DNA of 64,000 nt from Kastovskya adunca ATA6-11-RM4 (GTDB lineage Bacteria > Cyanobacteriota > Cyanobacteriia > Cyanobacteriales > Coleofasciculaceae): assembly GCA_019359445.1 (NCBI GenBank), contig JAHHHJ010000026.1:1-64000 (forward strand). The letters are read 5' to 3'. Shown here in pieces: positions 1 to 64,000 of the stretch; position 1 is the stretch's first letter, and the number at the start of each line of letters is the position of its first letter. The notes beneath the pieces were generated by a model. It was not told the origin of the DNA, searched no databases, and saw only the letters and a list, made by a program, of their open reading frames with translations. The position numbers and the translations under genes are program-made.

Positions 1-107
1 GGCTTTCTGACTCTTTTAGCTGATTTACTTAATGGTCTTCCACTTTCTTTGGGTCCTTTGTCTGCGACTACAACTGTGACTTTCTTCAACTCCGCTTGAT
101 TGTAAAA
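1..107. other. Window-edge fragment, possibly coding
   Basis: Both strands are open here. The plus strand reads to a TGA at about 105-107, giving a hydrophobic tail. The minus strand is open after a TAG near 125 and gives a basic, hydrophilic peptide (for example KKVTVVVADKG). Either could be the end of a gene cut by the window edge. I do not recognise the product, and strand and frame cannot be settled without the sequence to the left. Confidence 0.2.
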
Positions 108-120
108 AACCTACACCTGT

Positions 121-268
121 GAGAGGGGGGCAGGGGGGCAGAGGAGCAGGGGAGCAGGGGAGCAGGGGAGCAGGGGAGAGAAAAATTGACGACGATTAGC
201 CATTATTCCAATCGCCTATTTCATACTTCATACTTCACCCTTCATACTTCCCCCTTCATCCTTTCCCC
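121..268. repeat. Short tandem repeats (GGGGAGCA and TTCATACTTCACCC types)
   Basis: From 121 to 179 the octamer GGGGAGCA and its variants repeat in tandem. From about 219 to 268 a 7/14-nt unit of the TTCATACTTCACCC kind follows. The same two units recur near 2.8, 9.0, 21.9 and 55.2 kb. Heptamer-based short tandemly repeated repetitive (STRR) sequences are long known from filamentous cyanobacteria. Chance reading frames through them give Tyr-Phe-Ile-Leu-His peptides that are not genes. Confidence 0.85.
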
Positions 269-1057
269 TCAAGCTCCCATTCCAGAATATTGCTTCAACC
301 CTTTGCGCCAAAGCCAGCGGTTGCAGATGAAAAACACTATCCCCCAACCCAGCATCACTAACAGCCCTCGCACTATATTGACTGGTAAACCAATCAAAAT
401 TGAGGCGGGGAAATGAATCATGTACGGAAATGGAGTCCATAAAGCTATTTCTCGGACGGTGGGAGGAAACACTTCTAGAGGCGCAATTAAGCCAGAAAGA
501 AATAGATAGAACAACAGGGAAAATTGCTCAATTGCACTAGCACGTTCTGTCCAGAAGGCAAACAGAGCAAAGGTGTACTGCATGAGGAAGCGCAGGGCAA
601 ATGCCAACGCTAAGACGGGAAGAAACAGCAATACCCGCCCCGGATTCGGCACCCATGCAGCTTGGGGATAAAGCAGGAAACAAAATCCTACTAACCCTAG
701 GGCAAAGGGCAGACGCGCTAGTCGTTCTGAGAGGTGCGAGGCGACGTGGTGCCATACCGGGTCAATCGGCTGCAATAGACGTGGGGAAAGCTTCCCTTCT
801 ACAACTTCCTTTTCAAACTCCCAAATCACCCAAACAACTGTGAACTGACGGATGAGGAAAACGATCAGGAAGTAACGGACGAAATCGGTAGGAGTTAACC
901 CAAATTGCCCTTCTTCGGAGGCTTCTACCCAGACGCCCATCAAAATCAGCGGCAATGTTCCGGATAATGCCCATAACAATAATTCCGCCCGATACTCCAA
1001 CATATAGGCGTAGTAAACCGAGAGAAAGGCGGTGGCTTTTTTAATTACCTGTTTCAT
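269..1057 (-). CDS. ABC-2 type transporter permease
   Basis: This is a 262-aa integral membrane protein with about six hydrophobic segments and a short basic N-terminus (MKQVIKKATAF). The pattern, with a conserved EYRAELLLWAL-like start and a hydrophobic C-terminal half, fits the ABC-2/DUF990-like permeases that pair with NatA-type ATPases. Its start overlaps the 3' end of the ATPase gene by 17 bases, so the two are surely co-transcribed and form one exporter. Many such systems have a second permease gene next; only repeats and the window edge follow here. The substrate is unknown. Confidence 0.85.
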   Translation of the reverse strand: MKQVIKKATAFLSVYYAYMLEYRAELLLWALSGTLPLILMGVWVEASEEGQFGLTPTDFVRYFLIVFLIRQFTVVWVIWEFEKEVVEGKLSPRLLQPIDPVWHHVASHLSERLARLPFALGLVGFCFLLYPQAAWVPNPGRVLLFLPVLALAFALRFLMQYTFALFAFWTERASAIEQFSLLFYLFLSGLIAPLEVFPPTVREIALWTPFPYMIHFPASILIGLPVNIVRGLLVMLGWGIVFFICNRWLWRKGLKQYSGMGA

Positions 1058-2036
1058 GAACTACTCCCGCCTGGAATACTCGACCAATCACTTCTTCGAT
1101 AGGTGGTTCTGTCACTGTTAAGTCCAGCACTTCTAGCTCTGTCAAAATTCGGGATACGGTGCGGGTGAGTTGATCTCGCCGTACCAAAAAACGTACGTTT
1201 CGACCTGTTACGCTTTCCAATTCCCCAAAGCGGGAAAGCTTTTGGGCGGATAATTCATCAGCCAGCTCTACTTTTACCTCGCGATAGGGAGCAAAGCGAT
1301 CGAGTAATCCTTCTAAGCTGCCATCGTAAATCAGTTGACCGGCGTGAATCAGTAGCACCCGCTGGCAGAGGGCGGTAATATCTGCCATGTAGTGACTGGT
1401 CAAGAGTACTGTGGCACCTGTGTTGCGATTGTAGTCGCGCAAAAAGTCCCGGACTCCTAGTTGGGCGTTGACATCCAATCCGAGGGTTGGTTCATCGAGA
1501 AACAAGACCTGGGGGTTGTGGAGGAGGGCGGCTAATAACTCGGCTTTCATCCGTTCCCCTAGGGAGAGTTTCCGCACGGGTTGGGTGAGCTTGCCTTCTA
1601 GAGAAAGCATTTCTGTAAGTTTGCCGATGCGATCGCGAGATTCTTTATGAGAAAGTCCATAGACGGCGGCATTAATTTTCAACGAATCTAGGGCGGGTAA
1701 GTCCCAAAGTAATTGCTGCTTTTGCCCCATCACCAGCGTAATCTTCTGCAAGAAGTTGGGTTGACGCCGGAAAGGAACATGCCCTGCAACGCGTACCTTA
1801 CCGCTAGAGGGATGAATCAACCCCGTCAACATTTTTAGGGTAGTGGTTTTTCCGGCACCGTTGGGACCAAGAAACCCTACCACTTCACCCGCTGCAATCT
1901 CAAAGGAAACGTCTTGCACTGCCTTAACTGGGCGATAGGTGCGGCGAAAAAAGTGAGTTAGTGTTCCTTTAATCCCCGGTTCTTTTACGGCTACCGGATA
2001 GACCTTACTCAGGTTCTCAGCCACAACAATAGACAT
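1041..2036 (-). CDS. ABC transporter ATP-binding protein
   Basis: This 331-aa ABC ATPase energises the adjoining permease. Visible motifs are Walker A GPNGAGKTT (about residue 56), signature LSLGERMKAEL, Walker B VLFLDEPTLGLD and the switch histidine in LLTSHY. The signature is LSLGE rather than LSGGQ, as in the subfamily of uncharacterised ABC-2 exporters. A C-terminal extension of about 90 residues follows the nucleotide-binding domain. It is first in the minus-strand operon; the upstream region (2037-2333) is shared with the divergent thioesterase gene. Confidence 0.9.
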   Translation of the reverse strand: MSIVVAENLSKVYPVAVKEPGIKGTLTHFFRRTYRPVKAVQDVSFEIAAGEVVGFLGPNGAGKTTTLKMLTGLIHPSSGKVRVAGHVPFRRQPNFLQKITLVMGQKQQLLWDLPALDSLKINAAVYGLSHKESRDRIGKLTEMLSLEGKLTQPVRKLSLGERMKAELLAALLHNPQVLFLDEPTLGLDVNAQLGVRDFLRDYNRNTGATVLLTSHYMADITALCQRVLLIHAGQLIYDGSLEGLLDRFAPYREVKVELADELSAQKLSRFGELESVTGRNVRFLVRRDQLTRTVSRILTELEVLDLTVTEPPIEEVIGRVFQAGVVHETGN

Positions 2037-2333
2037 ACATTCACTGTAGTTGGAAAATGCTCAAGCCTATTCTTGACGGTATCGCAAGCAGCTTGTAACT
2101 TACTTTATTACACATGAGTTACAAACTGTGCCGCGACAAATCCTGGCAAAGTAGCAAAGCAGGTTGAAGACAAGACTTCTTGGAGAGAATATCAGCATCA
2201 GTAGGAGGCGCGATTTTTCTAGGCGATCGCTTCCCTAATTTCACTTGCTAGGTGATGTAGACTTCAAGCAACTTATCCAAATTTTTCTCTAAAGTGGCAG
2301 TTGTAGCCCAATCAACAGAAGACTAAAACCCCA

Positions 2334-2756
2334 ATGCAAAAATTTACCACCCAATTACGCGTGCGGTATCACGAGATGGACGCTTTGGGGCATGTCAACA
2401 ACTCTGTCTACCAACACTATCTCGAACAAGCGGCAGTTGAACATTCCGAGCATCTCGGCTTCAACCACGCTAAATACCAAGAATTCGGTGGCATTTTCGT
2501 AATGCGGCGCATCGAGATTGACTATCTCCGTCCCGCTGTGGCGGGTGACATCCTGGAAGTTACAACCTGGCTACAAGAACTGCGGGGCCCGCGTGCCATC
2601 CGGCGTTACGAAATTCACCAACAAGGCGAGGAGCAACGGCTGGTGACAGCAGAGGCGTTGTGGGTTTGGGTAGACACTTCCTCTATGCGTCCCAAGGCGA
2701 TTCCTCGTCAGATCCTTGAAGCGTTTGAACAAGCCAGTCAGGTGGAGAAAGTGTGA
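2334..2756 (+). CDS. Acyl-CoA thioesterase, hotdog fold (4HBT family)
   Basis: This 140-aa protein begins with the family hallmark RVRYHEMDALGHVNN. That is the 4-hydroxybenzoyl-CoA thioesterase/YbgC signature, with the catalytic Asp in EMDALGHVN. The remainder (EIDYLRPAVAGDILEV) also follows the single-domain hotdog pattern, so it should hydrolyse an acyl-CoA or acyl-ACP thioester in the cytoplasm. The length is normal for the family. The gene stands alone, divergent from the ABC operon and followed directly by tandem repeats. The substrate cannot be told. Confidence 0.9.
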   Translation: MQKFTTQLRVRYHEMDALGHVNNSVYQHYLEQAAVEHSEHLGFNHAKYQEFGGIFVMRRIEIDYLRPAVAGDILEVTTWLQELRGPRAIRRYEIHQQGEEQRLVTAEALWVWVDTSSMRPKAIPRQILEAFEQASQVEKV

Positions 2757-2942
2757 GTCCTGAGTTCTGAGTCCTGAGTCCTGAGTTTTGAGTAGGGGAG
2801 AAAGTATGAAGGGTGAAGTATGAAGGGTGAAGTATGAAGGGTGAAGTATGAAGGATGAAGTATGAAGGATGAAGTATGAAGGATGAATAGGGTTGGTTAT
2901 TTTCATCCGCTGCTCCCCTGCTCCTCTGCTCCTCTGCTCCCC
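2757..2942. repeat. Short tandem repeats (three unit types in a row)
   Basis: Immediately after the thioesterase stop codon the heptamer GAGTCCT repeats (about 2756-2793). The 14-mer GAAGTATGAAGGGT and its GGAT variant follow (about 2804-2887), then a GCTCCTCT octamer block (about 2911-2942). The same order of blocks occurs at 8.95-9.2 kb. From 2943 to 3209 I see no gene, only the upstream region of the next one. Confidence 0.9.
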
Positions 2943-3209
2943 ATTAGTTCTAGATAGGGGGGTGGCGGGATGGGATTGGTGCCTAGGGATGAATCATGGC
3001 TAGCCTTTAGCTAATAAAAACCGAACGTTGACAAGGTTGTTGAAACAATCTGTAACTCTTTAGAGGGCTTGAATGTATCTTCCGGCAGAAGGGGCGGGGA
3101 TCGCCAGAACCGTAGGATATCTCAAGGGTGCGATGGAGGTTTGAGCCTCAAAATCGCTCTAATCGTCTTGTAAAGGCGAATTTTAAAGAAAACTAGGAGA
3201 ATGATTGTT

Positions 3210-3587
3210 ATGCAGCGAATTTTTTCAGCAATAGCGAGAGTTTTGGGCAAGCGTGTCTTAGTTATGGGTCTAGTGAGTTTGCTGAGTTTATCAAGTTTGT
3301 TGATTTTTGCTAATCAACCCGCTTTAGCTCTATCAGACAAGCCTCTAAATTCTCCAGCTCGCTCGGAGGAAGCTATTGACCGTGCCTATACGCTTAGTCA
3401 TGGCACAGGGCTTCGAGAAGAAGACCGACAAAAGGCTTACAGCGAGGAGGCAAAGGCAATCACAGATCCTAAAGGACTAGACAAGATTTATGAGGAAGAT
3501 TTGAAGCAGTATAAGGAAAGTCAGCCCTCCGAAGGTATTGTTGAAGGGGCGAAAGACCTAGTGAATAAGGTGACTGGCAAGGACTAA
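3210..3587 (+). CDS. Small exported cyanobacterial protein, function unknown
   Basis: This is a protein of about 125 aa with a clear N-terminal signal peptide: a basic start MQRIFSAIARVLGKR, then a hydrophobic stretch ending in a likely signal-peptidase site after PALAL. The mature part is charged and helical (repeated E-x-x-Y, YEEDLKQY) and ends in a KD-rich tail. I chose the ATG at 3210 over the in-frame ATG at 3201 because AGGAG at 3195-3199 lies ten bases before 3210 but only one base before 3201. It resembles small proteins annotated as low-temperature-induced in cyanobacteria, a weak recollection only. A HIP1-palindrome terminator follows. Confidence 0.75.
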   Translation: MQRIFSAIARVLGKRVLVMGLVSLLSLSSLLIFANQPALALSDKPLNSPARSEEAIDRAYTLSHGTGLREEDRQKAYSEEAKAITDPKGLDKIYEEDLKQYKESQPSEGIVEGAKDLVNKVTGKD

Positions 3588-3635
3588 GTCAACGGTAACT
3601 CCACGAATCGTGCCCAGTTGCATTCAACGGCATAA

Positions 3636-3670
3636 GCGATCGCCTTCAGCAGGACTGGAAAGGCGATCGC
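3636..3670 (+). terminator. Terminator hairpin built from two HIP1 sites
   Basis: The arms GCGATCGCCTT (3636-3646) and AAGGCGATCGC (3660-3670) are perfect 11-bp complements with a 13-nt loop, followed by ATTTTTG and a second T run. The hairpin lies 49 bases after the stop of the exported-protein gene and has the form of an intrinsic terminator. Confidence 0.65.
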
Positions 3671-3694
3671 ATTTTTGAATGTTTTTAACCCCAC

Positions 3695-3735
3695 CAGGCA
3701 CAAAGAGCAACCTTAGAGAAGGTACTTTGTGCCTG
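3695..3735. repeat. Long two-step intergenic hairpin
   Basis: CAGGCACAAAG (3695-3705) pairs perfectly with CTTTGTGCCTG (3725-3735). Inside it a second stem ACCTT/AAGGT closes an AGAG tetraloop. No T tract follows on either strand, so it is not an obvious intrinsic terminator. It could be a REP-like palindrome or part of a small RNA. The rest of 3588-3970 has no gene that I can support. Confidence 0.5.
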
Positions 3736-3970
3736 AGAAGTTTTGATCACCTGATGGGGGGAAGTTTAGTGAATTTTGTTACGGCTAAGGTAGTTGGAAG
3801 CGATCGCCACAAGCTTCACGCCTAAAAAATTAGCAGTTATTAAGCGTCTTTTTATACTACAACTTGTATTACAATAGACAGGAAAACAAACAGTATCAAA
3901 GCTGTGCTTTTTGCTAGAACTCGATACTAAAACGTGACCACTAACCAACCTGCAATTCAACCAAAGTTAT

Positions 3971-4915
3971 ATGAGACTTGCTGCGACAAGACAAGTCACG
4001 GAACCAACAGCGCTCAAAGCCTACGACCTGTGGAAAACCTATGGTGAGCGTCAGGTCGTTCAAGGCGTCAGCTTTACCCTCAACCCTGGCGAGATCCTGG
4101 GTCTTCTCGGCCCCAATGGTGCAGGGAAAACAACAACCCTAGGGATGTTGTATGGGTCGGTGATCCCCACCCGTGGCTTTGTGCAACTGGGGAATTACCA
4201 GGTGCAAACCCAAGGGCGACAGGCACGATTTTCCATGGGAATTGTGACTCAAGAGGACAATCTTGACCCTGACTTTACGGTGTTTGAGAACTTAGTTCAC
4301 TTTGCCCATCACTACCGGATTACAGGTAAAGCCGCACGCAAACGAGCGGGGGAATTACTGGCAGACGTAGGGCTGCAAGATTTTGGCAGCAACCTCGTTG
4401 ATGAGCTTTCTGGCGGCATGAAGCGGCGGCTGGTGTTAGCACGGGCAATGATCAACAACCCGCAAGTTGTGTTTTTGGATGAGCCAACTACAGGACTTGA
4501 CCCCGATGCGCGGCAGGATTTTTGGCGGCTGGTGAGTCAGTTAAAACACAACGGTAGTGGAGTCTTGTTGACGACACATTATATGGATGAAGCGCAACGA
4601 TTATGCGATCGCCTCATCTTACTCCAGCAGGGAAAGATGATTGACCAAGGCACTCCCGATGAAATGATTGAGCGAACTGTCGGCGCAGAAGCCGTAGAAG
4701 TGGAGGGTATTGCAGAACAAACCCTGCAACAGCTAGCGCAGCATTACCAAACCTGGTATCGCCCCTTCGGTAACAGCCACCTAATTGGCTTACCCTCAGA
4801 CAATCCTCAAGCCCTATGGGAACAACTGAATGCGGCTGAACCCTACCGTCTAACACGCCGTCGCACAAATTTAGAAGATGTATTTTTGCGATTGACTGGA
4901 ACACCATTGGAATAG
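3971..4915 (+). CDS. ABC transporter ATP-binding protein (NodI-like)
   Basis: This 314-aa ATPase has Walker A GPNGAGKTT (about residue 47), signature LSGGMKRRL, Walker B VVFLDEPTTGLDP and switch His in LLTTHYMDEA. The LSGGM signature and C-terminal extension are typical of the NodI/DrrA-type ATPases that drive ABC-2 exporters. The permease gene starts 16 bases downstream on the same strand, so the two form an operon. The substrate is unknown; in rhizobia the relatives export lipo-oligosaccharides, but cyanobacterial members are not assigned. Confidence 0.9.
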   Translation: MRLAATRQVTEPTALKAYDLWKTYGERQVVQGVSFTLNPGEILGLLGPNGAGKTTTLGMLYGSVIPTRGFVQLGNYQVQTQGRQARFSMGIVTQEDNLDPDFTVFENLVHFAHHYRITGKAARKRAGELLADVGLQDFGSNLVDELSGGMKRRLVLARAMINNPQVVFLDEPTTGLDPDARQDFWRLVSQLKHNGSGVLLTTHYMDEAQRLCDRLILLQQGKMIDQGTPDEMIERTVGAEAVEVEGIAEQTLQQLAQHYQTWYRPFGNSHLIGLPSDNPQALWEQLNAAEPYRLTRRRTNLEDVFLRLTGTPLE

Positions 4916-4931
4916 GAAGGCAAAAAACATA

Positions 4932-5717
4932 GTGAGTATGAAAGGTTTTCCCGTCACCCCTTGGGGCGTCTACTCAGTCTGGCATCGTCACGCCAAGGTG
5001 TATCAAAAAACCTGGCTGGTTAATAGTTTGCCCCCTTTGTCTGAACCCCTGATTTATCTGATTGCTTTTGGGTATGGCTTAACGCCGTTGATTGGGGAAG
5101 TTTCTTATCAAGGTCAAGCGATTCCCTATCTCAATTTCATTGCTCCTGGAATGATTGGCGTTGGGGTACTTTTCCAATCCTTTTTTGAAGGAGCGTATAG
5201 CAGTTTTATTCGCTTAAGTTTTCAAAAAACTTGGCAAGCTTTATTAACGGCTCCGTTGAGTTTTACCGAAGTGTTTCTGGGCGATTGGTTGTGGGCAACA
5301 ACCAAGGGAACCCTCGCTGGCACCCTAACGGGGTTACTGGCGGTGGCGTGGGGGCTTTATTCTCCCGTGGCGCTTTTGCTATCAATGCCGTTGATTATTT
5401 TAGGCAGCATGTTATTCGGCGCAGGCGGGTTGTTTACAGCAGGAACAGTTCGCACCATTGACCAGATAAATGTGCCAGTTTTCCTAGTTGTCGTTCCCAT
5501 GTTTACCCTCTGCGGCACCTATTTTCCCCGCGATACACTGCCACCTTTTTTGAGAACTGTGGCAACAGCTTTACCCCTAGCATCGTTGATTGATTTGTTA
5601 CGTTGGCCTTTAGGTCTACCGCCGTTTTGGTTTTTGGAGTTGATCTGGTTAATAGTTTTGGTGGCTAGTTTTGGTGTGCTGGCTTGGCGACAGATTTACC
5701 CTCATTTATTTCGCTAA
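4932..5717 (+). CDS. ABC-2 type transporter permease (NodJ-like)
   Basis: This 261-aa protein has six hydrophobic segments and the ABC-2 permease pattern of the NodJ/DrrB type: FIAPGMIGVGVLFQSFFEG near residue 75 and FPRDTLPPFLRTVATALPL near residue 200. It should form the channel for the ATPase encoded just upstream. The open frame begins with GTG at 4932; an ATG two codons later (4938) is an equally likely start. It converges on the site-2 protease gene, with a hairpin terminator between them. Confidence 0.88.
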   Translation: MSMKGFPVTPWGVYSVWHRHAKVYQKTWLVNSLPPLSEPLIYLIAFGYGLTPLIGEVSYQGQAIPYLNFIAPGMIGVGVLFQSFFEGAYSSFIRLSFQKTWQALLTAPLSFTEVFLGDWLWATTKGTLAGTLTGLLAVAWGLYSPVALLLSMPLIILGSMLFGAGGLFTAGTVRTIDQINVPVFLVVVPMFTLCGTYFPRDTLPPFLRTVATALPLASLIDLLRWPLGLPPFWFLELIWLIVLVASFGVLAWRQIYPHLFR

Positions 5718-5784
5718 AAATCATATTTGGAGCTGGCATTTTTATCAATAAACCTTTAGATTCTCTAAATCACTTGTGAAGACG

Positions 5785-5817
5785 AAACCCCCGAACTTTT
5801 AGAAAATTCAGGGGTTT
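5785..5817. terminator. Bidirectional terminator between convergent genes
   Basis: AAACCCC (5785-5791) plus GAA (5793-5795) pairs with TTC (5807-5809) plus GGGGTTT (5811-5817). The A/T-rich inner part (TTTT/AAAA) extends the stem. It lies between the ends of two genes that face each other, the usual place for a shared terminator. Confidence 0.6.
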
Positions 5818-5862
5818 AAAGTGCTAGCAATTACTAGTTTTATTCAATGGTGAACCCATGCT

Positions 5863-7389
5863 CTAACCGCCGATTCCTAATCTGCCTGCTAATCCAGGAG
5901 TGAGGGGAATTAAGGTGGCGACCATCAAGAAAAGTGCCAAAAGTCCTAAAGCAGCTCTGGCGTCATCAGGTTCGGTAATTTCATTCAGGCTGGGGCGCTC
6001 TAAGCCACGCTGTAAGAATAAAATCACGATCGCCCAATACAGAATGATGGGATTAGCCGGATTGACCAAGGCGACAATTGCCAACACAATCAGGGTGGCA
6101 ATGGTAGCACGTCGGGCAGTTTTGCGTCCGTAGATGGCTTGAATAATCCGCCCTCCGTCTAGTTGTCCTGCTGGCATTAAATTCAGGGCGTTGATGACTA
6201 AACCAATCCAACCGATAATCGCCAGCGGATGGACATCAACCAGAGGAGTTTCCAAGGCAGAACCGAGGACGACTTTGGCGAGGGTTCCCACCAAAATCGA
6301 CCCTTGAAAAAACTCCGTGGGGACTTGAAAAATACTGCCCGTGTGTGAGAACAGCAAGCCTACCACGAGCATCAGCAAGGAGACAATTCCCCCTAGGGCT
6401 GGCCCGGCTAGGGAGATATCAAATAGCACCGAGCGATTGGGTAACAAAGACTCAAAGCGAGTCAGCGCCCCAAAAGAGGCAATTTGCCAACTGGGAATGA
6501 AATAAGGCAGACTGAGCCGGATGTTGTGACGCTGTGCGAGTACCAAATGACCAATTTCATGGGCAATTAAAATAATCCAAATGCCAGCCGCGATGGGGAG
6601 GGCGTCTCGATAGCGTTCCGGGCTACTGAAAAAGTCAAAGCCTTGTAGTAAGCCCCCGGCTTCTAAGGTGGTGGCAACAGTGGCGAGAAAGAGGACAAAG
6701 GCGAGACCTTTTTGCGTCAGGGTGGAAGGTTGCGGGTCATTGCTGCTGGGAAGCACGATGACGACGGGTCTACCTTCCGGGCTTTCGACTAAAAATAAGC
6801 GGTAGCGATCGCCTAATTTTTCCTGCAAACTTTCAGATAGACGCTGATGAATCTGACTCGGATCTCCCCGCATATTACCTTTGAAGATTGCCCCTTCCTG
6901 GTAGGGAATTGTTTCGGTGGCAAAAAAGGTATCAATGCCGAAAATTCCCTGAATCGCTTTTAAGTCTTCATCAGGAATTGGCACAATCTCTAAAGTTGGG
7001 AGGCTGATGAGTGTTTCAGGTGACTCCTCTTGTAATGAGTCTTTTTCGGCTGGCATTTCAGCACCGTTTGACTCTCTTGCTTGCAGCATCTTGGCGGCTT
7101 TCTCCCGCAATAGCACATCATTACCTTCAGCTCGCAAGCGCTGTCCTAAGTAGATGTACAAACCCGCTGAAACCACCAGCAAGAACAAGATACCGACAAG
7201 GTTGATATAAAGCCCAGCGGCAAATAAGCCAAAGAACAACAGCCAGGGGGTCATCAGTACAACCGATTGCAACCAGGCTAAAATTCCTAGCTTTCCATAC
7301 GTCCGGGCGCGGTTAAAACCCCAACCCAGAATGCCCGCCGCTAGCAGGACAATTAAAACTGTTGCAGTGGTTTCTGATCCAGTAAACAT
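5863..7389 (-). CDS. Site-2-type intramembrane metalloprotease (M50, EGY-like)
   Basis: This 508-aa membrane protein carries the zinc motif HEIGH (about residue 278) inside a hydrophobic segment, and the second M50 motif LMPAGQLDGGR about 130 residues later. Both match the S2P/EGY family of chloroplast and cyanobacterial membrane proteases. The N-terminus has two to three membrane helices and a soluble part whose GNMRGDPSQIHQRL sequence is typical of EGY proteins. It probably cuts regulatory membrane proteins in the thylakoid or plasma membrane. All catalytic residues expected are present. It is a single gene on the minus strand. Confidence 0.9.
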   Translation of the reverse strand: MFTGSETTATVLIVLLAAGILGWGFNRARTYGKLGILAWLQSVVLMTPWLLFFGLFAAGLYINLVGILFLLVVSAGLYIYLGQRLRAEGNDVLLREKAAKMLQARESNGAEMPAEKDSLQEESPETLISLPTLEIVPIPDEDLKAIQGIFGIDTFFATETIPYQEGAIFKGNMRGDPSQIHQRLSESLQEKLGDRYRLFLVESPEGRPVVIVLPSSNDPQPSTLTQKGLAFVLFLATVATTLEAGGLLQGFDFFSSPERYRDALPIAAGIWIILIAHEIGHLVLAQRHNIRLSLPYFIPSWQIASFGALTRFESLLPNRSVLFDISLAGPALGGIVSLLMLVVGLLFSHTGSIFQVPTEFFQGSILVGTLAKVVLGSALETPLVDVHPLAIIGWIGLVINALNLMPAGQLDGGRIIQAIYGRKTARRATIATLIVLAIVALVNPANPIILYWAIVILFLQRGLERPSLNEITEPDDARAALGLLALFLMVATLIPLTPGLAGRLGIGG

Positions 7390-7577
7390 TCGTTGCTCCC
7401 CTCGCTTCTAAAACAGAATTTATACAAAACCCTCCGCCTTGGCATCGAATGACGCCTGCGGGCGTTGGGAATGCTCAGGCTTATACCACGGTGTATATAA
7501 CGTAAGATTCCCCTAACCTTTGTTGAGTTGATTAGATCTAATCTAACGAAGTCGGCACTCTTGTTGAGTCAAGGGTT

Positions 7578-8501
7578 CTAATGATTGAGGGCAGAGGTGC
7601 TATTGACAGCGGCTCTGAGGTTGCCCTGATGTTGGGTGAGAAGCTGTTCGCCTGCTGCTTTTTCCACACCGAGCATGTGCATGATCAATGCCAGCTTTAC
7701 CTGTCGTCCGCTACGCTCTAGCAAGTAGCCAGCTTCTTCTCGGCTTAAATTGGTGAGGTCTTGCAGAATCCGCAGGGCGCGGTCATGGAGTTTTTTATTG
7801 GTCACGGCGACATCGACCATACGGTTGCCGTAGACTTTGCCCAACTGCACCATTACGCCTGTTGAGATGATATTTAGTGCCATTTTGGTAACCGTTCCCG
7901 CTTTGAGCCGGGTAGAGCCAGCGAGGATTTCTGGCCCCACCAGTAGGCGAATATCGAGGTCGGCATCGATGCTGACTTGCTCGGAAGGGACACAGGCAAT
8001 CAAAATTGTCGTGGCTCCTCGCTGTTTGGCGGCTTGTAGGGCACCGTGGACAAAGGGCGTCGTTCCCCCAGCCGTGATGCCGATGACGACATCCAGCTCG
8101 GTAATATGACGATGGGCGATCGCTTCTGCTCCATCTTCGGAACGGTCTTCCAAGTCTTCCGAACTCCGCACTAATGCCCCTGCTCCCCCAGCGATAATCC
8201 CCTGTACCAGTTCTGGGGGGGTGCAGAAGGTGGGGGGACATTCCGCCGCGTCTAACACGCCTAAGCGCCCACTCGTGCCTGCTCCGATGTAAAACAAACG
8301 CCCTCCCTGACGCAGGAAGTAGGCGGCGCGGTCAATGGCTTGAGCCAGTTGGGTTTGGGCAGATGCGATCGCATTAATCGTTTCGGCATCTTCTTGATTA
8401 AATAACTTCACCAACTCCAGGGAGGTAAGTTGGTCGAGGTTCTGGCTATTGGGGTTAGCCTGTTCGGTAAGCAGATGTCCGCGTTCCTCTAAGTTCGTCA
8501 T
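7578..8501 (-). CDS. murQ: N-acetylmuramic acid 6-phosphate etherase
   Basis: This 307-aa SIS-fold enzyme splits the lactyl ether of MurNAc-6-phosphate to give GlcNAc-6-phosphate and lactate in peptidoglycan recycling. Diagnostic stretches are FYIGAGTSGRLGVLDAAECP (about residue 70), GITAGGTTPF and GNRMVDVAVTNKKL. The length is normal and no motif is missing. Its start overlaps the stop of the DUF3110 gene by four bases (ATGA type), so the two are translationally coupled. No murein-sugar kinase or phosphotransferase gene is nearby. Confidence 0.95.
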   Translation of the reverse strand: MTNLEERGHLLTEQANPNSQNLDQLTSLELVKLFNQEDAETINAIASAQTQLAQAIDRAAYFLRQGGRLFYIGAGTSGRLGVLDAAECPPTFCTPPELVQGIIAGGAGALVRSSEDLEDRSEDGAEAIAHRHITELDVVIGITAGGTTPFVHGALQAAKQRGATTILIACVPSEQVSIDADLDIRLLVGPEILAGSTRLKAGTVTKMALNIISTGVMVQLGKVYGNRMVDVAVTNKKLHDRALRILQDLTNLSREEAGYLLERSGRQVKLALIMHMLGVEKAAGEQLLTQHQGNLRAAVNSTSALNH

Positions 8502-8890
8502 AGCAGTCCTTCTAGCTGGCGGCGAATGCGATCGAGATCGGAGATTTCTGGTTTAGTGACCGGATCATCTAAATCTAAATCGTCCTCGTCTGAGTCTTGT
8601 TCGATTTTCCAGTCCGTCTTTTCCAGATTAGTTTCTGGAGGCATTGCCAGCATTCCTTCCTCAATTAGCTCCGCGTCGTAGCCTGCACCACTACAGAATT
8701 CTTCAATTTCCTCCGCCTCAAATGCTTCAACCGTAGCTTCCGGGAAATCTTGTGCTTCTAACATCAAAGCAAAGCGCAGGGCGTCGTCTTCTGACTGAAA
8801 CATCAATACCTTGTTGCGATCGCCAATCTGAATCGAATGGATGCCTTCGTTTTCTGTGCGGGCATTAAATAACAAAACAAATACAGGCAT
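8498..8890 (-). CDS. DUF3110 domain protein
   Basis: This 130-aa acidic protein begins MPVFVLLFNARTENEGIHS, followed by a DALRFALMLEAQDFPE segment. That is the DUF3110 pattern found almost only in cyanobacteria and plastids. The C-terminal third is an Asp/Glu-rich, probably flexible tail. It sits first in a two-gene operon with murQ, overlapping by four bases. The function is unknown; coupling to murQ may be only positional. Confidence 0.85.
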   Translation of the reverse strand: MPVFVLLFNARTENEGIHSIQIGDRNKVLMFQSEDDALRFALMLEAQDFPEATVEAFEAEEIEEFCSGAGYDAELIEEGMLAMPPETNLEKTDWKIEQDSDEDDLDLDDPVTKPEISDLDRIRRQLEGLL

Positions 8891-8944
8891 AAATGGACAA
8901 CTATAAAACTTCTTTGTTTAGGATATCTGAGATTAGCTCTGAGT

Positions 8945-9200
8945 CTTTCTAAGTCCTGAGTCCTGAGTCCTGAGTCCTGAGTTGGGAAGAAAGTATGTTC
9001 GGCGAAGCCGTTGCCGGAGGCGCTTGGTGAAGTATGAAGGGTGAAGTGTGAAGGATGAAGTATGAAGTATGAAGGGTGAAGTGTGAAGTATGAAGTATGA
9101 AGTGTAGTTATCCCCTTGCTCCCCCGCTCCCCCGCTCCCCAGCTCCCCAGCTCTCCAGCTCCCCTGCACCCCAGCTCCCCCGCTCCCCTGCTCCCCATCC
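8945..9200. repeat. Short tandem repeats (GAGTCCT, GAAGTATGAAGGGT and CTCCCCCG types)
   Basis: Five GAGTCCT-type heptamers lie at about 8945-8983. A stretch with 14-nt GAAGTATGAAGGGT units follows (about 9030-9105), then CTCCCCCGC/CTCCCCAGC octamers (about 9117-9198). The block order matches that at 2757-2942, so these three repeat families travel together. No gene is seen between the DUF3110 start and the end of the dipeptidase gene. Confidence 0.9.
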
Positions 9201-9212
9201 ATCTGATCAACT

Positions 9213-9908
9213 TCATTCCACTGCGCCGTAACGAGCGGTGACAGACTGTTCTGGGTTTATTTGGTTATGTTGCCACGCCCACAGTTGATCGCCTAGGGAG
9301 AAGTGCCACCACTCGTTGGGATGACGCAGAAATCCGGCGCTGTGCATGACATTGTGCAAGATTTGGCGATGAGTATGATAAGGCTGGTTGGGTTGGTTGG
9401 TGTAGTAATTGGGATGCGATCGCGCTGATATTTCATCAATAGCTGAACCCATATCCACTGCTTTACCTGTGGCATCTACCAGGGTGACATCGACAGCCGC
9501 CCCCGTGCTGTGAGGCGGTGGTGTGGCAGGGTTAGAGCTGGGAACTGCCCAAAATTGATAGACTTCCTCCCAAAGGGCAAGCTGCTGCTGTTCTGATTCT
9601 GCAAGGCTTAGTCCTTTTGCCTGCAAAACTTCCGTAAAGGTGTAATCCACCATGAATTGTTGCACCGCCACGGGGCGATAGGCATCAAAAATCTGAATGC
9701 GCCAGCCGGGATGCTGATGTTGCAAGTCGGCTTGGGCATTGATCAGCGCTTTGAGGACACTCTGACGGAGATAGTAGGGAGAAGCCTTGCCATAAGGCGC
9801 ACCCAACTTTTCGTAGGGATGGGGCGACTCAACGGCAAACTGTTCTAAGGGAATCGATGTCAGGGGTTCTCCGCATTCTACAATGGGAATCTGCTGATAA
9901 GGTTTCAT
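9213..9908 (-). CDS. D-alanyl-D-alanine dipeptidase (VanX family, M15D)
   Basis: This 231-aa protein has the zinc and catalytic motifs of VanX-type peptidases: the transition-state arginine in DAYRP (about residue 76), HSTGAAVD (His and Asp zinc ligands) and EWWHFS (catalytic Glu and third zinc ligand). It should hydrolyse D-Ala-D-Ala. In a cyanobacterium with no vanA/vanH nearby this is more likely wall recycling or nutrient use than vancomycin resistance. No signal peptide is visible. Its start faces the leader of the CRISPR array. Confidence 0.9.
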   Translation of the reverse strand: MKPYQQIPIVECGEPLTSIPLEQFAVESPHPYEKLGAPYGKASPYYLRQSVLKALINAQADLQHQHPGWRIQIFDAYRPVAVQQFMVDYTFTEVLQAKGLSLAESEQQQLALWEEVYQFWAVPSSNPATPPPHSTGAAVDVTLVDATGKAVDMGSAIDEISARSHPNYYTNQPNQPYHTHRQILHNVMHSAGFLRHPNEWWHFSLGDQLWAWQHNQINPEQSVTARYGAVE

Positions 9909-10173
9909 GTATTTTCATCCCCATAGCGCGGAGAGGTAGGTGTTTTTGAGGCTTGGGTGAGTTTTGCGGCAAGAAGCTTTACCTAGCAAGGGTTTGAGAG
10001 TTTTACTCAATTTATCGATCCGCGCAATTTCCAGAAAGCTTACTACAGCTAGCTTTGAGGCAAAATCATCTCTACTCCTATTCCCAATTTATAGTCTGAA
10101 ATGATATGCTATTATCTAATCCGCGCAACAGCACCTTGAAAACTAAATACTGTCTACTTTCCAGGTTGCCGCA
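9909..10173 (+). promoter_or_regulatory. CRISPR leader region
   Basis: This 265-bp gene-free, A/T-leaning stretch directly precedes the first perfect repeat. It contains a direct repeat ATCCGCGCAA at 10018-10027 and 10119-10128, and a TATGCTATTAT segment near 10106-10116 that could be a -10 region. The sequence GCACCTTGAAAACTAAATA at about 10131-10149 resembles leaders I remember from other cyanobacterial arrays. Degenerate repeats lie at the far end, so this is the acquisition and transcription side. Confidence 0.65.
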
Positions 10174-13100
10174 GTTTCAAAAACCACTAATCCCTATCAG
10201 GGATTGAAACTATAAAAGCAGTATTAGCTAAATCAGCACCATTAACTGTTTCAAAAACCACTAATCCCTATCAGGGATTGAAACTTGGGAACTGTCCTCC
10301 GACGAGCTTCTGGAGAGTTTCTATGTTTCAAAAACCACTAATCCCTATCAGGGATTGAAACACATCAACGCCATTACACCACCAGCCGCCATGCTGTTTC
10401 AAAAACCACTAATCCCTATCAGGGATTGAAACTTGTGCCACCTTACGGCGAGTCTCGATGTAGGGAGCCTCAATAGTTTCAAAAACCACTAATCCCTATC
10501 AGGGATTGAAACGGGGAAATAGATCTCCCAGAACCTATCTCTTCGGTTTCAAAAACCACTAATCCCTATCAGGGATTGAAACCGCCACCAGCACCGAGCG
10601 GGATCTTTTGAGTGAAGTTTCAAAAACCACTAATCCCTATCAGGGATTGAAACTCACCACGCTAATATCCTACCGACAGAAGGCAAGTTTCAAAAACCAC
10701 TAATCCCTATCAGGGATTGAAACAACTATACAGACGGCTCTATTTGGATTAGTAGGCTCAAAAGTTTCAAAAACCACTAATCCCTATCAGGGATTGAAAC
10801 CTTGAGGCTCTATCCGAGCATAGGCAGGGGCAGAAAAGCCAAGTTTCAAAAACCACTAATCCCTATCAGGGATTGAAACCGACTTGACTCAGCCGATAGC
10901 TCACAACCATTTCGTGTTTCAAAAACCACTAATCCCTATCAGGGATTGAAACAGCGAATCGCAGCAGACCAAAAGCAACAAATCGATGTTTCAAAAACCA
11001 CTAATCCCTATCAGGGATTGAAACGAGAGGGCTTAGTTGTCCGGGTAGAGCGCCGCGCGTTTCAAAAACCACTAATCCCTATCAGGGATTGAAACTACCT
11101 GACGGTTAAAGAGGAATTGAGGATTATTGGTTTCAAAAACCACTAATCCCTATCAGGGATTGAAACTTGATTCCCGCAATGATGATTACTCGAAAAACCT
11201 GTTTCAAAAACCACTAATCCCTATCAGGGATTGAAACATTAATTAAGGATTTTATGCAAGAAATCACTGCTGAGTTTCAAAAACCACTAATCCCTATCAG
11301 GGATTGAAACACAGGGGCGATCGCATTTCTGGACACCTCTAGCAAGTTTCAAAAACCACTAATCCCTATCAGGGATTGAAACAGTTTGACTGAGCAGCGA
11401 AAGAGCAAAACTCTCGTTTCAAAAACCACTAATCCCTATCAGGGATTGAAACGATGAATTGGTCGTATTGAAGTAGAAAGTCTCTCTCGGTTTCAAAAAC
11501 CACTAATCCCTATCAGGGATTGAAACTGAACTTCCTATAATTACCCGTGCTAAATCCGACGTTTCAAAAACCACTAATCCCTATCAGGGATTGAAACTTT
11601 TAACTGCTGCTGATATCTATTTGTTCAGAGTTTGTTTCAAAAACCACTAATCCCTATCAGGGATTGAAACCACCCACCGCACATTCCCGCTGTCGGGTTT
11701 GTCGGTTTCAAAAACCACTAATCCCTATCAGGGATTGAAACATGCCTTGAGTAAGTGATCGCCTATTTGGGCAAGTTTCAAAAACCACTAATCCCTATCA
11801 GGGATTGAAACGGGGCTTTATGAATCGCAAAAATCAAGCCGGAAGTTTCAAAAACCACTAATCCCTATCAGGGATTGAAACAGGCAGCCCAAAAGCTGGA
11901 CTTCGAGCTAGTCAAAGTTTCAAAAACCACTAATCCCTATCAGGGATTGAAACATAGCGTAATACTTTTTCTCTTTAAGAGAACCGCTGTTTCAAAAACC
12001 ACTAATCCCTATCAGGGATTGAAACAGAATGAGATTGCAGAGTATTGATTAAGTGCGATCGCGTTTCAAAAACCACTAATCCCTATCAGGGATTGAAACG
12101 TGAACAAGTCACCATAGTTTCCACAATCACCGAGTTTCAAAAACCACTAATCCCTATCAGGGATTGAAACTTGATAGCCAGACGCGCTCCCATCGCGCCA
12201 AGTTTCAAAAACCACTAATCCCTATCAGGGATTGAAACGCCATTTTTGCAGTGCAGCTCTAGGATCTCTTTTTCCGTTTCAAAAACCACTAATCCCTATC
12301 AGGGATTGAAACGGTTGTCAATGACGCCGAAGACTTCATTCATCCGGTTTCAAAAACCACTAATCCCTATCAGGGATTGAAACTTGTATAGGAGTATACC
12401 AAATGAAGAAAACAAAAGTTTCAAAAACCACTAATCCCTATCAGGGATTGAAACTGCAATTCACCGCCCTCAGCGAAATTCAAATCGACAAGTTTCAAAA
12501 ACCACTAATCCCTATCAGGGATTGAAACTGAGCTAGAGCGGCTTCGTGTATCTCAGTCTTTGTTTCAAAAACCACTAATCCCTATCAGGGATTGAAACTT
12601 TGTAGGAGATTTTGTTTCATGAGCGAATACCTGTTTCAAAAACCACTAATCCCTATCAGGGATTGAAACCAAGATTCAACTGGGCTTTACCGAGCTGGGC
12701 AGATGGTTTCAAAAACCACTAATCCCTATCAGGGATTGAAACACTTATCGCCCTCAGGTGACGCTCTTTTTCTATCGTTTCAAAAACCACTAATCCCTAT
12801 CAGGGATTGAAACAACTTTGACAACCGCTGTGATGCCTTGTCTGTAAGGTTTCAAAAACCACTAATCCCTATCAGGGATTGAAACTGATGTACGCAATCC
12901 ACAAAGCACCAACGGGCAAAATCTACGGTTTCAAAAACCACTAATCCCTATCAGGGATTGAAACAATGCACGAAAATACATTAAGGAAGCTTCAATTAGT
13001 TTCAAAAACCACTAATCCCTATCAGGGATTGAAACGAGCGATCGCTATTGTCGATTTTCGGCACCATCCAGGTTTCAAAAACCACTAATCCCTATCAGGG

Positions 13101-14427
13101 ATTGAAACAGGCAAAGGAGAGCCATATAATGACAATTACCCAACGTTTCAAAAACCACTAATCCCTATCAGGGATTGAAACAGACCCGGAAATCAAGGCA
13201 TTCATTCGTAGCATTTAGCGTTTCAAAAACCACTAATCCCTATCAGGGATTGAAACCATTAGTCGCTGACTGTGTTAGAGATTCGTTCTGTCGTGGTTTC
13301 AAAAACCACTAATCCCTATCAGGGATTGAAACATACATGGTAGTTAGTGGTAGATGATGGTCTAGAGTTTCAAAAACCACTAATCCCTATCAGGGATTGA
13401 AACTGGGTTTAGCTTCTTTTCCCAGCGCTCGACGATTTTGGTTTCAAAAACCACTAATCCCTATCAGGGATTGAAACCTTAAACTGATGCCCGTGCCGCT
13501 GAATATCCCTCGCCGTTTCAAAAACCACTAATCCCTATCAGGGATTGAAACTCGATCGGCGAACCGCGCATAGGTGACGCGCTGGAAGTTTCAAAAACCA
13601 CTAATCCCTATCAGGGATTGAAACCCGTTTTCGATGGTTGGGGTTTGGTTGGGCATGAGTTTCAAAAACCACTAATCCCTATCAGGGATTGAAACAATTT
13701 CGTTTAGGTAGGCTCTTACATCTAGAATCGTTTCAAAAACCACTAATCCCTATCAGGGATTGAAACTTCGATTGCGAAGAACTTTGGTTTGATGGCAGCG
13801 AGTTTCAAAAACCACTAATCCCTATCAGGGATTGAAACAACGGTGGAGGTGGTGGGGCGCGGTGATCTGGAGGTTTCAAAAACCACTAATCCCTATCAGG
13901 GATTGAAACCCGCTGGATCAGGGATTCAAAGCCGTCTTCCATCGTTTCAAAAACCACTAATCCCTATCAGGGATTGAAACTATTCCTAAAGGAGTAAGTA
14001 ATCAAGCATGCCTGAGTTTCAAAAACCACTAATCCCTATCAGGGATTGAAACAAGAAATTAAAGCCCAATTTCTACACTTTGCGCGGGAGGGTTTCAAAA
14101 ACCACTAATCCCTATCAGGGATTGAAACGGGGCGGTAAAGTTCCTGCCCTAGAATTACGGGTTTCAAGTTTCAAAAATCACTAATCCCTATCAGGGATTG
14201 AAACAAAATGATAGACGATAGTAGACAACTTCGTCTCAGGTTTCAAAAATCACTAATCCCTATCAGGGATTGAAACAGCCCTTCTCTGAGCCAGTGCAGC
14301 TCGATTTCTAGTTTCAAAAATCACTAATCCCTATCAGGGATTGAAATCGTGATTCGCAGTTCTCAGCCGCCAGGGCTTGCAGATTATCCCGTTTCAAAAA
14401 TCACTAATCCCTATCAGGGATTGAAAC
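10174..14427 (+). CRISPR. CRISPR array, 59 repeats of 37 nt, 58 spacers
   Basis: I counted 59 repeats by hand. The first (10174-10210) is canonical, and repeats 1-55 are identical as far as I could check by eye. Each starts GTTTCAA and ends ATTGAAAC. Each contains the 7-bp stem AATCCCT/AGGGATT with an ATC loop, and the ends form a second inverted pair (GTTTCAA/TTGAAAC). The spacers I measured are 33-43 nt and no two looked alike. Repeats 56-59 (starts 14168, 14240, 14311, 14391) all carry C-to-T at repeat position 11, and repeat 58 also ends in T instead of C. The 3' end ATTGAAAC is the usual 5' handle of type I-D/I-B and type III crRNAs in cyanobacteria; variable spacer length favours type III or shared use. 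No cas gene lies in this window. Confidence 0.99.
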
Positions 14428-14646
14428 GCTTTCCTTTGGAGGTACAGGATCGTAACCGCCGGGATGGAAGGGGTGACAGCGTAAGATGCGCCGAATGGCT
14501 AGCCAACTACCACGCCAAGCACCAAATCGCTCTACCGCTTCGAGAGCATAGGTAGAACAGGTAGGGGAAAAACGACAAGATGGCGGGAATAGGGGAGAAA
14601 GAAGCATCCGATAGCCCCGAATTAACCAAATAAGCAACCTTTTCAT
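14404..14646 (-). CDS. yidD: Membrane protein insertion efficiency factor YidD
   Basis: This 80-aa protein has the whole YidD signature: [23 protein letters not shown] followed by [14 protein letters not shown], here read in pieces along the frame. It works with YidC in inserting membrane proteins. The last ten codons or so (after DPVPPKE) are read from the antisense strand of the terminal CRISPR repeat, and the TAG stop is inside that repeat at 14404-14406. The conserved part is complete before the repeat begins, so the protein is probably functional with a foreign tail. Confidence 0.93.
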
Positions 14647-14715
14647 TCTGTCTTGTGTGACTCAAATCGAATAGAGTGGTAATAGCAGACTCTAGCGTGC
14701 GGTTTAAACAATACT

Positions 14716-15423
14716 TTGAGCGGTTCTGTGGCTTGGTTCGCTGTTTATCCCAATTTCTGGCTCCACATTGGTCTAGTGGGAGTTTGTTTAGGTGTCCTCG
14801 TCTTATTTGCGGAAGGACTAAATCGCTTTACCTCCACGGGTTCGGAGACGGTACGGAAGGTCGTGCATATCGGCACAGGCAATATTATTTTGCTGGCTTG
14901 GTGGCTACAGATACCGACTTGGGTCTGTATTGCTGCTTCGATCGTAGCGAGTGCGATCGCGCTTTTATCTTTCTTCATCCCATTTTTACCCGGCATCAAC
15001 AGCGTTGGACGCAAAAGCCTAGGTACATTCTTCTACGCCGTTAGCATTGGTGTTCTCACCGCTTGGTTTTGGTCGCAACGACAATATGAGTACGCCGCCC
15101 TTGGCATTTTGGTGATGACGTGGGGAGATGGACTCGCCGCACTAATTGGACAGCGCTTTGGCAAACATCACTACAAAGTCTGGGGAATTCAAAAAAGCTT
15201 AGAAGGCTCACTAGCAATGTTTGTCAGCAGCTATATCGTCAGTAGCTCGATCTGGCTCGCCGTGCAAGGTAACGTCTGGCAAACTTGGCTTCTACCCGTC
15301 GCGATCGCTGCTTGCGCCACAGCCTTAGAAGCCTTCTCTATATTAGGCATTGACAATCTCACCGTTCCCATCGGTAGTGCAGCAATAGGGTTTTTCTTAA
15401 ATCAACTTTTCCCCTTGCAGTAG
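14716..15423 (+). CDS. Phytol/dolichol kinase-like membrane protein (VTE5-like)
   Basis: This 235-aa protein has about seven hydrophobic segments. It carries the family core ETVRKVVHIGTGN near residue 45 and TWGDGLAALIGQRFGKH near residue 135, then KSLEGSLAMF. This CDP-alcohol/polyprenol kinase pattern is shared by phytol kinases, which salvage phytol from chlorophyll for tocopherol and related lipids. The frame opens with TTG at 14716 and has an in-frame GTG at 14728; neither has a clear ribosome-binding site, so the start is uncertain. Confidence 0.85.
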   Translation: MSGSVAWFAVYPNFWLHIGLVGVCLGVLVLFAEGLNRFTSTGSETVRKVVHIGTGNIILLAWWLQIPTWVCIAASIVASAIALLSFFIPFLPGINSVGRKSLGTFFYAVSIGVLTAWFWSQRQYEYAALGILVMTWGDGLAALIGQRFGKHHYKVWGIQKSLEGSLAMFVSSYIVSSSIWLAVQGNVWQTWLLPVAIAACATALEAFSILGIDNLTVPIGSAAIGFFLNQLFPLQ

Positions 15424-15609
15424 TTGGCACCAGGATTTTACTATTCCCCGCCGCGATTTCTATCTCCTCAAAAATAAATCTTAGACTTTATCCAAAAACT
15501 CAGTGAAGTTGAATTGGCTTTATTACTGTAGATAGATTGAAATTTCCAACCTTTATTACCCTAGAGTGATGGGGAGCAGACAGGGCGATCGCTAACCTTA
15601 GGTAAGTAT

Positions 15610-15835
15610 AGAGACGCACTGAAGGGAATTTACACCACAGTGGTTCCTTGTTACACATCAACACAGAGCGACCTTAGATGTGAGAACAGTGCATATAAGA
15701 AGCAGATAGTAGAGCGGGATGAAGTTTTTGTCGCTTCCTTCACCTTATTACCACCAAAAGGAGACTAAACTCTCTATCAGAGCGCCCTTAGGTGGTAGAC
15801 GTTTCACATCTGTCTGTAAAACTGATTATATTAAA
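15610..15835 (+). ncRNA. Candidate structured RNA (possibly 6S-like)
   Basis: The region between the kinase gene and the small gene at 16.1 kb has no supportable ORF but holds nested complementary segments. AGATGTGA (15676-15683) pairs with TCACATCT (15804-15811), enclosing TACCACC (15749-15755), which pairs with GGTGGTA (15791-15797). A small ACCA/TGGT hairpin lies upstream near 15634-15644. A strong hairpin follows at 15837-15866. Size and nested layout are like a 6S RNA, but I cannot confirm the family; it may also be a chance fold. Confidence 0.3.
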
Positions 15836-15836
15836 C

Positions 15837-15866
15837 AAGCTCTGGCTCTTAATAGAGTCAGGGCTT
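15837..15866 (+). terminator. 13-bp hairpin, terminator-like
   Basis: The arm 15837-15849 (AAGCTCTGGCTCT) pairs over 13 positions, two of them G-U, with 15854-15866, leaving a TAAT loop. Only TATATT follows, so the T tract is weak. It is the most stable element of the 15424-16121 gap and would end a transcript coming from the left. The remainder of the gap (15870-16121) shows nothing I can name. Confidence 0.5.
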
Positions 15867-16121
15867 TATATTGGTAATAACTAAAAACCCGATCTCAACA
15901 AGCGGACAAGGAAGTAGGAAGTAGGACAAAGTAAATCATTAAAAGTTGAGAACGAAGGCCTCAGCCCTTGCTGCGAAGCAACTTAGAAGGTTTTATATCA
16001 CTCCCCATCGTTTAATTTATTCCCGCCTATCTATCAAGCAAAATCCGGTAGGAAGAGTACAACTTCCCACCGTTGCTCGCGAGCAGCCTAGGAACAACTA
16101 CCAAAATACTTTTGTTAATTA

Positions 16122-16274
16122 CTACCAATCTGAATTATTGCTTTCATAGAAAGGATCGCCGTCAAAGGGTTGTACGCCAATGACAGGATAGGCATCATCA
16201 CTAGGCCCAAAAATACGTGCAACGGCTTCAGAAATATACTGAACCATGCTGTCAAACAGATTGTAAATACCCAT
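16122..16274 (-). CDS. Conserved-looking 50-aa small protein
   Basis: This short gene encodes 50 aa starting MGIYNLFDSMVQYISEAV and containing IFGPSDDAYPVIGVQPFDGD. It has a strong ribosome-binding site (AAAGGAGAGC, six bases before the ATG) and a clean TAG stop. The composition, an amphipathic N-terminal helix then an acidic, Tyr/Pro-containing tail, is that of a real protein and not of noise. The YPxxGVQPF core reminds me of short cyanobacterial proteins such as AtpTheta (Norf1), an inhibitor of ATP synthase hydrolysis, but I cannot verify that from memory. A 277-bp gene-free upstream region could hold a long 5' leader. Confidence 0.7.
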   Translation of the reverse strand: MGIYNLFDSMVQYISEAVARIFGPSDDAYPVIGVQPFDGDPFYESNNSDW

Positions 16275-16551
16275 AATCTTGCTCTCCTTTTATCCCTACG
16301 TGATAGTTGGAAGTGAGATGTAGCAATCTTTAATCTGAATCTACTTCTAATTATGGGAAAATATCGCGGGTTTGTGGAAGCTTGCAATATTTGTTTGATT
16401 ATATTTGCAATACTTTTCTTCCACTTGTAGAAAAAGGGAGTTTTTTCTGCAAGCTTCTCTACTGTTTTTTGGAAGCGATCGCATCCCCCTAAATTAATCC
16501 CAGGAAGAAAATCGACGAAACGTAAGGACACGGTATGCCGTGCCCCTATAC

Positions 16552-17154
16552 CTATTGTTTAACCTGAGCGCCATGGAGGCGGGGGTCGTCGTTGGCTGTT
16601 TTTGGGGTGGTGACGGGGGCTTTGAAGTTGGACACCACCCCGGTTCCCTGGGTATAAGGGAGAGGTAATTCGGCAACGAGGGCGTCTAGGTTAGCTTGAA
16701 GAACGGGACGGGGTTGTTCTCCGATAGCTTGGGCGATCGCTTTTCCGTCACGATTGAGAAAGGCAAAGTGGGGGATGCCATCAACACGGTAGTTCAAAAT
16801 TTCTGGCAGCCATTTGGTGTTGTCTACGTTGAGCATGACAAAATTGAGCGAATCTCCATACTGCTGTTTGAGTTCGCCCAAGTCTTTTGCCATCGCTTGG
16901 CAGCTCGTACACCAATCGGCATAAAACTCCATCAACGTCGGTTTGTCGTTGCTGAGGGCAACTTCTAAGGGAGTAGATTGCTCGGCCTGGACGGCGAGAG
17001 TGGCTTCAGGAGTCAGGGTTTTTAAGCCGAGGAATAGGGCAACGCTTAACGCGATCGCTACCAGTGCAATCAAGAAATTTCTGACGCGGGTGCCCCCAGA
17101 CACTTCCGATTTTTGGGGAGTGGTTGGTGCCGAGTCAGGGGATTTCGTCGCCAT
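16552..17154 (-). CDS. Membrane-anchored thioredoxin-like protein (TxlA/HCF164-like)
   Basis: This 200-aa protein has one N-terminal membrane helix (about residues 27-46) and a thioredoxin fold with active site WCTSC near residue 81 and the cis-proline in VDGIPHFAF. In plants and cyanobacteria the family (HCF164/TxlA) reduces thiols on the lumenal side of the thylakoid during cytochrome b6f and c-type cytochrome assembly. The topology and YADWCTSCQAMA motif fit that group. The gene stands divergent to the NIL-ferredoxin gene, with 53 bases between the starts. Confidence 0.85.
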   Translation of the reverse strand: MATKSPDSAPTTPQKSEVSGGTRVRNFLIALVAIALSVALFLGLKTLTPEATLAVQAEQSTPLEVALSNDKPTLMEFYADWCTSCQAMAKDLGELKQQYGDSLNFVMLNVDNTKWLPEILNYRVDGIPHFAFLNRDGKAIAQAIGEQPRPVLQANLDALVAELPLPYTQGTGVVSNFKAPVTTPKTANDDPRLHGAQVKQ

Positions 17155-17207
17155 GTTAAACCAACTTTATTGTTAATTAATGTTCACAAAAACACTCTAA
17201 CAAGCTC

Positions 17208-17612
17208 ATGAAAAAACGGGTAACGCTGACTTTTCCCAAGCGAACGGTACATATGCCAGTCACCTATCGACTGGCAAAGGACTTTAATGTCGCTGCTAAC
17301 ATCATCCGCGCTCAGGTAGCACCGAATCAGGTGGGCAAGCTGGTGGTGGAATTACTGGGTGATATCGATCAGGTAGACGCGGCAGTCGAGTGGATGCGAT
17401 CGCAAGATATCCATGTCTCCCTAATCAGCCGCGAAATTGCGATTGATGAAGAAACTTGCGTGGATTGTGGCTTATGTACTGGTGTTTGCCCCACAGAAGC
17501 CTTGAGCCTCGATCCGGAAACCTTTCGGCTCAACTTCGCGCGATCGCGTTGCATTGTCTGTGAACAGTGCATCCCCACTTGCCCCGTTCAAGCAATTTCC
17601 ACCAGTTTCTAG
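17208..17612 (+). CDS. NIL-domain ferredoxin with two 4Fe-4S clusters
   Basis: This 134-aa protein has an N-terminal NIL domain (about residues 1-75), a ligand-binding fold often seen beside methionine transporters. Two classical 4Fe-4S motifs follow: CVDCGLCTGVCP and CIVCEQCIPTCP. All eight cysteines are present. Such proteins are common in cyanobacteria and are thought to move electrons while sensing a thiol or amino acid; the partner is not known. Divergent from the thioredoxin-like gene, which would suit a shared redox theme (inference). Confidence 0.9.
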   Translation: MKKRVTLTFPKRTVHMPVTYRLAKDFNVAANIIRAQVAPNQVGKLVVELLGDIDQVDAAVEWMRSQDIHVSLISREIAIDEETCVDCGLCTGVCPTEALSLDPETFRLNFARSRCIVCEQCIPTCPVQAISTSF

Positions 17613-17647
17613 AACGCTAACCCAAAAATGTGAAGTGTAATTACCGA

Positions 17648-18268
17648 CTACCGATTGCTGTTATTCAACAAGGGACGCACAATTACAAAGCCTGTACCAA
17701 AGGCTGTCGCGACAATCAGAAAGATTGCCACAACCAACAACCAGCCGCTGACATCGGTGGAACGCTCCGCTGAAGGAACGCGGCGAGGACGGCTTTCCTG
17801 TTCAATGATCCGCTTTTGCTTTTTCTCAGGATGGATAGGGGCAGGAGCTTCAAGCTGGCGAGGGGGAGATGGTGGTGCGACTTCTTCAATCACCGGGACA
17901 TGAGCAACCGGTTGAGGTGGCTTCGCGGCTGTCATGGGGCGGGGCTTGTTCAGTGGTTCTGGATTCGGCTGAGGTACTTCCAAGCGAACCCCTTGTGGCA
18001 AGTAATCAACGACTTGCTGTAGATGTTGGGCAGATTGAATAACTTTTTGAACTTCTTGTCGCAGTTGCTGATTTTGCTTGGCTAACTGCTGATTTTGGAC
18101 GCTCAGAGAGTCGAGCCTCGCTTGGGCAGATTGCAACTCGGCCGAGAGTTCCCGATAGACAGAAATCGGCACCGAGGGGCAGTAGGCGGTGGATGGTGTG
18201 GGGGGAGTGGAGCGGTCGTCGCTAATGGAATTTTGCATGGCAGGATCAATACGGGGCTTCGAGGTCAT
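17648..18268 (-). CDS. Coiled-coil, Pro-rich protein with a C-terminal membrane anchor
   Basis: I do not recognise a family. From the ATG at 18268 (MTSKPRID) the protein is about 206 aa. A Gln-rich coiled coil (ELQSAQARLDSLSVQNQQL) is followed by a second helix, a Pro-rich linker, a basic patch, and one membrane helix near the C-terminus (GWLLVVAIFLIVATAFGTG). The frame extends nine codons further to a TTG at 18295, but the ATG is the better start. The layout suggests a tail-anchored scaffold protein. It lies 180 bases after the thiD stop on the same strand. Confidence 0.65.
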   Translation of the reverse strand: MTSKPRIDPAMQNSISDDRSTPPTPSTAYCPSVPISVYRELSAELQSAQARLDSLSVQNQQLAKQNQQLRQEVQKVIQSAQHLQQVVDYLPQGVRLEVPQPNPEPLNKPRPMTAAKPPQPVAHVPVIEEVAPPSPPRQLEAPAPIHPEKKQKRIIEQESRPRRVPSAERSTDVSGWLLVVAIFLIVATAFGTGFVIVRPLLNNSNR

Positions 18269-18448
18269 AGCTATAGCAAAACTTCTGTAAAGCAAGGATA
18301 GTGGATTTTGGAAGCCAAGCGCAGCACTTTTTTGATAAAATTTCCGTTCTCAGCAAATCAGGGCTAGGGAAGAAGATGCGGTCTTATGCACTCCCTAGGA
18401 GAGGAAGGGTTCTTCTCTTCACTAGGAAAAACAGCTAGTGTTTCCTCT

Positions 18449-19330
18449 TCAAGCTTGCATCAGGGGGAAAAAGTGTCCCACAGGCCCAGACCCCTCACCA
18501 ATGTCCAAAGCATACTGCAAAGCGGTTGTCACGTAGTCCTTGGCAAGCCGCACAGCGGTTAGTGGCTCTTTTCCTAAGGCGAGATTTGCCGCGATCGCAC
18601 TACTGAGGGTACAGCCAGTACCGTGATTATTCTGAGTCTCTACCAGAGTAGTTGTTAGAGTTTCTAGCTTTTTGCCATCAAACAAAACATCTACCCCCCG
18701 GAGGCTACCCATCATCCCTCCCCCTTTCACCAATACAATTGGTGCCCCCAACTGGTAAATGCGCTGTGCCGCCGCCCGCATATCATCCAGGGTATGAATT
18801 TGCAGACCGCTCAGGATTTGGGCTTCGTAGCGATTGGGCGTCACGATTAGGGCTTTGGGGATCAAAACATCCCGCAACGATGCCACCGCCTCATTATCAA
18901 TGAGTTGGGCACCTGTGCGGGAAACCATCACCGGATCGACTACCAAGTTTGGAAGTTTTAACGCCTCAACTTGGGCGGCAACGGCTTCAATAATTTCCTG
19001 ATTCAGCAACATCCCCGTTTTCGTTGCCTGCACGCCGATATCTTGGACGACTGCCTCAATTTGGGCAACCACCGCAGCGACAGGCAGGGCATCTACCCTC
19101 GTAACCCCCTGAGTATTTTGCGCCGTCACGCAAGTCAAAGCGCTGGTGCCATGGACACAGTGAAAGGAGAAGGTACGTAAATCAGCCTGAATCCCTGCCC
19201 CTCCGCCACTATCTGAACCCGCGATCGTTAAGGCAACTGGAATTTCAGTCAGCCTGGGTTCTGAGTCCTGATTATTAGGGGCAGGGTATTGCCTTCCCCT
19301 GACTGAGTTGGTGAGTTGAGATTTGTTCAT
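18449..19330 (-). CDS. thiD: Hydroxymethylpyrimidine/phosphomethylpyrimidine kinase
   Basis: This 293-aa ribokinase-fold enzyme phosphorylates HMP and HMP-P for thiamine synthesis. Diagnostic parts are IAGSDSGGGAGIQADLRTF, DPVMVSRTGAQL and NNHGTGCTLSSAIAA, the last with the catalytic base region. An N-terminal extension of about 30 residues precedes the first strand; a later start is possible but has no better site. It follows ftsZ by 74 bases on the same strand. No TPP riboswitch consensus is visible upstream, so any thiamine control would have to act elsewhere. Confidence 0.95.
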   Translation of the reverse strand: MNKSQLTNSVRGRQYPAPNNQDSEPRLTEIPVALTIAGSDSGGGAGIQADLRTFSFHCVHGTSALTCVTAQNTQGVTRVDALPVAAVVAQIEAVVQDIGVQATKTGMLLNQEIIEAVAAQVEALKLPNLVVDPVMVSRTGAQLIDNEAVASLRDVLIPKALIVTPNRYEAQILSGLQIHTLDDMRAAAQRIYQLGAPIVLVKGGGMMGSLRGVDVLFDGKKLETLTTTLVETQNNHGTGCTLSSAIAANLALGKEPLTAVRLAKDYVTTALQYALDIGEGSGPVGHFFPLMQA

Positions 19331-19404
19331 GGCTAATGGCGAAGACAGTCATTAGTTTTTCTCTCCCCATTCCCCAACACCCGATCTCCGACACCCATCA
19401 CTAA

Positions 19405-20655
19405 CTAGTTTCTAGGGGTGCGACGTCGTTGGAGAAATTCCGGAATATCCAATCCCGTTTGGTTTTTGGGTTGAGCGGTAGGAGGAGGAGCCACAGGTGA
19501 TTGCTTCGGTATTGCAGCCACTCGTTTAGGAGGAGGAGATTGCACTTCTCCAGTAAAGCCTGTAGCGATGACGGTAATTCTGATTTCACCCTGGAGGCTT
19601 TCATCAATCACGGCACCAAAAATAATATTGGCGTTTGGATCGACGACTTCGTAAACCGTCTCGGCGGCAGCATTGACTTCGTGGAGAGTCAGATCGATGC
19701 CACCAGTGATATTGAGGACAACGCCTCTTGCACCTTCGATAGACGATTCGAGTAGGGGAGAAGAAATTGCCGCGACTGCCGCTTCTCTTGCCCGTGATTT
19801 CCCTGAACCGATCCCAATTCCCATCAAGGCTGATCCGGCATCTGCCATCACAGCACGGACATCAGCAAAGTCAACGTTGACCAAACCAGGAATTGTAATG
19901 ATATCGGAAATTCCTTGCACACCCTGACGCAAGATATCATCTGCGACGCGGAAGGCTTCTTGCACCGGAGTTTGTTCGGAAATAACCGACAAAAGTTGAT
20001 CGTTGGGGATCACAATCAGGGTATCGACTCGGCTTTGTAAGGCAGCAATGCCTTCTTCGGCTTGAGAGGTGCGACGGCGTCCTTCAAAGGTGAAAGGACG
20101 AGTCACAACCCCCACCGTTAGGGAACCCATTTCTTTTGCTACTTCCGCAACAATGGGGGCAGCACCTGTACCTGTGCCGCCACCCATCCCAGCAGTAATG
20201 AATACTAAGTCAGTGTTTTCTATCGCTTGGGCAATTTCGTCACGGGATTCTTCCGCTGCTTTTTGCCCAATGGCTGGGTTACCACCTGCACCCAGTCCTC
20301 TTGTCAGTTTTTGCCCAATCTGCAAGCGCTTTAAGGAAGAGGTTTGGGCGAGGGCTTGGGCGTCTGTATTGATTGACCAAAATTCTACACCAGTCACTTC
20401 ACTGGCAATCATCCGGTTAACGGCATTGCCGCCACCGCCGCCAACACCAATGACTTTTATCTTGGCAATGCTACTTGGAACTATATTGTCAGTCCTGGAA
20501 TCTTCCCTAGGCATTTTCTTAAAATCGTTGCCTTGGCTTGAATGTAACCCAGAGTTACCAAAAGGATAGTTGTTTTCAATGCCGCCTGAAATATCGGCAT
20601 TTCCGGTTGGGTAAGAGTTTTGATGGTCAATCTCTAGTTTACTATTAAGCGTCAT
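19405..20655 (-). CDS. ftsZ: Cell division GTPase FtsZ
   Basis: This 416-aa tubulin homologue forms the division ring. The GTP-binding signature [10 protein letters not shown] lies near residue 160, with T7-loop residues in [11 protein letters not shown]. An N-terminal extension of about 60 residues precedes [13 protein letters not shown], as is usual in cyanobacteria. The C-terminal peptide [10 protein letters not shown], which binds membrane tethers, is intact after a Pro/Gln-rich linker. It lies downstream of ftsQ, the order expected for a cyanobacterial division cluster. Confidence 0.98.
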
Positions 20656-20851
20656 TGCACTCAGGAAGGATTGCTAAACAATTTTTGAGTTTCAAAGTAG
20701 CGATCTCAGCCAACTAAGCTAACTACATGGTGATCTAAGCCAACTATAGAGTAAGTCAATGGAAAAACCAACGAATGTATCATACGGCGCATTGAGGTTT
20801 ATTAAAACAGCTAATAGTCAAGGGTCACTATTAGCGATTTGCCGAAGAATA

Positions 20852-21679
20852 TTACGGGGGTGTATTGTTGACTTCGATCATTTGGATAGATGGTGTTTCA
20901 GGGTTTTTGAGGTCAATATAAGCGATTTGACCGGGCTGTACGTGGGTGGGCAATTCTCGCATGCGATCTAAGGCACTTAGCTGCTCTGGAAACTGAGCAT
21001 CATAGGGGCCAAAATGCACTTTTCCTAATTCTGTTTTTAGGACTAAATTGGCGGGATTTTGCCAATCAATCTCAAAAATCTTGACAGGAGAGCGGCTAAC
21101 TGCCTGATAAAGTTCTGACCAGTAGACACGGTCTTGGGGCTTCATTCCAATCACTGTCAGTGTCGGCATTGTAAAGGTTTTCTGGACTGAGGTGTAGCTG
21201 CTTTGAGGCATCCACACCCCTTGTTCATCTAAAAAACCAGGGGCGTCGGTTTCGTTAGCTGTCTGGGAGTTTTGACTACCCGCTAAGGCGATCGCTACAG
21301 GTTGGCGCTCTGTGACTTGAATCATCAATCCTGGAGGAGCAAGTTTGCGGGTAACAGTTGCCTCAAAGATGGGGGCTTGCTTCTCTAGCTGTTGGGCGAT
21401 CGCTTGAGGTTGTACGCGTAGCAATGACTTTGGGTAGGACAATGCCAGCATCGAGCGAATGCTTTGGGATGAAAGAAACTGATTGCCCTCAATTACAACT
21501 TGTTGACCGTCTTGAATGACCCACTCGGGTAGCGTAATTACCCAAATTAAGCCGCCTGCTATTCCGACTCCGACGAAGGAGCGAAAAGCTGCCTGAAAGA
21601 ACTTCGCTCTACGAGCGCGTTGTAGCTGTTTGCGCCGAGTTGTTAATTGGGTGGGGGAAACTGAAGCAATTCCGGTCAT
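20852..21679 (-). CDS. ftsQ: Cell division protein FtsQ/DivIB
   Basis: This 275-aa bitopic membrane protein has a short basic cytoplasmic N-terminus, one membrane helix (about residues 32-50) and then a POTRA domain beginning WVIQDGQQVVIEGNQFLS. The remainder fits the FtsQ beta domain. It would recruit FtsL/FtsB-type partners to the septum. The ftsZ start is 196 bases downstream. The usual upstream partners murC/murB or ddl are not here; instead there are tandem repeats and a P-loop ATPase gene. Confidence 0.9.
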   Translation of the reverse strand: MTGIASVSPTQLTTRRKQLQRARRAKFFQAAFRSFVGVGIAGGLIWVITLPEWVIQDGQQVVIEGNQFLSSQSIRSMLALSYPKSLLRVQPQAIAQQLEKQAPIFEATVTRKLAPPGLMIQVTERQPVAIALAGSQNSQTANETDAPGFLDEQGVWMPQSSYTSVQKTFTMPTLTVIGMKPQDRVYWSELYQAVSRSPVKIFEIDWQNPANLVLKTELGKVHFGPYDAQFPEQLSALDRMRELPTHVQPGQIAYIDLKNPETPSIQMIEVNNTPP

Positions 21680-21840
21680 CTACTACCTCTCAATCCGCCT
21701 GGAGGTGAACTAATGTGGGGGGGCTATCCTTGGCAATTTTACTTGCAAGAACGAAAAATACTTTTTTTATTTAACCACTCGCTGATCAAGTCGCTGCAAT
21801 TATTTCGAGTCGGTGAGTGCTAAGTCGGTGAGCTAAAGGA

Positions 21841-21975
21841 TGGGGATCAGGTGAGCAGGGGAGCGGGGGAGCGGGGGAGCAGGGGATCGGCGGAGAAAAT
21901 AACCAACCCTATTCATCCTTTACTTCATCCTTCATACTTCATACTTCACCCTTCATACTTCATACTTCATATAGT
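21841..21975. repeat. Short tandem repeats (GGGGAGCG and TTCATACTTCACCC types)
   Basis: Octamers GGGGAGCG/GGGGAGCA (about 21853-21884) are followed by CTTCATACTTCA-type 7/14-nt units (about 21922-21969). They fill most of the gap between the ftsQ start and the ATPase gene. From 21680 to 21840 lies only the ftsQ upstream region. Confidence 0.85.
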
Positions 21976-22064
21976 TTTCTTTCGAGCCAAGTACAGGGCG
22001 ATCGCTACCATCACAGGAGCGAGAGTGCTTGGTAACTAAGGAAGGGCACTTGTAGAGTAAAGAA

Positions 22065-23399
22065 ATGAAACTGCATCTACCGAAATTTTTCAAAGCTTGT
22101 AACCCTAGCAAAACCCTTGTTGCAGGGAATCCTGAGGATCGTCAATACTATATCGATTTTTCTGCTGTCCGGGGCGGCAAAATTATCGAAGCATTGGGAC
22201 GAACGATTACCCGTCTTTCCCCGGATGAACCCACTTGTCAACTGTTTACCGGACATATCGGCTGTGGCAAGTCTACAGAACTGTTGCGGCTCAAAGACTA
22301 CTTGGAGAATCAGGGCTTTCATGTGGTCTATTTTGAGTCCAGCCACGACTTGGACATGGCAGATGTTGATATCAGCGACATTTTGCTCAGTATCGCTCGG
22401 TCAGTGAGTGAAAGCTTAGAAGACATTAACATTCAGCTGCGCCCTCGGTACTTTAACAACTTGTTCAACGAAATCAAAAGCTTCATGCAGACGCCGATCG
22501 ATCTGTCGGCAGAAGCTGAGCTATCCCTGGGAATTGCCAGAATTACTGCCAAGACTAAAGACAGTCCCAAATTACGCGAACAGCTCCGACAGCACTTAGA
22601 ACCCCGCATCCAAAGCATTTTAGGTGCAATCAATGAAGAGATTTTGGAGCGGGCAATTGAAGAATTGAAGCGGCGCGGTAAACAAGGGCTGGTGGTGATT
22701 ATTGATAACCTGGATCGCGTTGATCCCCGAGTCGCCGCTACGGGGCGATCGCAACCGGAGTATTTGTTTGTTGACCGAGGTAGCCAACTGCGACGCCTAA
22801 ATTGTCACGTTGTTTACACTTTGCCGTTGGATTTGATGTTTTCTAATGAGTATGAAACCTTAAAAAACCGATTGGGGGGTGGGGTGGCTCCCAAGGTCTT
22901 GCCGATGGTTCCCGTGCAACAACGGGATGGTTACGATCATCCCTTGGGAATGGCACTGCTACAACAGTTAGTCTTGGCGCGAGCCTTTCCTGAAGTGGAA
23001 CCCAGACAACGGCTGCAATTGCTCCAAGAGGTGTTTGACAGTACCGAAACCCTCAACCGGATGTGTCGGATCAGTGGCGGTCATGTCCGTAACTTACTAG
23101 GACTGCTGTACAACTGTCTGCAACAAGAAGACCCACCTATTTCTCGTAGTTGTCTTGAGAGTGTCATCAAGGGATACCGAGACGATCTATCCCTTGCCGT
23201 TGATGAGCAAGAGTGGCAGTTGCTGTTTCAGGTGGTGCAACAGCAATTTATCCGAGGTGAAAAAGAATACCAAACCCTCTTGCGTAGCATGTTCGTCTTT
23301 GAATACAGAGATGAGCACGGACGCTGGTTTGGTGCCAATCCCGCTCTTGCTGAAACTAAAAAGTTTCAAGATTTAGTAGAAATTAAGAGCGAGCGATAG
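22065..23399 (+). CDS. P-loop ATPase, AAA/STAND-like
   Basis: This 444-aa protein has a Walker A motif FTGHIGCGKSTELLRL near residue 66 and a Walker B motif LVVIIDNLDRV near residue 215, with a sensor-like arginine region after it. The DNLDR motif and overall layout resemble KAP/STAND-type NTPases that act as switches in signalling. A mixed helical C-terminus follows and no membrane segment is seen. Family and role are not recognised with certainty. It is followed, after a 676-bp gap, by the STAND-WD40 gene on the same strand, so the two may act together. Confidence 0.75.
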   Translation: MKLHLPKFFKACNPSKTLVAGNPEDRQYYIDFSAVRGGKIIEALGRTITRLSPDEPTCQLFTGHIGCGKSTELLRLKDYLENQGFHVVYFESSHDLDMADVDISDILLSIARSVSESLEDINIQLRPRYFNNLFNEIKSFMQTPIDLSAEAELSLGIARITAKTKDSPKLREQLRQHLEPRIQSILGAINEEILERAIEELKRRGKQGLVVIIDNLDRVDPRVAATGRSQPEYLFVDRGSQLRRLNCHVVYTLPLDLMFSNEYETLKNRLGGGVAPKVLPMVPVQQRDGYDHPLGMALLQQLVLARAFPEVEPRQRLQLLQEVFDSTETLNRMCRISGGHVRNLLGLLYNCLQQEDPPISRSCLESVIKGYRDDLSLAVDEQEWQLLFQVVQQQFIRGEKEYQTLLRSMFVFEYRDEHGRWFGANPALAETKKFQDLVEIKSER

Positions 23400-23415
23400 G
23401 CATTATTTGTTTGCA

Positions 23416-23444
23416 GTAGAGACGTTTTGCTAAAACGTCTCTAC
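23416..23444. repeat. GTAGAGACG-family palindrome
   Basis: GTAGAGACGTTTT (23416-23428) and its exact complement (23432-23444) enclose a GCT loop. A relative lies at 45244-45269. It sits 17 bases after the ATPase stop and could serve as a terminator, but the sequence is that of a dispersed repeat. Confidence 0.75.
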
Positions 23445-24075
23445 GTGTAATATTGTTCTTCGCTACGATCGGCGTCACAGTTTTGACTAACATCAATCAC
23501 AGTCTGCTTTACATTCTCTGACGGTAAATAACAGTAAAATTACTAGCAGTAAAATTACTTATACTTTTCCAAAATTTCGCTTAAAAAAATCGGGATTTTC
23601 AGCGATCGGTTGTCCCTTAGGGAAGAGAAACTTTCCTTTTAGATAACGGTGATTTTGCACTTGACACCTAACTTGAAAGTCCTGAATCGGCTAGTAATGA
23701 AGTTCTAAGACAGAATAAATGCTTTCATCGAAGGGTTACCTCCGAACAGGCGTGTGCCTATGTGATGTAACAGCTTCTATCAATATCGTCTTGAACGTTT
23801 TTAGTGCTGCTCTTTGTAGCGGCGTGTAGAAGTCCAAGCCTGAAAACACACTTTCATTTTATGTATCCTGCGGCAAGGCTTGCGCCTACGTGAGTGCCAG
23901 ATCATGACCCGTCACACCGACAAGCTAGCAGTTGCGAATACAGTGGTTTTTACATGAGTGCGATACAAGTATCTATTTCCCTTGATCTCCCCAACACTCC
24001 TTTAGTAAGGGGAAACGATCGCTCTTCGGCACGGAGTGCCAGACGGGTGAACACTTGTGATGCAGTCTACTGAAA
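23445..24075. other. Gene-free interval between the ATPase and STAND-WD40 genes
   Basis: I find no supportable ORF, RNA gene or array in these 631 bases. Frames are broken and there is no tRNA-like fold. Its 3' part must contain the promoter of the STAND-WD40 gene; no clear consensus stands out. Confidence 0.5.
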
Positions 24076-27000
24076 ATGGCTGTAATGACCGAGTCTGAAA
24101 GACCAGAAGCACTCTTCCCCTTCAATGAGCGGTCGCTATCGACCCTACTTCGAGCCTTGACGTTGTCGGAGGGTAATTTTGCGCTCATCTTAGTACGCTG
24201 TAACTACCACATCGGTCGCCTACAGATGTGGCAGCAACTACAAGCACGCTACAGCCAGCCACTACAAGAGCTGGTCTTGCCTAAATCAACCACTACCCTA
24301 TTTACGACCATTGTTGCTGCCATCGATGAACCACCGTCAGCGCTGCTGGTGTTTGGGCTAGAGTCTGTGAGCAACGTTGACCAACTCCTCGTCTCTAGCA
24401 ATCAGGTTCGAGACGAATTTCGCAAGCGCTTTTCTTTCCCCTTGGTGATCTGGGTAACGGATGAAATTCTGCAAAAACTGACGCGGTTTGCTCCAGATTT
24501 CAAAAGTTTTGCCGCTGCCTCAATTAAGTTTGAACTCACGACCGCGCAGTTGGTGACGCTGTGGCAACAAAGAATTAATGATTTATTTAACGCCATCTTT
24601 GAGGCGGGGATGGAGGAGTTTTTGCCCAATAAGGTTTTGGGTTTAGCCCCTGGATGCCGCTATCGCCAGGAACTAGAATCGGCACTGCGGGATTTACAAG
24701 CTCGCAATGTCCGCTTAGAGCCGGAAATGGTTGCCACTTGGAAGTTTATCCGTGGTCGCGATGCCTATGGGAGTAACAACCTTGATGAAGCGTTGAAGCT
24801 GTATCAGCAAAGCCTCGCCGCTTTACCGTCTGGAGTAGCTGCCAACTCATCTCCCCTCCCCGACCCCAACCTGACGCGGCGAGGTGTCATCTTCCATCAC
24901 AGTGTTTTATGTTATTGCCGCAAAGCGGAACTACAACCTTTAGAAAATCGGGACAATTGGGCGCAAGCCAGAGCCTCTGTTGAAGCGGGGCTGGCAGTGT
25001 TTCAGGCAGCGGGGCGTTTAGATTTAGCCGCTGGGTTAATGCTTCAGCTCTGTGAAATCTTGTGCCACCTCGAATCTTGGCAAGAGTTGCAGACGCTAGC
25101 GCTACAAGTTTTGACCCAACCACAAATTTATCGTCCTATTCAACTGGCGCAAGCCAGCGGATTTTTAGCTCAGGTGGCGTTGGCACAGCAGAATTGGCAG
25201 GGCGCGAGACAACTTGCTGAAACAGCGATGCAAATTTTGAAACAGTCTCGTTTGGATCAACCTGAGCAGCAAGGGTTGTATCTGCTGATGCTTGCCAAAG
25301 CGCAACGGCAACTCAATCATCCTCGACTGGCGATCGCTTATTTGGAACAAGCTAAAGCGATAGAAATGGTGCCGACAGGAGCACCACGACAGCGCCCCCA
25401 CCTGTATCTAGATATTTTAGAAGAATTGCGATCGCTCTACTTTGAGCAGCAGCAATACCTGCAAGCCTTTGAAATTCGTGCTACTCAACGCTCTATTGAG
25501 CAACAGTATGGCTTTAGTACCTTCCTTGGTACTGTGTCCTTGCAGCCGTTGCGCGTTCCCAGTTCTTCCCCAACTGACAGAGCTGTCTCGCGCTTGCCTA
25601 GAGAAATTGCTGCCGCCGGACGCCAGCCGGATGTTCAGCGCCTAATTACCCGCCTCAGTCGCACTGACCACAAACTCACTATCCTCCATGGCTCCTCCGG
25701 GGTGGGGAAAAGTTCGCTACTTAATGCGGGGTTGGTTCCTGCCCTCTCGGCACACATTATCAATGCCAGATCGGTCTTACCCATAGTGCAAAAGGTTTAT
25801 CGCGGTTGGCAGCAAGCTTGCGGGCGTGCCTTGACCGACGCCTTACAAACCTTGCCTGAGGTGCCCTGCCTTTTAACTCCCCCTTTTTCCCACTCAGAAA
25901 TCATTCAGCAATTACGGCACAATGCCGAACACAATCTCTTAAGCGTCCTGATTTTTGATCAATTTGAAGAGTTTTTTTTCGTTTATACAAATTTGGCAGA
26001 TCGGTGTAAATTTTACGAATTCCTACGGGATTGCTTAAATTTACCCTTTGTAAAGGTGATTTTGTCGTTGCGAGAGGATTATCTTCACTACCTGCTAGAA
26101 TGCGAACGCTATTGCCCTATTGATGCTATTAATAACAACATTCTTGACGGACAGATTCGCTACCACTTGGGAGAATTGTCCTTAAAGGATGCCACGAATG
26201 TCATCCGCACCTTAGCGGCTTCCCAGTACCAGCTAGAAGATGCATTGATTGACGCCCTAGTGAAGGATTTAGCGGGAAGTTCCTCATCGGTTCGTTTGAT
26301 TGAGTTGCAGGTGGTGGGTGCCCAACTGCAAGCGGAAAAAATCCATCGGCTGACCCAATATCGGGCGCTAGGGGAAAATCCTAAGACAAGATTAGTGGAG
26401 CGATCGCTTCTGAGTGTGATTGACGATTGTGGCCCTGAAAATGCGGCTCTCGTCTGGAAAGTGTTATTTTCCCTAACTGATGAGCGGGGCACTCGTCCCC
26501 TCAAGACCCGCACAGACTTATACCAACTTATAGATTCTGGGGAAGGAAGAAGCCCAGAGAAAAGGACGCCGCGACGCCGAGAATTTTCACGGAATTCCTC
26601 CGCTAAAGGCAGCACACTACTAGCAGACAGGAAGAGTTCAGAGGCGGTATCTCCCGATTCCGCACTAGAGTTAATTTTGAAAATTTTAGTGGGTTCGGGT
26701 TTAGTCTTTCGCCTCCCCGATGAACCACAAGACCGCTATCAACTCGTTCACGACTACCTCGTTGCACCGATTCGTCAAACTTATCAGCGACGCGTGCAAC
26801 GAGCGATCGCTGCCCAGCTCAAAAGTCAGGACATGGCGCTTTTGCGGGTGCGCCGCCAGCACCTATACGCTGTGATGGTGGGGGTGACGATGGCAATTTT
26901 AGCGGCGGCGGTGGGGGGCTTGGCATGGCGAACGGAAATGCAAAAACGCTTTACTAGCAATCTCTTGACAAATGCCCAACTTACTGGATTAAGTGCTTCC

Positions 27001-29004
27001 TCCGAAGCCCTATTTGCCTCCCATAAGGAATTTGACGCCCTCTTAGAAGCCACCAGAGCTGCCAAACGCCTGCAAGAGGCAACCACCGTGGAACCCTACA
27101 CTCGGCTTCAGGTACTCACTGCTTTTGAACAAGCCATTTATGGGGTAAAAGAGCGCAATCGCCTAGAAGGACATAGCGATGTGGTCTGGAATGTTAGTTT
27201 CTCCAAAGATGGTCAGGCGATCGCCTCTGCCAGTCGCGACAAAACGATCCGGTTGTGGCGTCCCGATGGCACCTTGTTCAACGTCCTCAAGGGTCACGAA
27301 GAGAGCGTGACTAGTGCAGTGTTCAGTCCTAACGGACAACTGCTTGCCTCCGGTAGTTGGGATCGGACAGTCAGAATCTGGCATCTTGATGGGACAGGAG
27401 TCCAGGTTTTGCGCGGTCACAAAGGTTATGTCTATGATGTGAGCTTTAGCCCCAATGGACGCTGGATTGCCTCGGCATCGGGGGATGGCACAATCAAGCT
27501 CTGGACATCAGAGGGCAAACTGGTCAAAACCTGGTTTGCTCACCAGGGAATCGTCACGTCCGTCAGCTTCAGTCCGGATAGTCAGCGACTGGCGTCTGCT
27601 AGCGAGGACAAGACGGTGAAGCTATGGACGCTCAAGGGGCATCGCCTGCAAACCCTGACGGGTCATCACGGAAAAATCAGTGCGGTAAAGTTTAGTCCTG
27701 ATGGTCAGCGGCTTGCCTCCGCCAGCGATGACCGGACAGTCAAGCTGTGGAAAACTGACAGCAAAGGAGTGACTCGTCTTGAGAGAACCTTATCGGGACA
27801 TCAAGGTTGGGTGTTTGATGTCGCCTTCAGTCCTGATGGTAAAGCGATCGCTTCAGCCAGTGATGACAACACCGTTAAACTCTGGCACAACGACGGCAAA
27901 CTGGTCAAAACCTTTGACGGACACAGCGATGGTGTTACTGGCGTTAGTTTTAGCCCCGATGGTCAGGTGCTGGCTTCTGCTAGTTTCGACAAAACCATTA
28001 AGCTGTGGGGACGTCATGACCAGTCCCGTTTAATTTTACGCGGACATCATGATGAGGTCAGGTCAGTGGCGCTTTCGAGGGATGGTCAATTAATTGCTTC
28101 GGCGGGAAATGACAAAACCATCAAACTCTGGACTCGCACGGGTAAACTTTTGGCAACGTTGCAGGGACACACAGAACGCATCTACAGTGTCGTATTTTCG
28201 CCGGATTCCCAGTATCTGGCATCTGCTAGTCGCGATGGTACGGTAAGGCTTTGGCAGCGAGATGGCACATTGATCAAGACGCTGCAAGGGCATAAAGATT
28301 GGGTGTTGGATGTCAGCTTTAGTGCGGATTCCCAGTATCTAGCATCAGCGAGTCGTGACCACACCATTAAGCTTTGGCGGCGAGATGGTCGGTTGATTAA
28401 AACCCTCAAAGATCATAGCGATCGCGTCAATGCGGTTAGCTTTAGTCCCGATGGGCAGTACTTGGCTTCTGCTAGCGATGACAATACGGTCAAACTTTGG
28501 ACGGCTGACGGTACCTTACTCAAAACCCTCAAAGGTCACAGTAATTGGGTATTGGATGTGAACTTTAGCCCAGACTCTCAGCGCCTTGCCTCCGCCAGCT
28601 ATGACAATACCGTCAAGATCTGGAATCGTGATGGGATAGAATTAAAAACCCTCAAAGGTCACAGTGATAGTGTCGCTAAAGTCCGTTTTAGCCCCAGTGG
28701 GAAGATCCTGGCAACTACAAGTTGGGATAACCGAGTGCAACTCTGGCGGTTAGACGATACATTGGTTAAAACGTTAGAAGGGCACAAGGCACGAGTAATC
28801 GGCATCAGTTGGAGCAACGATGCCCAGACCTTGGTAAGTGCTAGTCAAGATCATACAGTGATTGTGTGGAACTGGAATTTAGATCAGCTTCTGAGTAAAA
28901 GTTGCTACTGGCTACAGGATTATTTACAAACTAATCCCAAAGTTAGACCAAGCGATCGCTATCTTTGTACTCAAATTGATGGAGGAAAAAAGACAGAAAA
29001 TTGA
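24076..29004 (+). CDS. STAND NTPase with 14 WD40 repeats
   Basis: This is a giant 1642-aa protein. Residues 1 to about 190 form an alpha/beta domain without a P-loop (LRALTLSEGNFALILVRC). TPR-like helices follow to about 500. An nSTAND-type NTPase domain has Walker A HGSSGVGKSSLLNAG (about 538) and Walker B LIFDQFEEFFF (about 625). A single membrane helix lies at about 930-952 (VMVGVTMAILAAAVGGLAW). I counted 14 WD40 repeats from about 1029 to 1620, enough for two seven-bladed propellers; most keep the GH and LW/IW landmarks. A Ser/Arg-rich insert (near 825-855) separates NTPase and membrane parts. In this class the propeller senses a ligand and the NTPase switches state. The N-terminal domain may be the output, but its function is unknown. 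Confidence 0.9.
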   Translation: MAVMTESERPEALFPFNERSLSTLLRALTLSEGNFALILVRCNYHIGRLQMWQQLQARYSQPLQELVLPKSTTTLFTTIVAAIDEPPSALLVFGLESVSNVDQLLVSSNQVRDEFRKRFSFPLVIWVTDEILQKLTRFAPDFKSFAAASIKFELTTAQLVTLWQQRINDLFNAIFEAGMEEFLPNKVLGLAPGCRYRQELESALRDLQARNVRLEPEMVATWKFIRGRDAYGSNNLDEALKLYQQSLAALPSGVAANSSPLPDPNLTRRGVIFHHSVLCYCRKAELQPLENRDNWAQARASVEAGLAVFQAAGRLDLAAGLMLQLCEILCHLESWQELQTLALQVLTQPQIYRPIQLAQASGFLAQVALAQQNWQGARQLAETAMQILKQSRLDQPEQQGLYLLMLAKAQRQLNHPRLAIAYLEQAKAIEMVPTGAPRQRPHLYLDILEELRSLYFEQQQYLQAFEIRATQRSIEQQYGFSTFLGTVSLQPLRVPSSSPTDRAVSRLPREIAAAGRQPDVQRLITRLSRTDHKLTILHGSSGVGKSSLLNAGLVPALSAHIINARSVLPIVQKVYRGWQQACGRALTDALQTLPEVPCLLTPPFSHSEIIQQLRHNAEHNLLSVLIFDQFEEFFFVYTNLADRCKFYEFLRDCLNLPFVKVILSLREDYLHYLLECERYCPIDAINNNILDGQIRYHLGELSLKDATNVIRTLAASQYQLEDALIDALVKDLAGSSSSVRLIELQVVGAQLQAEKIHRLTQYRALGENPKTRLVERSLLSVIDDCGPENAALVWKVLFSLTDERGTRPLKTRTDLYQLIDSGEGRSPEKRTPRRREFSRNSSAKGSTLLADRKSSEAVSPDSALELILKILVGSGLVFRLPDEPQDRYQLVHDYLVAPIRQTYQRRVQRAIAAQLKSQDMALLRVRRQHLYAVMVGVTMAILAAAVGGLAWRTEMQKRFTSNLLTNAQLTGLSASSEALFASHKEFDALLEATRAAKRLQEATTVEPYTRLQVLTAFEQAIYGVKERNRLEGHSDVVWNVSFSKDGQAIASASRDKTIRLWRPDGTLFNVLKGHEESVTSAVFSPNGQLLASGSWDRTVRIWHLDGTGVQVLRGHKGYVYDVSFSPNGRWIASASGDGTIKLWTSEGKLVKTWFAHQGIVTSVSFSPDSQRLASASEDKTVKLWTLKGHRLQTLTGHHGKISAVKFSPDGQRLASASDDRTVKLWKTDSKGVTRLERTLSGHQGWVFDVAFSPDGKAIASASDDNTVKLWHNDGKLVKTFDGHSDGVTGVSFSPDGQVLASASFDKTIKLWGRHDQSRLILRGHHDEVRSVALSRDGQLIASAGNDKTIKLWTRTGKLLATLQGHTERIYSVVFSPDSQYLASASRDGTVRLWQRDGTLIKTLQGHKDWVLDVSFSADSQYLASASRDHTIKLWRRDGRLIKTLKDHSDRVNAVSFSPDGQYLASASDDNTVKLWTADGTLLKTLKGHSNWVLDVNFSPDSQRLASASYDNTVKIWNRDGIELKTLKGHSDSVAKVRFSPSGKILATTSWDNRVQLWRLDDTLVKTLEGHKARVIGISWSNDAQTLVSASQDHTVIVWNWNLDQLLSKSCYWLQDYLQTNPKVRPSDRYLCTQIDGGKKTEN

Positions 29005-29065
29005 AAAGAATTAAAATTTAATTAGCAACGTAGTCAAATTGCAAAAAACCGGATCTTTCCGGATT

Positions 29066-29087
29066 ATAGGCAACTTTTACTGCCTAT
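29066..29087 (+). terminator. Probable terminator hairpin after the WD40 gene
   Basis: ATAGGCA (29066-29072) pairs with TGCCTAT (29081-29087) around an ACTTTTAC loop; a smaller CCGGA/TCCGG hairpin lies just before it. There is no T tract, so the call rests on position and stem only. Confidence 0.35.
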
Positions 29088-29179
29088 GCAGAATAGGCGA
29101 CAACGCTTCCTAACACTTGCCTGTGTTAGAGTGAGCGTGATTCCTTTGCAGTAGTATTCCTCCGGCTTGTGAAAGAATT

Positions 29180-30493
29180 ATGGTAATAACAAAGCGTGGT
29201 ATTGTTCTCGGTGCGACAGCCGTAATGTTAACGACGGTTGCTGTTACGGGCGTTGGTATTCATCATGGGACTCAAAGTCAAGCATTTTTTCGTGAAAGCC
29301 CAAAAGAGTTAGTTGATGAAGTTTGGCAAATTATTGACCGTCAGTACGTTGATGCCACGTTTAACCAGGTAGATTGGCAAGCGGTTCGCAACGACTATCT
29401 CAACCGCTCTTACACCAGCAAAGAACAAGCCTACGTAGCCGTGCGGGAAATGCTGGAGAAATTGGAGGACCCCTACACGCGGTTCATGAGCCCCGAAGAG
29501 TTCAAGAACATGCAAATTGATACCTCTGGGGAACTAACGGGTGTAGGTATCCAGTTAGCTCAAGATGAGGAAACGAAAAAACTGACGGTGATTGCACCGA
29601 TTGAAGATACCCCCGCCTCCAAAGCCGGGATACTCGCAAAAGATATCATTATCCAAATTGACGGCAAAAGTACCGAAGGCATGGATGTGAATGATGCCGT
29701 ACTACTAATTCGGGGCGAAGAAGGAAGTAGCGTCAACCTGAAGATTCAGCGAGGAAAGCAGGAACTCGACTTTGACCTGATGCGGGCACGCATTGAAATT
29801 CACCCGGTACGCTACAACGTGCAGAATTCGCCCACGGGTAAAGTTGGCTACATTCGCCTCAATCAATTCAGTGCCAACGCTGCTCAGGAGATGCGCGATG
29901 CGATTAAGGCGTTAGAAAAGCAGCAGGTAAATGGCTACGTTCTAGACCTGCGCTCCAATCCTGGCGGCTTACTGTACTCCAGCATTGAAATTGCCCGGAT
30001 GTGGATGGATGAAGGCGCAATTGTCTCCACGGTTGACCGCCAGGGAGAATCAGACCGCCAGCAAGCGAACAACCGCGCCCTAACCGACAAACCCCTCGTC
30101 GTACTCGTCGATGGCGGTTCTGCCAGTGCCAGCGAAATTCTCTCTGGGGCATTGCAGGATAACAAACGCGCTACCTTAGTCGGCACCAAGACCTTTGGTA
30201 AAGGTTTAGTGCAGTCGGTACGCGGCTTAGGCGATGGCTCCGGTTTGGCAGTAACTATCGCTAAATACCTCACTCCCGACGGTACCGATATCAATAAATT
30301 GGGTATTGCTCCGGATGTGACGCTCGAACTGAGCGAAGAACAGCAAAAAGAGTTACTGGCAGACCGCACCCAAGTCGGCACCCTCCAAGACCCGCAGTTT
30401 TCTAAAGCTATCGATGTCTTAGGCAAAGAAATCGCTGGTCAACGTCGCGACACTCAGGCAGGAGCGATCGCTGTTCCGGCTGTCCCTCAATAA
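29180..30493 (+). CDS. Carboxyl-terminal processing protease (S41 family)
   Basis: This 437-aa protease has an N-terminal signal or membrane segment (residues 1-35), a PDZ domain (about 105-190; GVGIQLAQDE, ASKAGILAKD) and the S41 catalytic core. The nucleophile serine lies in GGSASASEIL near residue 315 and the general-base lysine in TKTFGKG near 337. Cyanobacteria have several Ctp paralogues; CtpA trims the D1 precursor of photosystem II, but I cannot tell which paralogue this is. It acts in the lumen or periplasm. Confidence 0.93.
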   Translation: MVITKRGIVLGATAVMLTTVAVTGVGIHHGTQSQAFFRESPKELVDEVWQIIDRQYVDATFNQVDWQAVRNDYLNRSYTSKEQAYVAVREMLEKLEDPYTRFMSPEEFKNMQIDTSGELTGVGIQLAQDEETKKLTVIAPIEDTPASKAGILAKDIIIQIDGKSTEGMDVNDAVLLIRGEEGSSVNLKIQRGKQELDFDLMRARIEIHPVRYNVQNSPTGKVGYIRLNQFSANAAQEMRDAIKALEKQQVNGYVLDLRSNPGGLLYSSIEIARMWMDEGAIVSTVDRQGESDRQQANNRALTDKPLVVLVDGGSASASEILSGALQDNKRATLVGTKTFGKGLVQSVRGLGDGSGLAVTIAKYLTPDGTDINKLGIAPDVTLELSEEQQKELLADRTQVGTLQDPQFSKAIDVLGKEIAGQRRDTQAGAIAVPAVPQ

Positions 30494-30499
30494 AGATAG

Positions 30500-30524
30500 G
30501 CAAAAGTCAGAGTGTGACTTTTGC
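30500..30524. terminator. Terminator between convergent genes
   Basis: GCAAAAGTCA (30500-30509) and TGACTTTTGC (30515-30524) form a perfect 10-bp stem with a GAGTG loop, six bases after the protease stop and ten bases before the end of the facing small gene. The position suits termination on both strands. Confidence 0.55.
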
Positions 30525-30534
30525 TAAGCCCTCG

Positions 30535-30723
30535 TTAAACGGGTTGACACTTGCCCGCACGGATCAAACCGACCCGGCGGGCGATCGCTTCTCCTTGAGA
30601 GGCAAAGGGCCCCCATCGCTCCACAAATGCTGATTCATTCTCCCCAACCACCAACTCGCTGGGGAGAATTTCACAAGAACCTTCAGGATGCTTGACAATA
30701 TACCAAGTTTGTGTGGCGTCCAT
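30535..30723 (-). CDS. Conserved cyanobacterial small protein, function unknown
   Basis: This 62-aa protein contains TWYIVKHPEGSCEILPSE and a C-terminus FASQGEAIARRVGLIRAGKC. I have seen this pattern in short hypothetical proteins across cyanobacteria. No signal or membrane segment is visible. It lies just downstream of the wrecked EF-G-like gene on the same strand, with 56 bases between, and may once have been in its operon. Confidence 0.7.
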   Translation of the reverse strand: MDATQTWYIVKHPEGSCEILPSELVVGENESAFVERWGPFASQGEAIARRVGLIRAGKCQPV

Positions 30724-30779
30724 AAATCAGTCGGGTGGTAGGTTACGGCTCCACCTAACCTACCCTACCACTCACCGAC

Positions 30780-31187
30780 TCAGGACTCAGCACTACTTTC
30801 AGCCATTGCCAGCACCTGCTCAGCTAACTTGTTGGGCACTTCTTGGAGATGGTCGTGCTTCCACTGGAAAAAACCAGTTCCCAAGGTGAGCGATCGCAAC
30901 TCGACAATAAAGTCGTGCATCTCTGCTTGGGGAAGATAACCCGAAACACAATCCCAACCCCGCCAGTCAGAACGTCCTTCGTAGCCCAAAATTTGCCCCC
31001 GGCGTCCTGTAATCAACTGCAAAACCTTGGAGGTAAATTCCGTAGGCGTACAGACCTGAATCGACATAATCGGTTCTAGGAGAGTTGGCTCGCAATTGAG
31101 CATCCCTTCAGTCATTGCTAGCCGCGCCGCCTGCTTAAAGGCTTGTTCGGAACTATCGACGGAGTGGTAAGAACCATTATTGACATA
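30780..31187 (-). pseudogene. EF-G-like GTPase, C-terminal fragment
   Basis: About 135 residues match the end of elongation factor G: NNGSYHSVDSSEQAF, LLEPIMSIQV, GRRGQILGYEGR, and LRSLTLGTGFFQWKHDHL. They are domain IV/V sequences of an EF-G paralogue. The open frame extends 13 codons further upstream into the right end of the inserted TnpB element (PCVHAGEY is element-derived), giving a chance ATG at 31226. With the G-domain fragment at 32672-33358 it formed one gene. About 320 codons in the middle are missing, so the gene cannot be functional. Confidence 0.85.
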
Positions 31188-31189
31188 CT

Positions 31190-31210
31190 CCCCGGCGTGA
31201 ACGCACGGGG
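31190..31210 (-). ncRNA. Right-end hairpin, presumed 3' end of omega-RNA
   Basis: CCCCG (31190-31194) and CGGGG (31206-31210) close a stem with an inner GCG/CGC and one bulged A. It lies just after the tnpB stop on the minus strand. In TnpB systems the guide (omega) RNA overlaps the tnpB 3' end and its scaffold ends at the element's right end, so the guide would begin with the flanking EF-G-like sequence below 31180. This is family knowledge applied to the visible hairpin. Confidence 0.5.
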
Positions 31211-31215
31211 ATTCT

Positions 31216-32400
31216 TTACGCTTCAATGACTGATGCTACCGAGGTAGTCTTACTCTGTCTCGACGTACATTTAGAGTCGTGCCGATGCCCCATGCCGACT
31301 TCTCGACAGGCTCGAAGCGACGCTTTTTCTATATTTACCGATGCGTTCTCATCCCTGTCGTGTTCAACGCCACAACTTAAGCAGAGTATTGAACGAACAG
31401 ACAAATCAATCTTGCCCCAGTTGAACCCGCATTCAGAACAAACCTGACTGGTTGGTTCCCATCGACTAATGACCGCAAACTTGCGTCCATACTTCTCAGA
31501 CTTGGCTTCAACCAAAACCCTGAAATCTCTCCAGCCTTGCTGACTAATTACTCTAGAAAGTTTACGATTTTTAACCATCCCTGACACATTCAAATCTTCC
31601 AAGACGATAGTTTGGTTTTCACTAACGATTTTGGTTGACAGTTTGTGCAAAAAGTCTTTGCGGATATCTGCAATTTTGTTGTGAGCCTTAGCTATCCGAA
31701 TCCTGGTTTTGTACCTCCTGTTCGAGTCTTTTTGTTGACGGGCTAACTTACGCTGAAGTTTACGCACCTTACGGTCTAGTGCTTTATAGCAAGGACTGAC
31801 AGCTATTTCACCGTTACTCATCACAGCAAAAGTCCTAATACCCAAGTCAATGCCGATACTTTGGTTCTTGGCACCAATACTGACTGGTTCAACTTCTACG
31901 ACAAAACTCAAGAAATAACGGTTAGCACAGTCCTTAATAACAGTTACAGAGCTAGGGTTTGCAGGTAGTTTTCTTGACCAGATAGGCTTAACAACACCTA
32001 TCTTTGCAAGATAAACGCCTTCACCTTTAATAGAGAAACCCCCAATCCTGAACCGTGCCGACTGGCTATTAATCCGTTTCTTAAATTTAGGATAACCAAC
32101 TTTTCTGCTTTTTCTCTTGCCTTTGCAGGAATCGAAGAAGTTCTTGAAAGCTACTTCTAGATCGGCTACTGACTGCTGTAATGGGATGTTTGACACTTCA
32201 CTAAGCCAAGATCGTTCTTCAGTCTTTTTTGCCTGAGTGATAACTATCTTTTGGAGTTCAGCAGATTTAGGTTTCTTTTCAGATTGTTTACAGATTGCAA
32301 GAGCATCGTTGTATACACATCTACAACAGCCGAACAACCGAGCCAAGCTCTGCTGCTGTTGGTCTGTTGGGTAAAAACGATACTGGTATCTTGCTTTCAT
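31216..32400 (-). CDS. tnpB: TnpB RNA-guided endonuclease
   Basis: This 394-aa protein is a full-length TnpB. The RuvC residues are visible: Asp185 (GIDLGIRT), Glu268 (VLEDLNVSGM) and Asp350 (HDRDENAS). The zinc ribbon is C321-x2-C324 and C340-x2-C343. The N-terminal part has the usual YRFYPTDQQ start. Near the C-terminus, between NIEK and VGMGH, eight residues (360-367, ASLRACRE) interrupt a stretch that is normally continuous; the DNA there resembles a REP palindrome. TnpB cuts DNA guided by the omega-RNA and helps keep the element in place. Catalytic residues are intact, so it may be active. Confidence 0.95.
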   Translation of the reverse strand: MKARYQYRFYPTDQQQQSLARLFGCCRCVYNDALAICKQSEKKPKSAELQKIVITQAKKTEERSWLSEVSNIPLQQSVADLEVAFKNFFDSCKGKRKSRKVGYPKFKKRINSQSARFRIGGFSIKGEGVYLAKIGVVKPIWSRKLPANPSSVTVIKDCANRYFLSFVVEVEPVSIGAKNQSIGIDLGIRTFAVMSNGEIAVSPCYKALDRKVRKLQRKLARQQKDSNRRYKTRIRIAKAHNKIADIRKDFLHKLSTKIVSENQTIVLEDLNVSGMVKNRKLSRVISQQGWRDFRVLVEAKSEKYGRKFAVISRWEPTSQVCSECGFNWGKIDLSVRSILCLSCGVEHDRDENASVNIEKASLRACREVGMGHRHDSKCTSRQSKTTSVASVIEA

Positions 32401-32458
32401 TTTCCAATCCTCCTGTTACCATTATCCTAGATGTATACCCACTTGTTTGTACATTTTT

Positions 32459-32605
32459 ATGAAAACAGAAAAAATTTATATTAGATTAACCGAATACGAA
32501 AAGCGGCAACTTGAAAAAGAAGCCGCAAGTCGTGGAATGACTAAATCTGAACTGATTAGAACTTTAATTGCCCGTTTTCCAAAGCCTAATAAAAAGCCGT
32601 CCTAG
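32459..32605 (+). CDS. Ribbon-helix-helix protein, 48 aa
   Basis: This small gene is divergent from tnpB, with 58 bases between the two starts. It encodes MKTEKIYIRLTEYEKRQLEK followed by a helix with GMTKSELIRTLIARF. A beta strand followed by two helices is the CopG/Arc-like ribbon-helix-helix pattern. It is likely a DNA-binding protein of the TnpB element, perhaps a repressor acting on the shared intergenic region, as inferred from its place. No clear Shine-Dalgarno sequence is present. Confidence 0.65.
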   Translation: MKTEKIYIRLTEYEKRQLEKEAASRGMTKSELIRTLIARFPKPNKKPS

Positions 32606-32622
32606 TGGTCACTGAGCTGCCT

Positions 32623-32661
32623 GCCCTGAGCTTGTCGAAGGGTCGAAGTGAAGGACAGGGC
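32623..32661. repeat. REP-like palindromic sequence
   Basis: GCCCTG (32623-32628) and CAGGGC (32656-32661) flank a core with GAGCTTGTCGAAGG, a sequence widespread in bacterial genomes as a REP-type repeat. It lies at the junction of the TnpB element and the EF-G-like G-domain fragment. Confidence 0.55.
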
Positions 32662-32671
32662 TTGTATCCCA

Positions 32672-33358
32672 TTATTTTCGGTCAAAGTCGGCTAGAGTTT
32701 CTAGCATTTCGGCGCGAGCCGCGTGCTCTTGCTCTTTTAACTCTTCTGGTAATAGTACGGGGTCTGCTGGCGCGTGAGCGTGGTAGTGATAAGCCTGTTC
32801 GCTGACTAAATCAATAAAACCAATCAGGTGTTCCCCTTTACCAATCGGGTACTGGTGCGGGATTAAAGGACGGCTGGAAACAGCTTTGAGGGCATCCAAA
32901 ATTTCCCGGTAGGAAAGACCGCAGGTATCATCCATACAGGAGAAGCGATCCATCTTATTGATAAAGACCAGGTGGGGAATTTCCCAATCATCCAGGAATT
33001 TAAATAGCGGTGATAAAGTGAGGACGCGGTCAATTATCGGCTCGCAAACGACAACGACGGCATCAACCCCAATTAAAGCGTTGTAGGTTTCTTGAGCAAA
33101 TTCAACCGAGCCAGGACAGTCTAAAAAATTAAAGCGAATACCAAGATATTCGGTACTCGCTGCGGTGACTTCTACACTCATGGAGCGATCGCGGGCTTCG
33201 GTGGCACTATCACCTACCGTATTACCCTCCTTGATGCTACCTTTACGAGAAACTGCCCCAGTCACAGACAATAAGCTTTCGAGCAATGTGGTTTTACCAC
33301 TGCCATAAGGCCCAACAATTGCGACATTCCGGATGCCGGATAGAACTTTTTCATTCAT
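32672..33358 (-). pseudogene. EF-G-like GTPase, N-terminal (G-domain) fragment
   Basis: This 228-codon fragment holds the start of a translation-factor GTPase: P-loop GPYGSGKTTLLESLL near residue 16, G3 as DCPGSVEF (EF-G has DTPGH, so a diverged paralogue) and G4 NKMDR. It stops after LADFDRK, in the middle of the expected protein, where the REP-like and TnpB sequences begin. The C-terminal part survives at 30780-31187. Even if expressed it lacks domains II-V. Confidence 0.88.
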
Positions 33359-33769
33359 AATTCACCCCCAAAATTGATAAGGAGTTCAAGGAAATTGACA
33401 ATTTGGGTAAATCAAGAGATTTACTTTCCCCTCCGTTACCCTGTGGGCTTACGCAGAAAACTCTGATTGTTCTTTAGTGGCGGCGAGAAAATTGGGAAAG
33501 GATGCCTGTTTGGTTTTGAATGGGTTTTGTGGCGATCCCTTCTGGGGTTTTGCTACTATCTTGCCTCCACCCCTGATTCGTATTACTTAACTACGTAAGT
33601 CCTAACTGTGCCAATTCAGTTGAGTTGCGAAACTAGAAACGAACTTAATCGTCTTAACTTTTGAGAGTAGCGCGTTCTGAGGGGATGAAACAATACTTGC
33701 AATGTCTTGTAAGGGAAAGTCCTATAAAAGTTAAGTAACACTACTTTCTATAAATGATTTCTAACTTTT
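33359..33769. other. Gene-free interval between divergent genes
   Basis: I see no ORF, tRNA or long palindrome in these 411 bases. They lie between the starts of the EF-G-like fragment (minus) and a TPR gene (plus), so both promoters should be here. Confidence 0.45.
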
Positions 33770-34801
33770 ATGAATCTAAGCAACAGTTGCAAACGAATTT
33801 GTTTCAAAACTTCTGGCGATTGGCAAAGTGGAAAGTGGGGAGATGAGGAGATGGGGATAATCTATTTCATTCTTAATCCTTCCTCTCCTGCACCCCTACT
33901 CAGAGCGTTGTGGCTAACAATTAGCTTGAGTGTATTGGGGCTGTGGGGAGTGGGAACGCCAATCATGGCTCAAACCCCCAGCACGCTTCAAATCGCCCAA
34001 TCTTTGCCGAGACTGACACCAACTACTCCAGCCGCCGCCGATCAGCTCAATCAGGGAATTCAGCTTGTGCAGCAAGGCAAAATCCCCGAAGCGATCGCCG
34101 CCTTTCAACAAGCCTCCCGACTCAACCCCAAACTCGCTCCCGCCCACTACAACTTAGGATTAGCCTTGCGGCAAATTGGACAGTTGCAACCTGCGGCTGA
34201 TGCGTTTTACCAGGCAATCCAAGCTGATCCAGATTTTGCCATTGCCTATGCTAATTTAGGGGCTGCCTTACTCGAAGGAAATAACTTACCCCAGGCAAAA
34301 GATTACCTAGAACGGGCACTCGAACTCGACTCTACCTCTGGCATTGCTCACTACAACCTGGGTTTAGTACTGGCTCAACAAGGAGAAGTGGACAACGCGA
34401 TCGCTGCCTTTGGGCGTGCCATCCCGTTGAGTAGCAATGCTCCTGAACCGTCCTACCACTTAGGGTTAGCCTATCTGCAACAGGGCAAAATTGAAGAGGC
34501 GAAAAAGGCATTTCAACGAGCGGTGAAAATCAGCCCTAAATACCCCGAAGCTCACTACAACTTAGGCACCATTCTATTTAACCAGGGAGACTTAAACGCT
34601 GCCCTAGAAGCCTTCCGTCAATCAGCCGCCGCCAATCCCAACTACGCCAATGCTTACTATGGTGCAGCTTTAACCTTTATCAAACAGAACCGCTACAGCG
34701 ATGCTCAACAAGTATTGCAATATGCCAAAAACCTCTATACCTCTCAAGGTAATACCCAGTGGGCAATAAAGGCAGAACAACTGCTTGAACAAGTGCGCTA
34801 A
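33770..34801 (+). CDS. Exported TPR protein
   Basis: This 343-aa protein has about seven tetratricopeptide repeats from residue 85 on (AHYNLGLALRQIGQL, AYANLGAALLEGN, AHYNLGLVLAQQGEV, YHLGLAYLQQG, AHYNLGTILFNQG). Before them lies a hydrophobic segment (LWLTISLSVLGLWGVGTP) followed by IMAQ, which looks like a signal peptide. The hydrophobic segment is about 47 residues from the first ATG, so a start at 33851 (MGIIYF) is more natural. TPR arrays bind proteins; the partner is not evident. Confidence 0.8.
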   Translation: MNLSNSCKRICFKTSGDWQSGKWGDEEMGIIYFILNPSSPAPLLRALWLTISLSVLGLWGVGTPIMAQTPSTLQIAQSLPRLTPTTPAAADQLNQGIQLVQQGKIPEAIAAFQQASRLNPKLAPAHYNLGLALRQIGQLQPAADAFYQAIQADPDFAIAYANLGAALLEGNNLPQAKDYLERALELDSTSGIAHYNLGLVLAQQGEVDNAIAAFGRAIPLSSNAPEPSYHLGLAYLQQGKIEEAKKAFQRAVKISPKYPEAHYNLGTILFNQGDLNAALEAFRQSAAANPNYANAYYGAALTFIKQNRYSDAQQVLQYAKNLYTSQGNTQWAIKAEQLLEQVR

Positions 34802-35041
34802 GGCGATCGCGCTCTCCAACCCTCTCCCTATACAAAGGCTTACAGAGAACGCCCCCATCTCCTAACCCCTTCTCCCGCCATCGAGAGCAGGAAAATCTGT
34901 GAAAATTGCTGTAAGTGGAAAGTACAACAGCACAATGGAAGTGAAAAACCTGTAATACACTGGAAGCGCATCCTAGCAAACCAGAAAGCATAACGGCTAA
35001 TGGTTCTATCGACATGCAGCGCTTAAAATTGGAGTTTCCCG

Positions 35042-36139
35042 ATGCTTGAAGCTTTACCCGACACCATTAGTGTCGATACAGAGTTACCCCTGGCTCTGGT
35101 AGGACTAGGTGGGGCATTAGTACTCGTTGGTAGTTGGACTCTCCCCCGGTTGATTACTTCTTTACTAGACCGTTTCCTATCTTTCCAAATCAAGGAAGCC
35201 TATCAAACAATCATTGAACCCTACAAAGGCTTTTTGGGGCTAGTCCTAACTTTACTAGGAACGGATTTCATCTTATTTCTAATTCCCAAAACAAAGTTCG
35301 TTAGCTTGATCGAACTGCCAATCAGTTTAGCCTTAGCGATCGCAGGTAGTTGGCTTGGTTCTCGGCTGTTCAAGCGTTTTTTCGATTTTTATCTCCTCGA
35401 CGCCGCGATCAAAAGCGGACGTAAGGTTAATAGCGAACTCTTAATTCTTGCCAAACTATTAGCTAATTTTATAATTGTTGTCCTGGCAGTTATTATTTTT
35501 GCCCAAACGCATCAAATCAATATTTTGGGTTTAGTTGCCAGTTTAGGGGTAGGAGGACTAGCCGTCGCCTTTGCCGCTCAAAAAACTTTAGAACAGTTTT
35601 TAGGGGGAATTGTTATTTACCTCGATCGTCCCTTTGTTATTGACGACTACATTGGTTTACCGGATGGCACATTTGGCAGAGTAGAGTCGATTGGGTTACG
35701 TTCTACTAAAATTCGCACCTCTGGCAAAGGAACATTAATGGTAGTTCCCAATAGCGTACTTACCCAAGTCAATATTGAGAATTTCACAGGTGCTAAGAAG
35801 GTGATGTCGCTGATTTACCTGACGTTTTATCGTACTATTCCCAATGAAGAGCGGGCATTAATTCGGCAAGTCATCTTAGAAAGCACAGGTGGTATTTTTG
35901 GGATAGATGCTCGTAGTACCAATGTCACCTTCAAAGATGTTATCAGGGGAGACGGACAAAAAATAACCCAGTCTCAAATAACCTTTTTCATTCTTGGCTC
36001 TGGAGAAGTATCGATGGATCTGCGTCGCCAACTCCTGGATATTGCCAATCAAACTATTACCAAACAGCTTAAAGAATATGGCATTGCTTTTGATATAGAA
36101 GAACCAACAATTTACGTCGATTCCCCCATTACAATTTAG
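35042..36139 (+). CDS. MscS-family mechanosensitive channel (first of two)
   Basis: This 365-aa protein has four N-terminal hydrophobic segments and the MscS core: a pore-lining helix with Gly/Ala pattern (VASLGVGGLAVAFAAQKTLEQF) and the beta domain motifs YLDRPFVIDDYI, GRVESIGLRSTKIRT and VVPNSVL. It should open on membrane tension and release solutes during osmotic downshock. A second copy starts 11 bases after its stop. Confidence 0.92.
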   Translation: MLEALPDTISVDTELPLALVGLGGALVLVGSWTLPRLITSLLDRFLSFQIKEAYQTIIEPYKGFLGLVLTLLGTDFILFLIPKTKFVSLIELPISLALAIAGSWLGSRLFKRFFDFYLLDAAIKSGRKVNSELLILAKLLANFIIVVLAVIIFAQTHQINILGLVASLGVGGLAVAFAAQKTLEQFLGGIVIYLDRPFVIDDYIGLPDGTFGRVESIGLRSTKIRTSGKGTLMVVPNSVLTQVNIENFTGAKKVMSLIYLTFYRTIPNEERALIRQVILESTGGIFGIDARSTNVTFKDVIRGDGQKITQSQITFFILGSGEVSMDLRRQLLDIANQTITKQLKEYGIAFDIEEPTIYVDSPITI

Positions 36140-36149
36140 AACTTTTTTA

Positions 36150-37289
36150 ATGGTTATTCCTGCTGATTTTTTAGATTTTTTTCAAATTGATACCGTTGTT
36201 GCCCGGAGATTTTTAGTTGAGTTAGGAATTAGGTTAGGAGGCTTATTTATATTTATTCTCCTTTCTTTGCTGATCGGGCGATATACCCCATCAGCGATCA
36301 GGCTGATCATTCAACGGTTTTTACCGCATCAGGTGACGAGTTTTTATCAAAATTTAATCGATCCAATCAGTCAATTATTTAAAATTGCGGGAACGTTAAT
36401 TCTTATTTCTCTGTCGCTGGTTTGGATTAGAGTATACCCAGTCTTTTATAACTTTTTTAGTTTTTTCGTAGATTTAGCTGTTATTGTCAGCCTTGCTTGG
36501 TTAGCATCACGCTTGTTTCGACAGTTTGTCCGCGTGTATGGCATCGAAATCGTCCGCAAGTTCGGGCGAGAAGTTGATGAATTGCTTCTAGTATTTGAAA
36601 CCTTAGCCAATGTAATTATTGGATTTATTGCCGTTCTCGCCTTTGCTCAAAATCGTTTTGACTTGGTGGGTTTGTTAGCGGGATTGGGGATTGGAGGATT
36701 AGCACTTGCCTTTGCTGCCCAAAAAACTTTGGAACAACTATTAGGAACGATTGTTTTATACTTAGACCGTCCTTTTGTCCCTGGTGAATACATTCGCTTA
36801 CAGCGATCGCAACAAATTCCAGAAGGCTTGTTTGGTCGAGTCGAGTCAATCGGTTTACGCTCTACTAAAATTCGCACTTCGGCAAAAAGCACGCTGTTTA
36901 TTGTGCCAAATTCGATTTTTGCCAATTTAGAAATTGAAAACATCACTAGAGGGAAGAAGGTGATGGTTTTGCTTTATTTAGATTTTTCACATACTTTGGA
37001 AGAACGGGAACAAGCGTTAGTTCAGCAAGTCATTACAGAAAGCACAAATTCTTTATTTGGCATCGATCCGGGTAGTACCAATATTACGTTGCTTCATCCG
37101 GATGACCAGAAATCGACCCGTGCTAGAGTCTCGTTCTTTATTCTCGGTTCCAGTGACAATTCGATTCAACTTCGCAAACGTCTCCTGGAATTAGCCAATG
37201 AAAAAATTTCTAAGAAGTTGATCGCCTATGGCATAGATTTTAAAATGCATGAGCCAACTATTTACGTTGAGTCACCCGTGACGATTTAG
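36150..37289 (+). CDS. MscS-family mechanosensitive channel (second of two)
   Basis: This 379-aa paralogue of the preceding gene has the same motifs (LAGLGIGGLALAFAAQKTLEQL, YLDRPFVPGEYI, GRVESIGLRSTKIRTSAK) and an identical style of C-terminus (EPTIYVESPVTI against EPTIYVDSPITI). A short loop insertion (QRSQQIPEG) is the main length difference. With an 11-base spacing the two form a tandem-duplicated operon and could assemble as hetero-oligomers (inference). Confidence 0.92.
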   Translation: MVIPADFLDFFQIDTVVARRFLVELGIRLGGLFIFILLSLLIGRYTPSAIRLIIQRFLPHQVTSFYQNLIDPISQLFKIAGTLILISLSLVWIRVYPVFYNFFSFFVDLAVIVSLAWLASRLFRQFVRVYGIEIVRKFGREVDELLLVFETLANVIIGFIAVLAFAQNRFDLVGLLAGLGIGGLALAFAAQKTLEQLLGTIVLYLDRPFVPGEYIRLQRSQQIPEGLFGRVESIGLRSTKIRTSAKSTLFIVPNSIFANLEIENITRGKKVMVLLYLDFSHTLEEREQALVQQVITESTNSLFGIDPGSTNITLLHPDDQKSTRARVSFFILGSSDNSIQLRKRLLELANEKISKKLIAYGIDFKMHEPTIYVESPVTI

Positions 37290-37506
37290 GATAGCCTCTA
37301 TCCCATCGCAGCCGCAACCGTTTAAGACTGTGTTGAGCCTAATTCATCACAGTGTCCCTACTATCATCCTCCGTCGGCAAGAGTTATCAGCTTACGTCTT
37401 GATGTATTTTGTAGGGAGAACTCCCAGTCGATAGTTTAGTTTCCCCAAATGTCGAAGGGGAATAACTGCTGCATGACGGTGGAGGGTTGCTGATATTTTT
37501 GCCATT

Positions 37507-38088
37507 ATGTTTAGAAGATCTCTGCAAAGTTGTCCGCCCTATTTACCTGCAGTGGCAAAAAAAACACCACTTCGCAATCCTAATAAAATCAAAGCCCCCA
37601 GACAGAGTATTAGGCGGGGCTTAAACTATTTGTATTGGCGCACAGTGCGTCTGCAAGGTCGTCCAGAACCGATCGCGCGGGGTTTAGCCTGTGGCATATT
37701 TGCAGGATTGTTTCCTTTCTTTGGATTGCAAACCCTCCTTGGCGTTTTACTGGCGGTTGTCTTTCGGGGTAATAAGATTGTCGCCGCCGCAGCAACATGG
37801 GTGAGCAATCCCTTCACTTATATCCCCATCTACGCCTTCAATTTTCATGTCGGTCAGATGCTGCTCAACCAGCATGAGTTAACGAACGTCAGCTTGCAAT
37901 CCTGGGAAGAAGTCAAAGAGCTAGGTACAGAAATTCTCTTTCCTTTATTTGTCGGTTGCTTTGCTGTTGCGTCAGTTGTCTCCATTTTCAGCTATTTTAT
38001 GGGGCTAAGACTGATTGATCACCTGCGAAATTCCTATAAATTGCGTCAACGACGGAGATTAATGCGTAAGCATTATTCTGAGCGCTAG
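37507..38088 (+). CDS. DUF2062 membrane protein
   Basis: This 193-aa protein has a basic N-terminus, then the DUF2062 pattern: RGLACGIFAGLFPFFGLQT near residue 60, followed by WVSNPFTYIPIYAFNFHVG, and two or three membrane segments. The family is widespread, and its biochemical role is not known; some members lie near glycosyltransferases, but none is here. It converges on the HTH-type gene. Confidence 0.85.
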   Translation: MFRRSLQSCPPYLPAVAKKTPLRNPNKIKAPRQSIRRGLNYLYWRTVRLQGRPEPIARGLACGIFAGLFPFFGLQTLLGVLLAVVFRGNKIVAAAATWVSNPFTYIPIYAFNFHVGQMLLNQHELTNVSLQSWEEVKELGTEILFPLFVGCFAVASVVSIFSYFMGLRLIDHLRNSYKLRQRRRLMRKHYSER

Positions 38089-38273
38089 GTGAACTACCCA
38101 CGCTGAATCATTCATATTGCAGCGTTGGCTTCCTAATCAGGTAGATTATGGTGTGGGACTTATAGCTCCCCCAAGCCCCCTCATATAGTTAAAGGTTGCG
38201 CTCTAAAGCGATCGCATTGGCAACAGATGGCTGGCAGATTCTGCCTCGTTGAGCATCTTAGTAATTTGTTTGT

Positions 38274-39602
38274 CTAGTGCAGTTTCAATCTCGCTTTCCA
38301 GGGGAGGCGTTCTGGCGTGGTGTAGGCTTGGGCTTGTGCGAGGACGCGATCGCGTAACATCACCAATAGCTGCTGTCGAATATCCGCACGCAAGGGTTTG
38401 AGCTGGAGCAAGCGGCTAACTTGATACTGAGCCTGCAATCCTACCTGTTTGGCAATGTCTCCCATCGGCGTTCCCTGACAATGAAATAGTTGCAGTGCTG
38501 TCAAAAATTGTTCTGCTTTTTGGGGAGACTGACGCCGTAATTTCCTGGCTCGTGCATCCGTCACCTGGGCAACTGCTGCATCTAAACAAACTCGAAACTG
38601 CTGACGATAAGACTGCAAAAACTCAGTTTGGTCGTCTTCAGGAGCAAGAATATTTTGAGAGTGAGGCGATGGAACCCGCTCAAGGATACGGTCATACTTA
38701 TCTAGAGCGCCCTGTGGCTTAATCGCTTGAGAACCTCCCCTGACATGAATTTGGTACTGGCGCAGTCGAGAAGCCAACTGTTGAAGTTGTGCCATTACTG
38801 TTTCAGGTTTTGGAGATTGAGAAGAGCCACTTTTGGTAGAAATTACGTCTTTTTGTTCCCCATCCCCAGGTATCAGGTGGTAGGCGATTTGTTGTAGCTG
38901 TTCGGTTGTCGGTGTAGCACATCGTCCCCCACTTCCCCCTTGGCGTTGTTGGAGACGAGCCACGCGATAAACCCCATGGTAAGACTCCAAAAGCCGCCTG
39001 GCTTGGCTGATTTCAATCGCCGTCAGATGGTGAAACTCTTTGAGGATTCGCTCTAACTGGCTAGGGCGAGTGTCATTGAGAATTGCCCAATCACTAACTA
39101 GGTAAACTCCCCGTTCTAGTAAAAACGCATTCAGTTCTTTGTCGTGTTTTGTGCGTCGAGTTGTCCAAGTCGCTAAACCACTTTGCGTTAGCTCAAAGCT
39201 TTGCAAAATTTCTCTAGCAAGAAATGGCGGCGAGGTGGGTTGGTACCCTCTACCATCATCACCGAGGACAATTGGCAATAAATCGCGACAGGTGAAACCA
39301 TGTCCAACACCAAACTGAGCTTCTAGTTGCAGACACACTCGCTCAATATGCCAAGAAATAAAGCACAGCAAACAGCGTTCTGCTAATAGCGATCGCTCTG
39401 GCTCTTGAGTTGGGTTTTCTTCGTGCATCCAGTGCAGTAACTGGCGCTGAATCAGCTTATCCGGCACCTCGAATCTCTCTGCATCGGGAAATGCTGAGGC
39501 GAAAAATGCTTTTGCTGAGGCAATTACCTGTAGCTTTCGCCCACCTGTAGCATCGATTCTCACCAATGTCCAATATTTAGATGCAGCACTCATATTAGTC
39601 AT
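38274..39602 (-). CDS. Uncharacterised protein with a C-terminal HTH-like region
   Basis: I do not recognise this 442-aa protein by name. The N-terminal half is helical with scattered cysteines and tryptophans. The middle has a variable, Gly/Ser-rich stretch (near 225-265). The C-terminal part LFHCQGTPMGDIAKQVGLQA resembles the helix-turn-helix of sigma-factor region 4 or of an Xre-like domain, followed by another helix pair. A DNA-binding role is possible but inferred. It stands alone between convergent and divergent neighbours. Confidence 0.55.
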   Translation of the reverse strand: MTNMSAASKYWTLVRIDATGGRKLQVIASAKAFFASAFPDAERFEVPDKLIQRQLLHWMHEENPTQEPERSLLAERCLLCFISWHIERVCLQLEAQFGVGHGFTCRDLLPIVLGDDGRGYQPTSPPFLAREILQSFELTQSGLATWTTRRTKHDKELNAFLLERGVYLVSDWAILNDTRPSQLERILKEFHHLTAIEISQARRLLESYHGVYRVARLQQRQGGSGGRCATPTTEQLQQIAYHLIPGDGEQKDVISTKSGSSQSPKPETVMAQLQQLASRLRQYQIHVRGGSQAIKPQGALDKYDRILERVPSPHSQNILAPEDDQTEFLQSYRQQFRVCLDAAVAQVTDARARKLRRQSPQKAEQFLTALQLFHCQGTPMGDIAKQVGLQAQYQVSRLLQLKPLRADIRQQLLVMLRDRVLAQAQAYTTPERLPWKARLKLH

Positions 39603-39754
39603 CAGTTATTGATTGTTAGCCATGAGTCCTTTTTAATAACTGTCCATGTTCTCATCTCCTGGGGTTTGGGTAGCAACGTTCGGTACGCCGCGACTTATCT
39701 CTAAACTTGGTGAACTTATGCAGTTTTCATCGTTAGTAATTTCGTGGAGGCGAA

Positions 39755-39783
39755 ATCCCCGACTTCTCTAAGAAGTCGGGGAT
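39755..39783. repeat. AAGAAGTCGGGGAT-family palindrome, copy 1
   Basis: ATCCCCGACTTCT (39755-39767) and AGAAGTCGGGGAT (39771-39783) are perfect arms around a CTA loop. Related copies are at 42140-42168 and 50251-50281. Confidence 0.85.
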
Positions 39784-39902
39784 CTAGGGCGATACTCAGT
39801 AAACTTTTAAGGTGTTGGCGATTAGGAACGCCAATCCCTGCATATCTGCCAAAATCCTCAGAGATATATAGCTAGCGACACCACTCATAAGGAAGAAAAA
39901 TC

Positions 39903-42065
39903 GTGAAGCGTCTTGTCTCTAGCGTTCTATTAACTAGCTGTTTGTGGGGAAGTGTAAATCTATCGGTTATCCCTCAGCATCATCAAGGATTAGCTCAAGC
40001 ACAAACATCTAACGAGCAGTTGTTCTACACCTTCTATGGTCAACAGATTCCCCTGAGTTTGCGATCGGATGTTGTTGCGGTGGCTTTTAAATCAGTTAGG
40101 GGAGGGACGCGGGGTGAGGTAAAGCCGCTTTATCTGCAATTGCAGGAAGACTTGCAACAAGGCGGGAGTAGCGCGACTCGCGGTGAGAGTCGCGCTACTG
40201 GGTTAGCGGTGGATGTGAAGCCGCTAGGCGATCGCTTTGCCTTAGTTACACTCCCCAGCGGCAGCCGGAGTTCCATTGCAGCGGTAACTCAGCAGGTTCG
40301 CGCGGCTGCTTATGTGCAAGAAACGCTGCCCGTATTGAGTCGCAGCAGTTCCTCAGAAGCCTCATCGGATCAAAGTGAGGAAGCGATCGTTTTACCGAAT
40401 GAAATTGTTGTTTCCTTTGAGCCAGGAATTTCTGAGGGTCGCAAGCAGCTAATGTTGATGCAGAATAAGCTGGAAGTGATTCGCCCGCTGCGCTTTACCA
40501 ACAATCGCTATCTGGTGCGCTCTACCTCTACATCGGGTACGGCAGTTTTGGATGTGGCGAATCGGCTGAGTAGCTTAGGAGGAGTGCAGTCGGCAACTCC
40601 CAATTTTGTCCAGTCTGTTCCTTATCAAGTGCAGTCGCTAGTGGCAAATGCCTCCTCGCTGTCAGAGATTCCCAACGCCGTTGAGGGACTGCAAAGGCTT
40701 TTAGCGCGTTTGCCCCAACCTAAAAATACGCCCTTTTCTACAGCAATGTTACCGCTGCAATGGCACCTGAACAGCACTCCCCGGCGCGGTCAGTTATTGC
40801 CCCGTACCGATGTTCGCGCTACCGAATCCTGGAAAAACAGCAATCAGGGTGAGGGCGTTGTTGTTGCGGTGATTGATTCCTTGATTCAGTGGGATCATCC
40901 CGATTTAGCCAAGAATGTCTACGAATCGGCGAAGGTTGAGGAGCCTTTACCGGGTGAAGTTCATGGCTGGGATTTCTCTAGTGGTGGTGGGGGCGATCCG
41001 GATACGCGCTTGAGCGAAGAAGAATTGGATGTGATGCGACCGGATTTTCAGAAATCCTTTGCTCTATCTAGCGATGAGTTACTGAAGGAATACCCACGGC
41101 TGGCGCGTGCCTTAAAGTCTTACTATCCCGATGCATCCAGGGGTCAGCTTGCTAGTATGCTGCGGAATTATCTGCGGAGTAGAGTTGCCTCTGAGTTTCA
41201 TGGGACTTGGAGTGCTGGGGTAATTGCTGCCAATCCTCAAGATAATACGGGTGTGGTAGGTGTCGCTCCCCATGCGAAGTTTTTGCCCGTGCGGGTGTTT
41301 GGGTTGGGGGGTCAGATTACGCCGGATGCCCTGATTGAGGCAGTTGGTTACTCAGCAGCGCGGGATGTTGATGTGATTAATATGAGCTTGGGTGGCTTGC
41401 TTCCGGTAGAGGATTTGACGCAGCAAATATTTGAGGTACTGGAGGCCAATCCCCAGTTAGCGATCGTTGCGTCGGCGGGTAATGAAAGCTTAGATGGCGT
41501 TGGTTTCCCGGCGGCAATTCCGGGGGTGATTTCTGTAGGGGCGACGAACCTGACAGGTAATCGCAGCTTTTACAGCAGTTATGGCGGCAGATTGGATGTG
41601 GTGGCTCCCGGTGGGGATATTTCAACCAGCGCCGGGGGGGGTATTCTCACCACTGGCGGGACGGGGGTTGAGGGCTTCTGGGAGGGGATATCGCTGCCCG
41701 ATTACTCCTGGGGAGTCGCCCTCGATCCGCTGGGGAATTACGTGCAGGTGCAAGGGACTTCCTTTTCTGCGCCAACGGTATCCGGGGTGGTGGCGTTGAT
41801 GAAAGGGGAAAACGGAGGGTTAAGTCGCGATCGCGTCTCCACTATCCTCCAAGAAACCTCCAACTACGAAGGCTTAACACTCACAAAAGCAGATGAGAAT
41901 CATTATCGATTGCAAGCAGCGATCGGCTTTGGCACGGCGGAAGATTTTTCCTTCCTGCGTCCTTCCGGGATTTTCCAACCCAATCAGCCCGTTTCGGCAC
42001 AGCAGTATTTCTTTGGTAGTGGCTTAGTGAATGCTCAAGCCGCAGTTGAAGCGGCGAAGCGGTGA
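39903..42065 (+). CDS. Subtilisin-like serine protease (S8)
   Basis: This 720-aa exported protease starts with GTG at 39903 (AAGGAAG lies upstream). A signal peptide ends near residue 30. A long propeptide-like region follows to about 290. The catalytic triad is visible: Asp in VVAVIDSLIQWDHPD (about 324), His in FHGTWSAG (about 433) and Ser in GTSFSAPT (about 621). A perfect 13-bp palindrome is inserted in frame in the propeptide (SSATRGESRATG). The CHAT-TPR protease gene follows on the same strand 229 bases later. Confidence 0.92.
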   Translation: MKRLVSSVLLTSCLWGSVNLSVIPQHHQGLAQAQTSNEQLFYTFYGQQIPLSLRSDVVAVAFKSVRGGTRGEVKPLYLQLQEDLQQGGSSATRGESRATGLAVDVKPLGDRFALVTLPSGSRSSIAAVTQQVRAAAYVQETLPVLSRSSSSEASSDQSEEAIVLPNEIVVSFEPGISEGRKQLMLMQNKLEVIRPLRFTNNRYLVRSTSTSGTAVLDVANRLSSLGGVQSATPNFVQSVPYQVQSLVANASSLSEIPNAVEGLQRLLARLPQPKNTPFSTAMLPLQWHLNSTPRRGQLLPRTDVRATESWKNSNQGEGVVVAVIDSLIQWDHPDLAKNVYESAKVEEPLPGEVHGWDFSSGGGGDPDTRLSEEELDVMRPDFQKSFALSSDELLKEYPRLARALKSYYPDASRGQLASMLRNYLRSRVASEFHGTWSAGVIAANPQDNTGVVGVAPHAKFLPVRVFGLGGQITPDALIEAVGYSAARDVDVINMSLGGLLPVEDLTQQIFEVLEANPQLAIVASAGNESLDGVGFPAAIPGVISVGATNLTGNRSFYSSYGGRLDVVAPGGDISTSAGGGILTTGGTGVEGFWEGISLPDYSWGVALDPLGNYVQVQGTSFSAPTVSGVVALMKGENGGLSRDRVSTILQETSNYEGLTLTKADENHYRLQAAIGFGTAEDFSFLRPSGIFQPNQPVSAQQYFFGSGLVNAQAAVEAAKR
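40167..40199. repeat. Perfect palindrome inside the subtilisin gene
   Basis: AGTAGCGCGACTC (40167-40179) and GAGTCGCGCTACT (40187-40199) flank a 7-nt loop. The 33-bp element is an exact multiple of three and keeps the frame open. It looks like an inserted short repeat of the kind common in filamentous cyanobacteria. Confidence 0.8.
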
Positions 42066-42094
42066 AAACCTGCCCCAGCAGAGATCCCCCCCAG

Positions 42095-42113
42095 CCCCCC
42101 TTAAAAAGGGGGG
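42095..42113. terminator. C/G-rich hairpin after the subtilisin gene
   Basis: CCCCCCTT (42095-42102) pairs with AAGGGGGG (42106-42113) around AAA. The same palindrome type occurs at 58183-58201. It may terminate the protease transcript, but no T tract follows. Confidence 0.5.
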
Positions 42114-42139
42114 AGCAGAAATCTTAGAGCTAGAGCTAG

Positions 42140-42168
42140 ATCCCGGACTTCTTCAAGAAGTCGGGGAT
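42140..42168. repeat. AAGAAGTCGGGGAT-family palindrome, copy 2
   Basis: The arms pair over 14 positions with a single G/G mismatch at 42145/42163 and a one-base loop. It lies between the subtilisin and CHAT genes. Confidence 0.8.
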
Positions 42169-42294
42169 TTGAAGAGTCCTCAAGAGTGAGTGCGATCGCA
42201 AATAGTTTGAAAACAAGCCCTAAGGGGTGTAGGGTTCCGACATCGCCTCTTCATCGGTAATTCGTATAACCAAATTTGCCCCAGAGATAGAACA

Positions 42295-45192
42295 ATGAAG
42301 AACAACAAACCGAGGGTAAAAGCAATGTTGGCAAAAGCGTTAGTAAAAGGATGGCTCCCTTGGGCAGCTACCCTAGTGGCGATGATGGTATTACTAACAG
42401 GAGTGCCAGAGCCAGTTCCAGCACAACCCCTACCTCCCCAATCAGCACAACAGTTAGCAGAACTAGAGGAAGCCCAGCGGCTGAATCAGCAGGTATTCCA
42501 GCTCTACAACCAGGGGCAGTACGCTGCTGCCATCCCCCTAGCAGAACGCGCCCTCGCCATCATGGAGAAGGTGCTGGGACAAGAGCATCCCGATGTTGCC
42601 ACCAGCCTCAACAATCTGGCAAATCTGTACAAGGAAATGGGGAACTACAGCACTGCCGAACCCTTATACCAACGCGCTTTGGCAATCTTAGAGAAAGTAC
42701 TGGGACAAGCGCATCCCGATGTCGCCCTGACGCTCAACAATCTGGCATTGCTGTACCAGTTACAGGGGAACTACAGCACTGCCGAACCCTTGTACCAACG
42801 CTCTTTGGCAATCTTAGAGAAAGTGCTAGGACAAGAGCATCCCTCTGTCGCCACGACGCTCAACAATCTGGCATTGCTGTACCAGTTACAGGGGAACTAC
42901 AGCACTGCTGAATCCTTGTTGCAACGCTCCTTGGCAATCTATGAGAAAGTGCTGGGACAAGAGCATCCCTCTGTCGCCACGACGCTCAACAATCTGGCAA
43001 CGCTGTACCGGGATATGGGGAACTACAGCACTGCCGAACCCTTGTACCAACGCTCCTTGGCAATCTATGAGAAAGTGTTGGGACAAGAGCATCCCTATGT
43101 CGCCACCAGCCTCAATAGTTTGGCAGGGCTGTACCAGGATATGGGGAACTACAGCACTGCCGAACCCTTGTACCAACGCTCTTTGGCAATCCGGGAGAAA
43201 GTGCTGGGACAAGAGCATTCCTCTGTCGCCACGACGCTCAACAATCTGGCAACGCTGTACCGGGATATGGGGAACTACAGCACTGCCGAACCCTTGTACC
43301 AACGCGCCCTTGCCATCATGGAGGAAGTGCTGGGACAAGAGCATCCCGATATTGCCACCAGCCTCAACAATCTGGCAGAGCTGTACTGGGCACAGGGAAA
43401 CGTTGACGAGGCAATGGAATTTCTGACTCGTGGTACCAGCATTGAAGAAAAAAACCTCGCCCTCATCCTCACCACTGGCTCGGAAAGACAAAAACGCGAC
43501 TACATGGCTACTATCTCTGGTACAACAAACTTGACAGCCTCCTTACACCTCCAGGATGCACCTAACAATCCCGAAGCCGTTCGTCTCGCCCTCACTACCG
43601 TTTTGCAACGCAAAGGTCGCGTTCTCGATGCCCTCACCGATAGCCTGCAAACCTTACGCCAAAACCTCAAACCCGAAGACCAAGTTCTCCTTGATGAATT
43701 AGCGGCTACCCGCTCGCAACTGGCAGCACTACTATTCAGCGGAGTTGGGGATACTCCACCCCAAGAGTACCAAAAGCAAGTTGCCCAGTTGAAAGCCAAA
43801 ACTGAAGAACAAGAAAACCGCCTCGCTCGTCGCAGTGCTGAGTTCCGCACCGAGTCTCAACCTGTAACCCTTGAGGCCGTGCAGTCGTTAATTCCTGCCG
43901 ATGCTGCCTTGGTAGAACTGGTATTGTACGAACCCTACAACGCCAAAGCCACAAAACGCGATGAAAGGGTCGGTGTTCCTCGCTACGCCGCTTATGTTTT
44001 ACCTGATCAAGGCGCTCCCAAATGGGTAGATTTAGGCGAAGCCGCCCCCATCAACCAAGCCGTTGAAGACTTCCGCCACTCCCTCCGCAACCGTCACCCA
44101 AACGTCAAGCAAACCGCCCGCACCCTCGATGAACTCCTGATGCAGCCTGTGCGTCAATTCCTGGGAAATACTCGCCAAGTGCTACTTTCTCCCGACAGCC
44201 AACTGAACCTGATTCCCTTCGCCGCCCTAGTTGACGAAAACAATCAATACCTCATCGAAAACTACTCCATCACCTACCTCGGTTCTGGACGCGACATCTT
44301 GCGCCTGGAAAATTCCTCCCCTAGTCGTTCCGCCCCAGTACTGGTAGCTAATCCTGACTTCGATAACCCCGGCAATCCTGCTGTACAAATAGCCAGTAAT
44401 AAAACCTCTCCCCTGCAAGGGGGGTTAGGTCAAACCGCCCTCAGTCGCGGTACAAATAACCAACGCTCCGGCGACATTGCCAGAATGCGGTTCGATCCTT
44501 TACCCGGTACGGCTCAAGAAGCCCAAGTCATTGCCCCGTTACTCCCAGGAGTCACGCTCCTGACTAAATCCGACGCGACAGAAAATGTCATCAAGCAAGT
44601 TAATGCCCCCAGCATCCTGCATATCGCCACCCATGGATTTTTCCTGGACAAGGTAGAACTAGTGGCACCTCCGGCTTATGGCGAGAGTAACATTTTTTCC
44701 CTAGGGCGATCGCTTGCCACAGTAGAACGCCGTCCCGGTACAACTGCCACTCCCCGCAACTACGAAAACCCCCTATTACGCAGTGGCATTGCCCTAGCAG
44801 GCTTCAACCCCCGCCAAAGTGGTACGGAAGATGGCGTACTGACAGCCCTAGAAGCCGCTGGACTGAAATTACGCGGTACTAAGCTAGTGGTTCTGTCTGC
44901 CTGCGAAACCGGGCTGGGAGATGTCATCAATGGCGAAGGCGTTGATGGTTTACGTCGCGCCTTTGCCACGGCTGGGGCAGAAAGTCAGCTTCTGAGTTTG
45001 TGGAAAGTGGATGATTACGGCACAAAGGATTTGATGGTGAAGTATTACCAGCGATTGATGAATAACGAGGGCAGGAGCGAGGCGTTGCGTCAGGTGCAGT
45101 TGGAGATGCTGGCTAACCCGCAGTATCAGCATCCTTTCTTCTGGGGGGCGTTCATTCCTTCCGGTGACTGGGGGGCGATGGAGTTGCAGTAA
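42295..45192 (+). CDS. TPR-CHAT protease-like protein
   Basis: This 965-aa protein starts with a signal-like segment (WAATLVAMMVLLTGVPEPVP). Seven 42-aa tetratricopeptide units follow (about residues 75-375), each with VLGQEHP and NYSTAEPLYQR. They are so alike in DNA that they must be recently amplified. The C-terminal half is a CHAT domain, a caspase-like fold: catalytic His in HIATHGFF (about 779) and catalytic Cys in VVLSACETGLG (about 870), with the usual end PFFWGAFIPSGDW. TPR-CHAT proteins bind a trigger protein and then cleave targets; exported versions like this have unknown targets. It lies next to a subtilisin and a metacaspase. Confidence 0.93.
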   Translation: MKNNKPRVKAMLAKALVKGWLPWAATLVAMMVLLTGVPEPVPAQPLPPQSAQQLAELEEAQRLNQQVFQLYNQGQYAAAIPLAERALAIMEKVLGQEHPDVATSLNNLANLYKEMGNYSTAEPLYQRALAILEKVLGQAHPDVALTLNNLALLYQLQGNYSTAEPLYQRSLAILEKVLGQEHPSVATTLNNLALLYQLQGNYSTAESLLQRSLAIYEKVLGQEHPSVATTLNNLATLYRDMGNYSTAEPLYQRSLAIYEKVLGQEHPYVATSLNSLAGLYQDMGNYSTAEPLYQRSLAIREKVLGQEHSSVATTLNNLATLYRDMGNYSTAEPLYQRALAIMEEVLGQEHPDIATSLNNLAELYWAQGNVDEAMEFLTRGTSIEEKNLALILTTGSERQKRDYMATISGTTNLTASLHLQDAPNNPEAVRLALTTVLQRKGRVLDALTDSLQTLRQNLKPEDQVLLDELAATRSQLAALLFSGVGDTPPQEYQKQVAQLKAKTEEQENRLARRSAEFRTESQPVTLEAVQSLIPADAALVELVLYEPYNAKATKRDERVGVPRYAAYVLPDQGAPKWVDLGEAAPINQAVEDFRHSLRNRHPNVKQTARTLDELLMQPVRQFLGNTRQVLLSPDSQLNLIPFAALVDENNQYLIENYSITYLGSGRDILRLENSSPSRSAPVLVANPDFDNPGNPAVQIASNKTSPLQGGLGQTALSRGTNNQRSGDIARMRFDPLPGTAQEAQVIAPLLPGVTLLTKSDATENVIKQVNAPSILHIATHGFFLDKVELVAPPAYGESNIFSLGRSLATVERRPGTTATPRNYENPLLRSGIALAGFNPRQSGTEDGVLTALEAAGLKLRGTKLVVLSACETGLGDVINGEGVDGLRRAFATAGAESQLLSLWKVDDYGTKDLMVKYYQRLMNNEGRSEALRQVQLEMLANPQYQHPFFWGAFIPSGDWGAMELQ

Positions 45193-45243
45193 GCCCATAG
45201 ACTCTCTGGAGTTTTGCCAACAAAGCTACGCAATTACACAAAA

Positions 45244-45269
45244 TAGAGACGTAGCATGTTACGTCTCTA
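45244..45269. repeat. GTAGAGACG-family palindrome after the CHAT gene
   Basis: TAGAGACGTA (45244-45253) and TACGTCTCTA (45260-45269) flank a GCATGT loop, between the ends of two convergent genes. It is a relative of the element at 23416-23444 and may double as a terminator. Confidence 0.7.
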
Positions 45270-45297
45270 CACACTCGCCAGGGTTTTTTCAAGCCTT

Positions 45298-47479
45298 CTA
45301 AACCACCTCAAAGGTAATCGACAGCGCTCCCATTTGTGTAGTATTCATCTCTGCCCTTGCTTCCACACCTGCAACTGACCCCCGCGACGATAAATCACCC
45401 AACATATTGCCCACTATATCCAAAGCTTCGCTTCCTCTGCTTGTTACTGTACCGCGTCCTTTGGTTGCTGCTAGTTGCTCTGTTGCTAACTGTTGCAAGC
45501 GCAGTAACGCAGCAGTAAGCGGCTTGTGGCTAGCAACAATTAACACCTCTCCCAACCCAGGTTTTTTCGTTCGCAGCACAAACGGATCTCTTGCTGGATC
45601 GGGAATTAGGAGTTCTTGATCAGGCTGAATCTGAGAGGCTGCTTCTAATTCTGCTGTCGCTCCTTCCTGGAACTCATTGGGAAAGAAGACGGTAATACCT
45701 TCAGTTGGATCGATTAACAAAATGCCTAGGTAAAGAGGGCGCGTCTCTTGGTTTTTCACGCGAAACTGAAATGCCTCTCCCACCTTCAGCTTTCTTAAAG
45801 ATGTTTCTGGTTCTCCGCGAGAGACAAAGGGCTGACAATAATCATCTCGTTTGCGGCAACTACCACGCGGCGGAATTACTTGGGCAACTACCATATTTGA
45901 CTGCTCTTCCAGTGCCATAGTTGCTGACAAGTTCAAGCGGGTAGATTGGGTATTTAGTGTTTTAGTTATCAGCCGTGCAGCGAGTAGGGAAATGAGTTTG
46001 CTTTGCAAGCGAGAAATTGCATCTGTCACTGTCTCCCCAGCACTACCAGCAGAATCGGGAATCAGTTCAAGGGCTGGGGAAAATAGACCAATACTGCCTG
46101 CTGGCGTCCGGCTGAGAATGAAATGCACCTCTTTGGGATATGGCTCATTGCCTGCTTTTGAAGGCACCGCTTCCATTCGGTTCAACTTTTCTAGGGCTGA
46201 CTTGGCTGCTGTCGCCTCGTTACCTAAAGAAGGATCGAGACCGATGTGCAGGCGCAAATCAGCCGGAATGACGCGAGCATACTCTTGCAGGAGTTGCCCT
46301 GGTTGCACTGTTCCCTGAATTTTAGCGGTGCCAGTCAAGCCGTCGCGAGATAGCATTTCAAGCCGCGTCTCGCCGCGATCGCTACTAGCAACTGTGGTGA
46401 AAATCGATTCCTTCCCAAACGCTTCTTGGCTATCGGGTTGGATTCCACCTAGCCAGACTGTAGCTTGGTCATTTTTGACCTCAAGAATTACGGCTTCGGC
46501 TGGTGGCGTTTGTGGTTCTGTGAAATAAACTAACTGGTTGGTCTTTCCACCAAAAGCTTCAACTAAGGGATTTTGGTTGTGAAGCTTTAGATATTCTAAA
46601 TCGCGATTCACGCGTTGGACTAGGCTTTGAACGTCAGCGGTTCTCTGCCAAAGATACTGCGTCAGTAAGTAGGTAAAGGCTCCCGCATGAAAGCCGGGAA
46701 TATTTGTAATCAGCGGCGTATTCGTCCCGTTGCGCCGAAGCAATGACAACCCCTGTGGCTACTCCTTTTCGGCGCTCCTCTAGCAGTTTTGCAGGAGTAA
46801 GATTTAACCGAGACATCAACTGATCTTGATACTGGAATTCTTCTTGGCTAGCTTTTCCTCCGCCCTCAAGCGATCGCACGATAATATTTCCCCTAGTACC
46901 GCCCCCAGAATGACAGCTATCTAGAACCACGGTAACGTTCTCGGTCTTTTGTTTCAGCTCAGACATCAACAGAAATAGCGTTTGTCCCATAATGTCGTTG
47001 ACAACGCCTTCTTGCGCCAGGGGGCTGTCGTCGGCGGGAACAAAAGTACTGTTTTTACCGGAAGGATCGATGGGATCGCGATCGCTGACGTAAGAACCGT
47101 GTCCGGAGAAGTGGAAAACCACTACATCTCCCGGTTTGGCTTGTTTGATTAAATGTTCTTCAAAGGTGGTGAGTATACCGTTTCGAGTGGCTGCGCCATC
47201 CGTCAAGGTGAGGATGTCCTTGTTGTTGAAGCCAAAGCGGTGCATTAGCAGTTGGCGTTGCAACTCGACATCGTTGACGCATCCGTTTAGCTTTCTAAAA
47301 CGCTGACTGTTGGGATAATCGTTGATTCCCACCAAAAGCGCGAGTTTACGCGGCGTGCTTTGAGCTAGTGCTTTGCCATAGCGAAGACCTTGTTGTTGTA
47401 GGTCTAGCTGACTCAATCCAATTGTTGCCAAAGCGGAACCAGCGAACTGCAAGAACTGACGGCGCTTAATTCTGGGCAT
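45298..47479 (-). pseudogene. Tat-exported metacaspase with DUF4384, split by a frameshift
   Basis: Two overlapping frames make one gene. The first (47479 down to 46634) starts with a twin-arginine signal IKRRQFLQFAGSALATIGL and holds a C14 caspase domain with catalytic His in HFSGHGSYVSD (about 123) and Cys in VLDSCHSGGG (about 186). Around 46695-46705 the reading YAADYKY must change frame to continue as PGFHAGAFTYLLTQYLW in the second frame (usable from 46749, ending 45298). The latter contains a DUF4384 domain (FRVKNQETRPLYLGIL, IVASHKPLT). One extra T in TATTCCCGG explains it. Repaired, the protein is about 726 aa. A sequencing error is possible. Confidence 0.85.
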
Positions 47480-47633
47480 AACCTACCTCTCAAGCTTGGG
47501 GACAGAATTTAGTTAAGTTGTTTTTGATAAGTAGCTGGTGGAGTGTTCCACATCTAGTTATCTCTGGCGTTACTAGGGGTTATGCATATTTTCACTGACC
47601 CCGGACTAGGAGATTTCCTAAAACCATTAATCC

Positions 47634-48323
47634 CTAGTCAACCGATTTTAGTATTAATACTGAATTTGAGTGACTTAAAGCTTTGAAAGCCGCTTTCATC
47701 ATTTCTTTCACGCTTCTTGCAGCTGCTACATCGCCCATTGATTCTTCGATTAACCAACTTTGATCTAAAGATTCAATGGCGGAGAAATAATCCCCTAAGA
47801 AATAATAGGCGCTGCCTAAAGCAAATAGAGCCATGCCTTCCCCTTTGAGTCCTAGTGCTCCCGTGGCTAGACTCTGCTGGTAATACTTAATGGCTTGAGT
47901 GTAATTATTTAAACACTGATTAGCACTGCCCAAGCCTAGGAGTGCCTGACTTTCCGCCTCGCGGTTGAGTTTTCCTGTCGCTAAACTCTGCTGATAAAAT
48001 TCAATGGCATCCGTTAACTGGTTTTGGGAAAGATAAGCTTTTCCTAAGTTGAGCAGAGCTTCCGCTTCTCGGACTGGAGCATTGAGAAATTGAGCGATCG
48101 CCAAACTTTGCTGATAAAGTGCGATCGCCCCAGCAAAGTCACCCAAATGTTGGTAAGCCCGCCCCAACTCACTCAAAATCCCTAGCTCTCCCTCTCGGTC
48201 TTGAGCTTCCTGTAAAATCGCTAAACTCTGTTGCAAGTAATCAGCCGCACTCGCATAGTCACCTAAACCTAAGTGAACCCGTCCCAGCCATTGCAGTGCC
48301 GCACTTTTTTGTGGATATCCCAT
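47634..48323 (-). CDS. TPR protein
   Basis: This 229-aa protein consists of about five tetratricopeptide repeats (WLGRVHLGLGDYASAADYL, ELGRAYQHLGDFAGAIALY, NLGKAYLSQNQLTDAIEFY, GLGSANQCLNNYTQAIKYY, ALGSAYYFLGDYFSAIE). There is no signal peptide and no other domain. The frame is closed by a TAG five codons upstream of the ATG, so it starts directly inside a repeat; it may be the remnant of a longer protein. It lies upstream of the metacaspase on the same strand, with 154 bases between. Confidence 0.75.
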   Translation of the reverse strand: MGYPQKSAALQWLGRVHLGLGDYASAADYLQQSLAILQEAQDREGELGILSELGRAYQHLGDFAGAIALYQQSLAIAQFLNAPVREAEALLNLGKAYLSQNQLTDAIEFYQQSLATGKLNREAESQALLGLGSANQCLNNYTQAIKYYQQSLATGALGLKGEGMALFALGSAYYFLGDYFSAIESLDQSWLIEESMGDVAAARSVKEMMKAAFKALSHSNSVLILKSVD

Positions 48324-48463
48324 AATGCCTAAAATCTATTAATTTCTGGTATGAGAACTTTTTGGCGATCGCCAATGCAATCCGTTTGGAGTCTTGTTAA
48401 CTAACCCATAGCTCTGGTGCAGTTCCCAGTTATGCACTAAGCTCTTCAGAAGCCGTTTAACTG

Positions 48464-49255
48464 ATGACTGCAAACTGTGGATTCAAGGCTAATAAAAGTC
48501 TCTACTCATCAATGACTGCTTCTAATGACACCTGGCTGTCTCCCACAGCCGACTTGAGCTTATTAAAGGATGAAGTTCATATCTGGCGAGCTGAACTTAA
48601 CCTCCCTGAATGGCGGCTGCAACATCTGGCACAATTACTTTCTCCAGACGAGCAACAAAGGGCTGAACGGTTTTATTTTGAGCAGCATCGGCAGCGTTTT
48701 ATTGCCGCTCGCGGTATCCTCCGCACCCTCCTAGGTCGCTACTTAGCTATAGAGCCGCATCAGCTACAGTTTCGTTATCAACCTCGCGGTAAACCCGTTT
48801 TGGTAGAAAGCTGTGGCGGGAAACAGCTCTTTTTTAACTTGTCTCACTCAAATGATCTTGCTTTGTATGCTGTGACGCTTGAGCGCCAGGTTGGGATTGA
48901 TTTAGAATATCTCCGCCCAATTTCTGATGCCGAGCAGCTTGCCAAGCGCTTTTTCTCTGCTGGAGAATACGAGGCGATTCGGGCGCTGTCTCCTAGCCAG
49001 AAGCAAGAAGCATTTTTTCGCTATTGGACTTGTAAGGAAGCTTGCATTAAAGCCACTGGAGAGGGACTGGCGCAGCTAGATAAAGTTGAGATTTCCCTGA
49101 CTCCAGAAGCACCCGCTAATCTGCTGAACAGTCCCAGCCCCTTACAGAACGATCAAGACTGGGTGCTTCTAGAATTAACCCCTGCCTCCAACTATGTAGC
49201 TGCTGTTGCTGTTGTAGGGAAAGGCTGGCAGCTTTCTCGCTGGCAGTTTCTTTAA
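48464..49255 (+). CDS. 4'-phosphopantetheinyl transferase (Sfp/HetI-like)
   Basis: This 263-aa enzyme moves the phosphopantetheine arm of CoA to carrier proteins of fatty-acid, polyketide or peptide synthases. Motifs are FNLSHSNDLALYAV, VGIDLEYLRP (metal ligands) and FFRYWTCKEACIKATGEG. The size fits the Sfp class, which in cyanobacteria is often the only such enzyme. A second in-frame ATG at 48512 (MTASNDTW) may be the true start because the first 16 residues look unlike the family. The next gene begins two bases after its stop. Confidence 0.93.
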   Translation: MTANCGFKANKSLYSSMTASNDTWLSPTADLSLLKDEVHIWRAELNLPEWRLQHLAQLLSPDEQQRAERFYFEQHRQRFIAARGILRTLLGRYLAIEPHQLQFRYQPRGKPVLVESCGGKQLFFNLSHSNDLALYAVTLERQVGIDLEYLRPISDAEQLAKRFFSAGEYEAIRALSPSQKQEAFFRYWTCKEACIKATGEGLAQLDKVEISLTPEAPANLLNSPSPLQNDQDWVLLELTPASNYVAAVAVVGKGWQLSRWQFL

Positions 49256-49257
49256 TT

Positions 49258-50154
49258 ATGAGAAAAATCTTTTGGTGGAGCTGGGTAGCGATCGCGTTCG
49301 GGATGGCGCTGCTGATCTCTCTTCCCCGTAATCAACCGCCTTCCGTACCTTCTTCCGTCGTGCAACTGCCGCCAAAGAAAGAAATCCGATACGATTCCTA
49401 TACTCTAGCCTCAAGCGTGGTTCATACCCTACTGATTCCTTCTGGAAGTCGCTTTTCAGTGATTCCCGTTTTATCCCCACAGTTAAGCACCGTTGAGAAC
49501 TTTGCCCAGAAACACAATGCGATCGCGGTTTTGAATGGGGGCTTTTTTGATCCGCAAAACCGAAAAACGACTTCCTACATTCTCCAGCAAGGAAGCCTAG
49601 TCGCCGACCCTCGCCTCAACGAACGGCTGATCAACAATTCCCAGCTTGTCCCTTACTTAAACAAAATTCTCAACCGCAGCGAATTTCGACGTTACCGTTG
49701 TGGCGCAACATTCGATTACGACATCGCCCTCCACAGCGAACCCACTCCTATGGGTTGTCAGTTAGTGGATGCGTTGGGAGGTGGCCCTAGTTTATTACCG
49801 GAACTAAGCTTAGTTGAAGAGGGTTTTCAAGATTTTGCTGACGGGAAAGTGATTCGAGACTCCCTAGACAGCGATCGCCCTAATGCTCGCAGCGCCGTGG
49901 GGATAACTGCGGATGGTAGCCTGCTTCTAGTGATGGTGGCACAAAAGCCAGAAACGCCCAGCACTTCCGGGATGAGCCTCAAAGCCCTAGCCGACTTCAT
50001 GAAAACCCAAGGTGTTGAGAAAGCCATGAATTTGGATGGGGGAAGTTCCAGTTCTCTTTATTACCAGGGCAAAACCTTTTCTGGAAAAGTAGACGAACAG
50101 GGAGATCCAATCCAGCGATCGGTTTTTTCTGTTCTACTGGTTGAAGAAAACTGA
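49258..50154 (+). CDS. Phosphodiester glycosidase family protein (NAGPA domain)
   Basis: This 298-aa exported protein has a short N-terminal membrane segment (WSWVAIAFGMALLISLP). A NAGPA/DUF2233 domain follows, with NAIAVLNGGFFDPQN near residue 95, RSAVGITADGSLLLVMV near 215 and AMNLDGGSSSSLYYQG near 260. The family relates to the mammalian enzyme that uncovers mannose-6-phosphate; bacterial members probably act on cell-surface glycans. It starts two bases after the transferase gene, so the two are one transcript. Confidence 0.9.
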   Translation: MRKIFWWSWVAIAFGMALLISLPRNQPPSVPSSVVQLPPKKEIRYDSYTLASSVVHTLLIPSGSRFSVIPVLSPQLSTVENFAQKHNAIAVLNGGFFDPQNRKTTSYILQQGSLVADPRLNERLINNSQLVPYLNKILNRSEFRRYRCGATFDYDIALHSEPTPMGCQLVDALGGGPSLLPELSLVEEGFQDFADGKVIRDSLDSDRPNARSAVGITADGSLLLVMVAQKPETPSTSGMSLKALADFMKTQGVEKAMNLDGGSSSSLYYQGKTFSGKVDEQGDPIQRSVFSVLLVEEN

Positions 50155-50250
50155 CTGAAGTCAGAGAGATGGCGGTAGCATCATTGACAATCTGCGATCG
50201 CATCTATCTTTAAGTCGAATGGCACTGACTTAAGCCAAACTTGCTCCTGA

Positions 50251-50281
50251 GATCCCTGACTTCTTGAAGAAGTCGGGGATC
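50251..50281. repeat. AAGAAGTCGGGGAT-family palindrome, copy 3
   Basis: The arms pair over 15 positions with one G-U and a single-base loop. It lies between the convergent glycosidase and aspS genes and could act as a terminator for either. Confidence 0.8.
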
Positions 50282-50319
50282 TAGATCAGCAATGCCAGTG
50301 CTATTCGTCCTGAGAATCA

Positions 50320-52107
50320 CTACGACTTCGGCTTATAAGTCGAAGCGACATGCAACTCCTTCAACTGCTTGGCATCAACATCAGAAGGCGCATCAGTAAG
50401 CAAGCATCGCGCCTGCTGCGTCTTCGGAAACGCAATTACGTCCCGGATCGACTCTTCACCCGCGAGGAGCATCACCAAGCGGTCTAAACCGTAGGCGATA
50501 CCACCGTGGGGTGGGGTGCCGTATTCAAAGGCTTCGAGGAGAAAGCCGAATTTGTTATACGCTTCCTCTGGCGATAAACCAATGGTTTCAAACACCTGCT
50601 GTTGAACATCCCGCTGATAAATCCGCAGACTACCGCCGCCAATTTCTAAGCCGTTGTAGGTCAAGTCATAGGCTTGCGCTCTGGCGGTTTTGAGGTCGTC
50701 TAAGTCCTCAGGATTAGGAGCAGTGAAGGGGTGATGCAGCGGCTCTAAACGCTTCTCGTCTGCATTCCACTCGAACATCGGGAAGTCGGTTACCCACAGT
50801 AAGTTGATTTTGTTGGAGTCAATTAACCCTAATTCCCGACCAATAACTTGCCGTAGTCGATCCAGAGTTTTGTTGACAACATCAGCAGCGCCAGCGCCAA
50901 AGAGGAGGAGGTGTCCGGCTTCTGCTCCGGTGCGGCTCAGGAGTTCCTGTTTTTGTTCTTCTGTCAGGTTGTCTTTAATCGCGCCGATGGTGTCGATTTC
51001 GCCATTTTCCCGCACGCGGATGTAGGCGATGCCTTTTGCACCTGCTTCGCTGGCTTCTTTGAATAAATCGCCACCGGGCTTAATTCGCACGTTAGAAATC
51101 GCTTCATTGCCGCCGGGAATGGGTAGAACTTTCACTATCCCACCATTAGCGATCGCTCCGGAAAAAACCTTGAAGCCAGAGTCTTTCATGATGTCAGAAA
51201 CATCGACTAGCTCTAAGCCAAAACGCGTATCTGGTTTATCCGTACCATAGCGTCCCATTGCCTCGGCATAGGTAAGGCGCGGGAACGGACGGGGGAGATC
51301 GATACCTTTAACAGTTTTGAAGAGGTGACAGATTAAATCTTCATTGAGCTGGAGAATTTCTTCTTCAGACAAGAAGCTCATCTCCATGTCTAGCTGAGTA
51401 AATTCTGGCTGTCTGTCAGCACGAAGGTCTTCATCCCGGAAGCACCGCGCAATCTGGTAGTAGCGGTCAAAGCCGGACACCATCAAAATTTGCTTGAAGA
51501 GCTGCGGTGACTGGGGTAAGGCAAACCATTCATTGGGATTGACGCGGGAAGGGACAAGATAGTCTCTGGCTCCTTCGGGAGTCGATCTGGTCAGAATTGG
51601 AGTTTCGACTTCTAGGAAACCTTTCTGGTCTTCCAAATAGCGGCGGAGAGTTTTGATTACTTCTGCACGCAGTTTCAGGTTGTGGCGCATCCGTTCCCGC
51701 CGCAAATCTAAATAGCGATACTTGAGCCGCAAGTCTTCTCGCACCGATTCGCTATTCGCCGTCGCCACCTGAAACGGTAACGGCTTATGCACGGCATTCA
51801 GCAACTCAATGGCGTCGGCATAAATTTCCACGTCCCCCGTTGGCACTTTGGGGTTGAGCGACTCTTCGGGACGTTGCGTCACTCTCCCTGTCACCCGCAC
51901 CACATATTCATTCCGCAGATCATTTGCCCGCTCGTAAGAATCTGGGGTGCGCTGGGGATCGCTAACAATCTGGACAATCCCGGTGCGATCGCGTAAATCT
52001 AAAAAAGTTACTCCACCGTGATCGCGGTAACGGTCTACCCAACCGCACAGGGTAACCGTTTCTCCAATATGTTCTGGTCGCAGCTCACCACAATAATAAG
52101 TACGCAT
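50320..52107 (-). CDS. aspS: Aspartyl-tRNA synthetase
   Basis: This 595-aa class II synthetase is of the bacterial type. The N-terminal anticodon-binding OB fold ([18 protein letters not shown]) is followed by motif 2 ([19 protein letters not shown]). A GAD insertion domain lies at about 290-420. Motif 3 is [20 protein letters not shown] near the end. The length matches bacterial AspRS. Cyanobacteria often have a non-discriminating enzyme paired with GatCAB; this cannot be decided by eye. Confidence 0.97.
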
Positions 52108-52266
52108 AGTTGCTTAAGTTGTCACTTCGGCTCTAAGAAGTCAAAAAGGCTAGAAGTCTATAATAAGCGCCATTTGCCTTACTCTGTAGTACCGATTGCA
52201 CAAACCCCCTTCCCATGGACGGGAAGGAGGTAGAAGGTAGGATTGCTGCAATTGTTGAAAGTGAGT

Positions 52267-52590
52267 TTAACCTTGGTTCTCGGCTTGAGGATTAACGTCC
52301 TGCGCCATCTTCCGGTAATCCTCAGGGTTACCTGTTGACTGCGTTGTGCTGCTCATATCTTCGTTAGAGGGAAAGGTCTTCTGCTGAGGTGCTGTTGCTG
52401 CTTCCGCTGCTGCCGCTCCAGCTCCCGATTTATCTGCATCACTAACGTCGAACTTTTTTGAGGCTTCGTAATCAGCTTCTACATCAACTTTTTGCCTGGC
52501 TTCCTCACCTTTTGCCATCCCTTCCGCCGCCAGTTGGGCTTCTTGGATGTCAGCGGCTTCTTTGGGATCGGGTTTTATACTTTCTGCCAT
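52267..52590 (-). CDS. Small hydrophilic, probably disordered protein
   Basis: This 107-aa protein is rich in Ala, Glu, Lys, Asp and Gln, with few hydrophobic residues and no predicted membrane or signal segment. A good ribosome-binding site (AAGGAGCCGATT before ATG) supports it as a real gene. Composition is that of stress-related, intrinsically disordered proteins, but I do not recognise a family. It lies divergent from the carotenoid-protein gene. Confidence 0.65.
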   Translation of the reverse strand: MAESIKPDPKEAADIQEAQLAAEGMAKGEEARQKVDVEADYEASKKFDVSDADKSGAGAAAAEAATAPQQKTFPSNEDMSSTTQSTGNPEDYRKMAQDVNPQAENQG

Positions 52591-52810
52591 AATCGGCTCC
52601 TTATTTAACTTTTCTTATCGTGCCGCTCATTTTATCAACATCGATCCCTAAGGCTTTAGCCTCTTAAGGCATATTTTTAAGCTCACTAACAACAAAGAGC
52701 AATTTAGTCATTTTTTTTAAATCAAACTCTCTCTATCGGAGGGCGACTTGGTTTCGTAAAATCTGATACGCCTAGGCTGTACATTAATTCACTTGCTTAG
52801 GAAAAAAAAT

Positions 52811-53344
52811 ATGGCAGCACAAGAAAATCGTCCCCAATCCGCCTCCGTTCTCTCGGTCGAAACCCAAAAAGTTGTTGAAGCATTTCAAGGGTTGGGCACT
52901 GACGAACAACTAGCACTTTTTTACTACGTCTATGAAAAGATGGGCGACTCGATTACCCCGGCTGCACCAGGCGCAGCTAATCCTGAAATCGCTCCTAGTC
53001 TGCTAGGAGACTACCTAGATATGTCTGACGACGAACAACTAGCCATCATGCGTCAGATTGTTAATAGAGAAGATACAGAAATGTCTCGTGCCTATGGGGG
53101 ACTGACGGAGAATAACCAGCTTGTTGTCTGGTACGCCTGGGCGCAAGAAATGGGCGAGAACGTTGTAGACATGCCCTCAGACTATCAAGCTTCGCAACCC
53201 GTTAAAGATGCTCTCAGTCAAATTGAGAAGCTCGACTTTGAAGCGCAAATCTCAATGATGCGTGCCGTCGTTGGAGAGATGGGCTACAGCGATGTGCAGC
53301 GCATACCTACCCAGGAAGAAACAGGCAAAACATCGAGTTTGTAA
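52811..53344 (+). CDS. Helical carotenoid protein (OCP N-terminal-domain homologue)
   Basis: This protein of about 177 aa corresponds to the N-terminal, carotenoid-binding domain of the orange carotenoid protein, without the C-terminal NTF2-like sensor domain. Family landmarks are LGTDEQLALFYYVYEKMG, TPAAPGAANPEIA, NREDTEMSRAYG and NNQLVVWYAWAQEMGE. The ATG at 52811 is preferred to the TTG at 52793 because AGGA precedes it at a suitable distance. Helical carotenoid proteins quench singlet oxygen or phycobilisome excitation. The position of OCP Trp41 (ALIWFAY) appears as Tyr here (ALFYYVY). Two hairpins follow the gene. Confidence 0.92.
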   Translation: MAAQENRPQSASVLSVETQKVVEAFQGLGTDEQLALFYYVYEKMGDSITPAAPGAANPEIAPSLLGDYLDMSDDEQLAIMRQIVNREDTEMSRAYGGLTENNQLVVWYAWAQEMGENVVDMPSDYQASQPVKDALSQIEKLDFEAQISMMRAVVGEMGYSDVQRIPTQEETGKTSSL

Positions 53345-53408
53345 GTTTTATCCCGTCCGGTTAATCCCTGGAACTGTGGAATACTGTGGCTTTTACTTAC
53401 GTACAGAA

Positions 53409-53454
53409 CAACCCTTGGTACGGGTGAACAGTGGTTGACTTGTACCAAGGGTTG
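53409..53454 (+). terminator. 13-bp hairpin after the carotenoid-protein gene
   Basis: CAACCCTTGGTAC (53409-53421) pairs exactly with GTACCAAGGGTTG (53442-53454) around a 20-nt loop. No T tract follows; it may protect the 3' end of the mRNA or be a repeat. Confidence 0.5.
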
Positions 53455-53480
53455 AATTCATATTCAGAGCTATTTATTGC

Positions 53481-53507
53481 AAAACGAACTCAAAATGAGT
53501 TCGTTTT
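53481..53507 (+). terminator. Intrinsic terminator
   Basis: AAAACGAACTC (53481-53491) and GAGTTCGTTTT (53497-53507) form an 11-bp stem with an AAAAT loop; the last arm ends in TTTT. This is the better terminator of the carotenoid-protein transcript. Confidence 0.6.
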
Positions 53508-53612
53508 AAGTAGAAATCGCTACTGGAATCTACGTGTTAGCCCTATTTGAGATCGAAAATTGTCGCCACATAATCAAGACATCGACTTCTTATAGAGAAA
53601 GGATTAACAGGG

Positions 53613-54083
53613 ATGACAGCACTATTACGACAAGAACTCGGTGATTTTATTAGTATTGCTTGCTTCAAAGCAGTGATCGTGGGGATAGAAAACGCTCTGG
53701 GCGAAAGAGCGACGGCGATCTCTCTACTTGCTGCTGGTCGGGCTAGGGGGAAAAAACTTGCAGAGGAGTTGGAACTGGTAAATTCATCAGTCCCTTTGGA
53801 TGAGGTGACAGCTAGGCTGAATCAGGTTCTGGGTAAACAGGGAACTCGCCTTTGCATAATTGAAAAAGTTGTTCAAGATGGGGATGTTACCAAGGTTTAC
53901 ACCGCAGAAACCGTATGTTCTGCTGGGGAACCGCAAGGCTCTTCTCGTAATTCCACCTTCACCCTGGGTGCCATTTGGGGTGTGTTAGAACAACTTCTCA
54001 ATTACCGCTTGCAAGGCAAACAGACTGAATCTGTACTCCGGGGCGGCACTCATGATGTCTTCGAGTTTACGCCATTGACCTGA
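53613..54083 (+). CDS. Uncharacterised 156-aa protein
   Basis: I do not recognise a family. The protein is a mixed alpha/beta sequence: helical N-terminus (FISIACFKAVIVGIENALGE), a middle with KKLAEELELV, a beta-rich part (TRLCIIEKVVQDGDVTKVY) and a helix (TLGAIWGVLEQLL). The layout recalls V4R-like small-molecule-binding domains, but that is only a resemblance. AAAGGA at 53598-53603 gives a plausible ribosome-binding site. No signal peptide is seen. Confidence 0.65.
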   Translation: MTALLRQELGDFISIACFKAVIVGIENALGERATAISLLAAGRARGKKLAEELELVNSSVPLDEVTARLNQVLGKQGTRLCIIEKVVQDGDVTKVYTAETVCSAGEPQGSSRNSTFTLGAIWGVLEQLLNYRLQGKQTESVLRGGTHDVFEFTPLT

Positions 54084-54334
54084 GCCTAACTAGCTTCAGA
54101 GGTGATCAGTACTTGTGTTGATACACGACCAGAATTTCACTACCTCTATTACCTATTAGATGCTAAAGCCGAGAACTCTAGCAAAAATTCTGTCAGTCAA
54201 TCGTTTCTCCAGAACTTGGTGGGTTTTCTGCGAAATAAGGTCTAATTCTGCTGCCTTGTTTACCTGTTTCTTGGAGATTGTCTGGAGCGATTTAGGAGGG
54301 TACAAACATATACTCCTAGGGCAGGATAGACATC

Positions 54335-55093
54335 TTATGCTAAAACGACTTGCATCATTTCCTCTGGGTTGAGATGAGAGTGCAGCACTTCACCATCGCG
54401 GAACCAGACGATGCGTTTGGTGAGACGGGCGACTTCTGGCTCGTGCGTCACCATAACGACGGTGATACCACTGTCATTTAACTCAGTGAAGATCTCCAAC
54501 ACTTCCTGGGTAGTACGCGAATCTAGTGCGCCTGTGGGTTCATCCGCTAGCAATAAAACGGGTCTGTTGACAATGGCGCGGGCGATCGCTACCCGTTGTT
54601 GTTGTCCTCCCGAAAGCTGATTGGGCTTGTTTTTGAGGCGGTTTCCCAGTCCTACCCGTTGTAGGGCAACTGTAGCGCGATCGTGGCGATCGCTCTGAGG
54701 CACCCCCGCATACACCATCGGTAACATCACATTTTCCAGCGCCGTGAGCTGTTGCAACAAGTGGAATTGCTGGAAGACAAAGCCAATTTTGAGATTGCGA
54801 ATTCCGGCTAAATCCGCATCTGCCAGTTGAGAGACATCCACTCCATCTAAGTAGTAGTGTCCTGATGTCGGTCGATCCAGACAGCCAATGATATTCATGG
54901 CGGTAGACTTACCGGAACCCGATGCTCCCATAATCGAGCAATACTCGCCTTCTTCAACAACTAGGTTAATTCCGTTTAGTGCCCGGACTTCAGTATTCTC
55001 TGTGCCGTAGATTTTGAAAATATTCTCCATCTGGATAATGGCAGGCTTGCGATCGCGCTGGAGGTGGGATTGAGGATTAAGTCGATCTTGCAT
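54335..55093 (-). CDS. ABC transporter ATPase (MacB/LolD/DevA type)
   Basis: This 252-aa ATPase has Walker A GASGSGKSTAMN (about 56), Q-loop FVFQQFHLL, signature LSGGQQQRVAIARA and Walker B LLADEPTGALDSRT, the pattern of the LolD/MacB group. It is the third gene of a minus-strand operon: adaptor, permease, ATPase. The permease stop is 198 bases upstream, and tandem repeats fill that gap. Together they should pump a substrate out through an outer-membrane factor such as TolC/HgdD. Confidence 0.92.
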   Translation of the reverse strand: MQDRLNPQSHLQRDRKPAIIQMENIFKIYGTENTEVRALNGINLVVEEGEYCSIMGASGSGKSTAMNIIGCLDRPTSGHYYLDGVDVSQLADADLAGIRNLKIGFVFQQFHLLQQLTALENVMLPMVYAGVPQSDRHDRATVALQRVGLGNRLKNKPNQLSGGQQQRVAIARAIVNRPVLLLADEPTGALDSRTTQEVLEIFTELNDSGITVVMVTHEPEVARLTKRIVWFRDGEVLHSHLNPEEMMQVVLA

Positions 55094-55129
55094 ATCTCTG
55101 TTATTTATTACTGAGTGCTGAGTAGGAGT

Positions 55130-55285
55130 GATGGGGTGATAAGAGTTTTAATAAACCACAGAGGCACAGAGGACGCAGAGGTTAGAAAAAAGAGAGGGTG
55201 ATGAGGAGATAAAGAGATGAGGAGAAGCGATAACCCCTAACCTCTCGCCCTTCATACTTCATACTTCACCCTTCATCCTTCATAC
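55130..55285. repeat. Tandem repeats inside an efflux operon
   Basis: GAGATGAGGAG-like purine units (about 55190-55224) and CTTCATACTTCACC 7/14-nt units (about 55250-55290) lie between the permease and ATPase genes, with a short purine-rich stretch before them. Confidence 0.7.
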
Positions 55286-55291
55286 TTCACT

Positions 55292-56584
55292 TTAAGCACT
55301 CCGTAACGCGACGATCGGGTCGAGTTTTGCTGCGCGTCGGGCGGGAACGACGCCAAAGAACAAGCCAATTCCACCGGAGACACTGACCGCCATGATAATC
55401 GCTACGGGTGAAATTCCGGCTTTTAATGGACTCAAAAGGGCTACCACCTGCACGACGCCAATTCCTAATGCTGTGCCGATAATGCCTCCCGCCGCAGAGA
55501 GAATCACGGCTTCAATCAAAAACTGAATTAGAATATCTTGCTCTCTTGCCCCGATCGCTTTTCGCAATCCGATTTCCTGAGTGCGCTCGGTTACTGAAAC
55601 CAACATGATATTCATCACACCGATGCCACCAACGAGCAACGAAATTGCAGCGATCGCGGCTAAAAGTATCGTCAGTCCACCTGTAACCGTACCGACAATT
55701 TGCAGCAGTTCTTGCTGCGCTCTGACGGTAAAGTCATCTTCCCCGTTAATTTTGTGCCGCAGTCGCAGCAAATTCTCAATCTGAAACTTGGCGGCTCCGG
55801 TACTATCTGGATCTTTGGCAGAGACGGTAATGTAAGTCAGCTCTAGTCCGTAGGGAGAAGTATTTCCGACTAGGCGATTAGCTAGGGTGGTAAGGGGCAC
55901 ATACGCCGACTCGTCTGGATTATCTCCCAGTGCGGCACCTTTTGACTTCATCACACCAATAACCTGAAAGGAGGTACTTCTAATCCGGATCTGCTGACCG
56001 ATGGGGTTAGCGTCGCCAAAAAGCCGCTCTGCTAGCTCTGAACCGAGAGCAACGACCTGGGTATTGCGCCGTAAGTCTTGGTTGGTAATAAACAGCCCTT
56101 CGGCAACATTAAAGCTTCTGACGGTCAAAAATTCTGGTGTGACTCCGGTAATTGCGGTGGTGGTACTTTTGTTGCGATAGGTAACAAGCTGCCGCGAGTT
56201 GATTTGCGGCGAAACTCCCTTTACAGAAGGGACTTGCTCGGCGATCGCATTGGCATCTTCCAGCACCAAGTTTCTTGGTACAGCAGAGGTTGTATTCCGC
56301 GTTTCCTGGGAGCCAGGAACGATAAATAGCACGTTAGGGCCAAGGGACTCAAACTGCTCTGATGCTAAACGTTGGGCACCTTGTCCAATCCCCACCATGG
56401 CAATCACGGAAGCATTGCCGATGATGATTCCCAGCATCGTCAAACTACTCCGTAGTTTATTGGCAACCAGCGTCCTACCTGACATTTTGATGCTGTCGAG
56501 GAGGTCAATTTTTTGGGCACCTCTCGAAGATTTTCGAGACTTTTCCAGGTGCGTCTCTACGCCTTTTGACTCTTCCCGTTTCAC
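55292..56584 (-). CDS. ABC transporter permease, MacB/FtsX type
   Basis: This 430-aa protein has an N-terminal membrane helix with the MacB pattern (RSSLTMLGIIIGNASVIAM), a large periplasmic domain (EGLFITNQDLRRNTQVVALG, LAERLFGDANPIG) and three C-terminal helices (ISLLVGGIGVMNIMLVSVTE, GIIGTALGIGVVQV, SGGIGLFFGVVPARRAAKL). The first 30 residues are a polar extension not usual in MacB. It overlaps the adaptor gene by four bases (ATGA). Confidence 0.92.
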   Translation of the reverse strand: MKREESKGVETHLEKSRKSSRGAQKIDLLDSIKMSGRTLVANKLRSSLTMLGIIIGNASVIAMVGIGQGAQRLASEQFESLGPNVLFIVPGSQETRNTTSAVPRNLVLEDANAIAEQVPSVKGVSPQINSRQLVTYRNKSTTTAITGVTPEFLTVRSFNVAEGLFITNQDLRRNTQVVALGSELAERLFGDANPIGQQIRIRSTSFQVIGVMKSKGAALGDNPDESAYVPLTTLANRLVGNTSPYGLELTYITVSAKDPDSTGAAKFQIENLLRLRHKINGEDDFTVRAQQELLQIVGTVTGGLTILLAAIAAISLLVGGIGVMNIMLVSVTERTQEIGLRKAIGAREQDILIQFLIEAVILSAAGGIIGTALGIGVVQVVALLSPLKAGISPVAIIMAVSVSGGIGLFFGVVPARRAAKLDPIVALRSA

Positions 56585-58026
56585 TCTCTTTCCTCTCGAT
56601 TGAAGTCTTTGGGTGGCTCAATAAATACCCTCTCGCCCTGGGTTAATCCTTCAAGAATCTGAGTTTGAGGTCGGAACTCTGGACCAATCGTCACCGGTCG
56701 GAACTCTGGTTTGTTGTTTTCATCGGGTACCAGCACCCCGGTTTCCCCATCTTCAGTGACGATCGCCACGGTGGGGACAACTAATGCATTGCTGACTTGG
56801 TCACCGATAAAGGTCAAATCTACGTTCATCCCAGAACGTAGTTCCTCTTGACCTGTCAACAGTTCGACTCGTACCTGAAAAGAGGTGACATTTTGCTCCA
56901 CTACCGCTTCCGGTGCGATCAATTTCACCCGACCTTTAAAGACTTTATCCGGTAGAGCATCTGCCACAACTTCTACAGGTTGACCCACTTGGAGTTCTCC
57001 CACATCCACTTCTGGAACATTGGCGAGGACTTCTAAGCCTCTGGCGATCGCTACAACGGAGGTCGAAGTGGCTGAGGCTGTACTTGATGCAGACGTGGTG
57101 GGCGTTACAAAGGCTCCCTCCGTTGCATACTTTTGCGTCACAATTCCCGAAAATGGGGCGCGAATAATCGAGTCTTGGAGCTGCACTTGCGCCCCCAATA
57201 ACTGCGCTTTTGCCGCGTCAACGGCGGCTTGCAGTTGAGCAATTTCCTCAGGACGTCGACCATTTTCTAGCTGCTGCACGGCAATTCTTGCTTCTTCTAC
57301 CGCCGCTTGCAGTTGATTCACTTCCGGATTGACGAGGTTGCGTACCTGATTTAGGCCCTGCTCGGCTTCAATTAAGGCAGCATTCGCATTGCGGGCTTCC
57401 GTCAAAACTTCTTCAAGCTGGTCTTGGGCGATCGCTCCCTGCTGTGTCAGAAATTCATAGCGTGCTCCCCGCGAACGAGCTAGCGTTAACCGAGAACGCG
57501 CTGTTTCCACTTGCGCCAGTGCCTGGTTAACTTCGGTCGGCGTTCTGGCGAGGGTATCATTTAAGCGGGCTTGGGCTTGGGCAAGTCTTGCCCTGGCTTG
57601 GGCAATTTCTTCCGGACGACTGCCAGCTTGTGCCTCAGCCAGACGCGCTTGAGCTTGATTTAAGTCTGCCCTGGCTTTATAAAACTGTGCCTGAAGGTCG
57701 GCATTTTCCATCTGTGCCAATGGTTGCCCTTCTTGAACGCGATCGCCTTGTTCAACCATTAGCTTTGCCAAACGTCCAGAGGTTTTTGGACTCAGGTTGA
57801 CGCTTTGCACAGGAACCACCGTGCCGCTTGCGGAAATGCGGACGGTGAGGTTTTGGGCTTGCACAGGCACCGTCAGTTCATCTAATTTAGTGCTGGGCGT
57901 TCTTGCCCCAATAAGATAGTAAGTGGTTCCCCCTACCGCTAAAATGCCTGCTGCCATTAGTCCGACTAACCAAGGGAGAGGTCGCTTGATTTTACCAATT
58001 AGGGGAACTTCCATATCTAAGGTCAT
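56581..58026 (-). CDS. Membrane-fusion (adaptor) protein, HlyD/MacA type
   Basis: This 481-aa protein has one N-terminal membrane anchor (LVGLMAAGILAVGGTTYYLIG), a lipoyl-like half motif (GTVVPVQSVNLSPKTSGRL), a long alpha-helical hairpin of about 180 residues with repeated ARLAQAQARL and RLAEAQAG, the second lipoyl half (APFSGIVTQKYATEGAFV) and a beta-barrel. It bridges the inner-membrane permease and an outer-membrane duct. Gene order adaptor-permease-ATPase is that of devBCA, which exports heterocyst glycolipids in Nostoc; heterocyst use here is not implied. Confidence 0.92.
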   Translation of the reverse strand: MTLDMEVPLIGKIKRPLPWLVGLMAAGILAVGGTTYYLIGARTPSTKLDELTVPVQAQNLTVRISASGTVVPVQSVNLSPKTSGRLAKLMVEQGDRVQEGQPLAQMENADLQAQFYKARADLNQAQARLAEAQAGSRPEEIAQARARLAQAQARLNDTLARTPTEVNQALAQVETARSRLTLARSRGARYEFLTQQGAIAQDQLEEVLTEARNANAALIEAEQGLNQVRNLVNPEVNQLQAAVEEARIAVQQLENGRRPEEIAQLQAAVDAAKAQLLGAQVQLQDSIIRAPFSGIVTQKYATEGAFVTPTTSASSTASATSTSVVAIARGLEVLANVPEVDVGELQVGQPVEVVADALPDKVFKGRVKLIAPEAVVEQNVTSFQVRVELLTGQEELRSGMNVDLTFIGDQVSNALVVPTVAIVTEDGETGVLVPDENNKPEFRPVTIGPEFRPQTQILEGLTQGERVFIEPPKDFNREERE

Positions 58027-58182
58027 CGAGTTAGGCAGTTAAGCAATAATTAAGAAAAGCCGTAAGTCAGATGCACTCACTGAATCTGTCTCGTCTATCT
58101 TCTAGTAAAGTCACTCAGCCCCTTAATAGGCATCACCCGCATAGGTGAAACGCTCAGATTCCGTGAGTAGACCCCCCTTAAT

Positions 58183-58239
58183 CCCCCCTTAGTAAGGGGG
58201 GAGACTTGAAATCTTGCCCCCTCCCCTTACTAAGGGGAG
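58183..58239. repeat. Pair of C/G-rich palindromes
   Basis: CCCCCCTT-AGT-AAGGGGGG (58183-58201) is followed by CTCCCCTTA-C-TAAGGGGAG (58221-58239). Their flanks (GACTTGAAATCTTG) tie the two together into a larger inverted element in the 455-bp gap between the adaptor start and the TPR gene. No gene is visible in that gap. Confidence 0.7.
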
Positions 58240-58481
58240 GGTTGGGGAGGGGTCTGGTACATTTTTGCAAGAGGTCTAGTGCCAACTTACTGGGGTTATT
58301 TCTATGCTACCTGTATTGTTTCCCCCTCCCGATTGCCTTTCCCGACCTTTGTTATACGGATTTCCGTCGTCTAGTCAGGGCACGGTATACCATGCACCTA
58401 CTCAAATTTCTGCAACGTGCCTGTTGATTATGCGTTAATTTAGCTGAATAGTATTCCCTAGTTATCTTTTGAGGCTCCACC

Positions 58482-59366
58482 GTGCCTAAGCGTATCCCTT
58501 TATTCTCTCTTCTTGTTCTCCTAGGCTTACTGGGCGTGCAAGCACCGATTCTTGGACAGGCGCTTGTTCCCTATACTCCACAACTTGATTCCAAGGAACT
58601 AGAGCAGCAAGGCCTAAATCTGGCGCAGGATGCGATTCAGCTAGCACGCTTTCAGCAGTATGAACTGGCTGTTCCCAGAGCGCAGTTAGCAACGCAGCTT
58701 GCCCCAAAGAGCTTTCAAACCTGGTTTATTTTGGGAAGTTTATATGTGCAGACTGAAGAACTAGATAAGGGAATTGAGACGTTAAAACGCGCTCATTCTC
58801 TAGACCCTAAAGAAGCAGGTGTCTTGTTTTCTTTGGGTTCTGCCCATTTTCAAAAAGGCGAATATGACCAAGCAGTTAGTCAGTTGCAAGCGGGGTTGAA
58901 GATCAAACCCGATGTCCCCGAAGCGTTATTTGATTTGGGGAACTCGCTCTATATGCTAAAACGCTTCCCTGAGGCGATCGCGCATTACGAAAAAGCTGTT
59001 GCTCAAGAAAAGGTTTTTTGGCCGGCGATTAACAATATTGGACTGGTGAAGTACGAACAAGGTGATGTGAAGGCGGCGATCAAACATTGGGAACAGGCGA
59101 TCGCTATTGATGGCGAAGCGGCTGAACCTCAGTTAGCTGTTGCCGTCGCCCTTTATGCTCAAGGTCAGCGCGAGAAAGGGTTGGCTTTGGGAGAAGCGGC
59201 AATTCGCCTAGATGGCCGCTATGCTGACGTGGAGTTTCTCCAGGAAAATCTCTGGGGCGATCGCTTACTAAGCGCCACTAAAACATTCCTACAAACTCCT
59301 CGCATCCAAGCGACTATTGCCCAAAGCGGAACACCACCGATGCAAATTGAGATGAGTCCTGAGTGA
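58482..59366 (+). CDS. Exported TPR protein
   Basis: This 294-aa protein starts with a signal peptide (PLFSLLVLLGLLGVQAPILGQ) and has about six tetratricopeptide repeats (FILGSLYVQTEELDKGIETL, FSLGSAHFQKGEYDQAVSQL, FDLGNSLYMLKRFPEAIAHY, NNIGLVKYEQGDVKAAIKHW). The C-terminus is a short helical tail (FLQENLWGDRLLSATKTFL). Like the TPR protein at 33.8 kb it is likely periplasmic or lumenal and acts as an assembly scaffold. The frame begins with GTG at 58482. Confidence 0.82.
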   Translation: MPKRIPLFSLLVLLGLLGVQAPILGQALVPYTPQLDSKELEQQGLNLAQDAIQLARFQQYELAVPRAQLATQLAPKSFQTWFILGSLYVQTEELDKGIETLKRAHSLDPKEAGVLFSLGSAHFQKGEYDQAVSQLQAGLKIKPDVPEALFDLGNSLYMLKRFPEAIAHYEKAVAQEKVFWPAINNIGLVKYEQGDVKAAIKHWEQAIAIDGEAAEPQLAVAVALYAQGQREKGLALGEAAIRLDGRYADVEFLQENLWGDRLLSATKTFLQTPRIQATIAQSGTPPMQIEMSPE

Positions 59367-59612
59367 TCTATTTGTTTTTCTCCCCCCGATCCCCCCTCCC
59401 CCATCGCCGCAATCAAAGATCTTTGTGGGAAAAACTTGCCGAAATTGCCATTAAATAGTACACATGTACGTAATGAGTAATTAGCCATAGCTGATCACAA
59501 CTCGCCAACTCAGTAGGGATAAGGCACTGCCCTTGTCCCTACAACTTACCGACATCAAACGGCAACGTTTCCCGCTCACTAAATCTAATGTTCAATGAAC
59601 GTTGAGAAAAAC

Positions 59613-59687
59613 GGCGGACACGCAAATGCAGATCTTGAGGGTTGCGGCAGGTAACCTGCCGCAGGGGTTTTCAGGCGGACACGCAAA
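59613..59687. repeat. Direct repeat pair around a perfect hairpin
   Basis: GGCGGACACGCAAA occurs at 59613-59626 and 59674-59687. Between them lies TGCGGCAGG-TAA-CCTGCCGCA (59643-59663). The rest of 59367-59747 shows no gene. The arrangement looks like a small repeat-flanked insertion. Confidence 0.65.
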
Positions 59688-59747
59688 AAATACCAAGAGG
59701 CTGGTGGTTGCGGTGCAATGTTTGGGATAGCCTATCCCAACAAGCCC

Positions 59748-60155
59748 TTACTCTTTAGGTAGTAGTGCCATGATTTGATCGACAAACTGTTGATGATCGA
59801 CCACAGGCTTGGAGATGTAGCCATCTGCACCGCTTTGTTTGAGAAAGCTTTCGCGATCGCCCTCCATGGCGTGAGCCGTCACCAAAATAATCGGCAAATT
59901 TGAAGTTTGGCTATCCGCTTTCAACATCTGTGTAATCTTAATGCCATCAACCGACTTGCCTTTGTAAACACTGTGGGCGAGGGAAACATCCATCAAGATA
60001 ATGTCAGCCGCTCCCGACTGAGCAATTTGCATCACTTCTTCCACATCTTCGGTATGTTTCACATTCAAGCCGCCCCGCTTGCTGAGAATCTTAGAAAAAA
60101 CACGAGCATTGATGGGATCGTCTTCTACAATCAGAACGGTTTTCATGGGTGTCAT
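59748..60155 (-). CDS. Response regulator receiver domain protein (CheY-like)
   Basis: This single-domain response regulator has the acidic pair in VLIVEDDPINA, the phospho-acceptor Asp in DIILMDVSLA, the Thr in LVTAHAM and the Lys in GYISKPV. It has no output domain, so it acts by protein contact, with a partner histidine kinase elsewhere. The start is the ATG at 60155 (MTPMKTVLI); an upstream TTG at 60176 is less likely. It is divergent from the topoisomerase gene, so the two may share promoter DNA. Confidence 0.9.
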   Translation of the reverse strand: MTPMKTVLIVEDDPINARVFSKILSKRGGLNVKHTEDVEEVMQIAQSGAADIILMDVSLAHSVYKGKSVDGIKITQMLKADSQTSNLPIILVTAHAMEGDRESFLKQSGADGYISKPVVDHQQFVDQIMALLPKE

Positions 60156-60277
60156 CGAGGAATCGTCTTCACGCAAAAGCGCAATAGTTGTATTAAGTCT
60201 GACAGGGACTTTGTGATATTGCCATCCCCAAAGCGAGCCGTCAGCACTCTCAGGTCAGAAATTAGGAACTAGAACTC

Positions 60278-62800
60278 ATGGCAAAACAACTGAACCTGCT
60301 TGCAACTGGTCAGGTTATCCCCACCGCGTTACACGCAGAGATGCAACGGTCTTATCTTGAATATGCCATGAGTGTAATCGTCGGGCGTGCCTTACCCGAC
60401 GTTCGCGATGGTTTAAAGCCCGTGCATCGGCGGATTTTGTATGCGATGCACGAATTAGGCTTAACGCCAGACCGTCCTTATCGAAAGTGTGCCCGTGTGG
60501 TTGGGGATGTTTTGGGTAAGTACCATCCCCACGGGGATCAGGCAGTGTATGACGCTTTGGTGCGCTTGGTACAAGAGTTTTCTAGCCGCTATCCCCTCCT
60601 GGCAGGTCATGGTAACTTTGGCTCGGTCGATAACGACCCTCCGGCGGCAATGCGTTACACCGAAACGCGTTTGTCTCCCCTGAGTCACGAGGCAATGCTC
60701 TCGGAAATTAGCGATGCCACCGTTGATTTTATCGACAACTTCGATAGCTCTCAGCAAGAGCCGATAGTCCTTCCTGCCCAGTTGCCGATTTTATTGCTCA
60801 ATGGCTGTTCCGGGATTGCCGTGGGGATGGCGACAAATATTCCCCCCCATAACTTAGGCGAAATTGTCGATGGTCTGATTGCGTTGATCGACCGTCCCGA
60901 CTTGCCCGATGAAAAGCTCTGGCAGTTAATTCCTGGCCCTGATTTTCCCACGGGTGGGGAAATTGTTGAGATCCAAGGGATTCGGGAGGCTTACAGCACG
61001 AGTCGTGGCAGCATTCCCATGCGTGGGGTGGTGAACATTGAGGAAGTGCAAGGCGGTCGGGGACGGCATCGGCGTCAGGCAATTATCGTCACAGAGTTGC
61101 CTTACCAGGTAAATAAGGCTGGCTGGATCGAAAAAATGGCGGACTTGGTGAACCAAGGACGCTTGGAGGGCATTGCGGACTTGCGAGACGAAAGCGATCG
61201 CGAAGGGATGCGCGTCGTCATTGAACTCAAACGGGATTTCCAACCGAGAAGCGTCCTGAAGCAGCTTTACAAGCAAACTGCCCTGCAAACGAACTTTGGG
61301 GCAATTATGCTGGCTTTGGTGGACGGACAACCGCGCCAGCTAACGCTACGGCAGCTATTAGAAGAATTTCTGCGCTTCCGCGAACAAACCCTGACCCGGC
61401 AGTACAACGACGAACTCCAGCAGGACGAAAAACGTCGGCATCTAGTCGCAGGAATGCTGACCTGTTTGGGGCAGGTAGACGCCGTGATTGATATCCTCAA
61501 AGCTGCCCCCGATGGCACAACGGCTAAAGTTTCCCTACAAGAACGGTTAGACCTCAGCGAAATACAGGCGGACGCCATTCTCGCTATGCCTCTGCGTCGG
61601 ATTACAGGCTTAGAGCGACAAAAATTGCAGACGGAGTTTGATGAACTGACGGTACAGATTGAAGCATTACAGCGCTTGCTAGGCGATCGCCAAGAACTGC
61701 TCAAAGCGCTGAAAAAAGATTTGCGATCGCTCAAGCGTAAATATAGCGATCGCCGACGCACCAAAATCCTGACTAAATCCGCTAGGAGCAATAGAGACGC
61801 CAAAACTCAAGACTCACCCTCCAAACCTCAGGACGCACAACAAAAACCTCAGGACTTACTTCTTGAAGAACCAACCCCTGAAGCAGAACCCGTCCTGCTG
61901 GAATTTACTTATAAAGGTGCGGTGCAACGACAGCGCCCCACCTCTGACAAAGCCCCTAACTCCTTTAGGAAAAAAGGCGATGGCATTGTTGTTGAGACAC
62001 AACTAACTCAAACTGACCAAGAACTGATCCTGATTACGGTTACAGGCAAAGCCTACAGCGTGAAAGTGCAGGATATTCCCCCCATGATCGGGCGAAAATC
62101 TGGCGTTCCCTTAGCCAACCTGCTGCCAGAATCTGCCCAGCCCGATACCGTTGTTACTCACTTCCTGCTTCCTGATGCCCCAGAAAAGCGCGACTTAATC
62201 TTGCTCTCACAAAACGGTAAAATTAAGCGCTTATCTGCCTCTGAACTTACTAACCTCACCAGTCGTGGATTGACGTTGATTAAGCTCAAAGAAGACGACC
62301 AATTGCAATACGTCAGTCTTGCGGAAGCTGGAGAAAACATCGTTATCGCCACCAGCAATGGTCGGCTGCTGCGTTTTGAAATTAACGACGAACAACTGCC
62401 GATCATGGGACGCACCGCCCAAGGTAATCAAGTCAGCCGCTTGCGGCGTCGGGAGCAAATCGTCGGCTGCGTAACCCTGAAGACAGCAGATGATCTCCTG
62501 CTAGTGACTCAACAGGGATACGGTAAGCGCCTCCCTGTCGCTGGCATTCGTCAAGCCAATCGCGGCGACCTCGGCACCCAAGCGCTGCAATTTAAAACCT
62601 CCGCTGACACTCTCAAAGCCATGCTTCTTGCTCAGCCGAAGACGGAAATTATTTTGGCAACCAGCACAGAACAGATGGTGCATGTACCGATGAAATCCGT
62701 CAAGTTATTGAACAAAGATGGCGCGGGTTCGCAGTTGGTGAAACTTAAAGCCGGGGAAACGATTGCAAAAGTTACTGTGGTAACGGAGGAGAATTCTTGA
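60278..62800 (+). CDS. Type II DNA topoisomerase subunit A (GyrA/ParC paralogue)
   Basis: This 840-aa protein is the breakage-reunion subunit. The N-terminal winged-helix region has [18 protein letters not shown] and [17 protein letters not shown], and the active-site tyrosine is in [13 protein letters not shown] near residue 127. The tower and coiled coil follow (to about 490), then a polar linker and a C-terminal beta-pinwheel (from about 545). At the start of the pinwheel, where GyrA has a QRRGGKG box, I see GAVQRQRP followed by FRKKGDGIV, without that box. Cyanobacteria have a second GyrA-like gene often called parC; this may be that one. Confidence 0.9.
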
Positions 62801-62861
62801 GAAGAAGGAGTGTTGAACGCTTCCCGGAAAGGCTGTGGATGCTCTCCACGCTAGGGGGACT

Positions 62862-63785
62862 CTAACTAAACGGAACAGCGATCGCTCCTTGGCTCACTAG
62901 CACAGACGAGCCACCCACCCGAATTGCTACGATATCGCCATCTTGTTTATCGGCTTCCACCTGTAGCAAGCTAGGGCGTCCCATCTCCCATCCTTGTTCT
63001 ACAACCCAACGCAATGTACCGTTAGTTTCGTCGCGACGACTGCCCAAATACCCGGCTAGGGCGGTGGCGGCGGCTCCTGTGGCGGGGTCTTCATCAACCC
63101 CCAACGCCGGGGCAAACATACGCGATCGCACATTTGATCCTCTTAACTCGGTGTCATCGGTAAACACATACACATGGGGTGCCCAATAGTCGGCGAGTAC
63201 TTGCTGCCACTTTTCGCGGTTGAGTTGAACTCGCTGTAAGACAGAGCGATCGCGTAAGGGTACAAACAGAAATGGCACCCCACAAGAAACCGCCTGTACT
63301 TCCCCGTCTGCTAAAAAGTCAGTGGTTTCGAGAGACAGCACGGCGGCTAAAGCCTCTATAGACGGAGGCGCGGCACCAAACTCTGGCATTTTTGCCGCAC
63401 TCAGTTCCGAGTAAACGGGTTTACCCCCCTCAGCGCGAATTTTAACAGCGATCGCTCCTACTTCTTCTTCTAAGACAATCGTTGTCTCTTCCCCGGTGAG
63501 GGAGATTTCTCCCGTTGCGGCTAAAACGTAGGCAGTACCAACGGTGGGATGTCCAGCAAAAGGAAGTTCAACCCTTGGGGTAAAGATACGCAAACGGCGG
63601 TCATGTCCTGGGGTCTGGGCTGGCAGCACAAACGCCGTCTCCGAGAGGTTAAACTCCCTGGCAATCTGTTGCATTTGTTCGGTGCTGAGTCCTTGAGCAT
63701 CGATTAGGACGGCAAGCTGGTTGCCCCCAAAGACTCGATCTGTAAAGATATCAGCCGTGTAGAAACGGTAGTGTTTGAATTCCAT
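62862..63785 (-). CDS. PhzF family isomerase
   Basis: This 307-aa protein belongs to the PhzF/DAP-epimerase fold. Landmarks are FTDRVFGGNQLAVLID near residue 15, the catalytic Glu in FNLSETAFVLP near 48, RVELPFAGHPTVGTAYVL near 75 and GVDEDPATGAAATALAGYLG near 228. Most family members outside phenazine operons have no known substrate. It ends 61 bases after the topoisomerase, on the opposite strand. Confidence 0.93.
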   Translation of the reverse strand: MEFKHYRFYTADIFTDRVFGGNQLAVLIDAQGLSTEQMQQIAREFNLSETAFVLPAQTPGHDRRLRIFTPRVELPFAGHPTVGTAYVLAATGEISLTGEETTIVLEEEVGAIAVKIRAEGGKPVYSELSAAKMPEFGAAPPSIEALAAVLSLETTDFLADGEVQAVSCGVPFLFVPLRDRSVLQRVQLNREKWQQVLADYWAPHVYVFTDDTELRGSNVRSRMFAPALGVDEDPATGAAATALAGYLGSRRDETNGTLRWVVEQGWEMGRPSLLQVEADKQDGDIVAIRVGGSSVLVSQGAIAVPFS

Positions 63786-63842
63786 TTTTCCTCTCTTACC
63801 CTCTGGGTTTTTCCATCAAAATTAACAGTTTTGCCGAAATTC

Positions 63843-64000
63843 CTAGAGTAGTTCACCAATAGCACTAAAATAATTTGCTCAAGCCGCTCATTCGACAGCC
63901 GACTTCCTAGCACCGCCCCAGAAAAAGCGGTAACAACAGCTCCAGCAATCAGGGCAAACACAGCAGGTAACAAAGTGAGAACAGGCTGAAATGAAAGTGT
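63843..64000 (-). CDS. Partial membrane protein at the window edge (TauE/SafE-like?)
   Basis: From the window edge a frame reads LTLLPAVFALIAGAVVTAFS and GAVLGSRLSNERLEQIILVL, which looks like the last helices of a TSUP (TauE/SafE) permease. In the present frame it runs on into the PhzF gene (to 63704) with unlikely sequence. A single-base shift after LVL would instead give IGELL and a stop at 63843, a natural end. Both the family and the frameshift are tentative. Confidence 0.3.

Follow-up and report, generated by a model that had tools for sequence, protein, structure and literature searches.

A gene whose frame runs into a CRISPR array raises two questions: whether the repeat has taken the place of a functional gene end, and whether the contact marks a break in the chromosome. 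Such a contact was predicted in the window, that is, in the whole 64,000-nucleotide stretch of Kastovskya adunca DNA analysed here, in which yidD on the reverse strand meets a CRISPR array on the forward strand (Table 1). We analysed the end of the yidD frame, the array and its leader, and the surroundings of yidD in 235 distinct loci.

Table 1. Coordinates of the features around the contact between yidD and the CRISPR array (positions in the window)
Feature	Position	Strand	Description
D-Ala-D-Ala dipeptidase gene (Peptidase_M15, vanX-like)	9213-9908	-	the array's other neighbour
Leader end	10054-10173	+	core common to the genome's other two arrays and the G005 array
CRISPR array	10174-14427	+	59 repeats of 37 nt, 58 distinct spacers of 31-43 nt
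Terminal (leader-distal) repeat	14391-14427	+	37 nt; exact copy of the ATCACT variant
Coding part of terminal repeat (VSIPDRD and TAG)	14404-14427	-	from sequence and frame
Palindrome of terminal repeat, then AGTGATTTTT; terminator-like	14406-14422	-	from a terminator scan; fold weak
yidD	14404-14646	-	80 aa; last seven codons and TAG within the terminal CRISPR repeat; Pfam PF01809

The end of the yidD frame

The original prediction that yidD ends inside the last CRISPR repeat was confirmed by the overlap of the gene with the terminal repeat, and the TAG that it had placed at 14404 spans 14406-14404 on the reverse strand. It had further assigned to the repeat the last ten codons or so of the gene, including SVSIPDRD. 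The residues VSIPDRD and the TAG are encoded by the repeat as stated, but these are only seven whole codons (V74-D80) and the stop, which take up 24 of the 37 nt, and the serine that precedes them (AGC, 14430-14428) lies outside. The TAG is followed by an in-frame TGA (14403-14401), giving two stops in tandem. Each of the three frames of the terminal repeat contains a stop on the yidD strand, and one of them reads FNP followed by two stops; as a result, any gene entering the array from that side closes there. The unusual feature is the short distance between the array edge and the conserved part of YidD, rather than the closing of the frame in the repeat.

The product belongs to YidD (PF01809), a putative membrane protein insertion efficiency factor, and its gene is the only one in the genome with this match. 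The match scored 115.1 bits against a curated cut-off of 27 and covered residues 2-68, corresponding to profile positions 1-67 of 67. Between the end of the match at residue 68 and the repeat lie 15 nt, which leaves five codons for a stop before the repeat. The frame, the stop and the intact domain can thus be read directly from the window.

We defined the tail of YidD as the part after GGYDPV and measured it in 234 of the 235 distinct sequences. The tail had a median length of 10 residues, with 5th and 95th percentiles of 1 and 29 and a minimum of 0, and was longer in fused cases. In an alignment of 47 YidD sequences, the invariant columns stopped at P67. The predicted structure, which was only moderate as a model (mean 70.9, pTM 0.56), gave residues 77-80 a pLDDT below 50.

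The claim that a functional gene end had been replaced was not borne out, as the Pfam domain is complete and the tail of the relatives is unconserved, so that they hold no conserved end that was lost here. We rejected the loss of a functional YidD end because residues 2-68 are intact, the tail is variable and the last invariant column is P67. Since the replaced tail is unconserved, we infer that YidD function is probably unaffected by VSIPDRD. Neither VSIPDRD nor any of its four-residue pieces occurred in the other 233 tails compared, barring one PDRD (L161), which is due to chance; among these tails, the same C-terminal residues were therefore not supplied by non-repeat DNA in any relative.

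The array and its leader

The array has 59 repeats, spacers that all differ and a leader whose core recurs in two other arrays of the genome. This core, CGCAA..G.ACCT.GAAAACTA.ATAC, precedes the first repeat and was also found in the arrays on contigs C29 and C13 and in G005, a genome of the same family and another genus. The shared core places the leader next to position 10174, towards the dipeptidase gene, so that yidD faces the oldest end of the array.

No cas1 gene was found on the contig of the array; within the genome, cas1 occurred only on contigs C13 and C16. The C13 array adjoins the genes for Cas10d, Csc2, Csc1, Cas6d, Cas4 and Cas1 in a row, which form a I-D set, whereas contig C16 carries a second cas locus (I-B) with Cas3, Cas8b, Cas7b and a Cas4-Cas1 fusion. 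The leader core and the 3' half of the repeat in the window match those of the C13 array, and this similarity suggests an I-D-like array; the array is remote from both cas loci.

Several details of the arrays were recorded. In the four repeats nearest yidD (14168-14427), one common substitution gives ATCACT instead of ACCACT, and the second-from-end repeat has its last base changed. The spacer at 13478-13514 and a spacer of the C13 I-D array (L220, approximately 10902-10938) show a 93% match over 29 nt and may come from related targets. The third array, on contig C29 (L139), has at least 46 repeats of a similar sequence (3 mismatches) and an identical leader core; about 300 bp past its far end lies a degenerate repeat.

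In G005 (L123), the repeats begin 19 bp past an intact yidD stop, after which the contig ends. The dipeptidase gene is located on a separate contig, whose start consists of the same repeat and leader. Arrays do break assemblies, as in G005, where the contigs end inside the array, and the contact in the window might accordingly be an artificial joining of an array edge to yidD. However, the two flanks of the array are adjacent to each other in other genomes, all spacers are different (58 of 58), and no part of yidD before the repeat is disrupted; we regard an assembly error as extremely improbable.

Gene neighbourhood and recurrence of arrays beside yidD

The original prediction had also taken the edge of the array as the mark of a rearrangement. 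A dipeptidase gene downstream of yidD and on the same strand was found in 51 of the 235 loci, including the window (50 of 234 others). The two genes lie within 1 kb of each other in 38 of these loci, are fused or overlapping in 2 and lie farther apart in 11. In 12 of 235 loci, the window included, the order was complete and also comprised the divergent upstream gene, DUF3110 and a murQ-like SIS-domain gene. Within the DNA examined, the dipeptidase gene was not found in the remaining 184 loci, of which 31 extended less than 1.5 kb downstream and some were non-cyanobacterial. The yidD-dipeptidase neighbourhood is therefore common, although not universal. The rearrangement was not supported, as yidD and the dipeptidase gene are neighbours elsewhere too and the G005 array stands beside an intact stop. 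To judge by the gene order, the neighbourhood into which the array is set is an old one, and nothing in the flanks of the array points to a large rearrangement; no more than a small local deletion or the loss of a stop would be required.

The space between the two genes varies among loci. In L158 and L169 (G052 and G074), the yidD frame continues stop-free into the dipeptidase gene, forming one frame of about 320 codons. In the gap of L151 (5334-7663, G044), one lone CRISPR repeat is accompanied by two genes, one for a C-5 cytosine DNA methylase (PF00145) and one that matches ICEA below the threshold. In L266 (G152), yidD is separated from the array by a XisI gene (PF08869; 738-1070). Among the other enlarged gaps, that of L191 contains a GGDEF/PAS gene and that of L053 a barstar and a GUN4-kinase gene.

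A similar array 3' of yidD, with no dipeptidase gene between, was found in 8 of the 235 distinct loci (the window, L123, L295, L266, L281, L180, L156 and L304), and the orientation of the repeats was identical in all of them. The dipeptidase gene lies beyond the array in six of the eight, counting the separate contig of G005, and the DNA examined for L295 and L266 ended short of any dipeptidase gene. Only the array of the window overlaps yidD, whereas in the other seven the distance from the yidD stop to the first repeat is 19 to about 850 bp.

These distances bear on a founding event as the source of the contact, in which leader and repeat would have been placed at the very 3' end of yidD, so that the founding repeat would have closed the gene from the start. 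The array is oldest at its terminal repeat, which is intact here, and the related array of G005 lies on the same side of the gene, both of which are consistent with such an event. The spacing in the seven other loci indicates, however, that direct contact is not the rule, and intact terminal repeats are found at these loci as well, so that intactness does not date the junction. We consider this origin unlikely. An intact terminal repeat as proof of a recent junction was likewise rejected, since yidD-side repeats are intact in other arrays too.

As a control, we counted arrays with three or more repeats of the same kind in the 235 loci and obtained 8 arrays in 877 kb downstream of yidD, none in 720 kb upstream and none in 711 kb farther out. 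One of the eight control arrays (L291) lies beyond the dipeptidase gene in the opposite orientation. The G005 locus, with two full repeats at its contig end, is below the three-repeat threshold and was added to the 3'-side count. Other tandem repeats were set aside by eye (L041 downstream; L187 and L107 upstream; L053, L132, L071, L134 and L107 farther out), and several single pairs of short repeats were also left out of the count. Additionally, an 11-base scan gave matches downstream in 14 of 235 loci and upstream in 1 of 235; four of the 14 (L126, L077, L265 and L165) were lone matches with no array. The lone repeat in G044 lies near the dipeptidase gene. The loci are related, five of them (L266, L281, L180, L156 and L304) belonging to one family (f32); the counts are therefore not independent, and we withheld a P value.

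When the array label was placed on a tree built from 60 dipeptidase sequences, it required 6 changes, of which well-supported branches made at least 3 necessary; 111 of 500 shuffles performed equally well. The tree gave no indication of clustering of the label, which covered seven rows, L295, L266 and L156 being too short to enter; it also included L151 (the lone repeat) and L291 (the array beyond the dipeptidase gene), which blurred the test. The array position next to yidD may reflect either inheritance with losses or repeated arrival. In the parts of the literature covered by our library and search terms, we found no report of a gene stop in a repeat or of an array beside yidD.

Effect and origin of the overlap

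The antisense arrangement stated in the original prediction agrees with the features, as the array on the forward strand and yidD on the reverse strand overlap; their transcripts may overlap too. Between 14100 and 14750, the scan gave five terminator-like sites, four of them on the yidD strand, against 0.7 in shuffled sequences; the four correspond to one site per repeat and are not independent. The RNA fold of the repeat had an energy of -9.2 kcal/mol (z -1.68), with 11 of 200 shuffles as good, and a longer piece had a z of -0.62. With a fold this weak, the predicted role of the terminal repeat as a yidD terminator is only a possibility.

The overlap could have been selected, with the repeat serving yidD as stop and transcription terminator or with the array transcript acting as an antisense regulator of yidD. 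The palindrome and T-run, which score as terminator-like on the yidD strand, and the two tandem stops fit such a role; the weak fold, in which the ends of the repeat are paired with each other, and the arrays at other loci, which stay clear of yidD, argue against it, and we judge selection to be very unlikely. A wider proposal holds that I-D-like arrays have recurrently or for long been at home 3' of yidD in the order, each of them pointing at the gene, and that the terminal repeat here was co-opted as stop and terminator; we consider this proposal improbable.

We favour, with good confidence, an overlap that arose at the boundary, in which the array lay near yidD, a small local change removed the tail and stop of the gene, and the repeat closed the frame with the function probably kept. 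An I-D-like array with no cas genes beside it fills the space that separates yidD from the dipeptidase gene, its old end towards yidD. A small deletion or similar change probably stripped yidD of its tail and stop, bringing the last repeat within 15 nt of the last conserved codon. As the sequence shows, the frame enters the repeat and ends at its TAG, and VSIPDRD takes the place of an unconserved tail. The deletion or stop loss is a step that we infer, since the sample covers 20 genomes of the family, in which the genome of the window (G000) is the sole member of its genus and none falls between it and G005. The overlap is probably a harmless boundary effect.

As such, the locus illustrates a probably harmless contact of a CRISPR array with a host gene, with a tail that is free to vary and a repeat that has stops in all frames. 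The effect of the overlap is likely ordinary, and the recurrent position of arrays beside yidD is the better lead. If this recurrence holds, arrays with one kind of repeat reappear 3' of yidD across several families, and one could then ask how arrays that lack cas genes reach chromosomal sites and persist there.

Three known systems can be compared with the locus. The gene product resembles YidD (PF01809) in its complete domain, residues 2-68, and differs in its last seven residues, which are encoded by a CRISPR repeat here and occur in no other measured tail. The array downstream of yidD in G005 is alike in flank, orientation and leader core; it differs in the 5' half of the repeat and in the 19 bp that separate its first repeat from the intact yidD stop. 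Cyanobacterial subtype I-D CRISPR-Cas, of which Synechocystis PCC 6803 is an example, is matched by the I-D genes on C13 and by the leader core and repeat 3' half that the C13 array shares with the window; in contrast, the array of the window lies on another contig, one that lacks cas1, and the 5' half of its repeat is unlike that of C13.
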